Part shown: one piece after another, positions 1 through 64,000 of the stretch
Numbering within the stretch: position 1 is the first letter of the stretch
Layout of the letters: each line of letters begins with the position of its first letter
IMG/VR virus record: IMGVR_UViG_3300020473_001965
Span: 124,001-188,000 of that record
Source of the DNA: a virus
Length of the DNA: 64,000 bases
Reading direction: 5' to 3' (one strand)
The notes under the pieces: generated by a model
What the model was told of the DNA's origin: nothing
Seen by the model: the letters and a program-made list of their open reading frames with translations, nothing else
The model's database searches: none
Translations under genes and position numbers: made by a program

Positions 1-746
1 TTTTCTTCTTGGCCTTCAACCTCTTCGAAGAGTAGGTCAGCAAGTGACTCTTCTTTACTCTCCCTATAGTAGTACTGGTCGTTCATCGCAAAGTCTTGGA
101 AGTAAATTACTACCCCTCGAAGAACAGCGATAATGGTGTTGGCCGTTTTTGTATCAAGCTGCTCGGCGTCATGAGCAGAAACTACATCATCATAGATTTT
201 TTGAAACTTAGCTGCTTCAGTCTTGAAACCGGATTTGTTTGCCTTGTTAGGGAATTCTGCTTGAACAAGCTCATCATACAAGTCTGAAAGCGGTTTATAT
301 TCTATTGCTTTTAGCCAAGATTCTGCTTCTCTCTTTGCATTATCTTTAAGTTCTTGTCGCTTCTTGATATCAAACGTCTCATTTCCCCCTAGAAGTGTTC
401 CGGCTTTGTTTCCGAACATTCCAATGTCTTTGATCCCTTTGATTCGATCAACTGTCTTAGCAAAAAAGCCGCGGGTGTCTTCGCCGGCTTCTTCTTGCTT
501 GGCTTTCAGCATTTTCTTCAATGCAGATTTTGACAAAGCTTTAAGTTCGGCCTCGTCTGCTTGTGGATCACGATCCATTATCTTTTTGATCAAAGTTTTC
601 TTTCGAGTGAAACCCAGTAACTCATTCAGCTCATCGTCTGAAAGCCCATTATTTGATGCTAAGATTGCTATGTGCTCTTCTGTCAAGTTGGCAAAATCTT
701 CGTCGTCGAGCTCAAAAAGCAAAGATTCTAAGTCGTGTTGATTCAT
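1..746 (-). CDS. Hypothetical protein, C-terminus cut by the window edge
   Basis: An open frame starts at the ATG at 744-746 and runs off the left edge; about 248 codons are visible and the C-terminus is missing. A GGAG ribosome site stands 5 bases before the start. The visible protein begins with an acidic helix (MNQHDLESLLFELDDEDF), continues with a Lys-rich helical part and ends at the edge in another Glu-rich helix. I see no signal peptide, membrane segment or catalytic motif and do not recognise a family. It lies downstream of dCMP deaminase with a 75-base spacer. The highly charged, helical composition would suit a scaffold or virion-associated protein, but that is a guess. Confidence 0.8.
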   Translation of the reverse strand, partial: MNQHDLESLLFELDDEDFANLTEEHIAILASNNGLSDDELNELLGFTRKKTLIKKIMDRDPQADEAELKALSKSALKKMLKAKQEEAGEDTRGFFAKTVDRIKGIKDIGMFGNKAGTLLGGNETFDIKKRQELKDNAKREAESWLKAIEYKPLSDLYDELVQAEFPNKANKSGFKTEAAKFQKIYDDVVSAHDAEQLDTKTANTIIAVLRGVVIYFQDFAMNDQYYYRESKEESLADLLFEEVEGQEE

Positions 747-821
747 TATATAACTCCGCGTGCCTGCAGCCTACAATCTAATTATTACGCAAAGAGACAA
801 AATAATGACACACGCAGCTGT

Positions 822-1226
822 TTATTGGTAACTTTTAACAGACACACCTGAAGAGAGAAGCAAATCTATCCCAGACCTATCACGATACTCTTCGTCATAG
901 ATCACTTCATCAATTCCGGCGTTTATCATCGCTTTGGCACACATTCTACAAGGTGAGAGCGTCACATACATTATCTTCTTCTTAGGATTGTTATAATCCA
1001 TTTTTAGAAGTGCGTTAATTTCTGCATGAATCATTCCCGACGCGCCTGGTTCTACTGACTCTACTTCATTAGGCCCGCCTTGATGGTTTCCGTTATACCC
1101 AACGGAAAGAACTTGTGTATTATCGTCAGTGACTACTATAGCTCCCACTTGATATCTTGGATCGTATGACCTTCTAGAAATGTTTCTGGCAAAGCTCATC
1201 CATATTTCATCCCACTCTGGACGCAT
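822..1226 (-). CDS. dcd: dCMP deaminase
   Basis: Deaminates dCMP to dUMP, feeding thymidylate synthesis, in the cytoplasm of the infected cell. The 134-aa protein is a compact zinc-dependent cytidine/deoxycytidylate deaminase: HAE at residues 67-69 gives the zinc-binding His and proton-shuttling Glu, and PCRMC at 92-96 gives the two zinc Cys. The N-terminal NISRRSYDPRYQVGAIVV segment is typical of the dCMP deaminase branch. The start is ATG with a perfect AGGAGG seven bases upstream, and a sigma70-like promoter lies just before it. The length is near the short end of phage enzymes. With ThyX, the dUTPase relative and ribonucleotide reductase in the same window it completes a route to dTMP. 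The symbol is by function only; other names are in use. Confidence 0.9.
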   Translation of the reverse strand: MRPEWDEIWMSFARNISRRSYDPRYQVGAIVVTDDNTQVLSVGYNGNHQGGPNEVESVEPGASGMIHAEINALLKMDYNNPKKKIMYVTLSPCRMCAKAMINAGIDEVIYDEEYRDRSGIDLLLSSGVSVKSYQ

Positions 1227-1245
1227 CTGATTACCTCCTGTTGCA

Positions 1246-1293
1246 ATTATATTATTGTCTATAGGATTGTATTAAAAAACACATAAGTGACAA
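1246..1293 (-). promoter_or_regulatory. Sigma70-like promoter(s) for the dCMP deaminase gene
   Basis: In the 83-base gap before the gene the minus strand reads TTGTCA (1288-1293), 16 bases, TACAAT (1266-1271). A second overlapping candidate is TTAATA (1270-1275), 18 bases, TATAAT (1246-1251). The first leaves a leader of about 30 bases that contains the AGGAGG site; the second would start transcription almost at that site. Predicted from sequence only. Confidence 0.5.
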
Positions 1294-1309
1294 CCAGGAT
1301 CATTCTAGA

Positions 1310-2248
1310 TTACTTGTCAGTACTTTCTTTTGTTGATTCGCCAGCATTCTTATCAGCGCCAACATTTTTAGCAGCTGTCTTCTTGACAAGCTTCTTTCTT
1401 GTAGATCTAGTTCTTTTGGGCTTATCAAATAAATCTTCCACATGCTTGTTTTTGGGAAGCTGAAAACCTGACGCTTTTTTATGTCCGCCGCCGCCGTATT
1501 TCTTTGCAATCTCTGAAACGTCTACAGTGTCATGAAATGCCCTTAAACTTACTTTTGTTTCTTTAGACTCATGGTCCCAAAACCATATCATCGCAAAATC
1601 ACAGTCAGGAGCTAGACGAGCGCCAATCTCAGACATCCAGTGTGATGCATTAACAACAAGGACATCCATTCCTCCTAGCTTTCTCTTTGATGCTTTCTCG
1701 CAGACTTTTTTCACAACTGTCTTGCTATACGCAAGTATGTAGGATCCTCGCTTGCACGCATCATCGAAAACTGAGTCGTCTTCAAATTTCTCAAATTCCT
1801 CAAATTCAAAGGGCACCATATCGAAAGCCGCACTGAATTCTTTAGAGTATTCAAGCTCCCACTTCCACAAGTCTCTATCCTGGATATATCGTATAAACTT
1901 TGGTGGCTCTTTTCCAGGGTGGAAAAACTCCCATGCAAGCATTGCGCCGGATTTTGTCATGTCAAAATGTGTATGAGACACGTCGTGCAACTCTACCATA
2001 GCTGACTTATGATGATCTATTACCAACAATGAATTAGCTTCTTCGATCATTTGCTTAGTAGTTGCATTATTAAAAGAAAAATCTAGTATTACTACATTCT
2101 TCCCCTTCACATCTGGGGGAGGTGTGCCGTGTTTGCACGCGTGATATTCAGCCCGATTGCCCAACTGCTTCCATGCAGAATACGCAGCACCAAAGCCGTC
2201 TGTGCAATCAGCATGATAAATAACGCAATTAACTGAAGTTGGTTCCAA
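1310..2248 (-). CDS. DHH-family phosphoesterase with basic C-terminal tail
   Basis: A member of the DHH/DHHA1 superfamily (RecJ, NrnA nanoRNase, pAp phosphatase), manganese-dependent enzymes that cleave phosphodiesters of short RNA/DNA or phosphonucleotides. The protein has 312 aa. YHADCTDGFGAA near residues 11-22 is the first metal motif, VIDHHKSA near 75-82 is the DHH motif, and GGGGHKKASGF near 250 is the DHHA1 substrate-binding loop. The last 50 residues are a Lys/Thr-rich tail not expected for NrnA. The start is TTG at 2248: AAGGAC lies seven bases upstream, the next in-frame ATG would remove the first motif, and the upstream thymidine kinase stops four bases away. Possible job: recycling of oligonucleotides from host RNA/DNA, or nuclease in recombination. 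The exact substrate cannot be told. Confidence 0.85.
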   Translation of the reverse strand: MEPTSVNCVIYHADCTDGFGAAYSAWKQLGNRAEYHACKHGTPPPDVKGKNVVILDFSFNNATTKQMIEEANSLLVIDHHKSAMVELHDVSHTHFDMTKSGAMLAWEFFHPGKEPPKFIRYIQDRDLWKWELEYSKEFSAAFDMVPFEFEEFEKFEDDSVFDDACKRGSYILAYSKTVVKKVCEKASKRKLGGMDVLVVNASHWMSEIGARLAPDCDFAMIWFWDHESKETKVSLRAFHDTVDVSEIAKKYGGGGHKKASGFQLPKNKHVEDLFDKPKRTRSTRKKLVKKTAAKNVGADKNAGESTKESTDK

Positions 2249-2251
2249 TTC

Positions 2252-2824
2252 TTAGTCCTTTCTATTAGCCCTATTGATATATCTATGCATTTCCCAACAT
2301 CTTGGCTCGTAGAGGTCGGAGCCTCCAACAGCAATCTCGTCCAAGTCTTCTTGCTTTCTGTGGGTATAAAATGCATCTCTTCCCGTAATAGGACAGACAG
2401 CAGGACATATCTCAATTTTGGTTGCCCAGGGCATTATATCTCGAACTTCTTCAAAAATATTCCCTGAGGCTGACATCTGCAAGGAGCTTACCACTATTGT
2501 ATAACCTTGTTGAAAAATTTCTATTAAAGCTTTCGCCACACCTGGAATCATAAAGGCTTCATCTACAGCCACTACATCGGGTTTTTCTGATGCATCTTTT
2601 ATATATTTTAACACATCTTCACCCTTGTTTACACAAATCGCGTCCAGCCTTCCGCCTGAGTGAGTTACGATAGCATTGTTGTCATATCTATCGTCGATCA
2701 AGGGCTTGAATGCTACTATCTTCTTATTTTGATACCTGTATCTATCAATTGTAGCAAGCATTCTGGTTGTCTTGGATCCGAACATGGGACCTGCAAAAAT
2801 AATGAACTTTGGATCATTAGTCAT
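2252..2824 (-). CDS. tdk: Thymidine kinase (type II, TK1-like)
   Basis: Phosphorylates thymidine/deoxyuridine with ATP in the salvage branch of dTMP supply. The start chosen is ATG 2824, 13 bases after the stop of the cupin gene (190 aa, the normal family length); an earlier ATG at 2851 is possible. The P-loop reads GPMFGSKTT at residues 12-20, followed by Arg as in TK1; VAVDEAFM is the Walker B/catalytic Glu region, and FEEVRDIMPWATKI is the usual region before the zinc lobe. Oddity: the lobe reads AVCPITGRDAF where TK1 proteins normally have C-x2-C, so one zinc Cys looks absent; the second half (RCWEMHRY) keeps a Cys and a His. The gene sits in a tight run with the DHH and cupin genes. Confidence 0.85.
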   Translation of the reverse strand: MTNDPKFIIFAGPMFGSKTTRMLATIDRYRYQNKKIVAFKPLIDDRYDNNAIVTHSGGRLDAICVNKGEDVLKYIKDASEKPDVVAVDEAFMIPGVAKALIEIFQQGYTIVVSSLQMSASGNIFEEVRDIMPWATKIEICPAVCPITGRDAFYTHRKQEDLDEIAVGGSDLYEPRCWEMHRYINRANRKD

Positions 2825-2837
2825 TTCTTTCTCGTGC

Positions 2838-3263
2838 TTATTGTTTCTCATCACAGCGACCGTAGTCGTCTTCGATTCGTACGCAGTTGCTTCTAAGATT
2901 ATCACCTACTTCAATTATTTCACAGTCTTCAAGCGCCTCAATTCGGTATGGGCAACCGCTTTGAACGTGAAGAACGTCTCCTGCACTCATTTCTTGTGTC
3001 TGGATTGGGTTAAGATCCCCCGGCTCTTTCAACGAATATTCATTTCCAAACGTTGCTAAAGCTCTTCCTTTTAACAAAAACAGTGTTTCATTTTTTTGTG
3101 TGTTATATTTGAAGCTAGTTCTAAAACCTGCGTTTATTAATAGCGTCTTTCCGTGTACACCAGTAAACCCTGACCATACTATCTCTTGACCCCAGGGTTT
3201 CTCAACACTTGTACCCTTGGTTACCCATGCGGTTTTCTTGTGTTTTCTAGACATAAACATCAT
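2838..3263 (-). CDS. Cupin protein, mannose-6-phosphate isomerase type II-like
   Basis: A 141-aa single-domain cupin. KPWGQE near residue 23, the YNTQKNETLFLLKGRA stretch and a second motif around GDVLHVQSGCPYRIEAL match the C-terminal isomerase half of bifunctional mannose-6-phosphate isomerase/GDP-mannose pyrophosphorylase. Free-standing relatives act on phosphosugars or bind small ligands. Metal ligands are poorer than in true isomerases (Asn and Gln where His would be expected), so activity is uncertain. The start ATG at 3263 overlaps the stop of the upstream IMPDH/GMP reductase gene as ATGA, showing translational coupling. With two SDR epimerase-like genes and a glycosyltransferase nearby it may belong to a sugar-nucleotide or surface-glycan function. 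Confidence 0.7.
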   Translation of the reverse strand: MMFMSRKHKKTAWVTKGTSVEKPWGQEIVWSGFTGVHGKTLLINAGFRTSFKYNTQKNETLFLLKGRALATFGNEYSLKEPGDLNPIQTQEMSAGDVLHVQSGCPYRIEALEDCEIIEVGDNLRSNCVRIEDDYGRCDEKQ

Positions 3264-4300
3264 TCACCTCCGTGCAAAATGTGGGGTGTACCTTCGTATG
3301 ATCCGGCTGCAGTCTGAATGCCCCACTTCGCAACAACGGGTATTTCGCTCAAATTATGTGCATTCATATAAGACATGCTACTTTGGATTCCTGACTTCAA
3401 ATCCTTGATGATCGTCTGAGCGCTGGGCTTTACAGGCACTGAAGTTCTTACGCCCTCACCTACTGGCATATCTGCTCTGTCCCTATTTTTTCTGTCTATC
3501 ATGGCAGATGTAGAAGCCATGCCTCGAAATATCTTTACAGGCCCTGTTGGAGTTTGAACTACCGATCCTGGTGTTTCCGGAGCGCCAGAAAAAACACTCC
3601 CTAGCATGACATAATCTGCGCCGGCGGCTAATGCTTTTGCAATATCGCCTGAAGATCTTAAGCCTCCATCTGCGATGATTTTTACGCCCAATGAGTCAGC
3701 TACATCACAGCATTTAATCAAGCATGAGAACATCGGGACACCGTGTCCTGTGATCACCCTTGTTGAGCAACAAGATCCTCCACCGATACCTACTTTAATG
3801 CAATCGGCGCCCCAGTCTGCTAAATCTTTAACTGCCTCTGGTGTGGCTACGTTTCCTGCTACTATGTAGATGTCACTACCGTATGTGTTTCTCATTACCT
3901 TGAGTGTGTGACGCATCATGGTGCTATGCCCGTGTGCTATGTCGACTATAAAGTTTCTAGCGCCTGACTCATAAAGTGCTCGTGTTCTTTCAAAATCAGA
4001 CTCGCTGGCACCTACAGAAACAAAACAATCTTTTTCAGCAGCTCGGACTTGAAGATAATCGTCTACCGCACCTTGGATTGAATTAAATCGATGAAGGGCA
4101 CCTACTCCACCCGCGCTAGCAATAGCAACAGCCATCTCGGGCCCTGTAACAGTGTCCATATTTGCAGATAGAATAGGAACGCCCAAATCGATTGTTCCAA
4201 TAGTAGATGACGTGTCGAGTGATGATCTTGACGTACAGTCAGTCATTTGTGGTATCAGAAACACATCATTAAAAGTATAATAGGTCTCACCAGTCGGCAT
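3260..4300 (-). CDS. IMP dehydrogenase/GMP reductase family enzyme without CBS domains
   Basis: A 346-aa TIM-barrel enzyme of the IMPDH/GMPR family. FNDVFLIPQ at the N-terminus, AGNVATPEAVKDL, GIGGGSCCSTRVITGHGVP (catalytic Cys loop) and IIADGGLRSSGDIAKALAAGADYVMLG are all family signatures. There is no Bateman (CBS) insert and the length equals that of GMP reductase, but the end (IQTAAGSYEGTPHIL) recalls IMPDH, so the direction of the reaction is undecided. Either activity would adjust guanine nucleotide pools during replication. The start is ATG 4300 with GGGAG eight bases upstream; it shares one base with the stop of the upstream SDR gene (TGATG). An upstream in-frame TTG at 4318 is less likely. 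Confidence 0.85.
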   Translation of the reverse strand: MPTGETYYTFNDVFLIPQMTDCTSRSSLDTSSTIGTIDLGVPILSANMDTVTGPEMAVAIASAGGVGALHRFNSIQGAVDDYLQVRAAEKDCFVSVGASESDFERTRALYESGARNFIVDIAHGHSTMMRHTLKVMRNTYGSDIYIVAGNVATPEAVKDLADWGADCIKVGIGGGSCCSTRVITGHGVPMFSCLIKCCDVADSLGVKIIADGGLRSSGDIAKALAAGADYVMLGSVFSGAPETPGSVVQTPTGPVKIFRGMASTSAMIDRKNRDRADMPVGEGVRTSVPVKPSAQTIIKDLKSGIQSSMSYMNAHNLSEIPVVAKWGIQTAAGSYEGTPHILHGGE

Positions 4301-5307
4301 CAATCTAGCTCCCACCAATCAATAGTCCTCTCAAGACCTTCCCAAAATCTTACAGTGGGCTCGTAACCGAGATCATTTTTAATCTCAGAAATGTCTGCTT
4401 GAGTGTGCATTACGTCCCCTGGCCTCCAGGGAGCATCTTGAACTACTACATGAGAAAATCGATTCTTGAAATACTCTAAGATTTCTTTGTTTGTAGTCCT
4501 GTCTCCGCAAGCAACGTTGTAACACTTACCCATAAACTTCATTGAAGCGTTTGCAGCTAAAACATTTGCATCTACAACGTTGTCAACATAACACATGTCT
4601 CTAGACTGTGTTCCGTCGCCGTCAGACCTCAGGGGTTTCATAAACTTAGTATTGTTACACCAGGCTGATACTGCAGTCGAATACGGCGAGTCTCCATACT
4701 GCCCCGGACCAAACACATTAAAGTATCGTAAACAAACAATATCTAGATTGTAGAGATCTCCAAATAATTTTGCCACATCTTCGATGGCACTCTTTTGCCA
4801 AGCGTAAGGTGATTTTGGATCTTTTGACTCCGCCTCTGTTGTAGGAAGAGTATCAGCGCCTCCGTACACTGAAGACGATGATGCCCAAACAACTCTGTCA
4901 ACAGCATTTCTAGAAGCTTCAAATAGAGCAACTGTCTTTGTTATATTGACGTCAGTAGTTTCAGTCGGATGCTCAACAGAATATGACACTCTAGGAACAG
5001 CGGCTTGATGAAATACTACATCGTACTCTCCTGATGCTACTAGCGATAATACTCTTTGATTAGCAAAATCATCTTGAATGACGAGAACCGTTCTGTCTGT
5101 AAAGGAACTGCTGTCTTTGGCTGCTAGCAAAAAAGAATCATAAAGCCCTGCATCTGGTACAGTTCTAAAGTCTAGGCCATCTAAAAGCTCAAGATGACCG
5201 TTTGACATATCGTCCACTATGGTAACAGACCATCCTTCTTTTACAAGCCTCTTGGCTAAGTTGCTCCCGATGAAACCGCAACCTCCCGTAACTAAAGCTT
5301 TTTTCAT
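4300..5307 (-). CDS. NAD-dependent epimerase/dehydratase (extended SDR)
   Basis: A 335-aa extended short-chain dehydrogenase of the nucleotide-sugar epimerase/dehydratase group (UDP-glucose 4-epimerase-like). TGGCGFIGSNL at residues 7-17 is the NAD-binding loop, FHQAAVPRVSYSVEHP the following conserved strand, SSSSVYGG the catalytic Ser region and YAWQKS the catalytic Tyr-x3-Lys. LRYFNVFGPGQ is typical of sugar-nucleotide substrates. The start ATG has GGAG seven bases upstream. It sits between the kinase/TS-like gene and the IMPDH-like gene. A second SDR lies at 12637-13611 and a GT8 enzyme at 9839-10618, so a sugar donor for DNA or cell-surface glycosylation is possible. The substrate cannot be read from sequence. 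Confidence 0.85.
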   Translation of the reverse strand: MKKALVTGGCGFIGSNLAKRLVKEGWSVTIVDDMSNGHLELLDGLDFRTVPDAGLYDSFLLAAKDSSSFTDRTVLVIQDDFANQRVLSLVASGEYDVVFHQAAVPRVSYSVEHPTETTDVNITKTVALFEASRNAVDRVVWASSSSVYGGADTLPTTEAESKDPKSPYAWQKSAIEDVAKLFGDLYNLDIVCLRYFNVFGPGQYGDSPYSTAVSAWCNNTKFMKPLRSDGDGTQSRDMCYVDNVVDANVLAANASMKFMGKCYNVACGDRTTNKEILEYFKNRFSHVVVQDAPWRPGDVMHTQADISEIKNDLGYEPTVRFWEGLERTIDWWELD

Positions 5308-5326
5308 TGTTATCTCCTCTCCTATT

Positions 5327-6238
5327 CTACACCAAAATATGGGCAGAGTTTAAGTTAAAGCGCATTCTAACATCAACTTCTTTAGGAATTAAATTTAATT
5401 CTTTATAGACAGCATTTGTCAAAAAGTACAAAAAATTTAGATCGTATCTAAAAGTCTTTGCAACCTCAGACGACCTTAATACAAAATGCATGTCAAGCGT
5501 TGAGTCCCTATAAGAGGCATGAATTAGAGAAATACATGTATCATCTGTATATATAAACCGCCTTGATGTTACATGCTCTACTCTATTATACTCATTTTCT
5601 CCGCGTAACTCTCTTCTAATCTTTGTAATCATTGAAGAATAAATTTTCTTATAATAATCTTTTTCGTGCTCATAATCCATGACAGAAGGATCTACATCCT
5701 CAAAGGTCCCATCATCATAAAGTGTCATAGACAAGGGTGTAGCTTCATGACTAGGAGAGTTAGCAGCAAAAGTCTTGACAAAGTCTGCAATTAAATCTAA
5801 GTTGCCGTTTTCGATTGCTTCTATCTCGTTCTTTACGAGGCTTACATTGTAATCTAACTCTGATCCTCTTAAAACAGTGACATTAGGAAAGTGACAAAGC
5901 CTGTTAGCATGATTTTCAAAATCCTTATAGAGACCCTTGATATCTTCAAGAGATTGTATCTCATCTCCACGCATACTGTATCTTAAAATCACATCTTGAA
6001 AGTCTGGAAGCAGAATTACAAATCTATTGTTTAAGTTTAAGATTTCTCGAGACATACCATACTCATGATGTTTTGTGTCTCTCTCATATTGCGCAGCGTG
6101 AACAAGCATGGAAAGATATGACCTGTCTTGTATGTTCCACTTGTAGCTGGAATCCTTATGAAGCGAATTATAGAAAGTTGTTTTTCCTGAAAGGTCTGGG
6201 CCTTCGAGAATTATATAGTTTGTCGGAAATCTTGTCAT
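5327..6238 (-). CDS. Fusion of a dNMP-kinase-like P-loop domain and a thymidylate-synthase-like domain
   Basis: A 303-aa protein. Residues 1-145 look like a thymidylate/deoxynucleotide kinase: P-loop GPDLSGKTT at 13-21, then DRSYLSMLVHAAQYER where such kinases have their DR(S/W) substrate motif. Residues from about 200 look like the C-terminal half of thymidylate synthase: SRRFI (225-229, the phosphate-binding Arg pair), Cys235 in the place of the nucleophile, RDSTLDM, then LRSSEV (254-259), FRYD (263-266) and SAHIL. The spacing Cys to Arg (20) and Arg to Asp266 (11) equals that of E. coli TS Cys146-Arg166-Asn177 (numbers from memory). Asp at 266 is the residue that makes dCMP hydroxymethylase read cytosine. 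The first half of the TS fold is missing or unrecognisable. The start overlaps the DnaE stop as ATGA. Confidence 0.7.
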   Translation of the reverse strand: MTRFPTNYIILEGPDLSGKTTFYNSLHKDSSYKWNIQDRSYLSMLVHAAQYERDTKHHEYGMSREILNLNNRFVILLPDFQDVILRYSMRGDEIQSLEDIKGLYKDFENHANRLCHFPNVTVLRGSELDYNVSLVKNEIEAIENGNLDLIADFVKTFAANSPSHEATPLSMTLYDDGTFEDVDPSVMDYEHEKDYYKKIYSSMITKIRRELRGENEYNRVEHVTSRRFIYTDDTCISLIHASYRDSTLDMHFVLRSSEVAKTFRYDLNFLYFLTNAVYKELNLIPKEVDVRMRFNLNSAHILV

Positions 6239-9200
6239 GATACCACCGGTTTCATCTTGGCCCCTGATGTCGATGCTCCCCAGTCAGGATCATTGGTTAC
6301 ATCAGCCAGCCATATTGTAAAAGGTTCTGCTTCTTGGGGTAGGAATCCCCAGACTCTTAACCAAGAAAGATTATTTTGATCATCACAAACACGAAGCCTG
6401 AAAAATGTCTTGCCCTTCTTGGTCTTCTTTTTTATTATTTCCTGGATACAAAACCAGACTACAGTTCGCGTGCTCCCCTCAAGAGAGGTCAATCTAGGAA
6501 TGTCTGCTTTTTCGATCTTGTCAAGTATGTTACCCGGATAGAGAAGATCTCTTGGAACTGTTGACGTCAAGTCGTAATGCATTGCGAGTTTTTCTGAACG
6601 TGTCCAATCGTCGACATACTCAGTCTTTGAAATCAGTTCTGGCAATATTGGCGGCGCGCTAGACTTCATTGCTTTTCGAAGCGTCATTCCATACATGCTT
6701 TTCCGTAAAATCTCGTAGTTTTCAATGATTATCTCATAAAGCTGCCTGTGATTATTGATTCTGCCGGTGGCAAAATCTTCCAAAGATGAAAAAGCATTAA
6801 TCTTGCAAAGAGAAGAGAAACACGTCTTGTTCATTTTGGAATGCTTCCATTTACCTTCGTCGTCATACAATAGATTGTGCAAGCTCGTGTACGGTCTTGT
6901 TGCCATTATTTCTTGAACAGCGTTAATACCCACACCCTTGACAGACGTCAAAGGCGGCACGAAAGCATTGCGATCATCAGAGTATGCCCACTCGTCGCCA
7001 GAATAGTTGATATCAGCAGGAGCAAACTTATAACCCATTTGTTTGATCTCTGCAATAGTTTTTTCTAGACCCTTTGGATTGTTATTTTCTGACTGAAGGA
7101 TTGTTGCCAACCAAGACTTTTCATGGTATGTATGCAACCAAGCAGCGTAGTAAGAATCAATAGCATAAGCTACAGCGTGCGACTTATTGAAACCGTAAAC
7201 ACTGAAGAACTCAATCCTATCAAAGAGTTTGTGCATTTTATCTTCGGGCAAACCGTGTAGTTGATTAGCTCCTTCGACAAACTTTTTACGTAGTGCATCT
7301 CGTTCCGCGCCTTTCTTACCAATCGTGTCAAGTGACTTCTTAACAAGAGTCTTGCGCATCTTATCAGATTCACCCGGAGAAAAACCTGCCAACTTTTGTG
7401 CAAGAAGCATAAACTGCTCTTGGAATGTAATGTGGCCGAATGTTGTACCAAGAATCTCTTCAATAATCGGGTGATCATACTCAATCTTGCTAGCATTTTT
7501 CTTGTCCCGAACGTACTTTTTATGAACATTTGCCCGCAGTGGTCCAGGGCGGTAAATCGCTGTCAGAGCAGCCAGCTCTTCAATTGATGTAGGCTTTGCT
7601 GCTTCGCAGAACTTTCTAGCACCCTCAGCAGTAAATTGAAAGACGCCAGTCTTTCTTCGCTGATGATAAACATGCTTCCATACCTTTTCATCGTCCTGTG
7701 TAACAAACCTACAATTTAAGTGCTTGTCAAAATAATCTCTAATATCGATAAAAGTCGGATCTTCATTGCCTTCACTCTTTAGGATCCGTCGAATGCAATT
7801 TTCAACGTCTTTCAAGAGTGTCAACCCCAAGAAGTCAAACTTGATAAAACCATTGTCTTCAAGATTTCGGAAGTTCATCCCTTCAGTCCAGGGTGTTTGC
7901 AACTCACCGCGAACTGAGACTAGAGGCATTGTCTTTTCAAGGTCTTCGGCAGGTGCTATAATCACGCCGCCGGCGTGGCGACCGATTGAACGATTTTGCA
8001 TAAAGAGTGCTTCAATATGATCTTTTACCTTAGGGTAGTTGTTCATGAAATCCCGATAGCGCTTAGAATACTTCATACAATCTTCATGCTGGAGAACAAA
8101 AACAGACTTCTCGGTGTTTTCGTCGCGAGCCTGTGCCATTACCTCATCTTGAAGTGGCCCGGTCATCTTATTGACCTCTCCGAAATCAACACCGTAAAAC
8201 TTTGAAATGTCCTTAACGAGAGATTTAAGCTTCAAAGTATTGAAATTGGAAACAGGGATTACTGCTTCGTCACCGTATAGTTCACGGGCTGCATCAATAA
8301 GGGCATCTCTGTCGCCTGCATCGGAATCAATATCTGGCCAAGATGTTCTATGTCTTCCAAGGAATCGGTCCCAAAGTAGGCCATACGGAATAGGATCAAG
8401 CTGGGTTATCCCTAGCAAGTAATTTACAAGACTGCCGCCGCCAGAGCCACGGGCTGGGCCAAAGAGAGTTCTATCTTCTGCTTTGTGGAAAACCTGATAC
8501 ATCGTCAAGAAATAGTTTTCAAAACCTAGATACTTGATATCTGACATTTCTGTTTTAGTACGCTCGACGTATTCAGGCTTTAAGTGAAGCCCTGTGTCTA
8601 CGAGCCCTTGTTTTACAAGATCTAGTAGCTGATCAAAGGCAGACTTTTCAGGAGTGTTAAAGTTTGGAAGCTTAACTGACTGGTCGATCCAGACGTCTTC
8701 ACACATTTCCCATGCAATATCATGTGTACGTTCGATGGCATCTGAAATTGTTTGGTCGTGCCCTTTATAAAAATCGTACTTGTCGCGGTGCAATGTATAC
8801 TCATCCCACATCTGCTCAGCATTCTTCGGATAAAGCTCACATTTTAGGTTGTCAAACTCGGGCAGCGGTGAGGGGTTATCTCTCATCCACCCTAAACGCT
8901 TATACAACTCTCGTGCCTCCCACTTATTCGGATTATAATAATGAGAATCGGCTGTGGCCACCAGTGGGACACCTGTCGAATCATGCAGGCTTAGAAGGTG
9001 TTTGTTAACTGTGTGTTGCGCGTCCAGTTTATTGAATTGCAGCTCAAGAAAGAAGTTTTCATTACCTACACATTGAGTAAATCTATCCGTCAGGTTTTGA
9101 AGTTCCATCTGGATTTCAGCTTCTGATTTCTTTAGAGCTGTTCCGCGGAGAATGCGATTAGAATAAATCCCGCCTAAACATGCTGTGCTTACAACAAGGC

Positions 9201-9765
9201 CTTCGCCATGCTCTTGAAGCATATTAAAATCGATTCGTGGGAATCGATAGAATCCATGTTTATAAGCCTTCTTGATCAATGTAAAAAGATTACCAAGGCC
9301 CACTTGGTTTTTAGCGATAACAACCAAGTGATATCTACGCTTCCACTCATCTTTGAGGACATCAATTGTCTTTGTTTCGTCCTCGTCTTCAATGGTGTGC
9401 CCGGTAGCTTTGACATCATCATCAGCGTCGATGTCTGTCACCTCTAAAGCCTTTGCCTCAGACTTGGCGTCTCGGACGGCTTGCCGGTGAGCCTCGTAAT
9501 CGTTCCTCCAGTCAGTCAAAGAAGGTACGAAATAAAACTCACAGCCATAAAGCTGTCGATAATTGCGTCCAGCCTTTTGCAATTTTTCTGTATGTTTCCG
9601 AGCGTGCGCCAATCCTGATCCGTTACCGTGATCAGTTAGGGCCCAGGCATCCATGCCGTTCTCCAAAACAAAATCGATATGATCAGCGGGATAACCCAAG
9701 CCGTCAAAGACCGAAAAACCTGTGTGTGCGTGTAATCCTACAAACCGCTTTGGCTTGATTATCAT
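6235..9765 (-). CDS. dnaE: DNA polymerase III alpha-type (C-family) replicative polymerase with PHP domain
   Basis: A 1176-aa DnaE-like polymerase, probably the phage replicase. The PHP domain keeps all expected metal ligands: HAH at 12-14, TDH at 44-46, CEFYF at 75-79, RYHLV, TACLGG and ADSHY, so it may be an active metal-dependent exonuclease. An acidic insert (near residues 105-140) interrupts PHP. The palm follows: GPARGSGGGSLVNYLLG and WPDIDSD with the catalytic Asp pair. FNKSHAVAYA is a conserved DnaE fingers signature. A helix-hairpin-helix (SVKGVGINAVQEI) and a C-terminal OB-like domain close the protein. No DnaQ-type exonuclease, clamp or loader is seen in the window. Its own sigma70-like promoter precedes it, and the kinase/TS-like gene overlaps its stop by ATGA. 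Confidence 0.95.
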   Translation of the reverse strand: MIIKPKRFVGLHAHTGFSVFDGLGYPADHIDFVLENGMDAWALTDHGNGSGLAHARKHTEKLQKAGRNYRQLYGCEFYFVPSLTDWRNDYEAHRQAVRDAKSEAKALEVTDIDADDDVKATGHTIEDEDETKTIDVLKDEWKRRYHLVVIAKNQVGLGNLFTLIKKAYKHGFYRFPRIDFNMLQEHGEGLVVSTACLGGIYSNRILRGTALKKSEAEIQMELQNLTDRFTQCVGNENFFLELQFNKLDAQHTVNKHLLSLHDSTGVPLVATADSHYYNPNKWEARELYKRLGWMRDNPSPLPEFDNLKCELYPKNAEQMWDEYTLHRDKYDFYKGHDQTISDAIERTHDIAWEMCEDVWIDQSVKLPNFNTPEKSAFDQLLDLVKQGLVDTGLHLKPEYVERTKTEMSDIKYLGFENYFLTMYQVFHKAEDRTLFGPARGSGGGSLVNYLLGITQLDPIPYGLLWDRFLGRHRTSWPDIDSDAGDRDALIDAARELYGDEAVIPVSNFNTLKLKSLVKDISKFYGVDFGEVNKMTGPLQDEVMAQARDENTEKSVFVLQHEDCMKYSKRYRDFMNNYPKVKDHIEALFMQNRSIGRHAGGVIIAPAEDLEKTMPLVSVRGELQTPWTEGMNFRNLEDNGFIKFDFLGLTLLKDVENCIRRILKSEGNEDPTFIDIRDYFDKHLNCRFVTQDDEKVWKHVYHQRRKTGVFQFTAEGARKFCEAAKPTSIEELAALTAIYRPGPLRANVHKKYVRDKKNASKIEYDHPIIEEILGTTFGHITFQEQFMLLAQKLAGFSPGESDKMRKTLVKKSLDTIGKKGAERDALRKKFVEGANQLHGLPEDKMHKLFDRIEFFSVYGFNKSHAVAYAIDSYYAAWLHTYHEKSWLATILQSENNNPKGLEKTIAEIKQMGYKFAPADINYSGDEWAYSDDRNAFVPPLTSVKGVGINAVQEIMATRPYTSLHNLLYDDEGKWKHSKMNKTCFSSLCKINAFSSLEDFATGRINNHRQLYEIIIENYEILRKSMYGMTLRKAMKSSAPPILPELISKTEYVDDWTRSEKLAMHYDLTSTVPRDLLYPGNILDKIEKADIPRLTSLEGSTRTVVWFCIQEIIKKKTKKGKTFFRLRVCDDQNNLSWLRVWGFLPQEAEPFTIWLADVTNDPDWGASTSGAKMKPVVS

Positions 9766-9788
9766 TGAAACTCCATGTTAGTGATAAC

Positions 9789-9817
9789 ATTATATACTGC
9801 GGTTTTGGGTTTTACAA
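9789..9817 (-). promoter_or_regulatory. Sigma70-like promoter for the dnaE gene
   Basis: In the 73-base gap before dnaE the minus strand reads TTGTAA (9812-9817), exactly 17 bases, TATAAT (9789-9794, perfect consensus). The start would fall near 9782, giving a short leader with GGAG seven bases before the ATG. Predicted from sequence only, but it matches the other promoters of this window. Confidence 0.6.
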
Positions 9818-9838
9818 CTATCTCAACTGATAATTTTG

Positions 9839-10618
9839 TCAAGGACCAGAGTTATATTTCTTGACTAATGAATCGTAGAACTTTTTTTCAGGCCCTGTTT
9901 TTCCATTCCAAGGTTTCTTACTTCCTACAAAATGAAAAATTGCATTGCCCGATCTATGATAGTTGGCGTTAGAGTTGTAAATGTAAGGTGCATATAAAAC
10001 ATTGATTTTGTTTTCTACGAAAAATTGTCGCAAAAAAGGCTGATCGTCTGGAATACGTGATGCTTCTGAAATCTGTTTGCGAAGTTTTTGAAATTCTTTT
10101 GTCTTGAAAAACTCAGACTTGAACAAAAGAACGCCCGTATTTACGCCTCCAAAACTAGGATCGGTTGTCTCATACCACACTTTACTTTTTGCCTTTTGCT
10201 CAACACCAGAAATCAAGGCTTCAGAAGCTCGAAACTCACTTAGCCATCTATCGACATCTGTGTGGACGATTACGTCTGCATCGATATACATCATGTAGTC
10301 CGCTGAATGAATAGATGACTTTGTAAACGCGTCGAACCACCAGACATATTTGTCTGATTTCGAAGCTTTGGGTTTAAAGAACTTAGCACGAATTCCTAGC
10401 GACCTGATCTTTGCTTTTTGACTTTCCGTTATGTCGGGTGAAAAAACATAAAAATATAGCATTGCTGCTGTGTTTTTTGACAGAGAAAGAATTGTATTGA
10501 CAGCACCTGGATAGTGATTTTGATCAAAAGCTAGGATCGCACTGACCGCCGGCGTGGTTTGAGTGTCAAATACGCTCGTAAATCCATGATCATATCTTAA
10601 TTCTAACCATGTCGACAT
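9839..10618 (-). CDS. Glycosyltransferase family 8-like protein
   Basis: A 259-aa GT-A fold glycosyltransferase that should transfer a hexose from a nucleotide sugar. YIDADVIV carries the DxD metal/nucleotide site (113-115), FGGVNTGVLLF is the GT8 acceptor-loop signature, and HFVGSKKPW near 229-237 is the classic GT8 C-terminal HxxGxxKPW motif. The first 25 residues precede the usual first strand (VSAILAFDQNHYPGAVNTILSL). No signal peptide or membrane segment is seen, so it works in the cytoplasm. Acceptor unknown: modified DNA bases, a virion protein or host surface sugars are all possible. The gene is separated by four or fewer bases from two small genes upstream, and it ends just before the dnaE promoter. 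Confidence 0.88.
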   Translation of the reverse strand: MSTWLELRYDHGFTSVFDTQTTPAVSAILAFDQNHYPGAVNTILSLSKNTAAMLYFYVFSPDITESQKAKIRSLGIRAKFFKPKASKSDKYVWWFDAFTKSSIHSADYMMYIDADVIVHTDVDRWLSEFRASEALISGVEQKAKSKVWYETTDPSFGGVNTGVLLFKSEFFKTKEFQKLRKQISEASRIPDDQPFLRQFFVENKINVLYAPYIYNSNANYHRSGNAIFHFVGSKKPWNGKTGPEKKFYDSLVKKYNSGP

Positions 10619-10620
10619 TG

Positions 10621-10929
10621 CTATTGTTCTGAGTTATATCTTGATCTCGCATCCAAAAGAAGTTTTATTGACTCATACAAGCCCTTGTCTGAATTTCGAT
10701 CTGCCGTATACAGTGTATAAATTCTATCAACGAGTGTTACCATCTCTCCAAACGCTTCTGAGTTACTTAAAGACTTAAACTTCTTGTCAAAAGCTTTCTC
10801 TCTTTTTTCTAACTCTTTTGTTCTCTCGTTAAGACTTGCCACGTCTTGATCGTACTGATCGCAGCGCTCCTTCAGGTCACGCTCCATCGCTACAAGTTTT
10901 TCAATTTTCTGTTTTTCGGTTTCTGCCAT
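10621..10929 (-). CDS. Small coiled-coil protein, unknown function
   Basis: A 102-aa hydrophilic protein, not recognised. Residues 1-50 form a charged heptad-like coiled coil (KLVAMERDLKERCDQYDQDV and on), followed by a shorter helical C-terminus. No Cys cluster or membrane segment. The ATG lies three bases after the stop of the preceding gene, and the GT8 gene starts two bases after its own stop, so the three genes are translated as one unit. It could be a partner of a neighbour or a virion-assembly protein. Confidence 0.75.
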   Translation of the reverse strand: MAETEKQKIEKLVAMERDLKERCDQYDQDVASLNERTKELEKREKAFDKKFKSLSNSEAFGEMVTLVDRIYTLYTADRNSDKGLYESIKLLLDARSRYNSEQ

Positions 10930-10932
10930 GTT

Positions 10933-11214
10933 CTAATCCTCCGTATCTCCAAAAAGAACTCTAACTCTATCAAAAAATGTCACTTCAAATCCGGGTGGAA
11001 GAAACATTTCTTGTCCAGACATTGTAATCACAGAAAGAGGTTCTGTTAACACGACCTTCTCTGAATGAGGTTCTGGAAAAATATCGTATATGTGTATCTT
11101 GCCTTCTAAAACATTTTCAATTCTAAGAATGAGCTCCTTAGCATGTACTTCATACGTGAAATAAAAAGTCAGCCTGGTCTTCTCATTTTCTGCAAAGTAC
11201 CTGTAGATGTCCAT
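10933..11214 (-). CDS. Small beta-rich protein, unknown function
   Basis: A 93-aa acidic protein, not recognised. The pattern of alternating hydrophobic residues (LTFYFTYEVHAKELILRIENV) suggests a beta sandwich or barrel. No catalytic motif, Cys pair or signal peptide. ATG start four bases after the stop of the double-HExxH gene, and three bases before the next gene. The contiguity suggests co-expression with the metalloprotease-like and coiled-coil proteins. Confidence 0.72.
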   Translation of the reverse strand: MDIYRYFAENEKTRLTFYFTYEVHAKELILRIENVLEGKIHIYDIFPEPHSEKVVLTEPLSVITMSGQEMFLPPGFEVTFFDRVRVLFGDTED

Positions 11215-11218
11215 TCAC

Positions 11219-12601
11219 TCACTTTATTCCTAGTCTAGATGACCACTTAACCCTTATGCGGTCAATCATGGCTTCTATATCCTTTGCAACAAATCCTTTG
11301 GCTGCAGCCCTGTCTCTTATTGTACTCATGTCAACTGATAATAGTTCAGACGGATCCTGGCCGGTTCTTCTAGCTCTTCCTAAAATTCCTGCGCTGTGTC
11401 CGCGGACTTCTGCGTCGCAACCATAGTATTTTTCAATATTTTTTATGCTGTCCCACCGTGTTGTTGGATCTCCACAGTCATCACTTGATAGAGTTTCTGT
11501 ATCGTCGCAACTATGTTGAATTTCATGAGATAACGCATCTGCTAACTCGGCGGACAGCCAGTCTTGAAAACCTTCAATTGTCGGATATGATCTTGGAATA
11601 TCTAGTGTCAACACAAGATTAGACTTTGATCGATCTTCAATCACACAGACGTAAGCAGCCTCTACGTTGGCAGAGCCGTCATCGGTGACTGCTATGCCTA
11701 AGTGTACTTCATTGATGTTTTTAAATTCGTCAAATATGCTTGTGGGTAAAACAAGCGTCGCTTCAACTCCAGCCGATAATTTTTGAAGCTCATCAAACGT
11801 GCTTCTCGTAAAAAGAAAAGAAAATATGGCGTCTTCTAAATCATCAACGTATTGAGTCATATCAGGATCACCTGATGCTGCTTCTATCAAAAGGCCTCTT
11901 ACATACTCTCTTATGATTGATTCGTTCATAGCATCCTTTCCCCATGACGAATGAGAAAGCCATGCACGCTGTGTTTCTTCAGCTTCTTTTCGTGTCATCT
12001 TTCGCGCCTTTACCTGATTATCTAAATATATCGACATCAACTCTTTTACTGGTCGGCCAGTAGCATATGATTCTCCCCGGAAGCCAACGACAAATGCTGG
12101 AACCTCACAAGACGAAGTAAAATAATGAAACGCACTCTTTGAAGATGAGTTCGTCAAAGGGCAAGAAACTCTTTGAAAAGGTTGATCTTTCTGAGTCAGG
12201 TGGTGCATCTCATGTGGCACAACATTGTACAACTCGATTCTTAGTTTTTCAAGTACTTCAGAATCACCTAGTTTTTCTGGTGACAACTGAATGTCTATGT
12301 CGATTCTTGCTTCGGAGCTCTCAGTGAAACCTGCCTCACCATCGATATTCCACCCTGGATGACCTTCATCAAACTGATCAGTTCTTACTTTTACTTCTAT
12401 CTCATACAGGGCATACCCGACATCTTCCCACAAATCAAACCAAACGTCAGGGTCGATTGGGTAGTCCCAGACATATTGAAACGTTTTTTGACCTGGCTTT
12501 TTTAGCTTTGAAATAAAGCTCAGAATGTCTTTGATGACAGGGGCTGCAGCGTCTTGATAAAAGAAATCTTCTTGATCGAGACCTATTACTCGAGATTCCA
12601 T
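11219..12601 (-). CDS. Protein with two HExxH metalloprotease-like motifs (internal duplication)
   Basis: A 460-aa protein carrying two gluzincin-like zinc motifs: HEMHH at 130-134 followed 32 residues later by Glu166 (CEVPAF), and HEIQH at 359-363 followed 35 residues later by Glu398 (AEVRGH). Each motif is preceded by a similar acidic, beta-rich region (ARIDIDIQLS; NLVLTLDIPRSYP), so the gene looks like an old tandem duplication of one protease domain. Between them is NESIIREYVRGLLIEAA, a short helix also found in the protein at 48162-48755. ATG 12601 is preferred over TTG 12622 because GAGGG lies eight bases upstream. No signal peptide. The target is unknown; virion-assembly proteolysis or a host-directed protease are options. 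Confidence 0.75.
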   Translation of the reverse strand: MESRVIGLDQEDFFYQDAAAPVIKDILSFISKLKKPGQKTFQYVWDYPIDPDVWFDLWEDVGYALYEIEVKVRTDQFDEGHPGWNIDGEAGFTESSEARIDIDIQLSPEKLGDSEVLEKLRIELYNVVPHEMHHLTQKDQPFQRVSCPLTNSSSKSAFHYFTSSCEVPAFVVGFRGESYATGRPVKELMSIYLDNQVKARKMTRKEAEETQRAWLSHSSWGKDAMNESIIREYVRGLLIEAASGDPDMTQYVDDLEDAIFSFLFTRSTFDELQKLSAGVEATLVLPTSIFDEFKNINEVHLGIAVTDDGSANVEAAYVCVIEDRSKSNLVLTLDIPRSYPTIEGFQDWLSAELADALSHEIQHSCDDTETLSSDDCGDPTTRWDSIKNIEKYYGCDAEVRGHSAGILGRARRTGQDPSELLSVDMSTIRDRAAAKGFVAKDIEAMIDRIRVKWSSRLGIK

Positions 12602-12636
12602 AACTGCACCCTCACATAGCAATAAATATCACGCTA

Positions 12637-13611
12637 CTAGTAATAATCTGTCAGGTCAACACCCTTTTCTTTTGCGTCATTAAGGTGAATCAGGGGGTCA
12701 TAAGTGCCTGAATCGGACGTGATTGTTCGCAAACTTGAAGCGATCCCAGACTCCAAAGTAATGTAAGGTCGCCACCCTGAGGCTTCTCTAAACTTTGCAC
12801 TAGACAGAATATGATTGCCCAGATAATCCGTTTCAGGGTGCCACTTGATTATGCTGGAAACATCTTTCCCCACTATGCTTGAAAGCATCTCAACAATGCC
12901 CCCGGTGTTATAAGGCGTTTCAGCAGCTACATTATAATCAGCTCCAAACATACCCTTGACACAACTCATGAAGACTGCATTACAAAAATCAGAGACATGC
13001 ATGTAGTCCTTAGTCTTGTTAGGATTTAAAAACATGTCAAGCGAATTAACGTCATTAAGAGCTGAGTATATTGTCTTTGCTATCAAAGAGTTCATGTCGC
13101 CGGCGCCGCCGTATGCAAAAAGAGGTCGCATAATCACCCAGTCTCGAGCTGTGCTTCTTACGATCTGTTCTCCGGCTAGCTTCTGAACGCCATAAAAAGT
13201 TCTAGGGTTTAGGTCTGAATCCTCGAAGATTGGTCTGTCTTGATACTTTTCTGTATCATAGATTACTGTGGTACCCATATAACAAACTGGGACGTTTGCT
13301 TTTCTTGCCGCCCTTGCAATATTATGTGTCCCCATCACGTTACTAAGAGAAGAATCCTCAGCATTCAGTGCGACGACATCTGTTCCAACAACAGCGGCGT
13401 TATGAACGATTACATCGATACCTCTATTTGAAAGAACACTCGACCATACATCTTCAGTGTTTCCCCACACACAAGGTTCGTTTGTCTTGTGTCGTCTAAC
13501 AGCCAGATCCTCATCATCCATTAGTGAAACAAATTCATGATCAGTCGTTTGTATCAATCTCCCTAGATTGTCTCCGATGAATCCGCGTTCGCCTGTAATT
13601 GCAATTTTCAT
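12637..13611 (-). CDS. NAD-dependent epimerase/dehydratase (second extended SDR)
   Basis: A 324-aa nucleotide-sugar SDR. ITGERGFIGDNL at residues 4-15 is the NAD-binding loop; VHNAAVVGTD, CYMGTTVIYD (Ser/Thr of the active site) and YGVQKLAG (Tyr-x3-Lys) follow in order, then MRPLFAYGGAGDM, as in dTDP/GDP-sugar reductases and epimerases. Only distantly like the other SDR of this window. The start is ATG 13611, overlapping the upstream stop by ATGA, with AGAGG 11 bases before; a longer frame from 13647 adds residues before the Rossmann strand and is unlikely. Probably makes an activated sugar; substrate unknown. Confidence 0.85.
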   Translation of the reverse strand: MKIAITGERGFIGDNLGRLIQTTDHEFVSLMDDEDLAVRRHKTNEPCVWGNTEDVWSSVLSNRGIDVIVHNAAVVGTDVVALNAEDSSLSNVMGTHNIARAARKANVPVCYMGTTVIYDTEKYQDRPIFEDSDLNPRTFYGVQKLAGEQIVRSTARDWVIMRPLFAYGGAGDMNSLIAKTIYSALNDVNSLDMFLNPNKTKDYMHVSDFCNAVFMSCVKGMFGADYNVAAETPYNTGGIVEMLSSIVGKDVSSIIKWHPETDYLGNHILSSAKFREASGWRPYITLESGIASSLRTITSDSGTYDPLIHLNDAKEKGVDLTDYY

Positions 13612-13871
13612 ATACTTGAAATCCTCTCTATGATTGCCAAAGACCACGTATTAGAATTTGGGCTTGGCACATAATCGTATAGCACATGAGGTGCTACTTC
13701 ATCATACGTGTCTAGCTCAAAATTTTCTATTAGATAGACGATTCCTTTTGTGGCCTTGCTGGCTTTTTTGTTTGAGTAATCTTTTTCACATGCCTCTTTG
13801 GCAAGATCTAGATGTGAATACACACCTATTGATTCATTCTTTTCTAAGATAACTCTGCTGACTAAAAACAT
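13608..13871 (-). CDS. Small hypothetical protein
   Basis: An 87-aa protein that I do not recognise. It starts at ATG 13871 with AAGGGA six bases upstream. It begins MFLVSRVILEKNESIGVYSH and contains DLAKEACEKDYSN, a layout (strand, name-tag loop, helix with A-x-A-C) like many short phage proteins that read as one strand-helix-strand unit. The stop overlaps the next gene as ATGA, so it is coupled with the SDR downstream. No function can be assigned. Confidence 0.7.
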   Translation of the reverse strand: MFLVSRVILEKNESIGVYSHLDLAKEACEKDYSNKKASKATKGIVYLIENFELDTYDEVAPHVLYDYVPSPNSNTWSLAIIERISSI

Positions 13872-13913
13872 TTGTGTTCCCTTGTTTAAAGATACTCAGC
13901 AATTCTATTTTTT

Positions 13914-14477
13914 TTAAGTTAATCTAAATTCTTTTAAAATATTTTTAATGTACGAAAATAGCAAGCCTTCATTTACAAGATGCGACACAACTTTAACATT
14001 ATCGCTTTTTAGTTGTTCAATCGCAACAATGTTATTTGGACTATCTTCCCAGAGATATACTACGTCGGCATTTAGTTTCTCAACATATTCAAGAGCCTTG
14101 ACATACTTGGCTCGAGGATCGGAACTTCCTACTGCTTCGATTTTTGGCATAGGATTGACGCCATAATCAGAAAGAAACTTTGCAACAGGAGCTGGATTCG
14201 CCCTTGCAGTCAATACTATAACTCTTTCCGACCCATGCTGTTTTAAAGCACTTTCCATTTTTGACCATACAGACTTAATAATAGAAGCGTCAGGTGGATA
14301 GACATCAAACTCAGCAAAGTCAAGAACATCACCTGGCTGACTTAGAGATCGTTCATAATCTCTATACTGTCTAGAGGTTACGTACTCTGTCTCACCTGAC
14401 TTTCTATTAATGATCACTTTAGCGCCTGAGTCTACTAAGGTGTCATCAAAATCAAATATGTAAAATGGGCTTTCCAT
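13914..14477 (-). CDS. HAD-superfamily phosphatase
   Basis: A 187-aa haloacid-dehalogenase fold phosphatase. IFDFDDTLVDSG near residues 6-17 holds the nucleophile and acid Asp, VIVLTARANP is motif II, and VYLWEDSPNNIVAI carries the acidic motif near the end. The layout is like the 3'-phosphatase part of phage polynucleotide kinases and like phage 5'-nucleotidases, without a kinase domain. The chosen start is ATG 14477; the longer frame begins at TTG 14495. The ribosome site is weak (GGTAAG) and a small inverted repeat, TACTTA/TAAGTA, surrounds it. Neighbours are the deoxyribosyltransferase and ThyX genes, so a deoxynucleotide or DNA-end substrate is plausible. Confidence 0.8.
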   Translation of the reverse strand: MESPFYIFDFDDTLVDSGAKVIINRKSGETEYVTSRQYRDYERSLSQPGDVLDFAEFDVYPPDASIIKSVWSKMESALKQHGSERVIVLTARANPAPVAKFLSDYGVNPMPKIEAVGSSDPRAKYVKALEYVEKLNADVVYLWEDSPNNIVAIEQLKSDNVKVVSHLVNEGLLFSYIKNILKEFRLT

Positions 14478-14522
14478 GAAATAACTACTTACCAAAAGAT
14501 AAGTATGTATTTGATTGATTAT

Positions 14523-14972
14523 TTACTCGATCTCTTGATCATAAGGTTCTTCAATCAAATAACCAGTCGAATGAACTCTGTCCAAATAATCTTCAAGTTG
14601 CTCAAAAGTTGTACATACCTTTATACCGCTTCTTGCTAGCATCAAGTTAAACTTTGCCCCTTCTGGGAGGCCTTGACAAAAGTACACGATCGGAACATTC
14701 TTAGCGTAGGCATAGCCGGCTTCCCATATGGTTCCGATATCCTTGTCTCTAGTATTGACAATCAAGAAATCTGATGTTTCGATATGATACAAGTTCCCTG
14801 CGAAGGTTTCATCCTGGGTCTCTTTTGGTGCATTCGGAGGGCAAACAAAAATCTTTCTTGGGCTTGCAAGGTCGATCCACTTTCGACTCTCACAAATCTC
14901 TTCAAGCCTTGTTAGCTCTTCTGCTTGAGTAGGATTGAACCACCCAGATGCCAAATAAATCTTCTTTTCCAT
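14523..14972 (-). CDS. Nucleoside 2-deoxyribosyltransferase-like protein
   Basis: A 149-aa member of the nucleoside 2-deoxyribosyltransferase family, which exchanges or hydrolyses bases on deoxyribonucleosides or their monophosphates. KIYLASGWFNPTQ at the N-terminus is the glycine-containing first loop; DKDIGTIWEAGYAYA carries the catalytic Glu in the family motif (D-x-GT-x-WE-x-GYA). The length is typical. ATG start with GGAG eight bases upstream; ThyX ends two bases before. In a phage it can salvage bases from degraded host DNA, or remove unwanted nucleotides (DNPH1/RCL-like hydrolysis, for example of hydroxymethyl-dUMP). Which of these applies cannot be told. Confidence 0.85.
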   Translation of the reverse strand: MEKKIYLASGWFNPTQAEELTRLEEICESRKWIDLASPRKIFVCPPNAPKETQDETFAGNLYHIETSDFLIVNTRDKDIGTIWEAGYAYAKNVPIVYFCQGLPEGAKFNLMLARSGIKVCTTFEQLEDYLDRVHSTGYLIEEPYDQEIE

Positions 14973-14974
14973 TT

Positions 14975-15958
14975 TTACTTCTCCATCTTTTTTTGATAAT
15001 CAGACTCAAGATCTGAAATTTGCTCTAGTAAATTGTTCCACTGTTGTCTAAACTTCGTGTTTCCGTCTGCTTCTTCAGTAGGCGGGTTAGTACCATTAAG
15101 ATCATAACGATAAGCTTGGTAAATTGTATCATTCGGATGATATTCAATATGCTGGTCGCTGTCATCATCAGGCCAGTAAAGATTAGTCCCCGTTCCTGCC
15201 CTTACATTTTTAATATAGTGCCATGCCGGACTGGTAAGCGCTTTTGTACCAATGACAGTACTAGCCTCAGGCAAGACCTTGATTATAGCCAGTGCCATCT
15301 TTGCAGCAATAAGATTATCAATTGCAGGTTGAATCTGCTTGTCTGATCTTTGCTTAACAAATCCGATAATATCTTTGAGATTGAACCTGCCATAGTAAAA
15401 TGTGGAGAGGCACTTTGGAAGAATAGTTCTCGCATCCATCATAGAAATTTGACGAGTGTCAACCATATCTGCGTAAAGTTTCTTTGAGTCCTCAACATGT
15501 CGCTTCCATCTGCGATAAAGCTCTGGACTGTTCTCAACAGAGCTTGGTACAAGACAGGGCTCATGGTGAAGAAATCTATCACCTGTACACTGGGCTGCAA
15601 AAGATCCTGCACGATGGCGGATGAGATGCGTTACGGTCTGTAGGTCGATTCCGCTGAACTTGAAGGTGAAGCTAAAAATCTCCATTGGCGTTGGAAGCGC
15701 TCTAAAATTTAGAACGTCCTCGAGATTTTCGCTTAGCTCATAAGTTGATGCAGATGATGGATCAGTGTACTCTGGCGTATCCGCCCAAGTTGCTTTAACA
15801 TAGCGCCAAGCAACTTCTCTCATTTGTTCAGCAGTTGGGTGATCGACAAGTTCAACTTCTAGACCTTCAAGGTCGTTAAGAAAATCAGTCGTTGGCTCTT
15901 CGTCAAATCGAAGAGTCATAGGTAGTTCTACAGGTGTTAGATCGTTATTTTGAGGCAA
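14975..15958 (-). CDS. thyX: Flavin-dependent thymidylate synthase (ThyX) with altered signature
   Basis: Makes dTMP from dUMP using methylene-THF, NADPH and FAD. The 327-aa protein shows the ThyX landmarks LIRHRAGSF (RHR at 114-116) and, later, DARTILPKCLSTFYY, RFNLKDIIGF and KQRSDKQIQPAI (AR-LP, N, R and Q positions). The usual RHRX7S signature is changed: residue 124 is Cys instead of Ser, and the Arg expected two residues later is at 128. The protein is longer than many ThyX (about 220-250 aa) with extensions at both ends. The start is TTG 15958: AAGGAG stands seven bases upstream and a TTGTAC-17-TATTAT promoter lies before it, while the first in-frame ATG has no ribosome site. Confidence 0.85.
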   Translation of the reverse strand: MPQNNDLTPVELPMTLRFDEEPTTDFLNDLEGLEVELVDHPTAEQMREVAWRYVKATWADTPEYTDPSSASTYELSENLEDVLNFRALPTPMEIFSFTFKFSGIDLQTVTHLIRHRAGSFAAQCTGDRFLHHEPCLVPSSVENSPELYRRWKRHVEDSKKLYADMVDTRQISMMDARTILPKCLSTFYYGRFNLKDIIGFVKQRSDKQIQPAIDNLIAAKMALAIIKVLPEASTVIGTKALTSPAWHYIKNVRAGTGTNLYWPDDDSDQHIEYHPNDTIYQAYRYDLNGTNPPTEEADGNTKFRQQWNNLLEQISDLESDYQKKMEK

Positions 15959-15978
15959 TTTTTTTCTCCTTAGATAGT

Positions 15979-16007
15979 ATAATACGGCCTGCTTTGTCTT
16001 TGTACAA
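15979..16007 (-). promoter_or_regulatory. Sigma70-like promoter for thyX
   Basis: In the 50-base gap before thyX the minus strand reads TTGTAC (16002-16007), exactly 17 bases, TATTAT (15979-15984). The start would fall about 7 bases below 15979, leaving a short leader with AAGGAG. Its -35 and spacer match the promoter pair at 17580-17632 except for one base. Confidence 0.6.
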
Positions 16008-16008
16008 G

Positions 16009-16395
16009 CTAATATCCAGTATTGATTCTGTCATGAATGATCCCATCTTTTTCTTTGTAAGCACTGTAAAGATCATTTGAATCAAACCCTACAAGAATCA
16101 ATAACGAAAAGAAGTAGTTAAAAGCATCTACTACCTCTTCGAGAAAAGCACTTCTATCAAAATCAGTTACTTGAGTTGATCTGTGCGGTTTCCAGTTCTT
16201 TAAATGTTGGAGTGCTTCAAACATCTCTTCGACACCTCTTAGTGCGATATCGCGAACATATTGTTGATCTTCTCTCGTCTTTAGATCAAGAGGCCAAACA
16301 GGAGATATTTCCGGATTTTTTGATTGTAATGCTTTCATAAATGCCTCTCTCATTTGAAACATTTCTAAAAGTTTGTCATCACCACTGGTCGACAT
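16009..16395 (-). CDS. All-alpha dUTPase/dCTPase family pyrophosphatase
   Basis: A 128-aa all-alpha NTP pyrophosphatase (dimeric dUTPase/MazG superfamily; T4 gp56 dCTPase-dUTPase belongs here). ALRGVEEMFEALQHLKNWKPHR gives the first Glu pair and the Trp-Lys element, FLEEVVDAFNYFFSLLILVG gives the E-x2-D metal motif, and YKEKDGIIHDRINTGY is the typical C-terminal K-x-D/N...N-x-GY motif. It hydrolyses dUTP and perhaps dCTP to the monophosphate. ATG 16395 is chosen because GAGGA lies eight bases upstream; it overlaps the previous gene by 17 bases. If dCTP is also a substrate, it would supply dCMP and keep unmodified C out of phage DNA. Confidence 0.82.
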   Translation of the reverse strand: MSTSGDDKLLEMFQMREAFMKALQSKNPEISPVWPLDLKTREDQQYVRDIALRGVEEMFEALQHLKNWKPHRSTQVTDFDRSAFLEEVVDAFNYFFSLLILVGFDSNDLYSAYKEKDGIIHDRINTGY

Positions 16396-16765
16396 CAGCT
16401 TGTTCCTCATCATTAGTCACCTCGGATTCAGAATCTTCTTCTGTGTCGTCTTGAAGAGCACTAATTATTTCATCATTTATATTAGTCATCATTTTTCTAG
16501 CATTTTCAATATCTTTTTCTGTCATTTCTTCGCCATCTGCTAGAGCTTCCTCTTTAGCTCTCTGCAACTGAATCTCTGTCATCATCTCGTTCAAAGACTT
16601 GTCAAAAATCTCTAAGCATACTGGGTGGAGTGTCAAGACTCCATCATCAGACTTCAGTCGCATCATCCTTAAGTTGTCAACTACGTCTGTTCCTGTCAAG
16701 AGTGCTACTTGCAATACCTTTGCAACATGTCCTATTACATCATCTGACATTTTCAATTGTTCCAT
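16379..16765 (-). CDS. Conserved-type phage protein of unknown function
   Basis: A 128-aa protein. The first half is an alpha-helical block (DDVIGHVAKVLQVALLTG, then DVVDNLRMMRL and LTLHPVCLEIFDKSLNEMM), the rest a charged helix ending in an acidic tail. I have the impression that this block recurs in marine myoviruses, but no function is known to me. The start is ATG 16765 with GGAG six bases upstream; it lies eight bases after the Fpg stop. A longer frame from 16798 would overlap Fpg. It overlaps the dUTPase gene at its end. Confidence 0.75.
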   Translation of the reverse strand: MEQLKMSDDVIGHVAKVLQVALLTGTDVVDNLRMMRLKSDDGVLTLHPVCLEIFDKSLNEMMTEIQLQRAKEEALADGEEMTEKDIENARKMMTNINDEIISALQDDTEEDSESEVTNDEEQADVDQW

Positions 16766-16773
16766 TTTTTCTC

Positions 16774-17577
16774 CTATGATTGTCTTTTTGGTGACCAAAA
16801 TGTTGATCTTCCGTCTTTAGTTTTTTCTTTCACAACTTCGTTGCCATCTAGATCAACTTTTCTATTATATACTAAAAACTTTGATCCGTATTCCCCTAAA
16901 TTTCCATCAAATTGCTTATATGATTTAAGCGTCGCACCGCCAGATTGAAAACTTGTGACCATTACTTCTCTAACAGCATCGTTGAGCTTCACCAACTCCC
17001 GGTCTGAGATTTCTTCAACCTTTCTATGAGGTGAAATCTCTGCTAGCCAAAGTGCATCAGACTTTATATAATTTCCAACACCAGCGACAACAGACTGGTC
17101 CATTAAAGCTTGTACGACTAGCTTGGCATCTTGTGTCCTCATCTGTTGAACAAATAAGTGGTCCGGACATTTTTCGCTTAATAGATCTGGCCCTAATGAC
17201 TTTAACTTTTCAATCAATGGCTGGGGACCTTTTACAAACTTCATTGTTCCAAAATTTCTAATATCATTGTAGTATATCATTTCATCATCAACTACAAACT
17301 TAAATCTTGTATGCTTGTTAGGGTGGATTGACCACTCGCCTGTCATTCCTAGTGTTGACCAAATTGACCAGGTCCCTTCTAAGAGCCAGTACATAAACTT
17401 ACCGTGAACTCCTGTCCCAAGAACATGTAGCGGTAATTCTTCTTCAAATATATCAGCACCATCCGGAGATTTCTTTGTGTACCTCCCAGAGACAACTGAT
17501 ACTGAATTCAAAGTTTTTCCCGTCACTGCCCTTGAAAGATCTAATGCATATCTTCTTACTTCTGGTCCTTCTGGCAT
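16774..17577 (-). CDS. Fpg/Nei-family DNA glycosylase with zincless finger
   Basis: A 267-aa bifunctional glycosylase/AP lyase of the Fpg/Nei family, acting on oxidised bases. The N-terminus MPEGPEVRRYALDL has the catalytic Pro2 and Glu3; HGKFMYW holds the conserved Lys60; GVGNYIKSDALW is the helix-two-turn-helix Asn loop. At the C-terminus, where bacterial Fpg has a four-Cys zinc finger, this protein reads FLVYNRKVDLDGN and GRSTFWSPKRQ: the finger's Arg and its shape are kept but all Cys are gone, as in NEIL1, plant and mimivirus zincless fingers. ATG start; a TTGAAC-17-TATAAT promoter precedes it, back to back with the promoter of the plus-strand gene. Confidence 0.9.
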   Translation of the reverse strand: MPEGPEVRRYALDLSRAVTGKTLNSVSVVSGRYTKKSPDGADIFEEELPLHVLGTGVHGKFMYWLLEGTWSIWSTLGMTGEWSIHPNKHTRFKFVVDDEMIYYNDIRNFGTMKFVKGPQPLIEKLKSLGPDLLSEKCPDHLFVQQMRTQDAKLVVQALMDQSVVAGVGNYIKSDALWLAEISPHRKVEEISDRELVKLNDAVREVMVTSFQSGGATLKSYKQFDGNLGEYGSKFLVYNRKVDLDGNEVVKEKTKDGRSTFWSPKRQS

Positions 17578-17579
17578 TT

Positions 17580-17608
17580 TTGAACTTTATCTCCTACTTG
17601 TGTATTAT
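17580..17608 (+). promoter_or_regulatory. Sigma70-like promoter of the only plus-strand gene
   Basis: The plus strand reads TTGAAC (17580-17585), exactly 17 bases, TATTAT (17603-17608). The start would fall near 17615, giving a leader of about 18 bases before the ATG at 17633. Its -35 box lies three bases from the Fpg start codon. It shares its -10 region with the opposite promoter at 17604-17632. Confidence 0.65.
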
Positions 17609-17632
17609 ATAGAATGTAGGGCTTTTGTTCAA
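17604..17632 (-). promoter_or_regulatory. Sigma70-like promoter of the Fpg operon, back to back with the plus-strand promoter
   Basis: The minus strand reads TTGAAC (17627-17632), exactly 17 bases, TATAAT (17604-17609, perfect). The -35 box directly abuts the ATG of the plus-strand gene. Both promoters use the same -35 sequence, the same spacer length and an overlapping palindromic -10, so they probably exclude each other. Confidence 0.68.
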
Positions 17633-18304
17633 ATGAATCGAATCATTATATCTGACACACATATCGGTACTAAATTTTATAGATCAAAAGCACTTCTCAA
17701 ATTCTTGCAAGAAAATCTCCATAAGTACGATGAACTAATCTTAGCAGGAGATATTATTGATTTTATTAAAATCCCTGTGTTTACAGAGCGCTGTCTTGAA
17801 ATATTGGAAAAAGCTCAGTCAGCAAAAAGAATTGTTTACGTCGTTGGAAATCATGATGAATCTCTAGTCGGTGTTATCGGAAAAAAAGTAATGGGGGTTG
17901 AGTTTGTCAAGAGATATGAGTTCGAAGAAGATGGTAGAAAGTTTAGAGTAGAGCATGGTGATGCTTATGACAAAGGCGTTCTTCATAACCGAATCTTTGT
18001 CAAGTTTCTTTCCGTCATTCAAAACATGCTTGAGTTTACATTTAACTTTGACTTCACATCTTGGTGGACAGCAATTCAGATTAAAAAGCACAAGCTAAGA
18101 TCGATTATTCATATCCTTAGGCACAATCCGAAAATCGATGTCTTTATTATGGGTCACACACACATACCCGAAGCTTTAATCTGGGTTGATGAAGATCAGA
18201 ATATAAAAACCTACATTAACTCAGGCGACTGGGTCACTCACCAGACCTATGTTACCATTGAAGAGGGGGTTGCGAGACTTAGGAAGTTCGAAGATCAGGA
18301 GTAG
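17633..18304 (+). CDS. Calcineurin-like metallophosphoesterase (LpxH-like)
   Basis: The only plus-strand gene. A 223-aa metallophosphoesterase with the full set of two-metal motifs: SDTHIG (7-12), LAGDIIDF (38-44), VGNHDE (71-76), EHGDAYD and MGHTHIPE. The order and the Phe/Trp-rich middle (KFLSVIQNMLEFTFNFDFTSWW) resemble UDP-2,3-diacylglucosamine pyrophosphatase LpxH and its relatives, but such enzymes also act on nucleotides and DNA. The ATG at 17633 starts directly at motif 1; the open frame extends upstream to 17477 only by running across the Fpg gene. The ribosome site is weak (TAGGG about 13 bases before). Its end overlaps the MBD4-like gene tail to tail by 10 bases. A separately regulated, moron-like gene is plausible. 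Confidence 0.88.
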   Translation: MNRIIISDTHIGTKFYRSKALLKFLQENLHKYDELILAGDIIDFIKIPVFTERCLEILEKAQSAKRIVYVVGNHDESLVGVIGKKVMGVEFVKRYEFEEDGRKFRVEHGDAYDKGVLHNRIFVKFLSVIQNMLEFTFNFDFTSWWTAIQIKKHKLRSIIHILRHNPKIDVFIMGHTHIPEALIWVDEDQNIKTYINSGDWVTHQTYVTIEEGVARLRKFEDQE

Positions 18305-18720
18305 TTATTCTTCAAAAAGTTGTGGTAATTTACTAGAGCCCCGTCTTTTGGTTCGACTTTTTTCCATTCTCCTAGACAAAAAATACGATATGCATCTGAG
18401 CCGTACTTTCCGATCCCATAGAGTACATCTGGTTGATCTTTCCAGTCTTTTTGCAGGTAATCCTTAGACATATCGACAAGGGCTTTAGAACGTCTCTGAG
18501 ACAACCCTAAGGGTTTTATCAGCGCTTCTATTTCAACTGGATTAGCACTTGCCATGGCTGATGGGTCTGGCCAGCGGCGCAAACACTCCCAAAAATAAGG
18601 TTCAGCTTGGACTCGCTTTGTTAGGTTGCAAAATATACAGACAACAAAGATCTTCCAGGGGTCTTCCCAAAGCTGTTCTTGAATTAGGTTGTAGGGTGAT
18701 TTAGGGGGTTCCCATCGCAT
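18295..18720 (-). CDS. MBD4-like HhH DNA glycosylase (T/U mismatch type)
   Basis: A 141-aa HhH-GPD glycosylase strikingly like the catalytic domain of vertebrate MBD4, which removes T, U or 5-hydroxymethyl-U opposite G. Shared landmarks in order: LIQEQLWEDPWKI (12-24), IKPLGL, then YGIGKYGSDAYRIFC (101-115, hairpin and helix) and VEPKDGALVNYHNFL with Asp126 in the place of the catalytic Asp of MBD4. There is no methyl-CpG-binding domain and no iron-sulphur Cys cluster. The size equals the bare catalytic domain. It overlaps the plus-strand phosphoesterase gene at the 3' ends and follows a J-domain protein gene. With Fpg on the other side of that gene it makes a base-excision pair. Confidence 0.85.
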   Translation of the reverse strand: MRWEPPKSPYNLIQEQLWEDPWKIFVVCIFCNLTKRVQAEPYFWECLRRWPDPSAMASANPVEIEALIKPLGLSQRRSKALVDMSKDYLQKDWKDQPDVLYGIGKYGSDAYRIFCLGEWKKVEPKDGALVNYHNFLKNNYS

Positions 18721-18754
18721 GATACTATTCTATCACTTCGCGACGTGCTTTACA

Positions 18755-19492
18755 TCATTCTTCTGTTTCAGTATCTAATTTTTTTCTTGCCCAAACGATG
18801 CTTTTTCCCGGATGTTTTTTATTTCTCGATTTTTTCTTCGCTGCGCCCGGGCGAGTCCAGCCTCTAGAATTGACAAACTTGTTTAAGATTTCTTTTTTGA
18901 GTTTATCATCACCGTGATACCACATCCAGTACAGGGAATCTTTTATGTCTGTCAGCTTCTTTTCAAGACCCTTGCACTTGTTATTGAGTATGTCATAAAC
19001 ATCTTTTTCTTCAGGTAGGCTTAGCCCCATATCAAGTGCTTCCATTACAAGAATAGAATAATCTCCAGAAGCGTATGCTTCTGTTACTCTCGTATACACC
19101 TTAGTTTTTTTAATCTTTTCGTCAGGGCTGCAATTTATCAGCCTATCTGGATGTGTTTTTAAAGTTATTTTTCTATAGATTTTTTTCGCCCAATCAGGTA
19201 CGACAATACTGGGTTTTTCACTTTCTTGTTCTTTGTCTATCAAGGCAGGATCGTCGGATGATGCTTTGGCTGAATTCGGGTCTTGATCCAGGGTATTTGT
19301 TGACGATTTTCCCTCATTGGCTCTGCCAAAATCATTATCGAGTACCGGATCATGAACATTTAACTCTGCTTGAATTTTTCTTATCTCACCATCAAGCTCA
19401 AGTTTTGCAATCGAAACTATTTCTTCTGCTTCTTCGACAGATGCCTTAAGATACTTTGCCTTGTAGGCATACTTCTTTGTCTTGTTCACCAC
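18755..19492 (-). CDS. J-domain (DnaJ-like) protein
   Basis: A 245-aa protein. Residues 1-50 are a charged helix, 50-95 an acidic low-complexity linker, and about 95-165 a J domain: WAKKIYRKITLKTHPDR carries the HPD motif, followed by VYTRVTEAYASGDYSIL as helix III. The C-terminus is very basic (PGAAKKKSRNKKHPGK). It should stimulate a host DnaK, probably during virion assembly or replication. The start is GTG at 19492 (a second GTG follows), 10 bases after the stop of the upstream gene, with no clear ribosome site; no in-frame ATG fits, so coupling is likely. Confidence 0.8.
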   Translation of the reverse strand: MVNKTKKYAYKAKYLKASVEEAEEIVSIAKLELDGEIRKIQAELNVHDPVLDNDFGRANEGKSSTNTLDQDPNSAKASSDDPALIDKEQESEKPSIVVPDWAKKIYRKITLKTHPDRLINCSPDEKIKKTKVYTRVTEAYASGDYSILVMEALDMGLSLPEEKDVYDILNNKCKGLEKKLTDIKDSLYWMWYHGDDKLKKEILNKFVNSRGWTRPGAAKKKSRNKKHPGKSIVWARKKLDTETEE

Positions 19493-19502
19493 TTGAGCAC
19501 AT

Positions 19503-19724
19503 CTAATCTTGCTCTTTCAACAGCTTCAACAGCCTCTGTGCAATATCAACAGGCCACCATACGAATTTGATCATGGTTCCCGAATAAAATTCTGCTTCTT
19601 TAGCTGCAGAGGCGGCTGCGGCGCGGTCTCGAGATAACGATTTCCTTCTAACTGCTGCTTCGTATAACATAAAATTCATTACAAAATGAACAGCAGCTCC
19701 TGAGAGGTATAAGTTTAAAAACAT
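19503..19724 (-). CDS. Small protein with hydrophobic N-terminus
   Basis: A 73-aa protein, not recognised. The first 24 residues (MFLNLYLSGAAVHFVMNFML and on) could form a membrane helix, the middle is a basic, Ala-rich helix (RDRAAAASAAKEAEF), and the end has a second amphipathic stretch with two Trp. ATG start with AGGTG nine bases upstream; the next gene starts 10 bases after its stop. A holin or membrane-associated role cannot be excluded or supported. Confidence 0.65.
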   Translation of the reverse strand: MFLNLYLSGAAVHFVMNFMLYEAAVRRKSLSRDRAAAASAAKEAEFYSGTMIKFVWWPVDIAQRLLKLLKEQD

Positions 19725-19731
19725 GTTTTAT

Positions 19732-20229
19732 TCACCTAGCTTTTCTTTCTTCTAACATTTCGATCAGCTTTTTCTTCTGAGAATTAGAAAGCTTTGCAAT
19801 ATCAATTGATCGTGCCTTCTTCGTCTTGCTGGATTCTTTCTTTTCTTCAGCAATTACACTTGCTTTCTTTGGGGCACTAACTATTGATGCCGAAGCCTTC
19901 ATTTTTGTCTTCTGTTTTCTAGTTACAGCTTCTGCTGTTACTTTTACAGATTGTTTAAAATTGGCATTAAAAGTTAGAGGTACAAAGATTCTATCATCAA
20001 CTAGCACCTCAAGGTGTGCTTGATAGTTTCCCTCTGTTAGATTACTCTTCATTGTTGGTATAGAAACTGATACCTCACCGTCAGTAGACACATCACCATT
20101 AAACACGTAAGAAAAATCATTTTTCTCTAGCATTAGTCTGCATCTGGCGGTGCCTTGATTGGTTCCTTCTACAACAACCTTGAAAAGTAATTCGTTATCG
20201 TTGTCTAAGTGTAGATCGATTGTATCCAT
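19732..20229 (-). CDS. Virion-type protein: beta-sandwich domain plus basic tail
   Basis: A 165-aa protein. Residues 1-95 read as a beta sandwich (ELLFKVVVEGTNQGTARCRL, FNGDVSTDGEVSVSIP, LTEGNYQAHLEVLVDDR), a pattern I associate with head-region proteins of marine T4-like phages, without a proven function. From residue 95 there is a long Lys/Ala/Ser linker, then a final helix (KLSNSQKKKLIEMLEERKA). ATG with AAGGA eight bases upstream. It belongs to the run of small genes 21560-18755 transcribed from the promoter next to the terminator at 21623-21655. Confidence 0.7.
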   Translation of the reverse strand: MDTIDLHLDNDNELLFKVVVEGTNQGTARCRLMLEKNDFSYVFNGDVSTDGEVSVSIPTMKSNLTEGNYQAHLEVLVDDRIFVPLTFNANFKQSVKVTAEAVTRKQKTKMKASASIVSAPKKASVIAEEKKESSKTKKARSIDIAKLSNSQKKKLIEMLEERKAR

Positions 20230-20232
20230 ATT

Positions 20233-20586
20233 TTAATCCTTGAGAATTTTAATTCTGTCTATAAATATCTTGACAACGGGCTTAGTTACAGTCACTTCAG
20301 CAAAATCAGAAACTTTAACTGCTGTCTCTACACTCTCGTTATAAGCTTTTTTAACTGATGACCACGTGGGGTTGATTATTCGCTCTCCGTTTACTGCTAT
20401 TAGTGCTGCCTTTACAACAAACTCGTCATAGAGTTCTTCGGCTTTTTCTGACGCTCTTGTCCCACCCTTTACTAAAGCAGCTCGAGCTTTGGTGGCTGCT
20501 TCTTTGGCAGCTTCAGTTACCTTTTTTCCGAAGCCTCGCGTGACTATTGTACTGTTCTCTCCGAAGCCTCGCGAAACAATGTTCAC
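20233..20586 (-). CDS. Virion-type small protein with N-terminal RGFG repeat
   Basis: A 117-aa protein. The N-terminus contains two 11-residue repeats around VSRGFGEN and VTRGFGKK, encoded by a perfect 14-base direct repeat (20527-20540 and 20560-20573). Such RG(F/Y)G starts occur in small phage virion proteins. The rest is an Ala/Lys-rich helix (AAKEAATKARAALVKGGTRA) and a C-terminal domain around AALIAVNGERIINPTWSSV. The start is GTG, sharing its G with the TAG of the preceding gene (TAGTG), and AGG lies eight bases before. Function unknown. Confidence 0.7.
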   Translation of the reverse strand: MNIVSRGFGENSTIVTRGFGKKVTEAAKEAATKARAALVKGGTRASEKAEELYDEFVVKAALIAVNGERIINPTWSSVKKAYNESVETAVKVSDFAEVTVTKPVVKIFIDRIKILKD

Positions 20587-21017
20587 TAATCAAGCCTTTG
20601 TCTCTCAAAGACGCTTTCAACAGAAGGCGAGCCATCAGACCCTGACATCCCAAATGTTGCAATCACTGTGGAATTATCATTTTTATAAAACGTCATTGTT
20701 TTATTAGTTGAATCTAATTTCCACCTTCCGCCCTCGATACTATTGATAAAGTCTATTTGTTCTGGTTGCGGATTATACTCTTCTGTCGCATATGCTGGTG
20801 AAGATTCTCCAGTGTCCCACAGTATAGAGCCACTAAAGTTTGCAGAAAAGTAGATACTTGCGCTGTAAATTCCTGTCCCAGCTAAAAGCTCCCCTACGCC
20901 AGATGTTATCCTTGACCCGCTTAACGTTCCTGCTGAGTCGAGAAGGCGATATCCTACAGTTGAGAGACCCGTTTTTCCTGGCCCAAAATTAGCATTTTTG
21001 ACAAGCTTAATTGGCAT
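20586..21017 (-). CDS. Virion-associated tail/fibre-type protein
   Basis: A 143-aa protein. The block FGPGKTGLSTVGYRLLDSAG, then GIYSASIYFSANFSGSILWD and TGESSPAYATEEYN, is a beta-rich unit that I know as a recurring accessory domain of phage virion proteins (upper-fibre or tail-tip context), usually next to RGFG proteins as here. After it come residues resembling a short tail. ATG with AAGGTGAG six bases upstream, and it starts directly after the upstream stop (TGAATG). Exact role unknown. Confidence 0.7.
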   Translation of the reverse strand: MPIKLVKNANFGPGKTGLSTVGYRLLDSAGTLSGSRITSGVGELLAGTGIYSASIYFSANFSGSILWDTGESSPAYATEEYNPQPEQIDFINSIEGGRWKLDSTNKTMTFYKNDNSTVIATFGMSGSDGSPSVESVFERQRLD

Positions 21018-21560
21018 TCACTCACCTTCTTCTACTGTTTGCCCAGTTTGTTCTTCTTTATCACTAACTATATCTTCAAACTGGCGTTTTGCCTTGAGAG
21101 TGTGTGGTCGTTCACCTAAAGCCCTCTTATCAAGGTTCACACCTGACTCTGCTTTAGTCAACAGTTCTCTTTGGTTGACGAGCATTGCCTCTTTACTCTT
21201 GACTTTCTCAGCCAGCGTTGATGACATGTCATTTAAAACAACGTACTTACCCTGGGTCATTCCTGCGACTTTCGATACACTAGCTACTTCTCTAGAAATT
21301 GCTTGTCTGACAGTTGTTATCAAGTCAAAAAAATCTGAAATTAAATTTTCACTATTCTTTAAATCTAGATTTATTAAACCTACATCAAGTGTAGACGATA
21401 CTTTGTTTAAAGATTTTATCACTTGAGCCGATGACTTATCGACCTCTACTGCATTTTGATAATTAGCTTCCAAACTTTCTTTGATCATGCTTTCAGCCTC
21501 TACCAGGCCTTTTACTTCACCTTCAGAATTTAAAATAAAATCTAAAACTTTCTCTCTCAT
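21018..21560 (-). CDS. Alpha-helical protein, unknown function
   Basis: A 180-aa, almost fully helical acidic protein with several coiled-coil stretches (VEAESMIKESLEANYQNAVE; STLAEKVKSKEAMLVNQREL) and an acidic end. ATG 21560 is preferred over GTG 21578 because GGGGA lies eight bases upstream. It is the first gene after the strong terminator at 21623-21655, and an extended -10 promoter precedes it. Family not recognised; a virion-assembly or scaffold role would suit its neighbours. Confidence 0.72.
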   Translation of the reverse strand: MREKVLDFILNSEGEVKGLVEAESMIKESLEANYQNAVEVDKSSAQVIKSLNKVSSTLDVGLINLDLKNSENLISDFFDLITTVRQAISREVASVSKVAGMTQGKYVVLNDMSSTLAEKVKSKEAMLVNQRELLTKAESGVNLDKRALGERPHTLKAKRQFEDIVSDKEEQTGQTVEEGE

Positions 21561-21586
21561 TGCACGTTCCCCAAACACTAAGTTGT

Positions 21587-21595
21587 ATTATAACA
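21587..21595 (-). promoter_or_regulatory. Extended -10 promoter after the terminator
   Basis: On the minus strand TGTTATAAT, the extended -10 consensus (TGN then TATAAT), stands 27 bases before the ATG at 21560. A second TATAAT lies 12 bases further up at 21599-21604. No good -35 is visible, which is normal for extended -10 promoters. It lies 28 bases below the terminator, so a new transcript for the 21560-18295 genes is likely. Confidence 0.5.
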
Positions 21596-21622
21596 TATTA
21601 TACACTAGAATGACATAGTATT

Positions 21623-21655
21623 AAAAAAAAAGGGTGCCCTCTTGCGAGGGCACCC
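21623..21655 (-). terminator. Strong Rho-independent terminator after the 1046-aa fibre gene
   Basis: GGGTGCCCTC (21632-21641), loop TTGC, GAGGGCACCC (21646-21655): a perfect 10-base-pair GC-rich stem with a four-base loop. On the minus strand it is followed by nine T (21631-21623). It lies 27 bases after the stop of the fibre gene and ends the adhesin block. Confidence 0.92.
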
Positions 21656-21681
21656 AGGTGTTTTAGGACGAATTCTAAGAA

Positions 21682-24600
21682 TTAGGCCTTAATTACGATT
21701 ACCTGATCTTCGTTCTCAAGAGCGAAGAAGAACGCAACTCTATCAGCACCTACGCCGTGAAGCTTGTAGTCACCATTAGTAGCTGCAGTTCCTGAAAGCA
21801 TCAACTGGCCATTGACGTAAACGTCGGTAGCAGAAGGGTTCTGTCCACCGTCGTGATCAAGACTGTTGTTAACTGTCAGTGGAACACCAGCTGTGTGCGA
21901 TCCAGTGATTGCAACATTAAACTTGCCACGAGTACCACCGCCTGCGAGATCATTGAGAGCTCCGACGATTGACTTGTTGGCGGCAAAGTTTGAGATGTAA
22001 TCAGTGTACTCACCTACTGAAACAGCGAGTGAGAGAGCACCACCAGTAATGTTTGCTGCACCCGAGAATGCATCACCAAACTGAATTTCAGCGTTGGCGA
22101 CGGAGCCCGTAAGAAGCAGGTTACCACCCTTGCTGTCGATTGTCAAAACGCCTGTCTCGTTAGTAATCGATGAAGCTGAGCCGTTGTGTGACAGCTTAAG
22201 GTCTCTTCCTGTACCTGCACCCAAGAGTGTGTTATCAGGTACTCCAACGAAGTTGTTAGCAGAGTTGACAGTGAAGAGCAACGCATCAGAAGCATTCTTG
22301 ATTTCAAGAGCATCAGCATCAGAGTCTGAAACGATTATATCGCGGGATCCTTGCATATCAAGGTTGGCATCCAAGTCAAGAAGTTGACTTACTAGCACCT
22401 TCTCACTACCGTTTGATGTGATAGCAGCGATGTAGTTATTTGCACCCTCTTGGATAGCAAATGCCTGTGCGCTGTTATCAAGAATACCAATACGTGAAGT
22501 ACCTGAGAAGTGAGTATTGAGTCCACCTCCACCGTCCATCAAGAGTTGAGTATCTGCAACGAAGTGAAGAATACCATCAGCAACCTGCTGAATTCTAGTG
22601 TTGGCATCACCGAACTGAAGTTGCTTGTTACCGTTCAACAGAAGACCATTGTCAGGTACGTGAGTCAAACTTACATCTTGATCATCACCGAAGTTAAGAA
22701 CTGCAGAATCTGCAAGGAACAGATCTGACCAGTTGTTGTTAGCGCTACCAAGAGATGCACCATCATCATTCAGCGGGATAAGACCAGCTGTAGCGTTGAT
22801 AGTAACAGCACCGTTAGACTTGACTGCCAAGTTAACACCGGAAGATGCAATTCCCTTGTTGCTGCCATCGAACTGAAGTTCTCTGTTGTTGCCAAGGATT
22901 CGAATGTGAGCCGAACCTGAAAGTAGCGCTGCATCAGAATCTGATTCATCATACTCAATACCGAAGTTTAAGTCATTTCCGAACCAAACAACCTGGTTAT
23001 CAGCGAATCTCCAGTCTGCACCCGTCACGACAACTTTGTCTGCACTTGCTTCATCGTATGAGATAGTTCCGTCATTGTTACTACCAAATACAAGGCTCTT
23101 GTCGTCAGCCATCTGAAGACCGCTTCCGTTCATTGACATTACATCTGCGCCACCTGCTTCGAATGAGATTACGTCATCAGAAGGTGAGCGGATTGAAGTA
23201 TCGCCATCGAGGTCCAAGTCAATACGACCTTGGCCGTTTAGATCGATATCATCAACGAAGAGCTTACGCCAAGCAGTGCCATCAGCACCAAGGTCGTCAG
23301 CAGAGTCCCCACCAGGAAGAACGTTGTTACCAGCTGGATCGAGAACGATATCAGCAGCAGCAACAATTCTAACATTTGAAGAGTCAATGTCGATTTGGTT
23401 AGTTGCACCAGCAATCTGGAATGAGTCAGCGCGGAATGAGATATCAGATGTCATACTTGCAACAGATGTAATTGAGCCACTGTTCGGGTTAGCAATAGAA
23501 CCGATACCGAAAGCATTAGTATCGATACGGCCGAGTGCGACGTCAGGACGAGCAGCAGTAGCAGAGCCTGATGTGAAAAGGATACCGCTGTTAGAGTTAA
23601 GTGCTTGAGCACCTACACCCATAACGATAACTGGATCCTGAACAAGAAGGTTAGCTGTATCAAGCGTGGTTGTTGTTCCGTTAACTGTCAAATCACCTGG
23701 AACGGTGAGCGAACCAGCGATGGTAAACGCACCAGCAATTGTCATATCAGATAGAACGTGAACTGAATCAGCTCCCGATGAGCCACTTAACTCAATCTTT
23801 CCAGCAGAGGCTGAAAGGACGAGGTTTCCTGCATTAGCAACAAACTTTGAAGCAGCACCACCAGTTAGCTCAACAGCACCACCAGCATTGTGAGTAGAAG
23901 CGCCAGTTACATCAATATCAAGAATACCCGCGTCGACATCTACAATAGATCCGGCGTTAGCATCAGCGTCGATGTGAAGAGCAACTCCAGCAGTGTGAGC
24001 TGAGACTAGTGAAATGTGACCATCAGCAGAAGTCGTTGTTAAACTGATTTCGTCAGCGACATCGACGTCCATACCACCAGCTGAGGTTACTTTAAGTGCA
24101 TCTGCATCAGTTCCGTCAGCGTCTAGGATCAGAGAGTCATTACCTGCTTGAACAGTAACACCACCAGCAGTTGCGACAAGGCTGATAGCATCATCAGCTG
24201 TACCTGCTGTGTTTGTAAGTGAGACCTTCTCATTTGCAGGTGTACCGTGAGGGGTGAAGACCATCTCTACAGCACCGTTTTTACCGAGCTTGAGAGTCTG
24301 TCCGTCAGCAAGAATCGCACCCACTGTCATCGAGCCAGCTGAAGAGTCGATTGAAACCGCCCCTGAGCCGTCGATGTCAATAGCAGCAGCGTTAGCAACT
24401 GTTACGTTTCTATTGTCAGCAATGTTGAGGATTGAAACGCCACCTTCCTGAAGATCGACACCGGCTGCACCGTCAATTGTGAGAGCACCAGCAGCTGTAT
24501 CGATTTCCATGGCATCAGTAGCTTTAATATCACCTTCAAGGTGAAGATCTTGCCAAGCAGCAGATGCTGAACCTAAGTCGTAGGTGTCATCTGTTCCTGG

Positions 24601-24822
24601 AAGAAGGTTTTGATGAAATGTGCCTGCAGCTGATTCAGAGAATGACCCGGCGTGACCGTGAATTCTCTTAATAGATGAGGCTAAATGTGAGAGGACTACA
24701 TCAAGTGATCCAGCGCCAATAGATCCTGTTGCAAGTGCAGCTAACTGATCGTTAATCTGACCTGAACCATCACCGATTGATCCGGTTACTTGAGATAATC
24801 TCATTTGTGTTTTTGAAGCCAT
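21682..24822 (-). CDS. Large tail fibre/adhesin, repetitive beta protein (1046 aa)
   Basis: A 1046-aa, Gly/Asp/Ala/Ser-rich protein with short repeated strands such as LTIDGAAGVDL and SLTNTAGTADDAISLVATAG, as expected for a beta-helical or trimeric fibre shaft. It begins with a helical segment (MRLSQVTGSI; QINDQLAALATGSIG) that may attach it to the particle. TYDLGSASAAWQDLHLEG and similar units (ADDLGADGTAWRKLFVDDI; GASLGSANNNWSDLFLADS) recur three times. The last 80 residues (VAITGSHTAGVPL; DVYVNGQLMLSG) form a domain present twice in the 425-aa protein at 25306-26583. ATG with AAAGGA upstream; a 142-base AT-rich leader precedes and the strongest terminator of the window follows, fitting a highly expressed virion gene. 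Confidence 0.85.
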   Translation of the reverse strand: MASKTQMRLSQVTGSIGDGSGQINDQLAALATGSIGAGSLDVVLSHLASSIKRIHGHAGSFSESAAGTFHQNLLPGTDDTYDLGSASAAWQDLHLEGDIKATDAMEIDTAAGALTIDGAAGVDLQEGGVSILNIADNRNVTVANAAAIDIDGSGAVSIDSSAGSMTVGAILADGQTLKLGKNGAVEMVFTPHGTPANEKVSLTNTAGTADDAISLVATAGGVTVQAGNDSLILDADGTDADALKVTSAGGMDVDVADEISLTTTSADGHISLVSAHTAGVALHIDADANAGSIVDVDAGILDIDVTGASTHNAGGAVELTGGAASKFVANAGNLVLSASAGKIELSGSSGADSVHVLSDMTIAGAFTIAGSLTVPGDLTVNGTTTTLDTANLLVQDPVIVMGVGAQALNSNSGILFTSGSATAARPDVALGRIDTNAFGIGSIANPNSGSITSVASMTSDISFRADSFQIAGATNQIDIDSSNVRIVAAADIVLDPAGNNVLPGGDSADDLGADGTAWRKLFVDDIDLNGQGRIDLDLDGDTSIRSPSDDVISFEAGGADVMSMNGSGLQMADDKSLVFGSNNDGTISYDEASADKVVVTGADWRFADNQVVWFGNDLNFGIEYDESDSDAALLSGSAHIRILGNNRELQFDGSNKGIASSGVNLAVKSNGAVTINATAGLIPLNDDGASLGSANNNWSDLFLADSAVLNFGDDQDVSLTHVPDNGLLLNGNKQLQFGDANTRIQQVADGILHFVADTQLLMDGGGGLNTHFSGTSRIGILDNSAQAFAIQEGANNYIAAITSNGSEKVLVSQLLDLDANLDMQGSRDIIVSDSDADALEIKNASDALLFTVNSANNFVGVPDNTLLGAGTGRDLKLSHNGSASSITNETGVLTIDSKGGNLLLTGSVANAEIQFGDAFSGAANITGGALSLAVSVGEYTDYISNFAANKSIVGALNDLAGGGTRGKFNVAITGSHTAGVPLTVNNSLDHDGGQNPSATDVYVNGQLMLSGTAATNGDYKLHGVGADRVAFFFALENEDQVIVIKA

Positions 24823-24944
24823 TTGTTATTTTCCTTTTAGTTTATGTTTGTTTAGAATGATTTCTTACTAAACTACACGCTAACACTAACTGTCTTATTT
24901 AACCTAAACTAATAAACGAAATTAACTTAATTTTTAACTTAACG
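24823..24944 (-). promoter_or_regulatory. AT-rich leader before the 1046-aa fibre gene
   Basis: The longest gene-free stretch of the adhesin block. On the minus strand it holds two direct copies of TTAAGTTAA three bases apart (about 24922-24942), then GGTTAAATAAGACAG, which is weakly like a T4-type late promoter (6 of 8 matches), and finally AAAGGA before the ATG. No convincing sigma70 promoter is seen. A promoter here is inferred from the isolation of the gene, not proven. Confidence 0.3.
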
Positions 24945-24966
24945 AAAACAAACGAAGCTGGGCTTC
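24945..24966 (-). terminator. Weak Rho-independent terminator candidate
   Basis: GAAGC (24962-24966 on the complement), loop CCA, GCTTC, then a T-rich stretch (GTTTGTTTTCG) on the minus strand. The stem of only five pairs overlaps the stop codon of the small gene at 24965. Weak, but its position between the small gene and the leader of the fibre gene fits. Confidence 0.35.
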
Positions 24967-25237
24967 ATTTCTTATATATCATCTTCTTTAGCAATCTTAT
25001 GTGATTGTCAAATTTTGAACACTCACTGTTAATAAAATCATACGCTAAAGAAATAGCCGATCCGTCTGAATCATCAAATTCAAACATGAATCTTCCATTG
25101 GCCGATGACTCTGCCTTTATTAACTTCAGGCCTTTCATGTGCAAGAAAGCAGCTGTGGCTAAGTCGGATGTTACAAAAGTTTTTTGAGCCACTGGACCAG
25201 TCTCCTCGACTACAAAGTCATCAAAAATAAATATCAA
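24965..25237 (-). CDS. Small DUF5659-like phage protein
   Basis: A 90-aa protein. The order KTFVTSDLATAAFLHMKG (strand, then helix), LKLIKAES, GRFMFEFDDSD and a final helix with HIRLLKKMIYK matches the DUF5659-type phage proteins, which have no known function. The only possible start is TTG at 25237, because an in-frame stop lies 24 bases upstream and the next Met would remove the first third. No good ribosome site is seen. A TTGACA box occurs upstream (25285-25290) but without a clear -10. Confidence 0.6.
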   Translation of the reverse strand: MIFIFDDFVVEETGPVAQKTFVTSDLATAAFLHMKGLKLIKAESSANGRFMFEFDDSDGSAISLAYDFINSECSKFDNHIRLLKKMIYKK

Positions 25238-25305
25238 CTTAGTTCTAAATTTAACTTCTCAATACGACTGTCTTGATATCATATTGTCAATGAAAAGATG
25301 GACAC

Positions 25306-26583
25306 TTAACCAATCATCAAAGCTGTGACTACATCATCTTTTTCTAAATTAAATTTGAAAGTTATTCCTGACGTCGACGACCCTTCTAGTTCATAGTCGT
25401 AAGATGATCCCGAGGTCATTAGCTGGCCGTTTAAAAATATGTGTATTTTTGATGGCTTGTACTCTGCTTTTGAAAAATCTGCACTGCCCATCTTCAAAGC
25501 AATGTTTTGAGCATGAGAACCTGTAACGGCATAGACTACCTTGGATGGTAATCCAGAAGCAAATCCCGTCACAGAAGATGATGTCAGATAGGTTACGGCG
25601 TCTATTAAATCATCTTTCTCAAGCAGCGCATTTAATTTTATCTGGTTGTCTGATAGTATTGTGTAGTCAGCTTCATTGTCGTCTACTTGTGCACTTGTTC
25701 CAGAATGTAGAAGCTGCCCATTAAGGAAAACGTCTATCATGTTAGGTCTATTACCTGATTTTTCAAAACTAGTACTAGCAACCCTAAAGGCAGAACCAGC
25801 CGCATGTGACCCTGTTACAGTGTAGACCTTCTTCTCTCTAGTGTCATCAGATCCACTGCCGCCGCCGGAACCACTACCCCCGCCCCCGTTGCCAGAACCT
25901 GATGATCCTGACGCTACTACTTCGTCGAGCATCTTTCCTACATAAAGAAATGCCCTTGCTGTTGTTGGAATTTTAGCAGCATCATAATCTTGCAAGAACA
26001 CGATACCGTTATAATAATCAATACTCCAGTCTAGCTCGTCAAGAAGAGGAATCTCATTAGCCTCAGAAGGTTCGCCGGCGTAGATCTTCATGATGTAGGG
26101 GTTGGGTGCATCGTTAGAGAAGTTTGGTGGGACAATTTGAAGCCCACCTAGCGTCTCATAAAGCGTTTTACCATTATTAAATGTTCCGTTGCCCTTCTTG
26201 GCATTAGAAGAAACTGTTTGGTATGTTCCTGTCAAAGAAAGCTTATAAGCATGCGGACCGGAGCTTTGAGCTTCGTCTCCGCCACCAAAGCCTGTACTAC
26301 CAAATGAGCCTACGTTGGCGTCGTAAGTTGTTCCAGCTACTGCAGTTAAGTCAAACTGAACAAATTCAACTGTTGCATCTGAACCTGCCGAAGCACTCTG
26401 GAGTAAGTACAGTGTTTTTGCCGGGCTTGTGGGTATTGACTGTCCAAATATTGTCTGTGAAGCTACTTGAATATTTGAGCCGATCGTTTCTTGAGCATCA
26501 GACTTTAATGCAGACGTGTTTGCTTTGCCCAGAAGTTTTTTCTGAGCAAATAAAGTCGCTATCTGATTAGTTTTTCCTGCCAT
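25306..26583 (-). CDS. Modular virion adhesin (425 aa): anchor domain, Gly/Ser linker, two C-terminal domains
   Basis: Residues 1-230 match the N-terminus of the 2908-aa fibre almost end to end (both start with FAQKKLLGKA, contain KTLYLLQSA or RTLYVLQSA, PNPYI(M/V)KIY, DYYNGI(V/L)FLQDY and ARAF(L/V)YVGKM). This is probably the tail-attachment domain. A Gly/Ser linker of about 25 residues follows. Then come two copies of a roughly 80-residue beta domain (VTGSHAAGSAFRV; DVFLNGQLLHSG; and VTGSHAQNIALKM; HIFLNGQLMTSG), which also ends the 1046-aa fibre. Start ATG 26583, three bases after the stop of the giant fibre gene. Likely a short fibre sharing a socket with the giant one. Confidence 0.8.
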   Translation of the reverse strand: MAGKTNQIATLFAQKKLLGKANTSALKSDAQETIGSNIQVASQTIFGQSIPTSPAKTLYLLQSASAGSDATVEFVQFDLTAVAGTTYDANVGSFGSTGFGGGDEAQSSGPHAYKLSLTGTYQTVSSNAKKGNGTFNNGKTLYETLGGLQIVPPNFSNDAPNPYIMKIYAGEPSEANEIPLLDELDWSIDYYNGIVFLQDYDAAKIPTTARAFLYVGKMLDEVVASGSSGSGNGGGGSGSGGGSGSDDTREKKVYTVTGSHAAGSAFRVASTSFEKSGNRPNMIDVFLNGQLLHSGTSAQVDDNEADYTILSDNQIKLNALLEKDDLIDAVTYLTSSSVTGFASGLPSKVVYAVTGSHAQNIALKMGSADFSKAEYKPSKIHIFLNGQLMTSGSSYDYELEGSSTSGITFKFNLEKDDVVTALMIG

Positions 26584-26586
26584 GAT

Positions 26587-29500
26587 CTACTCGTATGCCA
26601 CCGTAATTCTATCTAAATAACCTGTCCAATTCTTGTGAGCCGTAATTCGAATTGCAACATACTCAGCTGAGGAAGCTGTTCCGTTACATGTCTCGCCATT
26701 GAGCGTGCAGATGTTTTCGGCACCGGACTTCACAACTGCGGCTGTCAAGTCACCGCTGAGACCTCCGTCTCCATCTGATGTGTTTCCGGCACCTGACGAA
26801 GCTCTGGCTGTGTCTAACCATCCCGTCTTTCCAGGCACCTTACATTCAACATGAATACTATCATTTGCTCCCAAGCTTCCTGAGTTGGGACCTGCTAGAG
26901 CTTTGATTGTAGCGTTTCCTCTTAATGTTATTGTGACTTGAGCCACATCGTTGGTGGTGTTGTTTTTGAACGCCCTAAAATATTCCCGGCGGCCGACAGA
27001 GGGTGAGCTATAGTTCATATTACCATCAGGTCCTTGCAAACTTCCTCCATCAGCAACGTTTCTATAGTCTCCTGAGTTTCCGCCTGTCAAGGGAGTTACT
27101 AGATGACCATCGTAAATTATTAATCCGCTATAGTAATTTGTATTACCACCGTCATTTACAGACTTTGTCGAATCCCAAGATCCTGTGGGTGCTCCGGCTT
27201 GACCCTGTGTTGTGTATGAACCTGAAATTAGCCTGTATTTTTCACCACTAAAGTATTCTTCAGTGTTTGCATTTGAATTATCGCTGGCACTAAACACCAT
27301 AAAGTTGGATTTAGTCTGGGTTGCAGTAGTTACATTACTCTTTAGCGGATGTTTTACCCTAAGCGCTGCGGCCGCAGAAGTTGCATTTTCTGGTAAAGAA
27401 TCAGCAGAAGCAAAAACCAGTGAAGCTGTCAAATTAAGGTTTGTCAGCTCAGACCCAGCTGTGGTCGATAATGACGGCATCGTTGTACTAGAGGCTGTCA
27501 CCTTTTTGTCTGTCAGCAAGGTTCCTGATGCTACTATATGCTGAACAGTCACATTTGATGTGTTTACGACTGAGATGGCTGAGCTGTCTGAAGAGTACAC
27601 ATCCCTGTACGAATTTACAAACCTTGCAAGAAGACTTGCTGTGCAGTGTGTGTAGTATTTTATTCCGCTCAAGTGGAAGAGGTTGTTTGATCCTGAGAAG
27701 TTTGTCATCGAAACATTGTCTGCAGACATTGTCGATGAATCATTGTCATTCACCCACTCGATATAGTTTGTATTTCTATCAGACCCAGCAACGGTGTGTA
27801 TAACCCTTGCATAATTCCAGCCGTTTCTCTGATCGGCAGTATGAATTTTGTACTTAGCTGTTCTATAGATCTCTGTATAGTCAGGCATACCGTTATTGTA
27901 TTCAGCATGGTCCCAAACACTAATGTTAGTAAAGCCTGAACCGTTACTATTCAAAGAAGATCCGGCACCGTCTCCTGGGTTTCCTGTGCCTATTAAGTTA
28001 TAAGACCCAGTAATCTCTACGGTGTGTATCACAGATCCATTTACTTCTAGTTTTAAAGATCCACTGTTTGCATCGGAGAAGGAATTGGCTACATGATTTT
28101 TGTGCGATCCGTTGTTGTCTCCTGTTACGTCTTCATTAAGATCACCTGTAATGTGTGTATCAAAAGCAAACACTGATCTTCGATGGTTGTTAGAAGACGC
28201 AGCAGTCTGATATGTTCCATTTATATCAACAGCAGAAAATCCGGCTGTTGTGCTTACATTTGTATAACCCGTTATTGACTTCGATGCGCCAAACGAAAGC
28301 TTGCAATCTGTACCATCTTCGTTACAATCGATATCATCCAGATCAGGTATCGCTGTAATTGTTCCAGTGCCTCCTCCAAATGATACTGTAATTTCACTAA
28401 TGTTTCCTGTCCAGGATGCGTCAGCTTCAATTCTTAAACCTATGTACTCATTATTGCCTATTCCTACTGTTCCTAGCGTTACATAGTTTGTGGCGCTTAA
28501 AGTATTGTCAAAGCTTAGTGAGCCATTTGCTGTGTGCGCTCCGTCGTTGTCGTCATATGAATCAAGAACAAACTCGGTCGCTAGATCTAACCAACCAGTA
28601 GATCTAGATCCATCTGACGGGAATTTTACAAAAGCACGGAGTCTGCTTGAATTTAGAGCAGTTGCTGCTGGGACGATTGTCCCGCCAGAGCCGTTAATTA
28701 CTATGGAGAGATCATATTTTGTAGAACCTGTTTCATTCTTGAACCATCTATAGAATGTTCTTTGACCAGACTCTCCTGAATAGTTGGGATTCTCTAGCGG
28801 CGAATTGTTTAAAGTCCCGCCCTCACTATCATCTCTAAAGTCACCTGAATTTAGTGCCTGAGTTGGTGAACAAAGTTTATCATCATAGAACTGAAGGCCG
28901 TTACTGTGCCCTCCATTTGACGATGTCATGTGTTTCTTAGAGTCCCATTTATTTGATGCATCATAGAGAGATGCTTGGGTATCATAAGATCCGCTAACAA
29001 TTCTATAATTTTCTCTTCTAAATGTCTCAGCAAGCGCTGTGGATGAATTAGAGAGGTCATACATCAATATCCCGGTAGTAGAAGATTGACCGCTATTAGA
29101 CAGGTTAGATTTTAGTGGGTGCGTAACTGAGACTCCTGCAGTTAGAGAACCACTGAGGAAATAGTTTGCTGATACAGTTGCTGATCCTGTTAGGTGGAGT
29201 GTTTTAGTGTGGTTTTCTCCTGCGCCCGTATTTATCGTTGGTTTTGCCTGTGCTGATATCGAATAAGTTACTCCAGATTTAGACGATGCTGAATTTGAAG
29301 TTGTAAAAGTTATATTGTTAGTATCGTAAACATTCCTATAGGCATTCTTAACTCTAGCCTTGTATGTTGCTGTTCCACTTCTAAAGTACTCGATACCGGA
29401 CAAGTGAATACTTCCCGAACCAACGAAGGCTAATGAATTACCCTCAGCAACAAGAGTGTTTGGATCATCATCATTCACCCATTCAATGTAATTGGTCGTC

Positions 29501-30205
29501 TGTGTAGATCCGGTTCTAATATGCTGAACTCTAGCATAGTTCCACCCTCTTCTCTGCGTTCCTGATGCGATAAAGAACTTGCCTGTTCGATGTTTGAACG
29601 AAGTAAATGCATTTCCGTTTGATAAGGTTCCAGTAGAGGGAGAAGAAAAGAATTTAAATCCCGAGCCATTCGCGTCTACATGTGACCCGGAACCAAGGCC
29701 TGATGATCCGCTTCCGATTGGGTCTTGCGTCAAGTCCACTGTTTTGATTGTCGTTCCATTGACTGTCAAGCGAACGACACCCGAATCACCCTCTCCAAAA
29801 GAATACTTTGGATAATTCTGTATGCTATTCCCTTGACTATTATACGCCACATCACTGTTTAAGATTCCCGTGATATGAGTGTCACCATCAAATACTCCCA
29901 TGCGAATATTGTTGCTAGCTGTAACAACTGTATACAAAGCATTTACATCTGCTGCAGATCCAACCCCGGCGGATGCTGCTACACTAGTGTATGCTGGGTT
30001 TGATGAAGCCAGATTATTTGAAGATCCGAACGAGAGGTACACACCTGAACCTGAGTGGAGTGCGTTGATATTATCTAAAGCGGGTGCTGGTTCTGGTGCG
30101 AGTGCTTTTAAAACCTCATTAAATCTATCGATTGCAGTCCCGATAGGTGTTGTTGACAAAAAGTCCGTAAATAGCCCGTCTGTGTACGAGCCGTCTTCAG
30201 GTTTA
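26587..30205 (-). repeat. C-terminal fibre block, copy in the giant fibre
   Basis: About 3.6 kb encoding roughly 1200 residues that match the block at 35314-38935 nearly residue for residue at the start (DGSYTDGLFTDF, FNEVLKALAPEPAPALDN) and more loosely in the second half. It is made of two related modules of about 500 residues each, so four such modules exist in the window. Confidence 0.85.
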
Positions 30206-33200
30206 CCTATCGAAGATGTAACCGATGCTATCCCACCCTGAGAATCATTTACTACAAACCCGTCTGTAAAGTCGACTCTTGAAATACTTGAGATGGAAGT
30301 TGACCCTGAGCTTACATTGATTGATCCGCCGCTAGCTGAAGCTGATATCGTTACTTGACCATTTGAAGCAGAAGCTATAGTTACATTATTTCCTGCAACT
30401 AGATATGAGACGCCTTCTTTGGTATTATTAATCGACCCAGAAATTACGCCACCAAACGGGCCCTTAGCTGCAAGAACTCCACTAGTAACAAGATCTCCTG
30501 AGAATATCGACTCATTCGATTTCACTCTTAGCGACACACCTCCCGTCAGGTGAAGCTCACCCTTTGTGTGTATGCGAACTTTTCTCTGAGTTCCAGTAGC
30601 AGATCCTGTCAAGTATATGTTACCTGCAGCAGAGCTTCCTAAGTCTATTAATCGTATTGTACCTGCATCTGATCCCAGCTTTACTTCGTCTCGAGCAAAT
30701 AGTTTTATGCTTCCTGACGGGTTCTTTACTGTGGGTGTTGTTCCGTCTGTTGTGTTGAACTCAAAGTCGTTACCCACCTTAAGAGGTGAACCACCGAAAA
30801 GTGTACCACTTAAAACAACATCACCACTAAAGACAGCAACGCCTGAAGTGGCGGGTGTTACACCGCCTCCCTGTGCGCCTGAAACGAAGAACGTTACATT
30901 TGTTCCTGGGAGTGGGGGTAGATGATTTGATGTTGCAACTGATGAACTTCCAAAAATAGTTGTACCAGTTATAGCAAGCGCAACAGACGATCCTCCTGCA
31001 ACCTTTATCTGCACGGGTTGATTATCTACAGTTATTATTGCTCCGGCACCGGTAGCACCTTCATCGTAAGCTTGATCAAGAGTGTTTCCTAAGTCTGAGT
31101 CGAACGGGTTCATCGCAACAGTGACTTGTCCATTCGAAGCAGATGTTATTGCAACGCCTGATCCTGCAATTAGATAAGAAGATCCATCAGAAAGGCGAGT
31201 GAGTGATCCGGATAAAGCTGAGCCCTTGATAGTACCATCGACATCCAGCTCAGTAGAAGGACTTCCCGTTCCAATTCCTACTTTCCCAGCACTATCTATT
31301 GTCATCCTGGTATTCAACCCGTTCGTACCAAACCTCATTTTATTGGTGTTGCCGGAATAATCAATCCAGCCTTCACCATCATTTGCGTTTGTGGTTCGAG
31401 CAAATCTAATAGTACCAATACCGGTGTTTGCGGAAGCAATTGTCATTCCGCGGTTGCCTGTATGGTCACCGATGACAAGATCGTCTTTTTCGTCGGGTTG
31501 AGCACCCGGTGTGGTCGTTCCAATACCGACACTGTCGTTTCCGCCATCTACGAATAGCATGCCGGTTTTGCCACTTGACTCTACACGGAAGTCTTTATCA
31601 GCGCCCGATTCGTTAAATGTTACATTCCCATCTACTTTCAGAGTGCCAGCAATATCGACTGAGCCTGTAAAGTGGTGTGTGTCGTCAGAAGTATCTCCAA
31701 ATTTAGTAGAGCCGGAGCGGTACATTATACTCGATGAAACAACCATTGTGTGAAATTCATTTGCAATGATTGAGCCCGAAACTACTAGGTCGTCATTTAT
31801 TGTGACCTGGCCTCTAAATGTACTTCCAGAGAGTGTCGCCACTAGTGAGTCATCGATTGCCAGCTCAGTCGAATCTATCTTTAATCCACCCCCGGACTTG
31901 AGGTCGAGTGCAAACTCTGTCCCACCAAGATCAAGACCGTTTCCAGCTGTATACGTCGTATTGGTATTGGTAGCTGCAACTGTAACTTGTCCATTCGAAG
32001 CAGATGTTATCGTTACGTTGTTTCCTGCAACGAGGTAGCTCTTTCCATCAATCAGTCTAGTTAGTGACCCGCTTAAGCCGAGTGTTGACCTTAGTGTCCC
32101 TGTCAAGTCAACAGCTATGTTAGGTAGATTGCTTCCGATTCTTACGCGCTCTACCAAAGACGTACCATCGTGTGTAGACAAAACAAGATCGTTTGTCGTA
32201 GCACCTGAAAGCATTAGAGACGCGCCGACAGCTCCTGCAGCCCCTTCAAAGCTTAAGTTGCTGTTTTGAGAATTGTTCGACCTTCGAAGAGTAATCTTTG
32301 GACTAGCTGCGTTCAGCTCAACTTCGGTTCCTGTGAATGTAAAGGCTGAGCTTGCTCCGAAAGATCCGCCATTATTGTATTGGATCTGGGTGTTAGCACC
32401 TGCAGGTGATGATGCAGCAGCAGCTACAGTTACCTGACCGTTAGAAGCTGACGTTATCGTTACGTTGTTTCCTGCGACTAGATATGATTTACCATCGACT
32501 AATCGTGTTAATGACCCAGAAATCCCACTGGTGAAACTAGCAGAACCTGTAAAGAAGTGAGTGTCGTCTGAAGTGTCTCCAAACTTTGTCGAGCCGCTCC
32601 TATACATTATGCTAGAAGACACCACCATGGTGTGAAACTCATTAGCGACTATTGTACCAGAGACAATCAAGTCATCGTTGACAGTAACTTTGCCTTTAAA
32701 AGTACTCCCTGAGAGGGTTGCTACGAGAGAATCATCTAGTGCCAACTCAGTTGAATCTATCTTTAGACCTCCACCAGATTTAAGATCCAGAGAGAACGTG
32801 GTCGTTGAAAGGTCAAGCCCGTCGCCGGCAGTATACGTCGTGTTGGTATCTGTTGATGTAACTGTAACCTGACCATTAGAGGCTGAGGATATGGTTACGT
32901 TGTTTCCTGCAACTAGATATGATTTGCCATCGGTAAGCTGGGTTAGTGATCCAGAAAGACCTTTCGTTGCCTCTATAGAGCCTGTTGCACCAACATTTCC
33001 TCTAAATTGTGATCCACTGATAGTTGCTACAACTGAATCATTGATCGCGAGCTCTGTTGAATCTATTTTTAATCCGCCCCCAGACTTGAGATCGAGAGAA
33101 AACGTGGTTGTTGAAAGATCTAGTCCATCACCAGCTGTGTATGTTGTGTTGGTATCCGTCGACGTGACCGTAACTTGCCCATTAGACGAGGATGATATCG

Positions 33201-35313
33201 TAACATTATTACCGGCAACTAAATAAGATTTTCCATCTGTTAGGCGTGTTAATGAACCTGACATTCCAGTGGTAAAACTAGCTGATCCCGTAAAGAAGTG
33301 GGTGTCGTCTGAAGTGTCACCAAATTTAGTAGATCCAGATCTATACATAATGCTCGATGAGACCACCATGGTATGGAACTCATTGGCAACTATTGTACCA
33401 GAGACGATCAAATCATCGTTTACTGTGACCTTGCCCTTGAATGTACTACCTGAAAGTGTTGCTACAAGACTGTCATCGATTGTCAGTTCTGTTGAATCTA
33501 TCTTTAGACCACCGCCAGACTTAAGATCAAGAGCAAATTCTGTCCCACTAAGATCTAATCCATTACCAGCTGTGTATGTTGTGTTGGTATCAGTTCCGGT
33601 TATTGTAACCTGGCCGTTAGAAGCTGAAGTTATTGTTACATTCGATCCTGCAACTAGGTAGCTCTTTCCATCTGTTAGGCGTGTTAGAGAGCCAGAGAGA
33701 CCTGTTGTAGCGCCCAACGATCCTGTTACCCCGATATTTCCTCTAAACTGTGAACCAGTTAGAGTCGCGACGTATGAATCATCTATAGATAACTCTGTTG
33801 AGTCTATTTTTAATCCACCGGCAGATTTAAGATCTAGTGAAAATGTCGTAGTCGAAAGATCAAGACCATCGCCTGCTGTATAGGTTGTATTAGTATCAGT
33901 AGCAGCTATCGTAACAGATCCGTTAGAGGCTGAGGTAACTGATACGTTGTTTCCTGCAACTAGATATGAACGTCCATTGGTCAGTTTTGTAAGTGATCCT
34001 GAGAGACCGGCTGTGGCCTCTACAGATCCTGTCACTCCAACGTTTCCTCTGAACTGAGAACCGCTCGTAGTTGCAACAATTGAATCATCGATTGCCAGCT
34101 CAGTTGAATCTATCTTTAGGCCCCCAGATGACTTTAGATCAAGTGAGAATGTTGTGGTTGAAAGATCTAGTCCATCGCCGGCCGTGTACGTTGTGTTAGT
34201 ATCAGCTGAAGTTACTGTCACCTGTCCGTTTGATGAGCTAGTTATCGTTACATTACTTCCCGCTACTAAATAGCTCTTTCCATCCGTCAACCTCGTTAAA
34301 GATCCGGACATCCCCTGAGTAAAACTGGCAGATCCTGTAAAGAAGTGTGTGTCGTCTGAAGTGTCTCCAAACTTTGTCGACCCAGAACGATACATTATGC
34401 TGGAAGACACGACCATCGTATGGAATTCATTCGATATAATGGTTCCCGATACCACTAGATCATCTTTGACAGTCACTTGCCCTCGGAATGTACTTCCTGA
34501 CAGTGTTGCTACAAGGCTGTCATCAATTGCCAGCTCAGTTGAGTCTATCTTTAGACCACCACCAGATTTAAGATCAACACTAACTGTCGAGCTTGCTATA
34601 TCAATTCCATCTCCAGCTGTTAGAGAGCTTGAGCCGCTAGAAATGACCTCTTCGGCCATTTTTCCAACATAGACAAACGCTCGAGCATGTGCCGGAACTT
34701 TTGAAGCACTGTAATCTTGTAAAAAGAGTATCCCGTTATAGTAATCAACATTCCAGTCAATGTTGTCAAGCAGCGGGATTTCGTCCCCGACTCCGCCGGA
34801 TCCGTCATCTTTATATATCTTTACAATGTATGGGTTTGGTGCTGTCTGAGAAAAGAAGGGCGGGACGATTTGTATTTTACCCAATGTTTCATGAACGATC
34901 TTTCCGTTCTTGAATACAGTCCCACCTTTTGATGGGTTGCTAGAGCTTGCCTCATAATCAGACGTCAGTACAAACTTGTATGTATGAGGACCAGATGTTT
35001 GACTCGATTCTCCTGAATCAGATCCAGCGCCTCCACCAGTATCATTTGCATCGTATGTTGTACCTGTAAGGACGTTCAGAGAAAACTGAACATACTCTAC
35101 AGTATTAGCTGAGGATCCTGTCGCACTTTGTAGGACATAAAGCGTTCGGGTTGGCGACTCTGGAATTGATTCACCAAATATCAGCTCAGTGGATGTCTGG
35201 ATATTTGAACCAATCAGCTCTTCACCGTCTACTTTTAGATTCGACGTGTGCGCCTTACCTAGAAGCTTCTTCTGGGCAAAATAAGTTGCTGATATGTTAC
35301 TCTTTTTTGCCAT
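26587..35313 (-). CDS. Giant tail fibre/adhesin (2908 aa) with anchor, repeats and duplicated C-terminal block
   Basis: At 2908 aa this is the longest gene here. Residues 1-235 are the anchor domain shared with the 425-aa protein. From about 236 to 1400 come repeated shaft modules: GGLKIDSTEL occurs seven times, SYLVAGNNV-type units nine times over the protein, and FHTMVVSSSIMYRSGS four times. Around residues 1100-1400 are AGNNGT-like inserts typical of fibre shafts (RVRIGS, GIGTTTPG). The C-terminal block (about 1700-2908) is highly similar to residues 100-1309 of the next protein and holds two modules with GWNYARV and NYIEWVNDD. ATG directly after the upstream stop, GGAG nine bases before. 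Presumably host recognition at the virion surface. Confidence 0.88.
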   Translation of the reverse strand: MAKKSNISATYFAQKKLLGKAHTSNLKVDGEELIGSNIQTSTELIFGESIPESPTRTLYVLQSATGSSANTVEYVQFSLNVLTGTTYDANDTGGGAGSDSGESSQTSGPHTYKFVLTSDYEASSSNPSKGGTVFKNGKIVHETLGKIQIVPPFFSQTAPNPYIVKIYKDDGSGGVGDEIPLLDNIDWNVDYYNGILFLQDYSASKVPAHARAFVYVGKMAEEVISSGSSSLTAGDGIDIASSTVSVDLKSGGGLKIDSTELAIDDSLVATLSGSTFRGQVTVKDDLVVSGTIISNEFHTMVVSSSIMYRSGSTKFGDTSDDTHFFTGSASFTQGMSGSLTRLTDGKSYLVAGSNVTITSSSNGQVTVTSADTNTTYTAGDGLDLSTTTFSLDLKSSGGLKIDSTELAIDDSIVATTSGSQFRGNVGVTGSVEATAGLSGSLTKLTNGRSYLVAGNNVSVTSASNGSVTIAATDTNTTYTAGDGLDLSTTTFSLDLKSAGGLKIDSTELSIDDSYVATLTGSQFRGNIGVTGSLGATTGLSGSLTRLTDGKSYLVAGSNVTITSASNGQVTITGTDTNTTYTAGNGLDLSGTEFALDLKSGGGLKIDSTELTIDDSLVATLSGSTFKGKVTVNDDLIVSGTIVANEFHTMVVSSSIMYRSGSTKFGDTSDDTHFFTGSASFTTGMSGSLTRLTDGKSYLVAGNNVTISSSSNGQVTVTSTDTNTTYTAGDGLDLSTTTFSLDLKSGGGLKIDSTELAINDSVVATISGSQFRGNVGATGSIEATKGLSGSLTQLTDGKSYLVAGNNVTISSASNGQVTVTSTDTNTTYTAGDGLDLSTTTFSLDLKSGGGLKIDSTELALDDSLVATLSGSTFKGKVTVNDDLIVSGTIVANEFHTMVVSSSIMYRSGSTKFGDTSDDTHFFTGSASFTSGISGSLTRLVDGKSYLVAGNNVTITSASNGQVTVAAAASSPAGANTQIQYNNGGSFGASSAFTFTGTEVELNAASPKITLRRSNNSQNSNLSFEGAAGAVGASLMLSGATTNDLVLSTHDGTSLVERVRIGSNLPNIAVDLTGTLRSTLGLSGSLTRLIDGKSYLVAGNNVTITSASNGQVTVAATNTNTTYTAGNGLDLGGTEFALDLKSGGGLKIDSTELAIDDSLVATLSGSTFRGQVTINDDLVVSGSIIANEFHTMVVSSSIMYRSGSTKFGDTSDDTHHFTGSVDIAGTLKVDGNVTFNESGADKDFRVESSGKTGMLFVDGGNDSVGIGTTTPGAQPDEKDDLVIGDHTGNRGMTIASANTGIGTIRFARTTNANDGEGWIDYSGNTNKMRFGTNGLNTRMTIDSAGKVGIGTGSPSTELDVDGTIKGSALSGSLTRLSDGSSYLIAGSGVAITSASNGQVTVAMNPFDSDLGNTLDQAYDEGATGAGAIITVDNQPVQIKVAGGSSVALAITGTTIFGSSSVATSNHLPPLPGTNVTFFVSGAQGGGVTPATSGVAVFSGDVVLSGTLFGGSPLKVGNDFEFNTTDGTTPTVKNPSGSIKLFARDEVKLGSDAGTIRLIDLGSSAAGNIYLTGSATGTQRKVRIHTKGELHLTGGVSLRVKSNESIFSGDLVTSGVLAAKGPFGGVISGSINNTKEGVSYLVAGNNVTIASASNGQVTISASASGGSINVSSGSTSISSISRVDFTDGFVVNDSQGGIASVTSSIGKPEDGSYTDGLFTDFLSTTPIGTAIDRFNEVLKALAPEPAPALDNINALHSGSGVYLSFGSSNNLASSNPAYTSVAASAGVGSAADVNALYTVVTASNNIRMGVFDGDTHITGILNSDVAYNSQGNSIQNYPKYSFGEGDSGVVRLTVNGTTIKTVDLTQDPIGSGSSGLGSGSHVDANGSGFKFFSSPSTGTLSNGNAFTSFKHRTGKFFIASGTQRRGWNYARVQHIRTGSTQTTNYIEWVNDDDPNTLVAEGNSLAFVGSGSIHLSGIEYFRSGTATYKARVKNAYRNVYDTNNITFTTSNSASSKSGVTYSISAQAKPTINTGAGENHTKTLHLTGSATVSANYFLSGSLTAGVSVTHPLKSNLSNSGQSSTTGILMYDLSNSSTALAETFRRENYRIVSGSYDTQASLYDASNKWDSKKHMTSSNGGHSNGLQFYDDKLCSPTQALNSGDFRDDSEGGTLNNSPLENPNYSGESGQRTFYRWFKNETGSTKYDLSIVINGSGGTIVPAATALNSSRLRAFVKFPSDGSRSTGWLDLATEFVLDSYDDNDGAHTANGSLSFDNTLSATNYVTLGTVGIGNNEYIGLRIEADASWTGNISEITVSFGGGTGTITAIPDLDDIDCNEDGTDCKLSFGASKSITGYTNVSTTAGFSAVDINGTYQTAASSNNHRRSVFAFDTHITGDLNEDVTGDNNGSHKNHVANSFSDANSGSLKLEVNGSVIHTVEITGSYNLIGTGNPGDGAGSSLNSNGSGFTNISVWDHAEYNNGMPDYTEIYRTAKYKIHTADQRNGWNYARVIHTVAGSDRNTNYIEWVNDNDSSTMSADNVSMTNFSGSNNLFHLSGIKYYTHCTASLLARFVNSYRDVYSSDSSAISVVNTSNVTVQHIVASGTLLTDKKVTASSTTMPSLSTTAGSELTNLNLTASLVFASADSLPENATSAAAALRVKHPLKSNVTTATQTKSNFMVFSASDNSNANTEEYFSGEKYRLISGSYTTQGQAGAPTGSWDSTKSVNDGGNTNYYSGLIIYDGHLVTPLTGGNSGDYRNVADGGSLQGPDGNMNYSSPSVGRREYFRAFKNNTTNDVAQVTITLRGNATIKALAGPNSGSLGANDSIHVECKVPGKTGWLDTARASSGAGNTSDGDGGLSGDLTAAVVKSGAENICTLNGETCNGTASSAEYVAIRITAHKNWTGYLDRITVAYE
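31680..34625 (-). repeat. Tandem coding repeats in the giant fibre shaft
   Basis: Seven modules built on the core GGLKIDSTEL, each followed by a variable SGS(T/Q)F(R/K)G part and a SGSLT(R/Q/K)LTDGKSYLVAG part. Three kinds of spacing module alternate; four copies carry the longer EFHTMVVSSSIMYRSGS insert. The copies differ at many synonymous sites, so the repeat is old or under drift, not a recent DNA amplification. Confidence 0.85.
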
Positions 35314-38300
35314 TTATCCGCTCCAACTCACATCTACCCTGCTTATGTAGCCTGACCAATTTTTATGGGCAGTTATTTTTAAAACAAAATATTCTTGTCC
35401 TGAAACTGTACCGTCTACAGTTAACCCATTAAAGGTGCACGTGTTTACTGCACCTGAACCATCTGCAGTTGCGTCTAGATCTCCGCTCAAACAGCCGTCG
35501 CCATCAGATGTATTGCCCGAACCGGGTGATGGACGACCCAAGTCTAGGAACCCTGACTTCTCTGGTATTTTTGCCTCTACATATATGTTTTTATTTGTTC
35601 CCAGAGATCCTGAATTTGCGCCGGCTTTTCCAACAATTATTGCATCACCGTAGATTGTAATAGAAACACTCGGTCGATCGTTAGCTGTGTTATTTAAAAA
35701 CCCACGATAGTATTCTCTGGCGCCGATAGCTAAACTGCTATAATTAACATTTCCAGCAGGGCCCTCTATTGTTCCGCCCTCTGAATGATTTCTAAAGTCT
35801 CCTGAATTTCCTCCATCGAGTGGGCTAATTAGATAACCGTCATAAAGCATTAAACCATTATAATAAGTTGAAGCGCTTGCGTTATTAATCGAAGATGTAG
35901 AAGACCATTTATTTCCAGACGAGGTCACAGAAGACTGAGTTCCGTAGCTTCCGCTTTGCAGTCTATACTTTTCTCCATCAAAATATTCGTTCGTATTTGC
36001 ATTTGATCCATCACTAGCCGAATACACGTGAAGATTTGTTGTTGTCAAAGTTGACATCGTCAAATTCGTCTTCAACGGATGATCAAAAACCATTGCACCG
36101 GCACAACTATAAGCCGTCGTATAAGTTCCCAATAAAGACTTCGATCGAGAAAATCTAATTGTTCCTGTGGCGTGAAGGCTTTCATTTTGAGAATCAGTTG
36201 CAGAGCTCAAAGTTTGTAATGAATCAGTTGACGAAGATGTCGACTTTGTAGAAGACAATCCCGAACCTGACTGAATAATTTTTATTGCTGAAGCGTTTGA
36301 TAAAGCTGTAAATGATATCGCAGAATTGCTATCTGAATATACGTTCTTATACAGATTTGAGACTCTTGTTTGTATGGTTCCGCTTGGCTGAACAAAATAC
36401 TTCACACCGCTTAAATGGAACGTATTATCATCTTGAAATGCAGCAAGCGAAGAGCCCGCTTCAGCCAAAGCATTAGAGTCGTTATCATTTACCCACTCAA
36501 CGTAGTTGGTAGCTCTATCAGATCCTGCTACAGAGTGAATTACCCTCGCATAGTTCCATCCGTTTCTTTGATCAGCAACTACGACTCTATACTTTCCTGT
36601 CCTAAAAACCTCTGTATAGTCTGGAACGTTATTGGCATACGTTTCTGGCTCCCATGTGCTCAAACTCACAAAGCCTGAGCCATTACTGTTAACTGACGTG
36701 CCTCCCCCAGATCCTGGCGCGCCGGACCCTACTAGATTATAAGACCCGGTCAATTCAACTGTATGGATAACTGAGCCATTCACTTCTAATTTTAATGATC
36801 CGCTATTTGCGTCAGAAAATGAATCAGCGACGTACTTCCCTGAAACAGCTGATACATCGTCGTTTAATTTGCCTTCCACAACCGTATCTAGCGCAAACAC
36901 AGAACGCCTCAGGTTGTTTGAAGATGCAGCAGTCTGATACAGACCATTGATATCGACAGCAGTTCCCAGACCTGCTGAAGCTGCAACGTTTGCATACCCA
37001 GTGACCGACTTTGAAGATCCGAACGATAAATTGCAATCCGTTCCGTCATCGTCACAACCAATATCATCTAGATCTGGAATTGCTGTGATCGTTCCTGAGC
37101 CTGCGCCAAACGATACAGTTACATTATCCAGATATCCTGTCCAAGAAGCATCAGCCTCGATTCTCAAGACAATATATTCATTATTTCCAACGCCTACTGT
37201 GCCTAAAGTCACCTCGTTGGTTGCGTCTACACTTGAATCAAAGGTGTTACCACTTGACCACGATGCATTAGCTCCATCATTATCATCATAAGAATCCAAG
37301 ACAAAATCTGTTGCTATGTCAAGCCAACCAGTCGACCTTGATCCGTCTGATGGGAACTTGACAAACACTCTTATTCTTCCGCTATTTAAAGCGGTGGCAG
37401 CTGAGACTATTGTCGTGCCACTTCCTTCTATCACCAGGGAAAGATCATACTTTGTAGAACCTGTTTCATTCTTGAACCATCTATAAAATGTTCTCTGGCC
37501 AGACTCGGAAGAGTAGTTAGGATTTTTTGAAGGTGCATTATTTAATGTCCCTCCATCAGCGTTATCCCTAAAGTCACCTGAATTGAGAGTTTTTGTGGGA
37601 GAATATAATCTATCTCTATAAAATTGCAGGCCATTTGAATGACCACCATTAGAGGACGTCATATGTTTGTTAGAATTCCACGAATTCGCGCCGGCGACGA
37701 TAGATGCCTGGGTGTCGTATGCGCCGCTTACTATTCGATAATTTTCTCTTCTGAACGTTTCAACAAGCGCTGTAGAAGAGTTCGACAGGTCGTACATCAG
37801 GATGCCTGTTGTTGATGCTTGACCTGAATTTGATAGATTGCTTTTAAACGGATGTGTTACACTGACCCCTGCAGTCAAAGATCCGCTAAGAAAGTAGTTG
37901 GCAGATACAGTTGCAGAACCTGTCAAGTGAAGTGTTTTGGTATTGTCTTCTCCTGCGCCTGTATTTATTGTTGGTTTTGACTGGGCAGAAATTGAATATG
38001 AGGCTCCGCTTGAAGCGGCTGCACTATTGGATGTGGTAAAAGTTATATTATTAGTATCGTATACGTTTTTGTATGCATTTGCAACACGAACAACGTAGCT
38101 AGCTGTTCCGCTTCGGAAATATTCTATACCTGAAAGGTGTATGCTTCCTGATCCTACAAAAGATAGTTCGTTTCCTGCAGCAGTTAAAGCATTTGCATTA
38201 TCATCATTTACCCATTCGATATAATTGGTTGTAGTTGTTGTACCTGTTCTTACGTGTTGGACCCTAGCATAGTTCCAGCCGCGGCGTTGGGTGCCGGATG

Positions 38301-38935
38301 CTATAAAGAACTTGCCTGTCCTGTGTCTGAAAGAATCGAAAGAATTTCCATTGGAAAGCGTTCCTGTAGTAGACACGGAAAAGAATTTAAACCCAGAGCC
38401 ATTTGCATCTACGTGGGATCCCGTTCCCAACCCAGAAGTTCCGCTTCCAATTGGATCTTGAGATAAATCAACTGTCTTAATTGTTGAACCATTAACAGTT
38501 AGTCGAACAACTCCTGAGTTCCCTTCTCCAAAAGAATACTTTGGATAATTCTGAATACTGCTACCCTGACTGTTATAAGCTACATCACTATTTAGAATTC
38601 CCGTAATATGAGTGTCGCCGTCGAAAACGCCTAGACGAAGATTGTTGCTCGATGTGACAACTGTATATAGACCGTTTACATCAACGGCGGACGCAACGCC
38701 TGCTGACGCTGCTACACTTACGTATGCGGGCGTAGCTGATGCTAGATTGTTTGAAGACCCGAATGAAAGATAGACTCCCGAACCAGAGTGAAGAGCATTA
38801 ATATTATCTAAAGCAGGGGCGGGTTCAGGTGCTAAAGCTTTGAGCACTTCGTTAAACCTGTCGATTGCAGTCCCAATTTCTGTGTTGGTTGTGAAATCTG
38901 TAAAAAGACCGTCTGTATATGACCCATCTTCTGCC
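35314..38935 (-). repeat. C-terminal fibre block, copy in the 1309-aa fibre
   Basis: Partner of the block at 26587-30205. Each half-module carries a GWNYARV motif, a TNY(I/V)EWVND motif and a HLSG(I/V)(E/K)YF motif. High similarity in adjacent genes makes gene conversion or recombination likely. Confidence 0.85.
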
Positions 38936-39243
38936 GAACCTATGGTACTAGACCCAGATGTTGCCGCTGTAATTGTTATTTGACCATCAGATGAACTTGC
39001 CACAGTCACGTTGTTTCCTGCAACAATATATGATCGACCATCTTTTATCTTTGTAATTGATCCAGTTATGGCCCCGCCACTGGGTCCCAGTGAACTAACT
39101 GTCCCACTTAAAAAAGATGACCCTGTCAAAAACAGTTGTTGATCTTTGAAAGTTAGTTTTGCATCCCCGGTAAACTCACTACCGCTGGCGAACTGTATCG
39201 ATCCATCAGAACCAGATGGGCTTACTACACGAATAGCTGTCAT
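35314..39243 (-). CDS. Tail fibre/adhesin (1309 aa), paralogue of the giant fibre C-terminus
   Basis: A 1309-aa protein. The first 100 residues (FASGSEFTGDAKLTFKDQQL; DGRSYIVAGNNVTV) are one shaft unit of the type repeated in the giant fibre, without the anchor domain. The remaining 1200 residues are the two-module C-terminal block. The modules are Ser/Gly/Asn-rich beta domains with RRGWNYARVQH and RNGWNYARVIH and a few Cys in a DIGCDDDGTDCNL-type loop. ATG 39243 with a weak GGTAAAG site. Without an anchor it may attach to, or trimerise with, the giant fibre or need a separate adaptor. Presumably receptor binding. Confidence 0.85.
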   Translation of the reverse strand: MTAIRVVSPSGSDGSIQFASGSEFTGDAKLTFKDQQLFLTGSSFLSGTVSSLGPSGGAITGSITKIKDGRSYIVAGNNVTVASSSDGQITITAATSGSSTIGSAEDGSYTDGLFTDFTTNTEIGTAIDRFNEVLKALAPEPAPALDNINALHSGSGVYLSFGSSNNLASATPAYVSVAASAGVASAVDVNGLYTVVTSSNNLRLGVFDGDTHITGILNSDVAYNSQGSSIQNYPKYSFGEGNSGVVRLTVNGSTIKTVDLSQDPIGSGTSGLGTGSHVDANGSGFKFFSVSTTGTLSNGNSFDSFRHRTGKFFIASGTQRRGWNYARVQHVRTGTTTTTNYIEWVNDDNANALTAAGNELSFVGSGSIHLSGIEYFRSGTASYVVRVANAYKNVYDTNNITFTTSNSAAASSGASYSISAQSKPTINTGAGEDNTKTLHLTGSATVSANYFLSGSLTAGVSVTHPFKSNLSNSGQASTTGILMYDLSNSSTALVETFRRENYRIVSGAYDTQASIVAGANSWNSNKHMTSSNGGHSNGLQFYRDRLYSPTKTLNSGDFRDNADGGTLNNAPSKNPNYSSESGQRTFYRWFKNETGSTKYDLSLVIEGSGTTIVSAATALNSGRIRVFVKFPSDGSRSTGWLDIATDFVLDSYDDNDGANASWSSGNTFDSSVDATNEVTLGTVGVGNNEYIVLRIEADASWTGYLDNVTVSFGAGSGTITAIPDLDDIGCDDDGTDCNLSFGSSKSVTGYANVAASAGLGTAVDINGLYQTAASSNNLRRSVFALDTVVEGKLNDDVSAVSGKYVADSFSDANSGSLKLEVNGSVIHTVELTGSYNLVGSGAPGSGGGTSVNSNGSGFVSLSTWEPETYANNVPDYTEVFRTGKYRVVVADQRNGWNYARVIHSVAGSDRATNYVEWVNDNDSNALAEAGSSLAAFQDDNTFHLSGVKYFVQPSGTIQTRVSNLYKNVYSDSNSAISFTALSNASAIKIIQSGSGLSSTKSTSSSTDSLQTLSSATDSQNESLHATGTIRFSRSKSLLGTYTTAYSCAGAMVFDHPLKTNLTMSTLTTTNLHVYSASDGSNANTNEYFDGEKYRLQSGSYGTQSSVTSSGNKWSSTSSINNASASTYYNGLMLYDGYLISPLDGGNSGDFRNHSEGGTIEGPAGNVNYSSLAIGAREYYRGFLNNTANDRPSVSITIYGDAIIVGKAGANSGSLGTNKNIYVEAKIPEKSGFLDLGRPSPGSGNTSDGDGCLSGDLDATADGSGAVNTCTFNGLTVDGTVSGQEYFVLKITAHKNWSGYISRVDVSWSG

Positions 39244-39297
39244 TTAACCACTTTACCAGAAATACACTTGTCATTCTACACAAATATTGACTAGCAG

Positions 39298-39326
39298 TAT
39301 ATATGTATTGTCTTCGTGAAGGTTAA
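39298..39326 (-). promoter_or_regulatory. Possible promoter before the adhesin block
   Basis: In the 91-base gap the minus strand reads TTAACC (39321-39326), 17 bases, TATATA (39298-39303); each box matches the consensus at four of six positions. The leader would be about 50 bases. Supported mainly by its place between the lysis gene and the adhesin genes. Confidence 0.33.
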
Positions 39327-39334
39327 AGAATACC

Positions 39335-40273
39335 TCAGTCTATATTATACATCGGTGAACTTTTTACCTCGTCTAAAAGAGTAGGAAGATCAAGACCAGC
39401 ACAATCAATTTTCGTTTTGATAAAGTTGTAGTGGTTGCAGACTCCATGAAACTCTCCTCGCTCACAATCTCTGTGAACACTTGTCTCTATGTAACCCTTG
39501 TCATTTTTAGGATATTCAAGAGGAATCCCTATTCCTATGTGACATGCCTTCCAAAGCGCTTTAAGTGCTTCGAGCTGAACTGGATAAAAATCTGTAAAGG
39601 GCTTCAATGTTTTTCCATGAACATATCCATGCTCTTGAACAGGCCTTTCGCCGAAACCATTCTTGACGTACCAAGACTGATACTTTAGATAATATGCATT
39701 TGCTATTTCTACCCCTATGCCTTTCGTGTTTCCGCCTTCGTACTTTGGTATACCTGCGTGCCACGCCTTATGTTGTGTATCTAGCATTTGATAAATTGTT
39801 CCATTATTATCAATCAGGAAATGAACTGATATCCCACGACGATTTAAGACTTTTGCGCAAGATTCAGAGCTCAAGCATACATCCCAGTGGTTGACGAACA
39901 TGGTTGGCTCTCTATCTGGTTTTCCTGAATAATCTGTATAGCAGCCCTTGTTCGCTTTAAAGCCTTCGTCTTCATCCCATAAAATAACCTTGTCCCACTC
40001 AATTGGAATAAATTTTCCGTTATGAACGATGTGTTTATCACCAGGTGTATACAGATTCTTCTTTGGCTTGTGATCTGAGATGCTTGATTCTCTCTCGGTC
40101 CATATTCTTCTGTAAGTTGTGGGACCTACGAGACCGTCTGCTTTTAATCCATTAGCTCTCTGCCACTTTTGGACTGCTTTGACAAGATTGTGATCAAATT
40201 CGTCGCAACCAAACCATGATGGCTCCCATTCAAGCTTTGAAGCACTTGAACTGTTATAGAAGTCTTTATCCAT
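39335..40273 (-). CDS. Endolysin: N-acetylmuramoyl-L-alanine amidase with N-terminal peptidoglycan-binding domain
   Basis: A 312-aa lysis enzyme that cleaves the amide bond between MurNAc and the peptide stem. Residues 30-60 are a PG_binding_1 domain (AVQKWQRANGLKADGLVGPT). The Amidase_2 domain follows with FVNHWDVC, HKAWHAG and VCNHYNF giving the zinc ligands, plus VHFLIDNNGTIYQ and GIGVEIAN family motifs. There is no signal peptide or signal-arrest helix, so a holin is expected elsewhere. The start is ATG 40273 (GAGGA six bases upstream); the open frame to 40363 is an overlap with the upstream gene. It is the last gene of the replication/RNR run. Confidence 0.9.
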   Translation of the reverse strand: MDKDFYNSSSASKLEWEPSWFGCDEFDHNLVKAVQKWQRANGLKADGLVGPTTYRRIWTERESSISDHKPKKNLYTPGDKHIVHNGKFIPIEWDKVILWDEDEGFKANKGCYTDYSGKPDREPTMFVNHWDVCLSSESCAKVLNRRGISVHFLIDNNGTIYQMLDTQHKAWHAGIPKYEGGNTKGIGVEIANAYYLKYQSWYVKNGFGERPVQEHGYVHGKTLKPFTDFYPVQLEALKALWKACHIGIGIPLEYPKNDKGYIETSVHRDCERGEFHGVCNHYNFIKTKIDCAGLDLPTLLDEVKSSPMYNID

Positions 40274-40520
40274 TTTTCTTCCTCTTTTTCTCTCTTTCGT
40301 ATTCGTCGATATGAAACAAGACAGTTGAGGCCCAGGTCCTGTCACTGTCTTTTTCTCTTTCACTTAAATCTGAGTACTCTGTCTGGAGTTGCTTTCGCCA
40401 CCTCTCAACATTCTCAGGTGTGTAGTTGTCCAACATGTATCTAGTCCAATGGGCCCACTGGCGATGTTCTAGGTCAGCTAATATTTCTAGCAAATCGCGG
40501 CGGGAAGCATTGTCAATCAT
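40266..40520 (-). CDS. Small RyR-domain-like phage protein
   Basis: An 84-aa protein. LADLEHRQWAHWTRYML and YSDLSEREKDSDRTWAS match the pattern of small RyR-like phage proteins (L-x2-x-EH-x2-W, then LSE-x-EK-x2-DR). It ends in a very basic tail (EREKKRKKNG). It starts one base after the ClpP-like stop and overlaps the endolysin start by eight bases. Function of such proteins is not known to me. Confidence 0.7.
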   Translation of the reverse strand: MIDNASRRDLLEILADLEHRQWAHWTRYMLDNYTPENVERWRKQLQTEYSDLSEREKDSDRTWASTVLFHIDEYEREKKRKKNG

Positions 40521-40521
40521 T

Positions 40522-41124
40522 TCAATCTAGCTCGATATCTACGTTTATCTCAATAGATAGCTTTGGAACCCTAAGCTGATTAGCCATTCCGTGCTTTTTC
40601 GCTTCTTCTGCATCCAAAAACCAGTCAGCATGCTTTTTCTTATCGACGATCTTCATAAAATAGTCGTCTTTCTTACCGCAATTTCGCGCCATCATTGTAT
40701 AAATCTTTTCATTAAGTCTGTCAGCTTCAGCAGCTCCGGCTTTTAATTCTTCAACTTTTCCCATATCCATAGAAGATACATCGTGTATCATAACAGTAGC
40801 GTTAGGATCCATAAATCTCAACCCTTCTTCTCCAAAGGAAAACAAAACAGCTCCACATGACATTGCTTTGCCTTCAACTATTGTAGCTACTGGAAGGTCC
40901 GCATGCTTTATTGCACTAATCATACTCATCAAGCTATACACTTGACCACCGTACGAATCAATAATAATCGGAATTACCTTTTGTCCCGTATTGTGTGCCA
41001 ACCCCATTTGTTCATCAAACTTTTTAGCTGAATCTTCGTTAAATTTGTTTACCCTTATTATTACAGGGCTTTTTCTTAGTTCCACTTCTTTGATTAATGG
41101 TGAAACATTGCTCGTCCAAATCAT
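40522..41124 (-). CDS. ClpP-like serine protease (peptidase S14 family)
   Basis: A 200-aa ClpP-fold protease with a readable triad: Ser89 in AMSCGAVLF, His114 in MIHDVSS and Asp171 in WFLDAEEAKKHGM. IDSYGGQVYS near residues 55-64 is the oxyanion/strand motif (usual ClpP: NSPGG). The family is used in phages as a prohead protease or scaffold protease, and cellular ClpP works with an ATPase; no ATPase partner is seen here. The protein lacks the acidic N-terminal loops needed to dock ClpA/X, so an independent role is likely. ATG with GAGGT five bases upstream, 21 bases after the RNR stop. Confidence 0.82.
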   Translation of the reverse strand: MIWTSNVSPLIKEVELRKSPVIIRVNKFNEDSAKKFDEQMGLAHNTGQKVIPIIIDSYGGQVYSLMSMISAIKHADLPVATIVEGKAMSCGAVLFSFGEEGLRFMDPNATVMIHDVSSMDMGKVEELKAGAAEADRLNEKIYTMMARNCGKKDDYFMKIVDKKKHADWFLDAEEAKKHGMANQLRVPKLSIEINVDIELD

Positions 41125-41145
41125 TTTGTACCTCTTTGAATTTAT

Positions 41146-43647
41146 TTATCCGCACTTAGCATAACCACAATTCAAGCAAGTGGCGCAGCCTTCTTGGTAA
41201 ACTATATTAGGATTGTCACAACATTGTGTGTCAATGACACCGCTGCCTGGTTTTGTACCGTCTAATATATATTTCTTTAAGCATCTTGCAATTACTTTTG
41301 AGAAGCTAAATAAGTCTGCATCTCTATCTTTTTGTAGTTGTTCACAAATATAATGAACTGGTGCGCCATGGCGTAATGCCAGTGATAGTGTTCTTGTAAA
41401 AGCTGAATGGTTGGGATTGTCAAAGATCTTGACAATGTCTTTCACAATCACTTCATTTCCATCTTCTCCAAATTTTAAATCGTAGATTGAGTTCATTGTC
41501 TTTCTTGGTCGCTTTATAAGATGACCACTTTTGTATTTTCTTGGGATTTCAACATACTCAGATTTACCTCCGAAAATTTCGTAAGGTTTACCTTCAAGAA
41601 GGCCGATCAAAATAGTCCATGGTTCTCCAGCAATCGATGCCTGATGTACATCACACTCAAGCTCTTTTAGCCTCTTTGGCGCTGAATTCTCATTAAAGAC
41701 AAGTTTCTCTTCTGGGTTGGCATCAGAGGAAACTAATACACCGGCGCGACTGCCGTCGCGATAAACAGTCACACCCTTGCACCCAAGTTCCCAGCCGGTC
41801 ATGTATACATCTTTGACGGTTTCGACATCGATGTCAGACGGCAAGTTTGTTGTGTTTGAAATTGCATGACATACCCATTTTTGAGCTGCTGCTTGCATTC
41901 TTACTTTTGCAACCCAATCTATTTCATTTGCAGTCGAACATTTATAGGGGCTTAAATCCACTAACTCATCAGGGTCATCATCGCTCTGAAATACAGATTG
42001 TTCGATCCACTGTTTAAAACCATGGTGATAGACTGTGTACTCTTGCCACTTGTCACCCGAATCATCAACAAAGTCCACACGGGCGTCTGCGTCTTGTCCT
42101 GTCAGCTTCTTCCGTCGTGTATAGTGAAGCATAAATGCTGGCTCGATACCCGAAGTTGTCTGAGTCAATACAGAAACAGATCCTGCTGGCGCTGTTGTAG
42201 TATTTGCGATGTTTCTTCGACCGTATTTCACATAATCTTCTTGGCGATGGGGTAAAAGCTCGCCTATGATTCTTGATATGAAAGGATGATCCTTTTCTTT
42301 GTCATAATCCCAAGCTCCAAATGATCCTCTTTCTTTTGCAAGAATGATCGATGACTCATAAGAATTTAGCGAAAGCCACTTATAAACTTCTTCTGTTATT
42401 TCAACAGACTCGTCTGATCCATACTTTACACCTATCATCGCGAGCATATCACCCAGACCTGTAATCCCTAGACCTGTGCGTCTGCCCAGCACTGCTTGTG
42501 TCTTTATATTTTCCCAAAGATCAAGCTCAATTTGCTTAACTGTGTGGGGTTCGGGATCATTCTTAATTTTTGAGATGATTTTATTGACTTGATCTATTTC
42601 AAGATCGATCATATCGTCCATAAGTCGCTGCGCTTTTTGAACTTTTCTAGCAAACTCGCCATAATCAAATTCAGCAGAATCTGACCACGGGTTCGTTACA
42701 AAAGCAGTCAAATTCATCAACATTAGTCTACAAGAATCATATGGGGAAAGTATGATTTCTCCACATGGGTTTGTAGATGTTGAACCAAAGCCTTCAGCTT
42801 CATAAGCATCAGAAGGAGTCATTGTCTTTGCTGTGTCCCAAAAAAGGACCCCGGGTTCAGCTGAAGAGTGGGCAGACTCAATAAGTGCATGCCAAATTTC
42901 TTGTGCGCTATCTGTGACTGTCACCTCAGGTTTGTCTGAATCGACAGGCCACTTTAAAGTAACATCGTCACATGCCTTCACAGCGTTCATAAACTCATCA
43001 GTTACACGGACAGAAATATTAGCACCTGTCACTCTGGTCAAGTCCCTCTTAATCTTTATAAAGTCACGAATCTGGGGGTGGTGGACTGAAATAGTTAACA
43101 TTAGAGCCCCTCTGCGCCCTCCCTGTGCTACTTCTCGACATGAGTTGCTGAATCTATCCATGAAGACTTCAATGCCATCTGTCGTCCTTGCAGCATTCCC
43201 TGTCGTCATTCCCTTAGGTCGAATGTTTGAAATATCAAATCCCACGCCGCCGCGGCGCTTGGCAATCTGAACAAGTTCTTGATCAGTCTTCAAGATACCG
43301 CCGTAAGAGTCATAGGGAGATTCGATCACAAAGCAGTTTGAAATAGACTGTATTTGATTATCATTACCTATTCCTGCCATGGGTGAACCTTGTGGCACTA
43401 TGTATTTAAAATCTTTTAAGAGGCTGTAGATTTCGTCTTCAGGCATTGGGTTGGGATATTTTGACTCTGCCTTATAATACTCGCGGGCGAGGCGCCTGTG
43501 CATATCATCCGGTGTTGTTTCTTGATAGTCACCTAATCTATTTGTCAAGGCATACTTTGTTACAAAAACATTAGCAGCCAACTCATCTCCCTTAAAATAC
43601 TCAAGAGAGTTTTTAAAAGCGACACTGTATCCTAATTTCTCGTCCAT
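41146..43647 (-). CDS. nrdJ: Adenosylcobalamin-dependent (class II) ribonucleotide reductase
   Basis: Reduces ribonucleotides to deoxyribonucleotides with a B12-derived radical. The 833-aa protein has the class II landmarks ISNCFVIE (first redox Cys), KRRGGVGFDISNIRP, STNPCGEI (thiyl-radical Cys and Glu), APAGSVSVLTQTTSGIEP, and a Cys-rich tail (GCATCLNCGYAKCG) that re-reduces the site. No small subunit or activase is needed. ATG 43647 is chosen (AGGGG six bases upstream); the frame to 43683 overlaps the helicase. The phage therefore depends on host cobalamin, or on a corrinoid available to it. Confidence 0.93.
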   Translation of the reverse strand: MDEKLGYSVAFKNSLEYFKGDELAANVFVTKYALTNRLGDYQETTPDDMHRRLAREYYKAESKYPNPMPEDEIYSLLKDFKYIVPQGSPMAGIGNDNQIQSISNCFVIESPYDSYGGILKTDQELVQIAKRRGGVGFDISNIRPKGMTTGNAARTTDGIEVFMDRFSNSCREVAQGGRRGALMLTISVHHPQIRDFIKIKRDLTRVTGANISVRVTDEFMNAVKACDDVTLKWPVDSDKPEVTVTDSAQEIWHALIESAHSSAEPGVLFWDTAKTMTPSDAYEAEGFGSTSTNPCGEIILSPYDSCRLMLMNLTAFVTNPWSDSAEFDYGEFARKVQKAQRLMDDMIDLEIDQVNKIISKIKNDPEPHTVKQIELDLWENIKTQAVLGRRTGLGITGLGDMLAMIGVKYGSDESVEITEEVYKWLSLNSYESSIILAKERGSFGAWDYDKEKDHPFISRIIGELLPHRQEDYVKYGRRNIANTTTAPAGSVSVLTQTTSGIEPAFMLHYTRRKKLTGQDADARVDFVDDSGDKWQEYTVYHHGFKQWIEQSVFQSDDDPDELVDLSPYKCSTANEIDWVAKVRMQAAAQKWVCHAISNTTNLPSDIDVETVKDVYMTGWELGCKGVTVYRDGSRAGVLVSSDANPEEKLVFNENSAPKRLKELECDVHQASIAGEPWTILIGLLEGKPYEIFGGKSEYVEIPRKYKSGHLIKRPRKTMNSIYDLKFGEDGNEVIVKDIVKIFDNPNHSAFTRTLSLALRHGAPVHYICEQLQKDRDADLFSFSKVIARCLKKYILDGTKPGSGVIDTQCCDNPNIVYQEGCATCLNCGYAKCG

Positions 43648-43655
43648 ATCTACCC

Positions 43656-45059
43656 CTACTGATCTTGCTGTACTTCTTTCCACTTAGTCTTCAACAGTGA
43701 TTTCATTGTTGCAGCATCATTCTTAGCGACTTCTCTTAAGTCTAAATCTTCTTCATCCAGGACCTTTATTTTAGATCTTGCTGTGTCCATTTGAATAGGA
43801 AAGAGAAGACCATCTCTTCCTGCACGATTCTTTGCGACAAAAAGTCGACCTGCACCTGTTGACTTTTCCAGTGGCTTTCGAGAGAGCGATATAACAACAT
43901 CAGCAACCATTGCTTTTCCATATGCCTCTGACATATTTTCAAGTCCGACGATGTCTGATTTTGCTGAGTCTCTGTTAGCTTGTGATGCTGTCCAAATCGG
44001 TATGTTTATTTCCATCGCAAGATTTCTTAGCTCTTCATAAATTAATTTCAACTCATGACGAAGCGAGTCGTAAGACTTGGATGACCGCATGATATCAGCG
44101 TAATCAATAACAATAAGGCTGGGCATGAAAGATTTTAGCTTCAGCTTCTCTATATGGTTCCTGATTGTCTGGACTGTCGCAGCACCTGTTGGATATTCTT
44201 TTATTATCAATCTTCCCAACTCCATTCCCTCGTATTTTGATAGTACTCTGTCTTTGTTGTCTTGTACCTCATTACTAGGAATATCACATAAATTTGAATC
44301 GTACCTCAAACCGACTGCTGTTTCGGTTAGCTCAAATGTATAGTGAACAACGTTCTTACCTCGTCGAAGTGCGTTTGCTCCCATAGCTACCAAAAAGTGA
44401 CTCTTGCCTACACCTGTATTTGCAGTAACAACCCCTATTTCACCCCTGCCCAAGCCACCATTTAGAATATCTTTTCGATCTAATTCAAGTATTCCAGTTG
44501 GGCAGACGCGTCGATTAACTTTTACAAATCTCGCCTCAATGTCTTCAAAGAAATCGTGCCCAGTAGATGATGGCATGCCGACTGAAACTGCTTCTTTCAT
44601 TATTGTCAAGACATTTTCAAATTGACCGTCATGAATAAGATTTACTGAATTTTCCAATGCTTCTTTAAAAGCTTGACGCTTACAAAAATCAAGTGCCTTG
44701 TCTTTAACATATGAAAGGTCACCATTATCAGGGTTAGATTTTACTCTATGAAGATACTCGACAATTTGTTCTCTTAAGACAGCGTCATTACCCTGTGTTA
44801 GATCTTCTCTTATTATGCTTACTAGCAATCCCAGTGTTGGAAAGCACCTATATTTTTTGTGATAGTTAAAATATTTTTCTGTCAAGTAATTTAGATATTT
44901 TATCTCAAAAAAAGACGGGTCCATCACCTCGATCATCTGTGCTGCCCATGTATCATCATGCAAGAGACCTTGAAAGATCTTTTCTTGAAAAGATTTGCCA
45001 TACTGCTTGAAATGGCCTTCGTGCGGTTGTGTAGCTTTCTTGTCACTAGCAAGACTCAT
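43656..45059 (-). CDS. DnaB-type replicative helicase
   Basis: A 467-aa RecA-fold helicase, T4 gp41/DnaB group. The N-terminal 150 residues are helical, and a linker near 170-185 leads to the motor. TANTGVGKSHFL is the P-loop, LIVIDYADIM is Walker B, and SQANRDS plus AKNRAGRDG are later DnaB motifs (arginine finger region). It should unwind the fork for DnaE. No primase is seen in the window. ATG with GGAG five bases upstream; stop and start are within eight bases of the RNR start. It is part of the unit SSB-RecA-nuclease-helicase-RNR. Confidence 0.92.
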   Translation of the reverse strand: MSLASDKKATQPHEGHFKQYGKSFQEKIFQGLLHDDTWAAQMIEVMDPSFFEIKYLNYLTEKYFNYHKKYRCFPTLGLLVSIIREDLTQGNDAVLREQIVEYLHRVKSNPDNGDLSYVKDKALDFCKRQAFKEALENSVNLIHDGQFENVLTIMKEAVSVGMPSSTGHDFFEDIEARFVKVNRRVCPTGILELDRKDILNGGLGRGEIGVVTANTGVGKSHFLVAMGANALRRGKNVVHYTFELTETAVGLRYDSNLCDIPSNEVQDNKDRVLSKYEGMELGRLIIKEYPTGAATVQTIRNHIEKLKLKSFMPSLIVIDYADIMRSSKSYDSLRHELKLIYEELRNLAMEINIPIWTASQANRDSAKSDIVGLENMSEAYGKAMVADVVISLSRKPLEKSTGAGRLFVAKNRAGRDGLLFPIQMDTARSKIKVLDEEDLDLREVAKNDAATMKSLLKTKWKEVQQDQ

Positions 45060-45060
45060 C

Positions 45061-46014
45061 TCAACTCCTGATCGAAAAATTTAATGATAAAAAAAGAGCG
45101 TCTACATCAAACGTGTGTAGACCTTCTCTAGATAGCATTCTCATCACAGCTATCTTATTGCGACTGGGTTCAAAAGTATTAATGGCACCCTGTATTTTTT
45201 GAATTTGTGTTGCTGCTAAATTTGCTGTACCTAAATGCATAAGTTTCCAATTTCGCCTTGCAATATCTTCGCCTTCATCAATTCTTTTAAAAATTTTTGC
45301 CTTAGATTTAGCTTGACGAATCTTGCTCGAATTAAGTATGTCTTCAATACTGACAAATTCTGGGTTTGTCAGTTCTGGAAATTGGTTCACTAGTACCTTA
45401 AAACCTACACCTTTTATTCCTGGGACTCCGTCAGAAGTATCTCCACAAAATGATCTTGCTTGACAAAAATTATTTGGATGAATCTTAAATCTTTCCAAGA
45501 CATCATCGACCTTTATGTATTTTTTGCTAGTAGGAGAAAAGACTTCGACTCGATCAGAAATGAGCTGATAGTAGTCCTTGTCAGAAGAGTATATCACACA
45601 CTTCTTGTCTGTGAACATTGTTTTTGACATATACCCGATTGCGTCATCAGCTTCACAGTCGGATACATAAATTTGACATACTGGTGTGTGTTTCAACACA
45701 TTGACAAGAAATGCAACCTGGCCATTCCTATTTGAAACTGTATCGGGTATTTCGGCATAAAAACGATTTAATCGCTGGGGTCTTCTGTTCTTTTTATAGT
45801 CTGGAAATATTTTTCTTCTTCTAGCTGAGCCGCCTCCTTCCCAAATTATATAAACTTGTTCCGGAAATATTTCAGCAACTATGTTCTTGAGCCCATTTAA
45901 AAAGCCTACAACACCACCGATAGGTTCTCCGTGACGATCTAGGGTTGGATTTGCACAAAAATGACGAGTAAAAACATTATAGGCATCTATTAGAAGAACT
46001 GTGTTTGAACTCAT
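45061..46014 (-). CDS. 5'-3' exonuclease (FEN/Pol I N-terminal type)
   Basis: A 317-aa flap/5' nuclease, like T4 RNase H and the N-terminal part of Pol I. LLIDAYNVFTRHF carries the first Asp, then SARRRKIFPDYKKNRR (arch), SDCEADDAIGYM and SSDKDYYQL hold the metal-binding Asp residues, and CGDTSDGVPGIKGVG is the helix-3-turn-helix DNA motif. The job is removal of RNA primers and 5' flaps. The polymerase partner of Pol I is encoded separately at 49687-50895 without a nuclease, so the two may together replace Pol I. ATG three bases into the next gene's spacing. Confidence 0.9.
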   Translation of the reverse strand: MSSNTVLLIDAYNVFTRHFCANPTLDRHGEPIGGVVGFLNGLKNIVAEIFPEQVYIIWEGGGSARRRKIFPDYKKNRRPQRLNRFYAEIPDTVSNRNGQVAFLVNVLKHTPVCQIYVSDCEADDAIGYMSKTMFTDKKCVIYSSDKDYYQLISDRVEVFSPTSKKYIKVDDVLERFKIHPNNFCQARSFCGDTSDGVPGIKGVGFKVLVNQFPELTNPEFVSIEDILNSSKIRQAKSKAKIFKRIDEGEDIARRNWKLMHLGTANLAATQIQKIQGAINTFEPSRNKIAVMRMLSREGLHTFDVDALFLSLNFSIRS

Positions 46015-46015
46015 T

Positions 46016-47194
46016 CTACATTTCTGCCTCGAGAGCTATAGACCGAATCTCTTCGTAAGATTCAGGATCAATTTCTAACTCATCGTTTTTCATCTTTTTA
46101 ACCATAGCTACTTCGAGCAAATCATCAATATAGTGCGAATAATCTGGGTTTTTCATTATCTCACCAAACTTTGGTTTATGAAATTTCTTTTCCACCAAAA
46201 TCTCACCTGTGACTACATCTGTCACTGTCAAACATTTCCAAGAACCCGTACCAGAAAGACAAACTTCTTTCCCGTTTATTGTTTCGGCGCCGTGTTTTCG
46301 TAACAAATCAAACACTTGCTCATGCTCTTTGATTCCGACGCCAAAATGAATTTCAAAGTCAATCTTTCTGAAAGGGGGAGCGACTTTATTTTTAATAGTC
46401 TTTGCTGAGACGTGAATTCCTACTACATCATCTCCGTCCTTTATTTGTTGACCGGCTCCAAGTTTTATTCTAGTTGAAGAATGAAATGGGATAGCTTTTC
46501 CACCGGGTGTGGTGTCTGGGTCTCCGTACATCACCCCTATTTTTGTACGAATTTGATTAAGAATGACAAACAGGACATTCTGGTTCGCTATGACACCTGT
46601 AATCTTTCTCATACCCTTAGAGATCGCTCGCGCTTGGAGACCTATAGACTCCTTATCATAGTCGCCAAGAAGCTCTGCTTTTGGTGAAGAAGCTGCAACA
46701 GAGTCCCAAACAATGGTTACGGGTATGTCTTTGTCCATTGCTTTTGCCTTCATGATCGTGGCTTCAGCGATTGATAACACCTCTTCAGTACAGTGCGTAT
46801 CAACGTATACGAATCTCTTAGATACATCGACGCCTAGCATACCCAGGTTCTCAACAGAGGTTGCGTTCTCGGTATCAATATAAACTACAATTCCACCCAG
46901 ACGTTGCGTAGTTCTTGCGATCTGGGTGGCTATGTGCGACTTTCCAATTGACGGTGGGCCAAAGATCTCTACGATCCTACCCTCAGGAAGACCCCCATCT
47001 CTTCTGTTAGAACAAATATAATCTAACAATCTAGAGCCGGTAGAAATCCACCTGTTGACATGCGTAGGAGATTCATCATACGCAAGGTTGTAAGCGACTC
47101 TTTCTCCCAACTCTTTGTTGAGCGAGTCAATTAAATCAGCAGTAAAATCTTCTTTATTAGATTGGTTACTAGATATTGTCTTCTTTTTTCCCAT
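46016..47194 (-). CDS. RecA/UvsX-type recombinase
   Basis: A 392-aa recombinase. EIFGPPSIGKSHIA is the P-loop, VVYIDTENATS carries the following acidic motif, TIVWDSVAASSPKAEL is Walker B, NQIRTKIG is the DNA-loop region, and TPGGKAIPFHSSTRIKL matches loop L2 and the next strand of RecA. It should drive recombination-dependent replication and repair. The start ATG has GAGGT four bases upstream. It is separated from the SSB gene by a terminator (47245-47274), so it needs its own promoter in the 50 bases before it, where TGAACA-17-TACTAT is only a weak candidate. Confidence 0.92.
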   Translation of the reverse strand: MGKKKTISSNQSNKEDFTADLIDSLNKELGERVAYNLAYDESPTHVNRWISTGSRLLDYICSNRRDGGLPEGRIVEIFGPPSIGKSHIATQIARTTQRLGGIVVYIDTENATSVENLGMLGVDVSKRFVYVDTHCTEEVLSIAEATIMKAKAMDKDIPVTIVWDSVAASSPKAELLGDYDKESIGLQARAISKGMRKITGVIANQNVLFVILNQIRTKIGVMYGDPDTTPGGKAIPFHSSTRIKLGAGQQIKDGDDVVGIHVSAKTIKNKVAPPFRKIDFEIHFGVGIKEHEQVFDLLRKHGAETINGKEVCLSGTGSWKCLTVTDVVTGEILVEKKFHKPKFGEIMKNPDYSHYIDDLLEVAMVKKMKNDELEIDPESYEEIRSIALEAEM

Positions 47195-47244
47195 TGTTAC
47201 CTCGTATTTAGATAGTAATGCGCTAGATACAAAGTGTTCATATT

Positions 47245-47274
47245 AAAAAAGGGCGAAACAAAGTTCGCCCTTTT
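47245..47274 (-). terminator. Rho-independent terminator after the SSB gene
   Basis: GGGCGAA (47251-47257), loop ACAAAG, TTCGCCC (47264-47270), flanked by six A on the left and four T on the right, so the stem can be extended. On the minus strand the hairpin is followed by TTTTTT. It lies just after the SSB stop at 47297 and could act in both directions. Confidence 0.85.
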
Positions 47275-47296
47275 AAAACTCAATCTAATTTTCTAT

Positions 47297-48076
47297 CTAC
47301 ATAGACTCAAGATCAGCAAAAGCATCATCAAGAGACTTGTAGCTATCTCCAGACTTTTCAGTTGAACCAGTTGAGGTAGTGGTATTACCTGCGCCTTCGG
47401 TGCCAACATCATCGGCAGAGTCGTCGCCATTCAACCAGTCGTTAACAATCTTTTCTAGTTCATCATACGACTTAAGTGTAAAGAGTTCATCAAGATCTGG
47501 AATGGTCTTTACCCACTCTGCTGCCTGGCTGTCATCAGAAGAAAGTGCTGTACCCTTTCCTCGAGGACGAACTTCAGTCATAGCCCACATCCGACCCGGG
47601 GGCTTGTTGCACACAACCTTTACATCACGGCCGTCATGTGGGTCTGTAATGTCTCCGTAGTCCTCATCAAGCATGATGTTGAGAAGAGACTGATAAACAG
47701 TCTTTCCGAAGGCCCAAAGGCGTACACCCTTATCTTCTTCCCCTCGAACGATGACAGGAGCATAGGTCCTCATCTTAGGGTATAGCTTCTTTGCTAGCTC
47801 ATACGATTCCTTAGAACCGTCGTCACGAAGCTTAGTGATAAGCTCCTGGATGGGGTCAGGCTTTCCAAACTGGTATGGTGCCAAAAGACCCGGGTTATTT
47901 CCAATATTGTAGTAGAAATAACGCTCCTTGAAAGGTTGACCATCATTATCTTGGAAGGATAGCAAGCGAACTGTGTGTTCTTCGCCTTCTTGCGGCCGCC
48001 ACATCGTGTTTCGCTTTGAATTGTTACCAGAAAGCTGTCCCAGCTTCTTTCGAATTGCATCTAAATCAATTGCCAT
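47297..48076 (-). CDS. Single-stranded DNA-binding protein, T4 gp32-like
   Basis: A 259-aa SSB. N-terminal MAIDLDAIRKKLGQLSG is the cooperativity helix; EEHTVRLLSF, RYFYYNIG and KLYPKMRTYAPVIVRG match the gp32 core (the family of Tyr/Trp-rich OB proteins); VRLWAFGKTVYQSLLNI and DPHDGRDVKV follow. The C-terminus is Gly/Ser/Thr-rich and ends in an acidic tip (DAFADLESM), as used for partner binding. The zinc-finger Cys of T4 gp32 are absent. AAGGAG before the ATG and the terminator after it suggest high expression from a single-gene transcript. Confidence 0.88.
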   Translation of the reverse strand: MAIDLDAIRKKLGQLSGNNSKRNTMWRPQEGEEHTVRLLSFQDNDGQPFKERYFYYNIGNNPGLLAPYQFGKPDPIQELITKLRDDGSKESYELAKKLYPKMRTYAPVIVRGEEDKGVRLWAFGKTVYQSLLNIMLDEDYGDITDPHDGRDVKVVCNKPPGRMWAMTEVRPRGKGTALSSDDSQAAEWVKTIPDLDELFTLKSYDELEKIVNDWLNGDDSADDVGTEGAGNTTTSTGSTEKSGDSYKSLDDAFADLESM

Positions 48077-48128
48077 TTTTTATCTCCTTAATGTTTAATG
48101 TGCAAATGTCCAATTACTTGGCTTGTAT

Positions 48129-48157
48129 AAAGTACTGTGTGTGTATTAGTTGTTCAA
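48129..48157 (-). promoter_or_regulatory. Possible promoter of the SSB gene
   Basis: The minus strand reads TTGAAC (48152-48157), exactly 17 bases, TACTTT (48129-48134); the -35 equals that of the Fpg/phosphoesterase pair, but the -10 is weak. A leader of about 50 bases follows. Supported by the strong ribosome site and the separate terminator. Confidence 0.35.
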
Positions 48158-48161
48158 ATAT

Positions 48162-48755
48162 TTATTTGTTTGTCTTGCGACTTTTTTTGCCCTTTTTTCT
48201 CTTACCGGGCATGTAAGGTTTTGCTCCTCCGAAGCCGCTGCCGGCTGCGGCGGCAGGAGTTCTTCTCTTTCTCCCATGGGATGGTGGTGATTGGCCGAGG
48301 GGCAGAGTCACCCCTCTGATTGTTCCTCTAGAAGCGCCGCCTCCTCCACCCATACCAATTGCATTTATTTCTTCTACTTCATCTTCTTCTTCGAGTTCAT
48401 CTTCATCAATAATGTCTTCGCCGTCTTCAGACTCTGCTTTCTTGGTCGGTCCCGGGTATGCGGGAGGTGTATGAGGAGGCTCTAAAGACAGTGTTCCTCC
48501 TTCTAGCAAGATATGCCTAACATATTCTCTAATCAAACCCTCTTCCATTGTTTCCTCCAACTCCTCATCGTAGCATTCAAATGAATCTTCATCGCATTCA
48601 GGATCGTAAAAACCCGCTAAAGGTGTACTGGTTTTTCTTGAGAAATCAGTTGATGCATAAGAAGAAGGATCGCCTACTTGACCTGTCAGGGTTGGTGACT
48701 TAATTCTTCCAGATGCATAACCGGGTGCTATATGAAATTCAGCTGATTTTGGCAT
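48162..48755 (-). CDS. Low-complexity protein with IREYVR helix
   Basis: A 197-aa protein, not recognised. Residues 1-60 are polar with PGYASGRIKSP; at 70-85 is EEGLIREYVRHILLEGG, almost the same helix as in the double-HExxH protein. Then comes an acidic stretch (EDELEEEDEVEEI), a Gly run and a very basic tail (PGKRKKGKKSRKTNK). The charge layout (acid, then base) is unlike an enzyme and would suit a scaffold or a virion interior protein. ATG start, weak ribosome site, followed by the SSB gene. Confidence 0.7.
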   Translation of the reverse strand: MPKSAEFHIAPGYASGRIKSPTLTGQVGDPSSYASTDFSRKTSTPLAGFYDPECDEDSFECYDEELEETMEEGLIREYVRHILLEGGTLSLEPPHTPPAYPGPTKKAESEDGEDIIDEDELEEEDEVEEINAIGMGGGGGASRGTIRGVTLPLGQSPPSHGRKRRTPAAAAGSGFGGAKPYMPGKRKKGKKSRKTNK

Positions 48756-48775
48756 GTATATACATATTCTCTACA

Positions 48776-49357
48776 TTACCCTTTTAATACAGCAGTCAGC
48801 CTGATAGCGTTATTTAAAGCCACAGACAAAATGGGCTGTCCGTTATGATAGAACTTAGACTCATCTGCCAGAGCACCTGAGCTTAAGAGGACTGCTAGCC
48901 ATTCATTCTTTGAAAGATTTATTCCCAAATGATTTAGCAGCCAGAGCGATCGATGTTCAACTGTCATTTTTTCAAGCTTTTCATTAAACTTAAAATGTTG
49001 ACCTAGTTTTTCCTGGTGCCACTTGGATGTCTCTTTGACAAAAAGGTCATGTTCGGTGTCCCCTACCTTTCCTATTGCATGAAACAACGATACTGTTATC
49101 ATCTCGTCAGACGTCAAGCCCAAATTGTGTGCTTCGTTTTCTCTCCTTAAGTGATTTAAGACACTCAAAGAATACTCTATGAGACCTCCTTGATAGGCCC
49201 AGCCCTGCTCTTCCCTGCAATTAAACGGGCACAAAGCAAGGCGCTCTCCAAGTGCCTCAATAAAAAGCTCATAAGACTCAGACCTCTCTGAAACTTTCTG
49301 ACTTAACTTATAGAATAATTCAAAATTGGACTGAATTTTTTCTGTTGGTAAACTCAT
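48776..49357 (-). CDS. HD-domain-like protein with lost metal ligands
   Basis: A 193-aa helical protein. It follows the HD phosphohydrolase pattern found in phage proteins: GGLIEYSLSVLNHL at 58-71 stands where GGL-x-EHS is usual, and SLFHAIGKVGD at 90-100 where LFHDIGKVG is usual. So the His at position 62 is Tyr, and the Asp of the HD dyad is Ala94. Later elements (WHQEKLG; EHRSLWLLNHLG) keep the layout. Without these ligands hydrolysis is unlikely; it may have become a binding or structural protein. ATG with GGAG eight bases upstream. Confidence 0.7.
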   Translation of the reverse strand: MSLPTEKIQSNFELFYKLSQKVSERSESYELFIEALGERLALCPFNCREEQGWAYQGGLIEYSLSVLNHLRRENEAHNLGLTSDEMITVSLFHAIGKVGDTEHDLFVKETSKWHQEKLGQHFKFNEKLEKMTVEHRSLWLLNHLGINLSKNEWLAVLLSSGALADESKFYHNGQPILSVALNNAIRLTAVLKG

Positions 49358-49404
49358 TCATCATCTCCTGGTAAATCATACACCAAGAGAGTCGATTTTA
49401 CAAA

Positions 49405-49635
49405 TTAATCTAAGTTTTTAAGCTCTGATAGAACGAAGTTACGAAGCTTTTCGGCTGTAAAAGTCTCAATGAGGTCTTCTTCGTGATCCTTGTTGTAGTG
49501 TAGATTTTCTCCACCTGACCACGCGTCTTCTTTAGCCTTGACATCTTCTGGTTTGTCTTTGTCGATTGCTAAGCCTGTTGCCTTCTTCATTTCTTCAATT
49601 ATGATTCTTTTAAGATCACTCTTCTTGATTCTCAT
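49405..49635 (-). CDS. Small protein with MRIKKSDLKRIIIEE start
   Basis: A 76-aa protein, not recognised as an enzyme. The first 18 residues, MRIKKSDLKRIIIEEMKK, form a basic amphipathic helix of a type I have seen at the start of many marine phage proteins (MKITKxxLRxIIREE-like). A second helix at the end (AEKLRNFVLSELKNL) has the same layout. GAGGAG six bases before the ATG gives it a strong ribosome site. Possibly a signal or assembly peptide. Function unknown. Confidence 0.65.
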   Translation of the reverse strand: MRIKKSDLKRIIIEEMKKATGLAIDKDKPEDVKAKEDAWSGGENLHYNKDHEEDLIETFTAEKLRNFVLSELKNLD

Positions 49636-49686
49636 CTTTAACTCCTCAAGACTACAGGATTAATTATTAACGTCAACGCCAAATTA

Positions 49687-50895
49687 TTAAACTTTAGATA
49701 TGGAAAGTGGGAATGATTCTTTAAACCCGGAAATCACAGAGGCTGTTTTGACTAAATTCTTTAAATCGTCGACAGCAAAAGGAGCTACATCCAAAAGCAG
49801 AGCATCGTGAATAATGTAAATGGGCGTTATGCCCAAGTCTTTTGCCCGGATCTCTTCAATAATTTTTCTAAATCCGGACAGACACACGTCTACACCCGTC
49901 GATTGTATATAGTGACTCACAAGTAAATGTGAATCACACTTAGTGAATGTCAACGGGCGACCGTAATAGTTTTGTATTGAGCTTCCGCTTTCATGACACT
50001 CTCTTAACAACCTTCTAGCAAGTACGTCTATCTTAAAAAACGTTCTTATTTTATCCAGGACTATGGAAGCATCGACGTCTCGACCGACAATAAGCTGTAA
50101 CTTAACGGGCGATATACCGTAAAGTGCTCCCATGACTGCAATTTTTAACTTTACTCGATCAAGTTTTAGCCCTGTTTTTAAAGCTAAGCTATCGTAGATA
50201 TCTTTATCAAATTCGACTCCGGCAAGGCACCCAGCTATTCGAGGCTCTAGAGAAGAGTAATCTACTTGTATTATTCTTCCTCCGGGATATCTTGACTTAA
50301 AAATCTTTCTATGCTCTTTCTTAAGTGTAAGAATCTTGGGTCCTCTTTTAACAACTGTCCTTCCAGTCGCACCTTGTTGATAGACAGGAGGTGGCAGCTT
50401 GTCGTCTGGCTTAGGACTAAAAGAATTAAGCGTTGATATCAATGTCGGGTTCGTTTCTTGAGCCTTTAGATCGTTAAGAATTTTTTTATCAATCAAGGCA
50501 GGTTGCAAGCTCGTCAGTGCTTCTCTGTTGACTAGAAAGTTGTCGACGTATGTTGTATCATTTATCTTGTCAAGTGCGCTCCAGAGATCAGCCACAAGGT
50601 TAGAAATATAACTTTGGAACACAGCTCGAGGGAGTGCATGATGCCATGGTATTGAAAGTCCAGCGGGTAGACCACAAGTTGTATACGCAGTCACGTATTT
50701 TTCTGGTGGTCTGTCTCGTGGATCGATATTGAACATCAAGCACAAATCATTTAAAGACCTAACTGCATTGGGAGCATTTCCGTATATCCATGCATCTTCA
50801 GGTGGCGATGATACCCAAGAAAAGAGACCTGTACTCCTTTCACACAAAAGATTCTTATCTGTCCCTAAGAGGTTTTTTGAAATACAAACTTGCAC
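49687..50895 (-). CDS. A-family (Pol I type) DNA polymerase core, no exonuclease domain
   Basis: A 402-aa protein with the palm and fingers of Pol I: IIQVDYSSLEPRI (motif A, Asp212), RVKLKIAVMGALYGIS (motif B, with Arg247, Lys251 and Tyr259, but Met255 where Phe is usual), and YIIHDALLLDV (motif C: His363, Asp364, then Ala365 where Glu is usual). No 3'-5' or 5'-3' exonuclease domain. The first 170 residues are not recognised. The GTG start at 50895 has no ribosome site; an ATG two bases earlier is out of frame. With the 5' nuclease at 45061 it may do primer replacement, while DnaE copies the genome. Reduced catalysis is possible because of the changed motif C. Confidence 0.82.
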   Translation of the reverse strand: MQVCISKNLLGTDKNLLCERSTGLFSWVSSPPEDAWIYGNAPNAVRSLNDLCLMFNIDPRDRPPEKYVTAYTTCGLPAGLSIPWHHALPRAVFQSYISNLVADLWSALDKINDTTYVDNFLVNREALTSLQPALIDKKILNDLKAQETNPTLISTLNSFSPKPDDKLPPPVYQQGATGRTVVKRGPKILTLKKEHRKIFKSRYPGGRIIQVDYSSLEPRIAGCLAGVEFDKDIYDSLALKTGLKLDRVKLKIAVMGALYGISPVKLQLIVGRDVDASIVLDKIRTFFKIDVLARRLLRECHESGSSIQNYYGRPLTFTKCDSHLLVSHYIQSTGVDVCLSGFRKIIEEIRAKDLGITPIYIIHDALLLDVAPFAVDDLKNLVKTASVISGFKESFPLSISKV

Positions 50896-50900
50896 ATGTT

Positions 50901-50929
50901 AAAATAACACGCATAAAGAAAATGTTCAA
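50901..50929 (-). promoter_or_regulatory. Possible promoter before the A-family polymerase gene
   Basis: The minus strand reads TTGAAC (50924-50929, over the upstream stop codon), exactly 17 bases, TATTTT (50901-50906). The start would fall at the first codon, so a leaderless message or a start downstream would be needed. Low confidence. Confidence 0.28.
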
Positions 50930-53900
50930 GGAAGACGAGCTTCGGCAGCTTTGACTCTATTTTCCCACACAGTTTTTTGACTAGAATCTTCCTCTGAAGA
51001 AAATGAAGAGCCTAGCCAGGCGTTAAAGAGGCCTATTAGGCGCTTGCATTTTGCTTTATTGTTATCAGACTTTTTCTGCTTTGCGTCTTTGTCTTTGCCT
51101 GTTCTCCTGTCAGCGTCTTCTTTGTACCTAGCAGCCAGGATGGCTGCGCCTTCGATATCATGCAGAAGGTTTCTAGGTTTCACGCTTCTGAGCGTTGCTA
51201 ATCTAGCTGCCTTAGCAGCTGCCTTTTCAGCAGCTTCTTTTGCGATCCCCGCTTCTTCAGCATGTTCGTTAATTAAGTCTGTTTCAACAATTCCACGAAG
51301 AGCTTGCTGGTTAGTAACTCTCACTCTTACTTCATCTTTGTTTGCATCAACTTCATCTATGGCAGCCGCTGTCTGATCATCAACAGTTGTTCCGCTCGAG
51401 CCTACACGTGTTGCGATATCTGACAGGCGTTGAGTCAGATCTTTAAAGACTGCATATCCCCCTGTGTATAAGAGATTTGCAGACGTCGTAAACTTTCCTG
51501 CCGCAACTTCATGAGACACACTCATTACACTGTACAAAGCATCAAGATCTGTGCCTGTTCTGAAGTCTACAAAAACTGTTTGCAAGGGTGCGATAATGGG
51601 ACATCCTGGAAGGGTCAAGTTTAATTGTTGAGGCATCATAGTCATCGGCATTATATCTTCTTCGATACCAGAATCATCGCCTGGATCAGACCCCTTCAAC
51701 ATGTGAACGGTGTTCAAGTCAGAATTTGATGAGTTACTAATACTTGCAGCAAATAGTGCTGAATTACTAGAGCCTATGTCAATAGAAGGTGCAAAAGTTT
51801 TTAATAAGTCTTTGTATGCGTTGCCTCGTTTAAATACTAGATAGTCTCCTTCGTTTGACAATAGACCTAAATCTTCAGCAAAAGTATAAGCTCTATTTCT
51901 ATCAATCGCACGTGAAACAGATGCTGTGTAAGGCTCCTCTTCACCTTCAGATTGATTAACTGCAGACGGGACATAGTCTTCAAAGATTCTATACATTAAA
52001 TCTGTCGCTCCTGAATATGACATCGATTTTTCGTCTTCAATGTATATCCTCAAGATCTTTGACGATTCGCATGTGGCTGCGCCTCCTACTTCTGCTTTTC
52101 CCTCTGGGGTCAAAGGCTGGATTGGAGGTGCTTCAAACTGAACCTTTATCAGTGGGGTTCTGAACTCATAGGGGCCCGTTTCGTAAGCGTGCTTTAATGC
52201 TTCTGACCTTTTGCTGTTAGCAGTTTCGAGAACTCGTTCAGACTCAATTTCTTTATAATCAAAAAACCCTGTGTCCTTGTTTACAGTTCTTGTATAGTCG
52301 CGACCTTTTGATCCGAAGCCGTATTCTGCCCATCCTTGATTATCAAAAAAGACGTTCTGAATCAGTCCTACAAAATCCATTATCCCTATGTTGGGACCTT
52401 GTGCATTGGTAACTCGATCCATTGCAGCTTTAAAGTCTGGCCAGTGGATTGGTATCGCTGCGATTGACATGTTGCTTATATAAGAAGCTCTGTCATTAAT
52501 AACACCCCATATCACTTGAATCTCGTCAAACTCAGGAAAACCTGGGGCGTATGTCAGAGGTGATACGACGTAGAGATTGAAAAGCTTTCCTAGAGAAACA
52601 TAGTCTCGGTTTTGCTTTCCTATCAACATATACTTTTCGACGCGTGCTGAATCTTTTAAGTCAGGCTTGTATTCGTAAAGCCTTGGGTGTGTACTACCTC
52701 CCCAGCATTTATCCCAAACGAGCCAAGGATCAGGCGCGTCCCAAACTCCAGTCAACTTCTTAGACGCAACGCTTTTGATTGTCTCTCTTGCTGAAGTCAA
52801 CGCTGATATGTTTGACCCACCCGACCCTATCAATTCTTCTAGTGCAGCTACTGCATCATCGGGAACAGCATCACCAGCTTTTTTTGCAGTCGCTATTAAG
52901 GCATTGATTGAGTCAAGTGCTATAGGAAATGTAAATTGCTTTCCGGCTTTGCCTGCTGATTCAAAAATCTTTTTAATTCTTGTCGTAGGAAGGCCGGGGG
53001 TTTTTTCAGGCAAATAATCACGTATAGAGACGATGAGATCTTCCAGGTCTTGCAACATCCTCTGTTCAGATTTTGCGACATCATCGAGTATCTTTCCACC
53101 CTCGATAAACTGTTGTGCTCCGCTAGCTGCAATCGTCAACGTTACCTGAACTTCTCCTGTTGGAGTGAAAGAATACGAAGAGTTTGCAATCATGAACGTC
53201 TCAGATCTTCTCATGCTATTGATAAATTGACCAAAAGGTGCGTCGCCTATCGGCAAGTTTGCATCTGGATGGATCCAGCCATATTCTATTTTTAGATATG
53301 TAGTGCCCATATGACGTGGGCTTACGAGAGATGCTATTTCTGCAAGTCGAGATCTGTCATGCAGAGTAAAAGTTAGAGACCCGTCTGTAAAGATAATAGA
53401 GTTTACTTGGGGCGCTACATTTAGCTTTATGCCCATAAGAGACATGAACGGACGGTATGGGTCGATTACGCCAGATGTGGTTCCATTAAACCCACCTATT
53501 CTAGTTACTGTCCCACGGCGCTCGTCGGAATTTACCAGTGTTTGTGGTGATAAGAATACTTCCATGCCGCTTACATTTCTTATTTTCGATTGTTCAGCCT
53601 TCACGGACGTATCGTCTGCGCCGTCGGGCATTTCCAGCCTGTTTGAAGTTTTTGACCATGATGTGGAAGAGAACTCATCCTCGCCTAGTAAAAACCTGTA
53701 TAATGATGGGACACCTTCTGCATCTACATTATCTGTACCACGACCTGGTCCGAAAAATTGAACGTCTAAATACGGCACACACCTGGACAACTCAATTGTT
53801 GGAAGTGCATTAAGAAAGATGTGCAGAGCTTCAGAATTTCCTGTTTCTCTAGAGAATGTTATATCATTGCTGCAAATATTGGTTATTATGGGTTCTTCTA

Positions 53901-54378
53901 TCTCTTCTCTATTTTGGGCCACCACCGCAGCAGGCGATGTCGATTCGAGTACCCTCATCATCATCACCGTCCAAACACCCATCCAGCATGTGGCATTATC
54001 AGGATTTAAGCTAAATCCACCTCCGGCTGCCGGAGAAAGAGTAGGCGGGCCAAATGACTGCACTACAACTTTGCCTGCAAGATCTCCAGTATTGGCTTCT
54101 AGCATCTGGATGATCTCACCTATGGGTGGGTTTCCATTACCGACCCCATACAGAGAATTGCGAAGGAGAGAGATCGCATCGATTTCACTCACTGTCTTAG
54201 GAATTGCTGCGTTCGGCCCTGTATCTGTGTTTCCTTCAATATTATTGACAGGCTCAAACGTTACAGCGTCAGCTATGCCTTCAAGCAATCCTGTATTCCT
54301 ACCCAGATACTTGGACAACTCATTTATTACTTCATAAAGATTTGATGGGTTCCATCTTTTTATTTGATCGCCAGACAT
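50926..54378 (-). CDS. Baseplate hub-type structural protein (1150 aa)
   Basis: An 1150-aa virion protein. The middle part carries a pattern I know from baseplate hub/tail-spike base proteins: LMGIKLNVAPQVNSIIFTDG, LTFTLHDRSRLAEIASLVSP, TTYLKIEYGWIHPDANLP and ETFMIANSSYSFTPTGEVQV. Further on are Ala-rich helices, and from 1060 the protein is an Ala/Lys-rich coiled coil (EEAGIAKEAAEKAAAKAARL) running to the end. No lysozyme motif is visible. ATG 54378 follows the LysM gene by seven bases. Co-transcribed with the tail genes upstream. Confidence 0.75.
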   Translation of the reverse strand: MSGDQIKRWNPSNLYEVINELSKYLGRNTGLLEGIADAVTFEPVNNIEGNTDTGPNAAIPKTVSEIDAISLLRNSLYGVGNGNPPIGEIIQMLEANTGDLAGKVVVQSFGPPTLSPAAGGGFSLNPDNATCWMGVWTVMMMRVLESTSPAAVVAQNREEIEEPIITNICSNDITFSRETGNSEALHIFLNALPTIELSRCVPYLDVQFFGPGRGTDNVDAEGVPSLYRFLLGEDEFSSTSWSKTSNRLEMPDGADDTSVKAEQSKIRNVSGMEVFLSPQTLVNSDERRGTVTRIGGFNGTTSGVIDPYRPFMSLMGIKLNVAPQVNSIIFTDGSLTFTLHDRSRLAEIASLVSPRHMGTTYLKIEYGWIHPDANLPIGDAPFGQFINSMRRSETFMIANSSYSFTPTGEVQVTLTIAASGAQQFIEGGKILDDVAKSEQRMLQDLEDLIVSIRDYLPEKTPGLPTTRIKKIFESAGKAGKQFTFPIALDSINALIATAKKAGDAVPDDAVAALEELIGSGGSNISALTSARETIKSVASKKLTGVWDAPDPWLVWDKCWGGSTHPRLYEYKPDLKDSARVEKYMLIGKQNRDYVSLGKLFNLYVVSPLTYAPGFPEFDEIQVIWGVINDRASYISNMSIAAIPIHWPDFKAAMDRVTNAQGPNIGIMDFVGLIQNVFFDNQGWAEYGFGSKGRDYTRTVNKDTGFFDYKEIESERVLETANSKRSEALKHAYETGPYEFRTPLIKVQFEAPPIQPLTPEGKAEVGGAATCESSKILRIYIEDEKSMSYSGATDLMYRIFEDYVPSAVNQSEGEEEPYTASVSRAIDRNRAYTFAEDLGLLSNEGDYLVFKRGNAYKDLLKTFAPSIDIGSSNSALFAASISNSSNSDLNTVHMLKGSDPGDDSGIEEDIMPMTMMPQQLNLTLPGCPIIAPLQTVFVDFRTGTDLDALYSVMSVSHEVAAGKFTTSANLLYTGGYAVFKDLTQRLSDIATRVGSSGTTVDDQTAAAIDEVDANKDEVRVRVTNQQALRGIVETDLINEHAEEAGIAKEAAEKAAAKAARLATLRSVKPRNLLHDIEGAAILAARYKEDADRRTGKDKDAKQKKSDNNKAKCKRLIGLFNAWLGSSFSSEEDSSQKTVWENRVKAAEARLP

Positions 54379-54385
54379 AAGCCTA

Positions 54386-54670
54386 CTATAATGCGTTTGA
54401 TATAATACCTAAATCTGTAGGTATTCTAAGAAAAGTTCCGGGTGGGCACTGCAGACCCCAACCTATGTCGGAAGCGGCGGCTATTACCCACCAGAGGCGT
54501 GTGTCTCCATAGTATTTGTGTGCAACGTGATCCAACCTCTCAGATTCTCTTAGGGCAAGCTCTTTTACAGGTACTTTTTTCCTCTTGACAAGCCCACGTA
54601 CAACCCTTATAGCGTCAGATGTTCCGTAGTAAAGCCTTTCACGCTGAGAAGTTATCTTATGTCTTTTCAT
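54386..54670 (-). CDS. LysM-domain baseplate protein (gp53-like)
   Basis: A 94-aa basic protein. LRESERLDHVAHKYYGDTRLWWVIAAAS followed by PPGTFLRIP is the LysM pattern of short phage tail/baseplate proteins (gpX, T4 gp53-like wedge element): residues 45-90. The N-terminus is Arg/Lys-rich. It starts three bases after the stop of the 1049-aa gene. Probably holds the baseplate to the tube or spike. Confidence 0.8.
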   Translation of the reverse strand: MKRHKITSQRERLYYGTSDAIRVVRGLVKRKKVPVKELALRESERLDHVAHKYYGDTRLWWVIAAASDIGWGLQCPPGTFLRIPTDLGIISNAL

Positions 54671-54673
54671 TCG

Positions 54674-57600
54674 TTAGTCTCCATTCGGCTTACTCTTTTC
54701 ATATGGCCCTCTGGCAAGCTTACCTACAGAGTTTCCAGCATTGTAGATTGGTGCCCTGTTCATTCCGTACTTATCTAATCCAGGCCCAATATCGTGGATT
54801 GGGGAGAATGAGATTGTAATCTGACAAGCTTTTGGCGCTTTTGATCCTTCTGAAGTTTCCCAGGTTATTTGATCAAGCCACTGAAAGTCCATCTGAGTTA
54901 TGAATCCTGCGAGGCCTCGACCCATGGAGGATTCAAATGCCCTGACAACTGGGTTTGTCTCAGAAGACATGAATTCTCCAAAGTCTGGTGGGTCTGCAGC
55001 AGGTGCGTACTCAATTGAATCAGGATCTACTTCAAAGACCCCGGCCTTGGCAAGAATATAATACGGTATTACAACTTTAGAAAGATCGAGATCCCTAACC
55101 TTCATAGCTTGTTGAAATGTCCCATATTTTAAAGCCGCTGCCGCCAGGGCGCCGGCGGCACCTACCACAGTTTTTCGGGCCGGAGGTATGGGCGCAGTGA
55201 CTTTACAATGAGCTATTCCGTATTTTGATATATTGCCAAAATCGCCAGATGTCAATCCCATTTCTAAAGATTCTAGTGTTGGTTCGATTTTTGAAATCTC
55301 AAAGACCATACCAGACGGAACCCAAACTTGACGCATCTTTTCTTTTCCGTCCTTCTGGATCATGACTTTCACTCTTTCTTTACTGGTGAATTTTGCGGAA
55401 ATTGCGCCAAGGAGAGGCGGCTCGGCGTATTCTGGAGTTGCACTTTTATTAATCGCTGAATTTACATCTTCCGTCAGCTCGACTGCAGAGATGATATCAG
55501 ATGCAGCCTCGGCAGCAAAGTCTGGATTTACACCTGGGCCGAAAAGCCTTGCCAGTGCAAATTTAGAATAATTTGATTTTATTAAATCACCTAATCTCAA
55601 TCGAATCATTGGAGATGCTGCTAGTACTTGTGAGAACGGGGCAGTAAAAGGTTTGTCATCATTTACGTCTGGGTTTTGCACCATGGTTCCGCCAGAATAC
55701 TGTGGGTACATCAGTGTCGTCAGCTTGTTAATCTTCCACCACATCTCATCAAAATCCCTCGGATTAGTTGAGACAACCCAGAAGGTCATTCCAATCGCTC
55801 GCTGCGTATTGTTGTAAATCATCACTGGATCTGCACGGCCGTACCCTTGATTTGAGTCATAATTGGCTGTATAGGAATCAGATAGTGACGTCAAAAAAGC
55901 ATTAAATGATACAATTTCGTTTGTTCTAATATCGTGAAAATAAAAAGGCATGTACTCGCCTTCGCAAAGATCTTCTACTTTTTTAACTAACTCGGCTGAA
56001 AGTCTTGTGTCGCCTGAATCGAGAACCTGTTGCTTGTATCTATGGTCATCCCCCAAAGCGTCTTTAAACTCATTTTGATAGTTTGGATCTTCTAGACCGA
56101 ATGATACTATTTCACCGCCGACAGATTTTGCCATTGTCAAGACGTCTGCACTTATCAAGTAAGTACTGGGAGGGGCTCCCTGGCGCCAAACTAGTGTTTG
56201 ATCAGCCCCGTCGATTGTATATCTACTTTTACCTACTCGATATTCTTGAATTCCTGCCTTTAACTCTATTGCATCGATTGATGAGACTTTTGTATCAATA
56301 ACTCCTGAAGCATCGCCAGGTTTAGAAATTATCTTGGATGCATCAGCTTCAATAAGGACGTCTTCGTAGATATCACCCATTGCTGCTAGCATGTTTATGT
56401 AGCCAATTAGTTTCGAGTTCCTAATTGTGGCAAAGAGGTCAGCAATTGCGCCTAAGGCAGCGAACAGACCTCCCTTGAAAATGTCACCAAACGCCAGGCC
56501 GATCTCAATGGTCGATCTAATGACAGCACGGAAAACAATTGAATAATAACCCGGGGAGTCATTAATGTTTCTCCCGCCCGGCAAGAATGAAAATATCCCA
56601 CCTGAGCCTCCTTTGAAGGCATCTACTTCTCCAAAGAAAATTTCTGTCCCTAATGATGTCGCCTCGACAAAATCCATGTTCGTAGGACGTACACCGAAGA
56701 ACGATGGTTTAACAAGCGCCGCTCCGCTGCCTCGGAAAAATTTACCTATTTTTCCTGGGTTTGGGTTGTTATACGATGATACTAGCTTATTACTCGATGG
56801 AAGAGGTAGGATCAGTGCACCAATAATCATCGCCACAAGATCTACTAGTATTCCAATTGCTAGAACAAGCGCAATGACAAGCACAGTCATTCCCATTTTT
56901 GGTGTTGCGCCGAACGGTTCAAGTGGGCTGTTTAAAACACCCCAAGATTTATCACGAAAACCCTTGTAGACTTTTGTAACAGATGCACCTTTAGTCTCTC
57001 GGTTTCCTCCGCCGAAACCGGGTTTCTCGACATTACGAGCAAGAACATCATTGGGGTCAACTTTTGTAGCCCCTAGCTGCTGGAGAGAAGGTAGGATCGC
57101 TGCCAAGTCGCCCGTTGACGGTGAGTGTCCTGTCGCAGCTACGATGAGCTTGTGACCGATATCCTTCATCTCTTTTAGCTTAACACCCCCAGAGTTACTA
57201 TCATACTCACCTAATTTGTCTTGCTTCGAAACAAACTTCAAAGCATCAACATCACCTGATGACATCGGGGATCTGGATGGGTTGTAGGGTGACTTACCAT
57301 CGGGGTGGAATCTATTGAATTGTGTCAAAACTGGGCTTATTAAAGCTTTGTCACGAGCCTGCTTAAGGGCTTCATGACCGGTTTTTGCCTCATCTTTTCC
57401 TGACTTATCAACAACATCAGCTATTTGATTTCCATCAAAGGTTCCGCCGCCCTTAGCATCGGGTGCAGACCCTCCTGAAATGGTATCATAATACGATCTT
57501 AGACCTGCTGCGTCGATGTTTTTATCGTATGAAACAGCAGATCCGCCGGATCCTACTGTGTGGTGGGCGCGGCCGCCGTCGTCAGCTATGATAGAAAAAT

Positions 57601-57823
57601 CTTCAGATCCCGGTTTTAAAAAATACCTGTTCGATTCATTTGTTTCTTTTGCAACATAGTCACCTAACGCATCTCGAATATCTTCTCGAAGATCATCAAC
57701 ACCAGGATCAGCTGTACCGTCTCCCTGCTGATCGATTATATAATCGATCTTGTCAGTACCTTCTTTGGCACCATAGGGGTGTGCCCTTAGAAAATCTTTT
57801 AATGTTGATCTTGACTCTGCCAC
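54674..57823 (-). CDS. Large baseplate/tube-cap protein with membrane-like segments (1049 aa)
   Basis: A 1049-aa protein. The first 290 residues are Gly/Asp-rich and polar. Residues about 300-335 (GMTVLVIALVLAIGILVDLV, then MIIGALILPLP) form one or two strongly hydrophobic segments, unusual for a baseplate protein and perhaps used in membrane contact or ejection. The C-terminal half has GRADPVMIYNNTQRAIGMTF, FDEMWWKINKLTTLMYPQYSGG and SPMIRLRLGDLIKSNYSKFA, a pattern of tube-cap (T4 gp48/gp54-like) proteins. The start is GTG 57823 with AGGTGA six bases upstream. Followed after three bases by the LysM gene. Confidence 0.75.
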   Translation of the reverse strand: MAESRSTLKDFLRAHPYGAKEGTDKIDYIIDQQGDGTADPGVDDLREDIRDALGDYVAKETNESNRYFLKPGSEDFSIIADDGGRAHHTVGSGGSAVSYDKNIDAAGLRSYYDTISGGSAPDAKGGGTFDGNQIADVVDKSGKDEAKTGHEALKQARDKALISPVLTQFNRFHPDGKSPYNPSRSPMSSGDVDALKFVSKQDKLGEYDSNSGGVKLKEMKDIGHKLIVAATGHSPSTGDLAAILPSLQQLGATKVDPNDVLARNVEKPGFGGGNRETKGASVTKVYKGFRDKSWGVLNSPLEPFGATPKMGMTVLVIALVLAIGILVDLVAMIIGALILPLPSSNKLVSSYNNPNPGKIGKFFRGSGAALVKPSFFGVRPTNMDFVEATSLGTEIFFGEVDAFKGGSGGIFSFLPGGRNINDSPGYYSIVFRAVIRSTIEIGLAFGDIFKGGLFAALGAIADLFATIRNSKLIGYINMLAAMGDIYEDVLIEADASKIISKPGDASGVIDTKVSSIDAIELKAGIQEYRVGKSRYTIDGADQTLVWRQGAPPSTYLISADVLTMAKSVGGEIVSFGLEDPNYQNEFKDALGDDHRYKQQVLDSGDTRLSAELVKKVEDLCEGEYMPFYFHDIRTNEIVSFNAFLTSLSDSYTANYDSNQGYGRADPVMIYNNTQRAIGMTFWVVSTNPRDFDEMWWKINKLTTLMYPQYSGGTMVQNPDVNDDKPFTAPFSQVLAASPMIRLRLGDLIKSNYSKFALARLFGPGVNPDFAAEAASDIISAVELTEDVNSAINKSATPEYAEPPLLGAISAKFTSKERVKVMIQKDGKEKMRQVWVPSGMVFEISKIEPTLESLEMGLTSGDFGNISKYGIAHCKVTAPIPPARKTVVGAAGALAAAALKYGTFQQAMKVRDLDLSKVVIPYYILAKAGVFEVDPDSIEYAPAADPPDFGEFMSSETNPVVRAFESSMGRGLAGFITQMDFQWLDQITWETSEGSKAPKACQITISFSPIHDIGPGLDKYGMNRAPIYNAGNSVGKLARGPYEKSKPNGD

Positions 57824-57839
57824 TTAAGTTCACCTATTA

Positions 57840-58088
57840 CTAAGTATTCATCTTCTGAATATTCTCTTTAAACTCCTGACGCTCTTCGTCAGATAGCTCA
57901 TTTAATCCTTGATAGAATTTTGCGATGTTTGGCATGAATATACTGGTTATCTCTTCAACAAAACCTTCTACGTGTGCCTTCTGTTCTTCATCGAGCTGAT
58001 CGTAGTACTTCTTGAATCGATCGTCTTCTTGAAGCTTCTTTTTAAAGTCTACATCTAAAAGGTCGGATGGGTTTACTCTTGATGACAT
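57840..58088 (-). CDS. Small acidic helical protein in the tail operon
   Basis: An 82-aa acidic, fully helical protein (DFKKKLQEDDRFKKYYDQLD; LNELSDEERQEFKENIQKMN). Not recognised. ATG with GGAG seven bases upstream, directly between the tape measure gene and the 1049-aa gene; the position fits a tail assembly factor. Confidence 0.72.
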   Translation of the reverse strand: MSSRVNPSDLLDVDFKKKLQEDDRFKKYYDQLDEEQKAHVEGFVEEITSIFMPNIAKFYQGLNELSDEERQEFKENIQKMNT

Positions 58089-58098
58089 TTCTTATCTC

Positions 58099-61000
58099 CT
58101 ATTTGGGTGGTGGTGTCTTCTTAAATGGTAAGTGTACTTTGAAGTTTTCTGTTTGTAACATTGCCTTGGCCAGATTCTCTGCGTCAAGATGAATATCAAG
58201 CGCGAAGTTAATCGATATCGGCTTGTCTTTGATCTTAGTAAATTCTTCTACGATTGATAAATGATCTTCAATATCATCGATTGTGGCTTTCAATTCAATG
58301 TTAGGAATGCCTTCAACCAGCGTGTTGATTGTAGCAAGCTCCATTGCCAGTGCTTCGATGTGCCCCTGGAGCGTAACGGCAGCTTCGATTCTCTCATCCC
58401 AGAGTTCTGGAATATAACCATAAAGGAATTCATGCTGGAATAAATCAGCTAGGTCGTTACCATCTGTAATGGCGTCTTGCATGTAACTGTACATCTCAGC
58501 AAAAGTTCCCGCGTATGCACCCATATTGTATCCCGAAGCATTGGCATTATACAACATACTCCCGATAGATTCAAATGCATTGGCCATGACTACACCCGCT
58601 TCATTAAAGTTGTCTGTCATTGATGGACCCAGCTTCATTATCTTCTTTGATGACTCGTTCAAGTTGGACATCGAGTCCAACGTACTGTTAACCAACCCTA
58701 CTTGTTTCTGGATAGCTTCTTGCTGCTCGGCGAAGGCGGACATGCCCCGGCCCATCATTTCGAGCATTGTTCCTCCGGTTGCCCGGTCTAGCGCCGTTTT
58801 GCCGTCTTCGGTTTTGGCGCGGGCTGTGTCTCGAACTCGTTGCTGACCATGCATGCCGGCGAGGTGCTGCAACTTGTTCTCCATCATCTCATCTGCGGAG
58901 ATGTCCAACATCCCCAGGGCAACCAGTTGGTCATTTCCTGCGCCCCCGAAGCCGGCTTCACTCATTTCTCGCTGCATCTTCTTCCCGGCCAAGCCCATTT
59001 CAATCATCTCTACTTGGAACTTGTCATTCATCTTCTTGATGCGTCGAAACATGCCGTCGGGCCCGAGCATAACAGATTCAAAATCAGAGATTGCGTTTTC
59101 CATCGCAGACTGAGCAGCTGCTCGATCGAACTCAATATCTGATGCATCGTGCATTGTCTTGACGATGTCTTGAACACCTCCGACGACTGTCTGGATCATC
59201 TGAAATGCTGTCTGAATGCCTTTACCAGTTGCTGATAATTCTCCAGTATTGGGATCTATTCCGAATTTTCCTGCAATTGCCGGACCTATTGCCTCCATTG
59301 CGTCGAGCGCAGTGTTAATACCTGAGTCTAGGCCTTCAATCAGCCAGCTACCATTCTGCTTCATTACTTTGGATTCAGATCCGAACTTCCAAAATTTCTT
59401 CAGGGAATCGCCCATTCCGGACGAAACCCTGCCCCACCCTTTCTTTAGACTGTTTAGCGCTCGTGACTTCTTGAATGGCGCGCCGAAACCGTCGAGTAGC
59501 CAACTGCCTGCTTTTTTAAGTCCTCCTAGAATCTTCCTTCCTGCGCCTGATTTAGTGAACTTCTTTAAAAAGCCTAGAGACTTTGAGAACATTCCGGTAA
59601 ACTTTTTACTCTTACCTTCTTTTTCAACACCCATGTTGATACCTTGCATCATCGGGCGACCAATCCACTTTGCAAGGTTTTTGGCAGGGGATCCTAACCC
59701 GATCCAGCCTCCTACTTTCTTTAATCCTCTTTTGACACTTTTCTTTGCAGAGCGGCCGATGTCTTTTGCTTTTTTAACTCCAGAATCGATGCCATCCATG
59801 ATGCCCTTTCCTACTTCTTTTGCTTTGGCTTTGGCTTTATCTTTGAGGTCCCCCAAGCCTTTCATGAGATTACTGCCAAGGTTTTTTGCCATGCTCCAAC
59901 CCTTCTTCACCCACTTGGCTGCTTTCTTAAACGGCCAAAGGAGAATGTTGACGATTGCATCTTTAGCCGCTGCAAAACCGTCGATCATCTCTTGCATTAT
60001 TGGTGGGAGCGATCCGGGCAATAGCCAAGACCATACGCTCTTAATTATTTCCCAGGCTTTCTTGAACGGCCAAGTTATGATGTCGACGAAGGCTTGTCCG
60101 ACTGAGGCGAACCATTCAATAGTGCTGTTCCAGGCGTCTCTAATCCAGTTTCCAAGATCTTGGAAGGCGCCCCAGATTACTTCTACAAATAGCCAGTGGA
60201 AGGCGTCTCCGAGACCTGCCCAAGAATCTATGAGCCCTTGTTCAAAATTAAAAAAACCAAATGTTAGGAAGTCACCAAAAGCTGCACCCCACTCTAAGAA
60301 GGCTCGAATACCCGAACCTATAGTGTCAAATACCTTTGATATAACACTGCCCGTACCAGTCCAAATGTCTTTAACCCTCGAGAGGTGCTCACCCATCTTT
60401 TTAAGCCCTTGCCAGAAGAAAACTACGGGTGTTACTAGCTTTCCAAACAACTTGCCGACACCTTTCAGCAGGCCTGCAAACTTTGATGTCTTTGGAAAAA
60501 CATTTCCAAAGAAAGTACTGAATTTACTTCCTACGTCTTTAATCCATTTTCCGGCTGACTGAAACCACTGACCTACTGTATAAAGAGGTTTAAACATCTT
60601 ATCAGCAATCTTTCCAGGGCCGGTCAGCCAACTGAGGAATCCGTTCCACGCTGCTTGAAAAGGTTTGAAAATAAAGCTGGCACCCTTCATTGCGTTCCAG
60701 ATTGTACTGAAGAACCCTCCAATAAACGCTCCCGCACCAATAATACCCAGACCTGCAACTTTAAGAAGAACAGCAGGGCTGAAAAGTGCCATTAAAGCTA
60801 AAACGATATAGGCCGCTTCTTTAGGATTAGATTTTGCCCATTCATAAATTCCCTTGCAGATCTCGGCCAGAATCAGTTCGATGTAGGGCCAGAGAGCTTT
60901 GAAGAATCGACCCCATGCGCTGAAGAGTTTCGCAAAACCCGATTCCATCTGGCCCACGTTTCCTTCCCCGGTTAGGGAGGCTTCGAACATTGGGAAGAAT

Positions 61001-62730
61001 TCCTCTAGAGCCTTTGCAGCAGCAGTTACTAGTTCAGCTGCCATTCCGGCGAGGTAGTCCAGGGCTTTCATAATGGCATCTTTGAATCCCATCCCAAATA
61101 CTGATTGGAATGTCTTGTCAAAGTCTTGAAATGCTTCGGTAAATTTACCCTGCATCAACAAGTCAAAGAATCCGCCGGGTCGTGCAAGCTGGTCCATCAG
61201 TGGAAGTAGCTTGCTGATGTTGTCAATAATCTTGTCGAAAAACCCTATGTCAACGAGGCGTTGGAAAACCTCACCTAGCTTCCAACCGAGTTCGTACATT
61301 TTCTCATTAAGTTCTTGAAACGACTGAAGATCGCCTTTTGACTTCATAAAGTCACTAAAGCCTTTCGTGATGTTCTCAAATATTCCACCTGTAGACAGAA
61401 TTTCAATCATCTTTGAGAATTCATTAGTGAGATTCTTTACTGCGGCTGTCATCTTGTCCGCATCTGACATCTGGTCTTTTGAAGCTTTCTTCAAGTCTTT
61501 GACTGATTTACCCCTGTTCTTTTGTGAGAACATCAGCTGGGCTTCCTGCTCTGATAGGCCTGTCTGAGAAGCGAGGAGTCGTAACTGCGCTGCATTCATC
61601 TTTTCAGATGATTTCCCGGCGGCGAACATTCTCTTTCGCAACATCTCCAGATTCTTAATAGGATCCTTGGCAGCATTTTTCATCATCTTCATTGGATTTA
61701 GAGCCATGCCGAATGCTTGACCTAAAGCAGCTGCTGACTTGGCAGCATTATCGAAGTTCATAAACTTGTTTGTGATTTTAGCCAGGGACTTAAATGAAGT
61801 TCCAAGAGATCTTAAGCGACCTGCAGTTACGGCTGCAGTCTTAATTGTGATGTTACCAAAGTTGGCGACATCAGCCATTATCCCACCGATATCTTTCGAG
61901 ATGACCTTTTGAGCAACCCCTGTTGCTTCCATCATTGCGTAGGATTGTTGAACTAATTCATCAGAGAAAGAATTCAGGTCTCTTCCAGTAGCTAAGGCTC
62001 GTGTTCCCAAAGCTTGCATTTCGGTTGCACCAAGACCCAGCACCTTGCTTAGAATGAGCGTATTTTCAATGTTTGGCATTAGGCCATTGGCATCTAAAGC
62101 GTTAAATGTGTCGCCTAGATCTTCAGCAGCTTTACCCACTGCGGCATATTCCTCGCCTGACATGAACTTGAACATGTTGCCAAACTTTTTCTCAACTGCG
62201 CCGGCGCCCTTGGCCATCTGGCGGAGACCCTTTGCTTGAGAACCGAACTGAGTTGCCAAATCTTGAGACTTTTGGGCAATCTCGGCACGCTTTTGGGCTA
62301 TTTCATTAGCCATCTTCATCAACGCATTGACGACTTTTAGAGGTGCAATTATAAGGTTGAAGTTAAGCTTTAAGAAAGACTTGCCTAAAGATAGGAAGCC
62401 ACCTCGCATCGCGTTGGCTGCTTTTGTCGCAAGCTCAATCGCGCTAGCCATACCCTTTAATGCTGCTGCGGCTACACCGGCTGCTCTACCAAACTTCTTT
62501 GTATCTTTAGCTGCTACACGCAAGGCCTTGCTAAGGGCACCTGTCATAGAGTTTGTTTTAGCAAGCTCTTTACCAAATGTTGATCCAAAATCTCCGCCGG
62601 CGTCGGAAAGCCGGTTAATCTCTTGTGAACCTTTTCTCCATGCAGACGTAAGCTGTTGAGAGAGCTTTATCTGCTCACCCATAGCATCATTTATGTCATT
62701 TAAATCATCAACATTGATATCAGATGCCAT
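58099..62730 (-). CDS. Tape measure protein (1543 aa)
   Basis: A 1543-aa helical protein. It opens with the polar helices MGEQIKLSQQLTSAWRKGSQ, then Ala/Lys-rich stretches (AAGVAAAALKGMASAIELATKAANAM) and a central hydrophobic zone (YIVLALMALFSPAVLLK; GLGIIGAGAFIGGF) near residue 630. Trp- and Lys-rich repeats follow (WPFKKAWEIIKSVWSWL; LWPFKKAAKWVKKGWSM). This order is typical of long tail tape measures, which set tail length and help eject DNA. By the rule of about 0.15 nm per residue the tail would be near 230 nm. ATG with AAGGCGG upstream; a 74-base spacer lies before it. The largest gene of the tail operon. Confidence 0.88.
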   Translation of the reverse strand: MASDINVDDLNDINDAMGEQIKLSQQLTSAWRKGSQEINRLSDAGGDFGSTFGKELAKTNSMTGALSKALRVAAKDTKKFGRAAGVAAAALKGMASAIELATKAANAMRGGFLSLGKSFLKLNFNLIIAPLKVVNALMKMANEIAQKRAEIAQKSQDLATQFGSQAKGLRQMAKGAGAVEKKFGNMFKFMSGEEYAAVGKAAEDLGDTFNALDANGLMPNIENTLILSKVLGLGATEMQALGTRALATGRDLNSFSDELVQQSYAMMEATGVAQKVISKDIGGIMADVANFGNITIKTAAVTAGRLRSLGTSFKSLAKITNKFMNFDNAAKSAAALGQAFGMALNPMKMMKNAAKDPIKNLEMLRKRMFAAGKSSEKMNAAQLRLLASQTGLSEQEAQLMFSQKNRGKSVKDLKKASKDQMSDADKMTAAVKNLTNEFSKMIEILSTGGIFENITKGFSDFMKSKGDLQSFQELNEKMYELGWKLGEVFQRLVDIGFFDKIIDNISKLLPLMDQLARPGGFFDLLMQGKFTEAFQDFDKTFQSVFGMGFKDAIMKALDYLAGMAAELVTAAAKALEEFFPMFEASLTGEGNVGQMESGFAKLFSAWGRFFKALWPYIELILAEICKGIYEWAKSNPKEAAYIVLALMALFSPAVLLKVAGLGIIGAGAFIGGFFSTIWNAMKGASFIFKPFQAAWNGFLSWLTGPGKIADKMFKPLYTVGQWFQSAGKWIKDVGSKFSTFFGNVFPKTSKFAGLLKGVGKLFGKLVTPVVFFWQGLKKMGEHLSRVKDIWTGTGSVISKVFDTIGSGIRAFLEWGAAFGDFLTFGFFNFEQGLIDSWAGLGDAFHWLFVEVIWGAFQDLGNWIRDAWNSTIEWFASVGQAFVDIITWPFKKAWEIIKSVWSWLLPGSLPPIMQEMIDGFAAAKDAIVNILLWPFKKAAKWVKKGWSMAKNLGSNLMKGLGDLKDKAKAKAKEVGKGIMDGIDSGVKKAKDIGRSAKKSVKRGLKKVGGWIGLGSPAKNLAKWIGRPMMQGINMGVEKEGKSKKFTGMFSKSLGFLKKFTKSGAGRKILGGLKKAGSWLLDGFGAPFKKSRALNSLKKGWGRVSSGMGDSLKKFWKFGSESKVMKQNGSWLIEGLDSGINTALDAMEAIGPAIAGKFGIDPNTGELSATGKGIQTAFQMIQTVVGGVQDIVKTMHDASDIEFDRAAAQSAMENAISDFESVMLGPDGMFRRIKKMNDKFQVEMIEMGLAGKKMQREMSEAGFGGAGNDQLVALGMLDISADEMMENKLQHLAGMHGQQRVRDTARAKTEDGKTALDRATGGTMLEMMGRGMSAFAEQQEAIQKQVGLVNSTLDSMSNLNESSKKIMKLGPSMTDNFNEAGVVMANAFESIGSMLYNANASGYNMGAYAGTFAEMYSYMQDAITDGNDLADLFQHEFLYGYIPELWDERIEAAVTLQGHIEALAMELATINTLVEGIPNIELKATIDDIEDHLSIVEEFTKIKDKPISINFALDIHLDAENLAKAMLQTENFKVHLPFKKTPPPK

Positions 62731-62804
62731 TAGACAAACCGCCTTACGCTACAGTACCTGTAAAATAAATATACAGTTCTTAAAAATCTAGGTATATAAG
62801 GCGC

Positions 62805-63050
62805 CTACAAAGGCCAGTCAATGCCTACTTTTTTCAATTCTAAGACAGCTACTTTTTTCTCATTAACAAGGTCTTTTACCTCAGACAATGTTGTCTCTTC
62901 TGAGTCTAATGCTTCTAGAAGAGCAAGTGAAGCATCGTAGGCACGCCCCAATGTCTCTGTCCTTTTACCTTCTCGCTTAAGACCTGCATATTCCTTGCGC
63001 TCAAGAAGAGAAGAAGCAGCCCCTATAATAATTTTATCATGAGTTTTCAT
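62805..63050 (-). CDS. Small helical protein before the tape measure gene
   Basis: An 81-aa protein, start ATG 63050 with GAGG six bases upstream (a longer frame starts at 63062). A basic N-terminus (KTHDKIIIGAASSLLERKEY) and two helices (LGRAYDASLALLEALDSEE; TLSEVKDLVNEKKVAVLELK). The place just before a tape measure gene fits a tail assembly chaperone, but no known family is recognised. Confidence 0.7.
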   Translation of the reverse strand: MKTHDKIIIGAASSLLERKEYAGLKREGKRTETLGRAYDASLALLEALDSEETTLSEVKDLVNEKKVAVLELKKVGIDWPL

Positions 63051-63078
63051 TTGGTACCTCAAGATTAATTATCTTCTA

Positions 63079-63291
63079 TCACGTGCTTCTTCTTAATCTT
63101 GCGGGAACTTGGGCCCTGTTTTTACCAGAGAGCATCCTTGATTGTGCGTCTTGCTGGTGTGCTGCATGTGGGTTAGGCTGTTGTTTTTCGTTAGCCTTTT
63201 CAATTTCTTTACCTGTTCTTTCTATAAACCAGTGTCGATACTTGACTGGTATGTTATAGGTCTCACTATAAGTGAAACCCATGTAATACAT
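63079..63291 (-). CDS. Small tail protein, probably the product of frameshifting from the gp26-like gene
   Basis: From the ATG at 63291 the protein has 70 aa (MYYMGFTYSETYNIPVKYRH and on, then WFIERTGKEIEKAN). There is no ribosome site before it. The same frame stays open upstream to 63351, reading GLTPNDREALLEQHFLLMYY, which fits the conserved start of such small phage proteins better than the ATG. This frame meets the end of the gp26-like gene at a run of seven T. The layout, aromatic strand then W-x-IER helix, recalls small proteins after gp26-type genes (T4 gp51-like position). The C-terminus is a polar, Gln- and Arg-rich tail. Confidence 0.6.
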   Translation of the reverse strand: MYYMGFTYSETYNIPVKYRHWFIERTGKEIEKANEKQQPNPHAAHQQDAQSRMLSGKNRAQVPARLRRST

Positions 63292-63325
63292 CAATAGAAA
63301 GTGTTGCTCAAGAAGTGCTTCTCTA

Positions 63326-64000
63326 TCATTCGGCGTCAGGCCAAAAAAAGTTTACCCCGAGAGGTACCCCCAGTTCAGACCCCTCTCCACATGCAGGACA
63401 CTCAAACCAGGAGGTCATGTCTATTCCTGGCTCTATATCGTCCATGTACTTTCTAAGTGCACGTGAGTCCCTTGCGGGCATATTTCTAATAAAGTTATTA
63501 ATCTTTGATCGATCAGTAACTCCAGCGACTTCGACAAGAGTATGTTCAAGCCGTTGAGTAATATTGCTCTCTGAGATCTGTCCCATCTTCTTTCTTCTGG
63601 CATCGATCCTTGTAATTTCTTCTTCATCGGCGCCTGTCAAGAATCTGAACTTTACCTTCTTCTTAGTATAAGGTAGTTCGAAAGTAAAGAGGTTTTCACC
63701 TATGTCGTCTGGTGCTGCTCCTAGCCGGTTAATTGGCATTTCGGCTAAGTCAAACTCATATTTAGAGGATGTTCCACATTCAGGGCATGTTACCTCTGTT
63801 TTATACTCAGCACCGTATCCTGTAACTCTTAGAGCTATCATCAAAGCGTTTCGGTCACCAGAGATTAGGTCGGCTGCTCTAATGTTTTTGTCAACTAAGC
63901 AAGACTCAATTAGGTGTGTGATTACTGTCCCCTTTTTAATAAGAGCACGTGATGTCAGAATATCTTCTTCTCGAGCTGTCATAGGACGGATATCTACAGT
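63326..64000 (-). CDS. Baseplate hub assembly protein, T4 gp26-like, N-terminus outside the window
   Basis: The frame runs on past the right edge: before MTAREEDILTSRALIKKG the in-frame codons read TVDIRP, a common lead-in (VKIRPMTxREEDIL-like), so the true start is beyond 64000. The visible part has TCPECGTSSKYEFDLAEMPI, a C-x2-C element, DADEEEITRIDARRKK, and a second C-x2-C pair (FECPACGEG) near the end, giving a zinc site of two knuckles. This matches the gp26-like (T4 baseplate family) proteins of marine myoviruses. It ends at TGA 63326-63328; just before, GTAAACTTTTTTTGG may be slippery. First gene of the tail operon in this window. Confidence 0.72.
   Translation of the reverse strand, partial: TVDIRPMTAREEDILTSRALIKKGTVITHLIESCLVDKNIRAADLISGDRNALMIALRVTGYGAEYKTEVTCPECGTSSKYEFDLAEMPINRLGAAPDDIGENLFTFELPYTKKKVKFRFLTGADEEEITRIDARRKKMGQISESNITQRLEHTLVEVAGVTDRSKINNFIRNMPARDSRALRKYMDDIEPGIDMTSWFECPACGEGSELGVPLGVNFFWPDAE
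63343..63349 (-). other. Possible +1 frameshift site (run of seven T)
   Basis: On the minus strand AAC TTTTTTT GG lies 20 bases before the stop of the gp26-like gene. Skipping one T moves the ribosome into the frame of the next gene, which is open from here to 63079. The stop of the zero frame, a TGA, is close behind. Slippage on T7 could equally be a -2 shift. Not proven. Confidence 0.4.

Follow-up and report, generated by a model that had tools for sequence, protein, structure and literature searches.

The gene at positions 5327-6238 of the analysed DNA encodes a real fusion of a kinase with half of a thymidylate synthase (TS) superfamily enzyme, and its sequence and predicted structure suggest that the 303-residue protein likely works like a dCMP C5-modifying enzyme. 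The DNA, below called the window, is a stretch of 64,000 nucleotides from the IMG/VR virus record IMGVR_UViG_3300020473_001965 (positions 124,001 to 188,000). Our best explanation, to which we give a probability of roughly one half, is that of a bifunctional precursor enzyme, in which the TS half would modify dCMP at C5 and the kinase would activate the product, with the flavin route being favoured. The parts are of known kinds; what is new, in that our searches did not turn it up, is their combination: a kinase joined to a TS half that lacks the cofactor half, encoded together with a remodelled ThyX. The gene and its two parts are the following:

5327..6238 (-): kinase / TS-half fusion gene, an intact ORF of 303 aa with 64 non-redundant homologs
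5813..6238 (-): N-terminal P-loop dNMP-kinase-like domain, residues about 1-142 (phrog_761, YorR profile, AlphaFold2 model)
5330..5812 (-): C-terminal TS-superfamily half, residues about 143-303 (phrog_160, hhalign, AlphaFold2 model of the half alone)

The fusion gene, its family and its neighbours

Scans of IMG/VR reached 121 stretches encoding the fusion, of which 80 were kept, and a reduction to less than 90% identity left 64 non-redundant members. Nearly all of these are 295-325 aa long, and their C terminus usually lies a few residues past His300. Because the 64 homologs keep identical sites, chance or an artefact as the source of the fusion was ruled out. The fusion gene is common to many large marine phages; one full-length locus lies on a contig assigned to a euryarchaeal MAG by binning, and no close relative was found among 50,697 phage isolate records. 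A search of the literature on phage kinase/TS fusions, with most subscription papers and preprints outside its scope, found nothing relevant.

The fusion sits in an operon of nucleotide genes:

6235..9765 (-): DnaE-type DNA polymerase III alpha, the adjoining upstream gene, with an ATGA overlap
4300..5307 (-): NDP-sugar epimerase (Pfam Epimerase), the next gene downstream
2252..2905 (-): thymidine kinase (PF00265, 7e-34), near the fusion in 55/64 loci
822..1226 (-): dCMP deaminase (phrog_174, 9.4e-46), near the fusion in 51/64 loci
14523..14972 (-): nucleoside 2-deoxyribosyltransferase-like protein (PF05014, 1.3e-14), 27/64 loci

The start of the fusion ORF overlaps the stop of dnaE by four bases (ATGA), and since the ORF begins within the dnaE stop codon, this suggests that the fusion gene may be translationally coupled to the polymerase gene. 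The dnaE gene lies less than 8 kb upstream in all 64 loci and directly upstream in 36 of them, the epimerase is found within 8 kb in 49/64 loci and as the next gene in 33/64, and a DHH phosphoesterase is near the fusion in 42/64. The PF05014 family presumably includes the hmCMP N-glycosidase MilB; the PF05014 protein of the cluster could remove unmodified or modified dNMPs. A family 8 glycosyltransferase (9839-10618 (-)) is encoded just upstream of dnaE and is an uncommon neighbour in the relatives.

A canonical TS or a full-length hydroxymethylase elsewhere in the phage was also considered, and none was found in the record: there is no other TS-superfamily protein detected in it, and PF00303 gave no match at E<=10. 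Likewise, no TS-superfamily (PF00303) protein passed the cut-off in 30 fusion-bearing records.

The kinase domain and the TS half

The sites discussed in this section are listed here, with their conservation among the 64 members.

6176..6205 (-): P-loop EGPDLSGKTT, residues 12-21; E12, G13, D15, G18 and K19 invariant (64/64)
6119..6127 (-): DRS motif of the kinase, residues 38-40; D38 and R39 invariant (64/64)
5654..5656 (-): Tyr195, by alignment the presumed counterpart of TS Tyr94 and of Tyr96 in T4 dCMP hydroxymethylase (dCH); Y in 62/64
5558..5563 (-): Arg226-Arg227, TS Arg126-127, phosphate binding from the partner subunit; 64/64
5534..5536 (-): Cys235, the TS Cys146 nucleophile; 64/64
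5471..5476 (-): Arg255-Ser256, TS Arg166-Ser167; 64/64
5441..5443 (-): Asp266, at the position of TS Asn177 and Asp in dCMP enzymes; Asp in 64/64
5339..5341 (-): His300, TS His207, three residues from the C terminus; 64/64

A scan of the 303-aa protein as a single sequence gave no Pfam match at E<=10, while the phage profiles phrog_761 (thymidylate kinase) and phrog_160 (thymidylate synthase) matched residues 31-142 (E=1.4e-11) and residues 234-301 (E=5.8e-5), respectively. On the kinase side, a profile search of the PDB matched YorR (E 9.2e-10), and there were weak Pfam matches to TMPK in 43 members of the family and to dNK in 25. The P-loop had been placed at residues 13-21 by the original prediction, and GPDLSGKTT indeed stands there. 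Twelve positions of the domain are invariant in 64/64 members (E12, G13, D15, G18, K19, H27, D38, R39, R53, R86, G91 and D92). With a P-loop, a DR motif, lid arginines and the kinase fold, the N-terminal domain looks dNMP-kinase-like in sequence and model.

In the second half, the TS landmarks that had been named from the sequence (SRR at 225-227, Cys235, RSSE at 255-258 and a His near 300, which is H300) are all present, although S225 is Ser or Thr across the 64 homologs and RSSE is variable at its third and fourth residues. The positions E192, R226, R227, C235, R244, R255, S256, D266 and H300 are invariant (64/64). The spacings named for E. coli TS (20 from Cys to Arg and 11 from Arg to position 266) could be verified against ThyA (C146, R166, N177), and the same spacings, there ending in Asp, are found in T4-type gp42 (C148, R168, D179) and in AfhB of phage HY126 (C163, R183, D194). 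The Asp at position 266, read as a sign of a cytosine substrate, is shared by every homolog. The MetaGPA study singles out positions 177 and 147 as those that distinguish cytosine-modifying TS-like enzymes best (PMC8670742). In our family, the residue at E. coli position 147 (Cys+1) is Ile in 61/64 members, whereas it is His in TS and Thr in gp42 and AfhB. Taken by its residues, the TS half keeps a conserved dCMP-type pocket.

The comparison of predicted structures that the original prediction proposed gives a TS-superfamily fold with AfhB, T4 dCMP hydroxymethylase and TS nearest. AlphaFold2 models were obtained for the full-length protein with the 64-member alignment (mean pLDDT 96.7, pTM 0.91) and for the TS half alone (96.0 and 0.91). 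In a Foldseek search of the PDB with the predicted half, the top matches all belong to the TS superfamily; AfhB with dCMP ranks first (9iqu, 8.0e-8, TMq 0.65), AfhB with dCMP and FAD is next (9iqc), and T4 dCMP hydroxymethylase and TS follow. By its PDB titles, AfhB is a dCMP hydroxylase that was deposited as riboflavin-dependent; these titles and PMC13390438 are our basis for its chemistry. With the full-length model the ranking for the TS part is unchanged, except that chains of Plasmodium DHFR-TS come between AfhB and T4 dCMP hydroxymethylase. By sequence profile, the best TS-superfamily match in the PDB is T4 dCMP hydroxymethylase (E=0.0024), with AfhB at E=0.035; hhalign of the TS half gives 3e-8 for the AfhB family, 1.5e-7 for T4-type gp42, 2.9e-6 for the Pelagibacter phage TS-like protein and 5.7e-5 for ThyA. 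This margin in sequence between AfhB and gp42 appears too small for deciding the chemistry.

The claim that the first half of the TS fold is missing was right in substance. Compared with ThyA, helix A, the five strands of the sheet and the helix before SRR are kept (alignment and AlphaFold2 secondary structure), so the five-strand core is there. According to the alignment and the predicted fold, a stretch of about 55 residues, corresponding roughly to E. coli 38-92, is absent, including Glu58, Trp80 and Trp83, and so is nearly all sequence past His207, including the C-terminal tail. The Glu60-equivalent segment (the folate-side helix of T4 gp42) is absent by alignment as well, and about 50 residues precede the SRR helix here, compared with about 115 in AfhB. 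We saw no cofactor site in the TS half; the invariant E192, three residues ahead of Tyr195, may be a stand-in for Glu58. In T4 dCH, Asp145, three residues before the Cys, is required for hydroxymethylation (PMC6400193), and in our family this column holds Asp in 31/64 and Glu in 2/64 members.

The original prediction of a kinase joined to a cytosine-type TS-like enzyme therefore stands in part. The fusion itself, Asp266, the dCMP enzymes as nearest folds, the dNMP-kinase-like character of the kinase and a kinase/TS-like gene pair in the phage HTVC119P speak for it. On the other hand, folate hydroxymethylation is unsupported because the folate/general-base segment of about 55 residues is absent and Asp145 is not conserved. 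The idea that the fusion does the job of T4 gp42 is likewise unsupported, given the absent Glu58/Glu60 segment, the unconserved Asp145 and a closest structure that is a hydroxylase deposited as riboflavin-dependent; that the protein is a gp42 is unsupported because defining features of gp42 were tested for and not found.

A divergent ThyX encoded with the fusion

The window also encodes a candidate for the flavin side of the chemistry:

14975..15958 (-): divergent ThyX-like flavoenzyme with the motif RHRAGSFAAQCTGDR (PF02511 1.6e-17; ThyX crystal structures 1.4e-5)

This divergent ThyX, about 330 aa long, was found in 29/30 records that carry the fusion (in the remaining one, the locus lies close to where the contig ends), and a second ThyX of canonical type was found in 15/30. 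The phage itself has both paralogs, a canonical one (G000:57140-57757) and the divergent one with the fixed RHRAGSFAAQCTGDR. In 77 distinct loci, the divergent form keeps RHR, and the canonical residues that follow are replaced by an almost fixed [AS]AQCTGDR. The matching region of T. maritima ThyX presumably holds dUMP-binding residues.

We also asked how often this ThyX occurs without the fusion. Of 80 ThyX loci, 28 have a full fusion inside the fetched flanks, and many others lie on contigs already known to carry the fusion farther away. Another 26 ThyX records were searched whole: five have fusion-family matches that extend through the whole TS half to its end (in one case as two pieces), one has a truncated gene with the kinase only, and one has just a fragment where the contig ends. 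The fusion was not matched in the other 19 of the 26, most of which are short fragments, the largest being 134 kb with the gene near the contig end. The link between fusion and ThyX thus is strong in these sequences, though perhaps not obligate, and the co-occurrence falls mostly inside one related phage lineage.

Geobacillus phage GR1 encodes the same divergent ThyX at full length (46% identity) and, directly behind it, a stand-alone TS half of 151 aa (A4 HMM 3.1e-8); a separate related kinase (3e-13) is also present. In the vicinity there are genes for a nitroreductase/dihydropteridine reductase, a PF05014 protein, a glycosyltransferase and DnaE. Coming from another phage lineage, this alternative architecture is our strongest hint that the TS half and the divergent ThyX may work together. 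The GR1 half has lost R244 and one of the two SRR arginines. Its gene (L132:11721-12176, UDY80710.1) is annotated as hypothetical in this isolate phage.

In a marine relative (L147:15304-15849), the gene stops after the first strand of the TS half, about 20 bases before a thymidine kinase gene, and is left as kinase only beside an intact divergent ThyX. The TS half seems to be dispensable at this locus, since kinase and ThyX persist there with nearly all of it lost, and this speaks against an obligate link between TS half and ThyX.

Possible chemistry and known systems

In the bifunctional reading, the TS-superfamily half would bind dCMP, with Asp266 reading the cytosine and the arginines and Ser256 holding the phosphate. 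Cys235 would attack C6 and so activate C5 for substitution, and the P-loop kinase would phosphorylate the 5-substituted dCMP towards a dNTP for the DnaE polymerase encoded next to it. With the folate half missing, a classical TS/gp42 folate site is probably not the source of the C5 substituent; the substituent could come via flavin, either by an AfhB-like hydroxylation or from the divergent ThyX flavoprotein that is encoded along with the fusion. We infer the substrate, the catalysis, the order of steps and the cofactor, including dCMP, the C5 modification and the phosphorylation on the same chain; between the flavin route and the classical folate route we favour flavin and make no claim which it is. 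For the bifunctional reading we counted the invariant site set (64/64), the AlphaFold2 and Foldseek results, the kinase homology, the nucleotide operon, the ThyX co-occurrence and GR1. Against it we counted the lack of a visible cofactor site, Ile at 147, the arginine losses in GR1, L147 and the single-lineage ThyX co-occurrence.

Potentially, the TS half could be a classical folate-dependent dCMP hydroxymethylase or methylase like gp42, with a folate pocket that the kinase domain or a partner subunit would rebuild. Asp266 with the full nucleotide site, the alignment of Tyr195 with T4 Tyr96 and the first place of T4 dCMP hydroxymethylase among TS-superfamily sequence matches in the PDB (E=0.0024) would agree with this. 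We consider it quite improbable nonetheless, with the Glu58/Glu60 and folate-contact segment and the C-terminal tail absent and the Asp145 that T4 needs for hydroxymethylation (PMC6400193) being Asp in 31/64 members here. It is also unlikely that the half is a non-catalytic dCMP/dNMP sensor or a specificity module for the kinase: the missing cofactor half and the L147 kinase that persists without it fit such a role, but Cys235 (64/64) and Tyr195 (62/64) are kept and not needed for binding alone, and in GR1 the half is encoded on its own next to ThyX instead of being attached to the kinase.

Two more specific flavin schemes deserve attention. The protein may be a flavin-dependent dCMP 5-hydroxylase like AfhB, a narrower version of the bifunctional explanation, in which 5-hydroxy-dCMP is later glycosylated and the adjacent epimerase takes part in the pathway. 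AfhB is the top structural match for both models, the epimerase adjoins in 33/64 loci (within 8 kb in 49/64), and RB69-type phages have glycosylated 5-hydroxycytosine made via a TS-superfamily 5-hodCMP synthase (PMC13390438). However, the near-full-length TS fold of AfhB has a helix seemingly matching the Glu58 helix that is absent here, and with the small sequence margin over gp42 (3e-8 vs 1.5e-7) we regard the scheme as doubtful. Equally tentative, and rather unlikely in our view, is a division of labour in which the TS half (Cys, Asp) is the pyrimidine-activating site, the divergent ThyX the flavin/one-carbon or oxygen side, and the kinase activates the product; if true, two unrelated thymidylate-synthase folds would be combined in one reaction.

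If the fusion is active, it would show that thymidylate synthase does not need its folate half for the pyrimidine half to work, and one chain would unite C5 modification and phosphorylation, which T4 splits between gp42 and gp1. It would further point to one more way in which marine phages make modified cytosine, and it would give a testable prediction for the divergent ThyX.

Compared with known systems, the fusion shares with ThyA (PF00303) the core five-strand sheet, SRR, Cys, RS and His, but it has Asp for Asn177, lacks the folate half and the C-terminal tail, and is not reached by PF00303. With T4 gp42 it has in common the Cys148/Arg168/Asp179 spacing and an MRSND-type motif, whereas the folate half (Glu60, Trp82) and Asp145 that gp42 retains are absent or not conserved. 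AfhB of Escherichia phage HY126, which we group with the RB69ORF048c-type 5-hodCMP synthase, is likewise of the TS superfamily; AfhB is the best structural match of the predicted fold, was solved with dCMP and has a similarly short C-terminal tail. Unlike the fusion, AfhB has no kinase attached, has Thr instead of Ile at Cys+1 and retains the N-terminal cofactor-side segment (E73 helix, NTFYGPRI). In Pelagibacter phage HTVC119P (L014:5995-7279), a related kinase and an Asp-type TS-like enzyme are encoded together, although as two overlapping genes and with a full-length TS-like protein (282 aa); this TS-like gene, which has Asp in place of the Asn177 of TS, is annotated as thymidylate synthase. 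Finally, the kinase shares the P-loop, the DR-x-x-x-S signature and the RGD lid with phage dNMP/thymidylate kinases (phrog_761, SPBc2 YorR), T4 gp1 being the presumed functional counterpart, but differs from them in being joined to a TS half.

Follow-up and report, generated by a model that had tools for sequence, protein, structure and literature searches.

Introduction

The tail assembly chaperones of T4-like phages are reported to be gp26 and gp51 (Vladimirov, Gautam and Davidson 2022, Virology 566:9-15, as relayed in PMC10885494 and PMC12846349). According to PMC10885494, the short and long chaperones of some T4-like phages are encoded by separate genes, and PMC12846349, citing Vladimirov et al. 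2022, places poly-T signals for -1 shifting in T4-like chaperone genes. T4 gp51 itself was described in 2010 as an essential protein of unknown function (PMC3004832). Phage lambda makes a short tail chaperone, gpG, and a shift-extended form, gpGT, encoded between the tail tube and tape measure genes, and a tail gene of the haloarchaeal myovirus HSTV-2 very likely undergoes +1 frameshifting (PMC5009743).

We analyzed a 64,000-nucleotide stretch (the window) of the 235,672-base IMG/VR record IMGVR_UViG_3300020473_001965, from a large uncultured phage, in which a gp26-like gene overlaps a small ORF in another frame, the whole locus lying on the minus strand. The locus is like the T4 pair in its family, PF12322, to which both T4 proteins belong, gp26 being short and gp51 longer, with a C-terminal tail that may resemble the +1 ORF; it differs in that T4 obtains the two forms from two separate genes, whereas here there is one gene with a +1 overlap. 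By gene arrangement, it can also be likened to lambda gpG/gpGT, as a putative short and shift-extended chaperone encoded at the same position, although the shift is -1 in lambda and would be +1 here. We consider it very likely that the two ORFs specify a tail assembly chaperone in a short and a long form, the latter joined by +1 frameshifting.

Results

The features of the locus are as follows.
63326..64000, minus strand: zero-frame ORF, putative gp26-like short form of a tail assembly chaperone (PF12322); stop codon TGA at 63328-63326, probable start beyond the window
63341..63349, minus strand: candidate slip site TTT-TTT-TGG, marked by in-frame conservation as TTY-YTT-TGG-CCY in 81/81 sequences, column information and codon bias
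63079..63342, minus strand: +1-frame ORF of 87 amino acids, putative C-terminal part of the long form, marked by an open +1 overlap in relatives, pN/pS, a helical model and weak DUF6760 similarity
62805..63050, minus strand: following small ORF, which has a ribosome site of its own (GAGG at 63060-63057, ATG at 63050)
58099..62730, minus strand: tape measure protein gene (phrog_167, 5.6e-19; phrog_58, 1.2e-15)

The 3′ end of the gp26-like ORF reads GGG GTA AAC TTT TTT TGG CCT GAC GCC GAA TGA on the minus strand, with a run of seven T residues (63349-63343) in phase 0. The small ORF, in +1 relative to this gene, is already open ahead of the T run and stops at 63079, and from GGC (63342) it translates as GLTPNDREALLEQHFLLMYYMGF... 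An earlier note on this DNA had proposed that the run connects both frames just before the zero-frame TGA, and had remarked that the small ORF is open upstream of its ATG (63291) and that this ATG has no ribosome site. The minus-strand sequence agrees on each point: no Shine-Dalgarno (SD) motif precedes ATG 63291, and the ATG of the next gene has GAGG six bases upstream. The start that the note assigned to the gp26-like gene, 63982, is probably wrong. In the source contig, the frame runs 70 codons further upstream, outside the window, to a TTG preceded by AGGAG, which is probably the true start, ATG 63982 being internal.

The gp26-like ORF matched Pfam T4_baseplate (PF12322; E=2.8e-17, 63.6 bits against a gathering cut-off of 24.5) and the PHROGs baseplate hub family phrog_150 (1.1e-19), and in BFVD the fold of its model matched baseplate-hub models, that of SP-15 among them. 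Both T4 gp26 (208 aa) and T4 gp51 (249 aa) fall in PF12322. In hhalign, the extra C-terminus of gp51 and the small ORF gave a weak alignment (E between 5e-4 and 3e-3 at a probability of 10-30%, with controls at 0.08 or worse), a suggestive resemblance between the small ORF and the gp51 tail. DUF6760 (PF20546) scored the small ORF of the window below its gathering cut-off (19.8 bits vs 27) and matched 17 of 35 relatives at E up to 0.1, the best at 6.1e-5. PDB sequence and fold searches with both parts gave nothing significant and no similar solved structure, and named phages yielded no match at the DNA level or with the small ORF alone as query.

A tail tube gene (phrog_4542, 1.1e-27) lies upstream of the gp26-like ORF, with one 134-aa ORF between them, and the tape measure gene lies downstream of the pair, likewise separated by one small ORF; the order of tail tube, gp26-like ORF, small ORF and tape measure recurs in named phages. 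This gene order, together with the likeness to T4 gp26 for the short form and to gp51 for the long one, points to a short/long pair of tail assembly chaperones and thereby gives a specific identity to what the note had suspected only to be a tail gene. The locus shows the arrangement of the lambda G/GT kind: a position between the tail tube and tape measure genes, an other-frame overlap without a start of its own and a conserved slippery site before the stop. The small ORF of the window lies in +1, not in the frame of a classical -1 X_XXY_YYZ site. The ORF at 62805-63050, with a good ribosome site and no family assignment, separates the putative chaperone genes from the tape measure gene. Downstream of the tape measure gene, two minus-strand ORFs of over 1,000 aa (50926-54378 and 54674-57823) had no PHROGs match.

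We examined conservation in a close set of 81 sequences, consisting of the window and 80 IMG/VR loci at 54-90% identity. All 81 carry zero-frame TTY-YTT-TGG-CCY with the small ORF in +1, as TTT-TTT-TGG-CCT (59), TTT-CTT-TGG-CCT (17), TTC-TTT-TGG-CCT (4) or TTT-TTT-TGG-CCC (1). Had close relatives lost the T run, the note would have counted this against its proposal; no such loss was seen at the level of the slip site, the run itself being intact in 60 and present as TTTCTTTGG in 17 and TTCTTTTGG in 4. In every one of these sequences, the zero-frame stop begins 15, 18 or 21 nt past the start of the slip codon. A wider set comprised 193 gp26-like loci from profile scans and named phages (158 of them non-redundant, some contigs being represented more than once). 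A profile of the small ORF placed it in a +1 overlap in 183 of the 193 and in -1 in 7, and did not detect it in the remaining 3. Among the 158 non-redundant loci, the slip pair is nearly always TTT-TTT, TTT-CTT or TTC-TTT, followed by T; rarer sites are TTT-TTT-TAC, TTT-TTT-CAC (SP-15), TTC-TTT-CGT (Streptococcus phage GXN1) and CTG-TTT-CGC (BRock). The cultured Flavobacterium phage immuto (TTT-CTT-TGG) and Microcystis phage Mel-JY01 (TTT-TTT-TGG) keep the site. Its retention across about 140 distinct related virus sequences indicates a conserved device rather than an accident. Runs of seven T are not rare, with 5 in 56 kb of window genes, of which only the slip-site run is in phase 0, and the large ORFs of the window contain nine in-phase TTY-YTT-T sites, the slip site included; the tetramer alone is therefore insufficient, and context must matter. 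What exceeds chance is the conservation (81/81 for the site, 183/193 for the overlap), not the T7 run itself.

Some loci depart from this pattern. LIS04 (TTT-TTT-AGT) and LR756508 (TTT-CTA-TTC) fit only with a slip one codon earlier. 121Q and CBB have a classical -1 site, T-TTT-TTC, at which the small ORF lies in the -1 frame. In one relative (L165), the site reads TTC-TTC-TGG and the small ORF has moved from +1 to -1, which is either a real change or a one-base error. In LR756511 (L087, at about 4,694), the gp26-like protein is C-terminally extended and the small ORF is in -1 with its ATG at the stop (TAATGGATG), an arrangement that suggests coupling rather than a shift.

The site is also constrained at the nucleotide level. 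The slip Phe codon avoids TTC, with TTT:TTC at 131:5 compared with 721:383 in the rest of these genes (p=4e-17, a value that overstates the number of independent events because the loci are related by descent). Across 142 loci, positions -3 to +8 each carry 1.43-2.00 bits, and the wobble positions of the site carry 1.75, 2.00 and 1.89 bits, compared with 0.05-0.59 bits for those further upstream. Past the slip codon, some of this conservation is to be expected, as both frames are coding there.

The most serious alternative involves no frameshift: the small ORF would be a separate gene translated by re-initiation after the zero-frame TGA, from an internal ATG or TTG (63294 or 63291). In most of the close set, the ATG lies within a conserved LMYYMGF motif (at codon index 17 in 58/81), the stop is about 35 nt upstream of the internal start, and TAATG-type starts are present in LR756511 and 121Q. 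However, 67 of the 81 close sequences lack an SD-like motif before the first ATG, so that the relatives do not as a rule show the normal ATG and ribosome site that the note had named as counter-evidence, and among the 124 small ORFs whose core could be located, 24 lack any ATG, GTG or TTG ahead of it. Moreover, the stretch before the ATG is under purifying selection in the +1 frame only: pN/pS for codons 6-16 of the small ORF was 0.27 in +1 compared with 1.01 and 1.81 in the other frames, and 0.26 after the ATG, a comparison that is descriptive because the sequence pairs are not phylogenetically independent. When the gp26-like part and the small ORF were modelled separately with AlphaFold, the latter gave a helical domain (mean pLDDT of 83-95 for each block of ten within residues 1-50), the predicted first helix of which spans residues 4-21 and thus starts before the ATG; in the model, re-initiation would lose this helix. 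Re-initiation also leaves the conserved T run unexplained, and we regard it as improbable.

What we observed is a conserved site, overlapping frames, constraint on coding, a characteristic order of genes and membership in the family; from these we infer that frameshifting occurs, at an efficiency that confines it to a minority of ribosomes, and that its two products serve as short and long chaperones. Most ribosomes would read the gp26-like gene to the TGA and produce the short form, of about 288 aa as predicted from the upstream TTG. A minority, with tRNA-Phe (tRNA-Leu in the CTT relatives) on the YTT before TGG, would slip one base forward onto TTT; in the window, the P-site codon at 63346-63344 would re-pair at 63345-63343, making GGC (63342-63340) the next codon. 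These ribosomes would carry on in +1 and produce a fusion of about 370 aa, in which FF|G marks the junction with an extra helical domain. On the model of lambda gpG/gpGT, the region common to both products would coat the tape measure protein, and the added domain would bring in the tail tube protein.

The same frame could be reached by a -2 ribosomal shift, as known in phage Mu (PMC5009743), with one residue more in the product, and the note had left this choice open by writing "+1 (or -2)". The T7 run of the window permits -2 re-pairing of the second TTT codon, whereas TTC-TTT-TGG, TTC-TTT-CGT and CTG-TTT-CGC relatives would need TCT or TGT to pair with tRNA-Phe. In the forward direction, YTT-T permits a move onto TTT, and the few TTT-C sites permit one onto TTC. 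Since TTC-TTT-TGG and CTG-TTT-CGC cannot re-pair at -2 and +1 fits nearly all variants, the +1 half of the proposal stands and the -2 half is disfavoured, at a probability still smaller than that of re-initiation. Slippage of RNA polymerase on the homopolymer of seven T is less credible again, as TTT-CTT-TGG (19/158 non-redundant loci) and TTC-TTT-TGG (6/158) break the run to 3-4 T. An assembly or sequencing error that split one gene, as might befall a homopolymer in a metagenomic contig, was rejected with near certainty, because the same frame break recurs in independent contigs and in the genomes of cultured phages, immuto and Mel-JY01 among them, and the stop stays within 15-21 nt of the slip codon throughout the close set. 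The +1 frameshift that the note had suspected between the gp26-like gene and the small ORF is thus supported by the conserved site and overlap, the shift itself being deduced from sequence.

As to candidate stimulators, five folds of the flanks of the site were no better than shuffled sequences, and Rfam gave no match. G-rich stretches that could serve as an upstream SD-like stimulator occur in close relatives and are not conserved in distant ones.

Discussion

A large, mostly uncultured group of phages carries the gp26/gp51 family, and its members seem to share a conserved +1 ribosomal shift. We found no description of this +1 group in the part of the literature that was covered. Beyond T4 and lambda, HSTV-2 very likely shares the +1 direction. 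The chaperones of the Vandenendeviridae and Andersonviridae, with their invariant GTTTTT motif (PMC12846349), are similar in having poly-T near the end of the short-form gene and an extension kept across relatives, but their shift is in the -1 direction. Forward sites of the release-factor-2 type, CUU_U (PMC10885494), offer the same CUU-to-UUU re-pairing in the P site as our TTT-CTT-TGG relatives; they differ in that the next codon here is the sense codon TGG instead of a stop, and in that no upstream SD is conserved here.

With +1 shifting in the uncultured group, -1 shifting elsewhere and two genes in T4-like phages, one family would arrive at the same two products by three routes. A broader reading, which we offer tentatively and hold to be rather less likely than its negation, is that frameshifting at a single conserved codon pair, Phe-Phe (or Phe-Leu), underlies the whole gp26/gp51 family, with a +1 shift in most of the surveyed phages and a -1 shift at T-TTT-TTC in 121Q/CBB-like jumbo phages, that the separate gp26 and gp51 of T4 are a derived split of these two products, short and long, and that the +1 site, which has sense UGG as its A-site codon and lacks an obvious stimulator, constitutes a new class of forward shift site. 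Our result also provides a concrete reason to ask whether T4 gp51 acts as the long chaperone form. Furthermore, the C-terminal part is mis-annotated in named phages: SP-15, immuto and Mel-JY01 list it as a hypothetical gene, either separate or shortened, and the LIS04 annotation omits it.

DUF6760 is also found in actinobacterial genomes. In six of these (L213, at about 6,270 on the minus strand; L202-L206; L210), the ORF upstream of DUF6760 ends in GGGGGAATCGTGA (6/6), with the DUF6760 ORF in -1 relative to it. The neighbours in L213, namely a sheath, T4 gp19-type tubes and a CIS tube/LysM protein, indicate a contractile injection system. The GGGGGAATCGTGA end could reflect a -1 shift at GGGGGAA or, fitting equally well, an SD followed by a GTG start that overlaps the stop; for this reason, we did not use the actinobacterial contractile injection systems as a second case of frameshifting. 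In four others (L207, L209, L211 and L212), the DUF6760 ORF overlaps or closely follows the end of the upstream ORF and in three has its own ATG, so that some members of DUF6760 appear to be separate genes.
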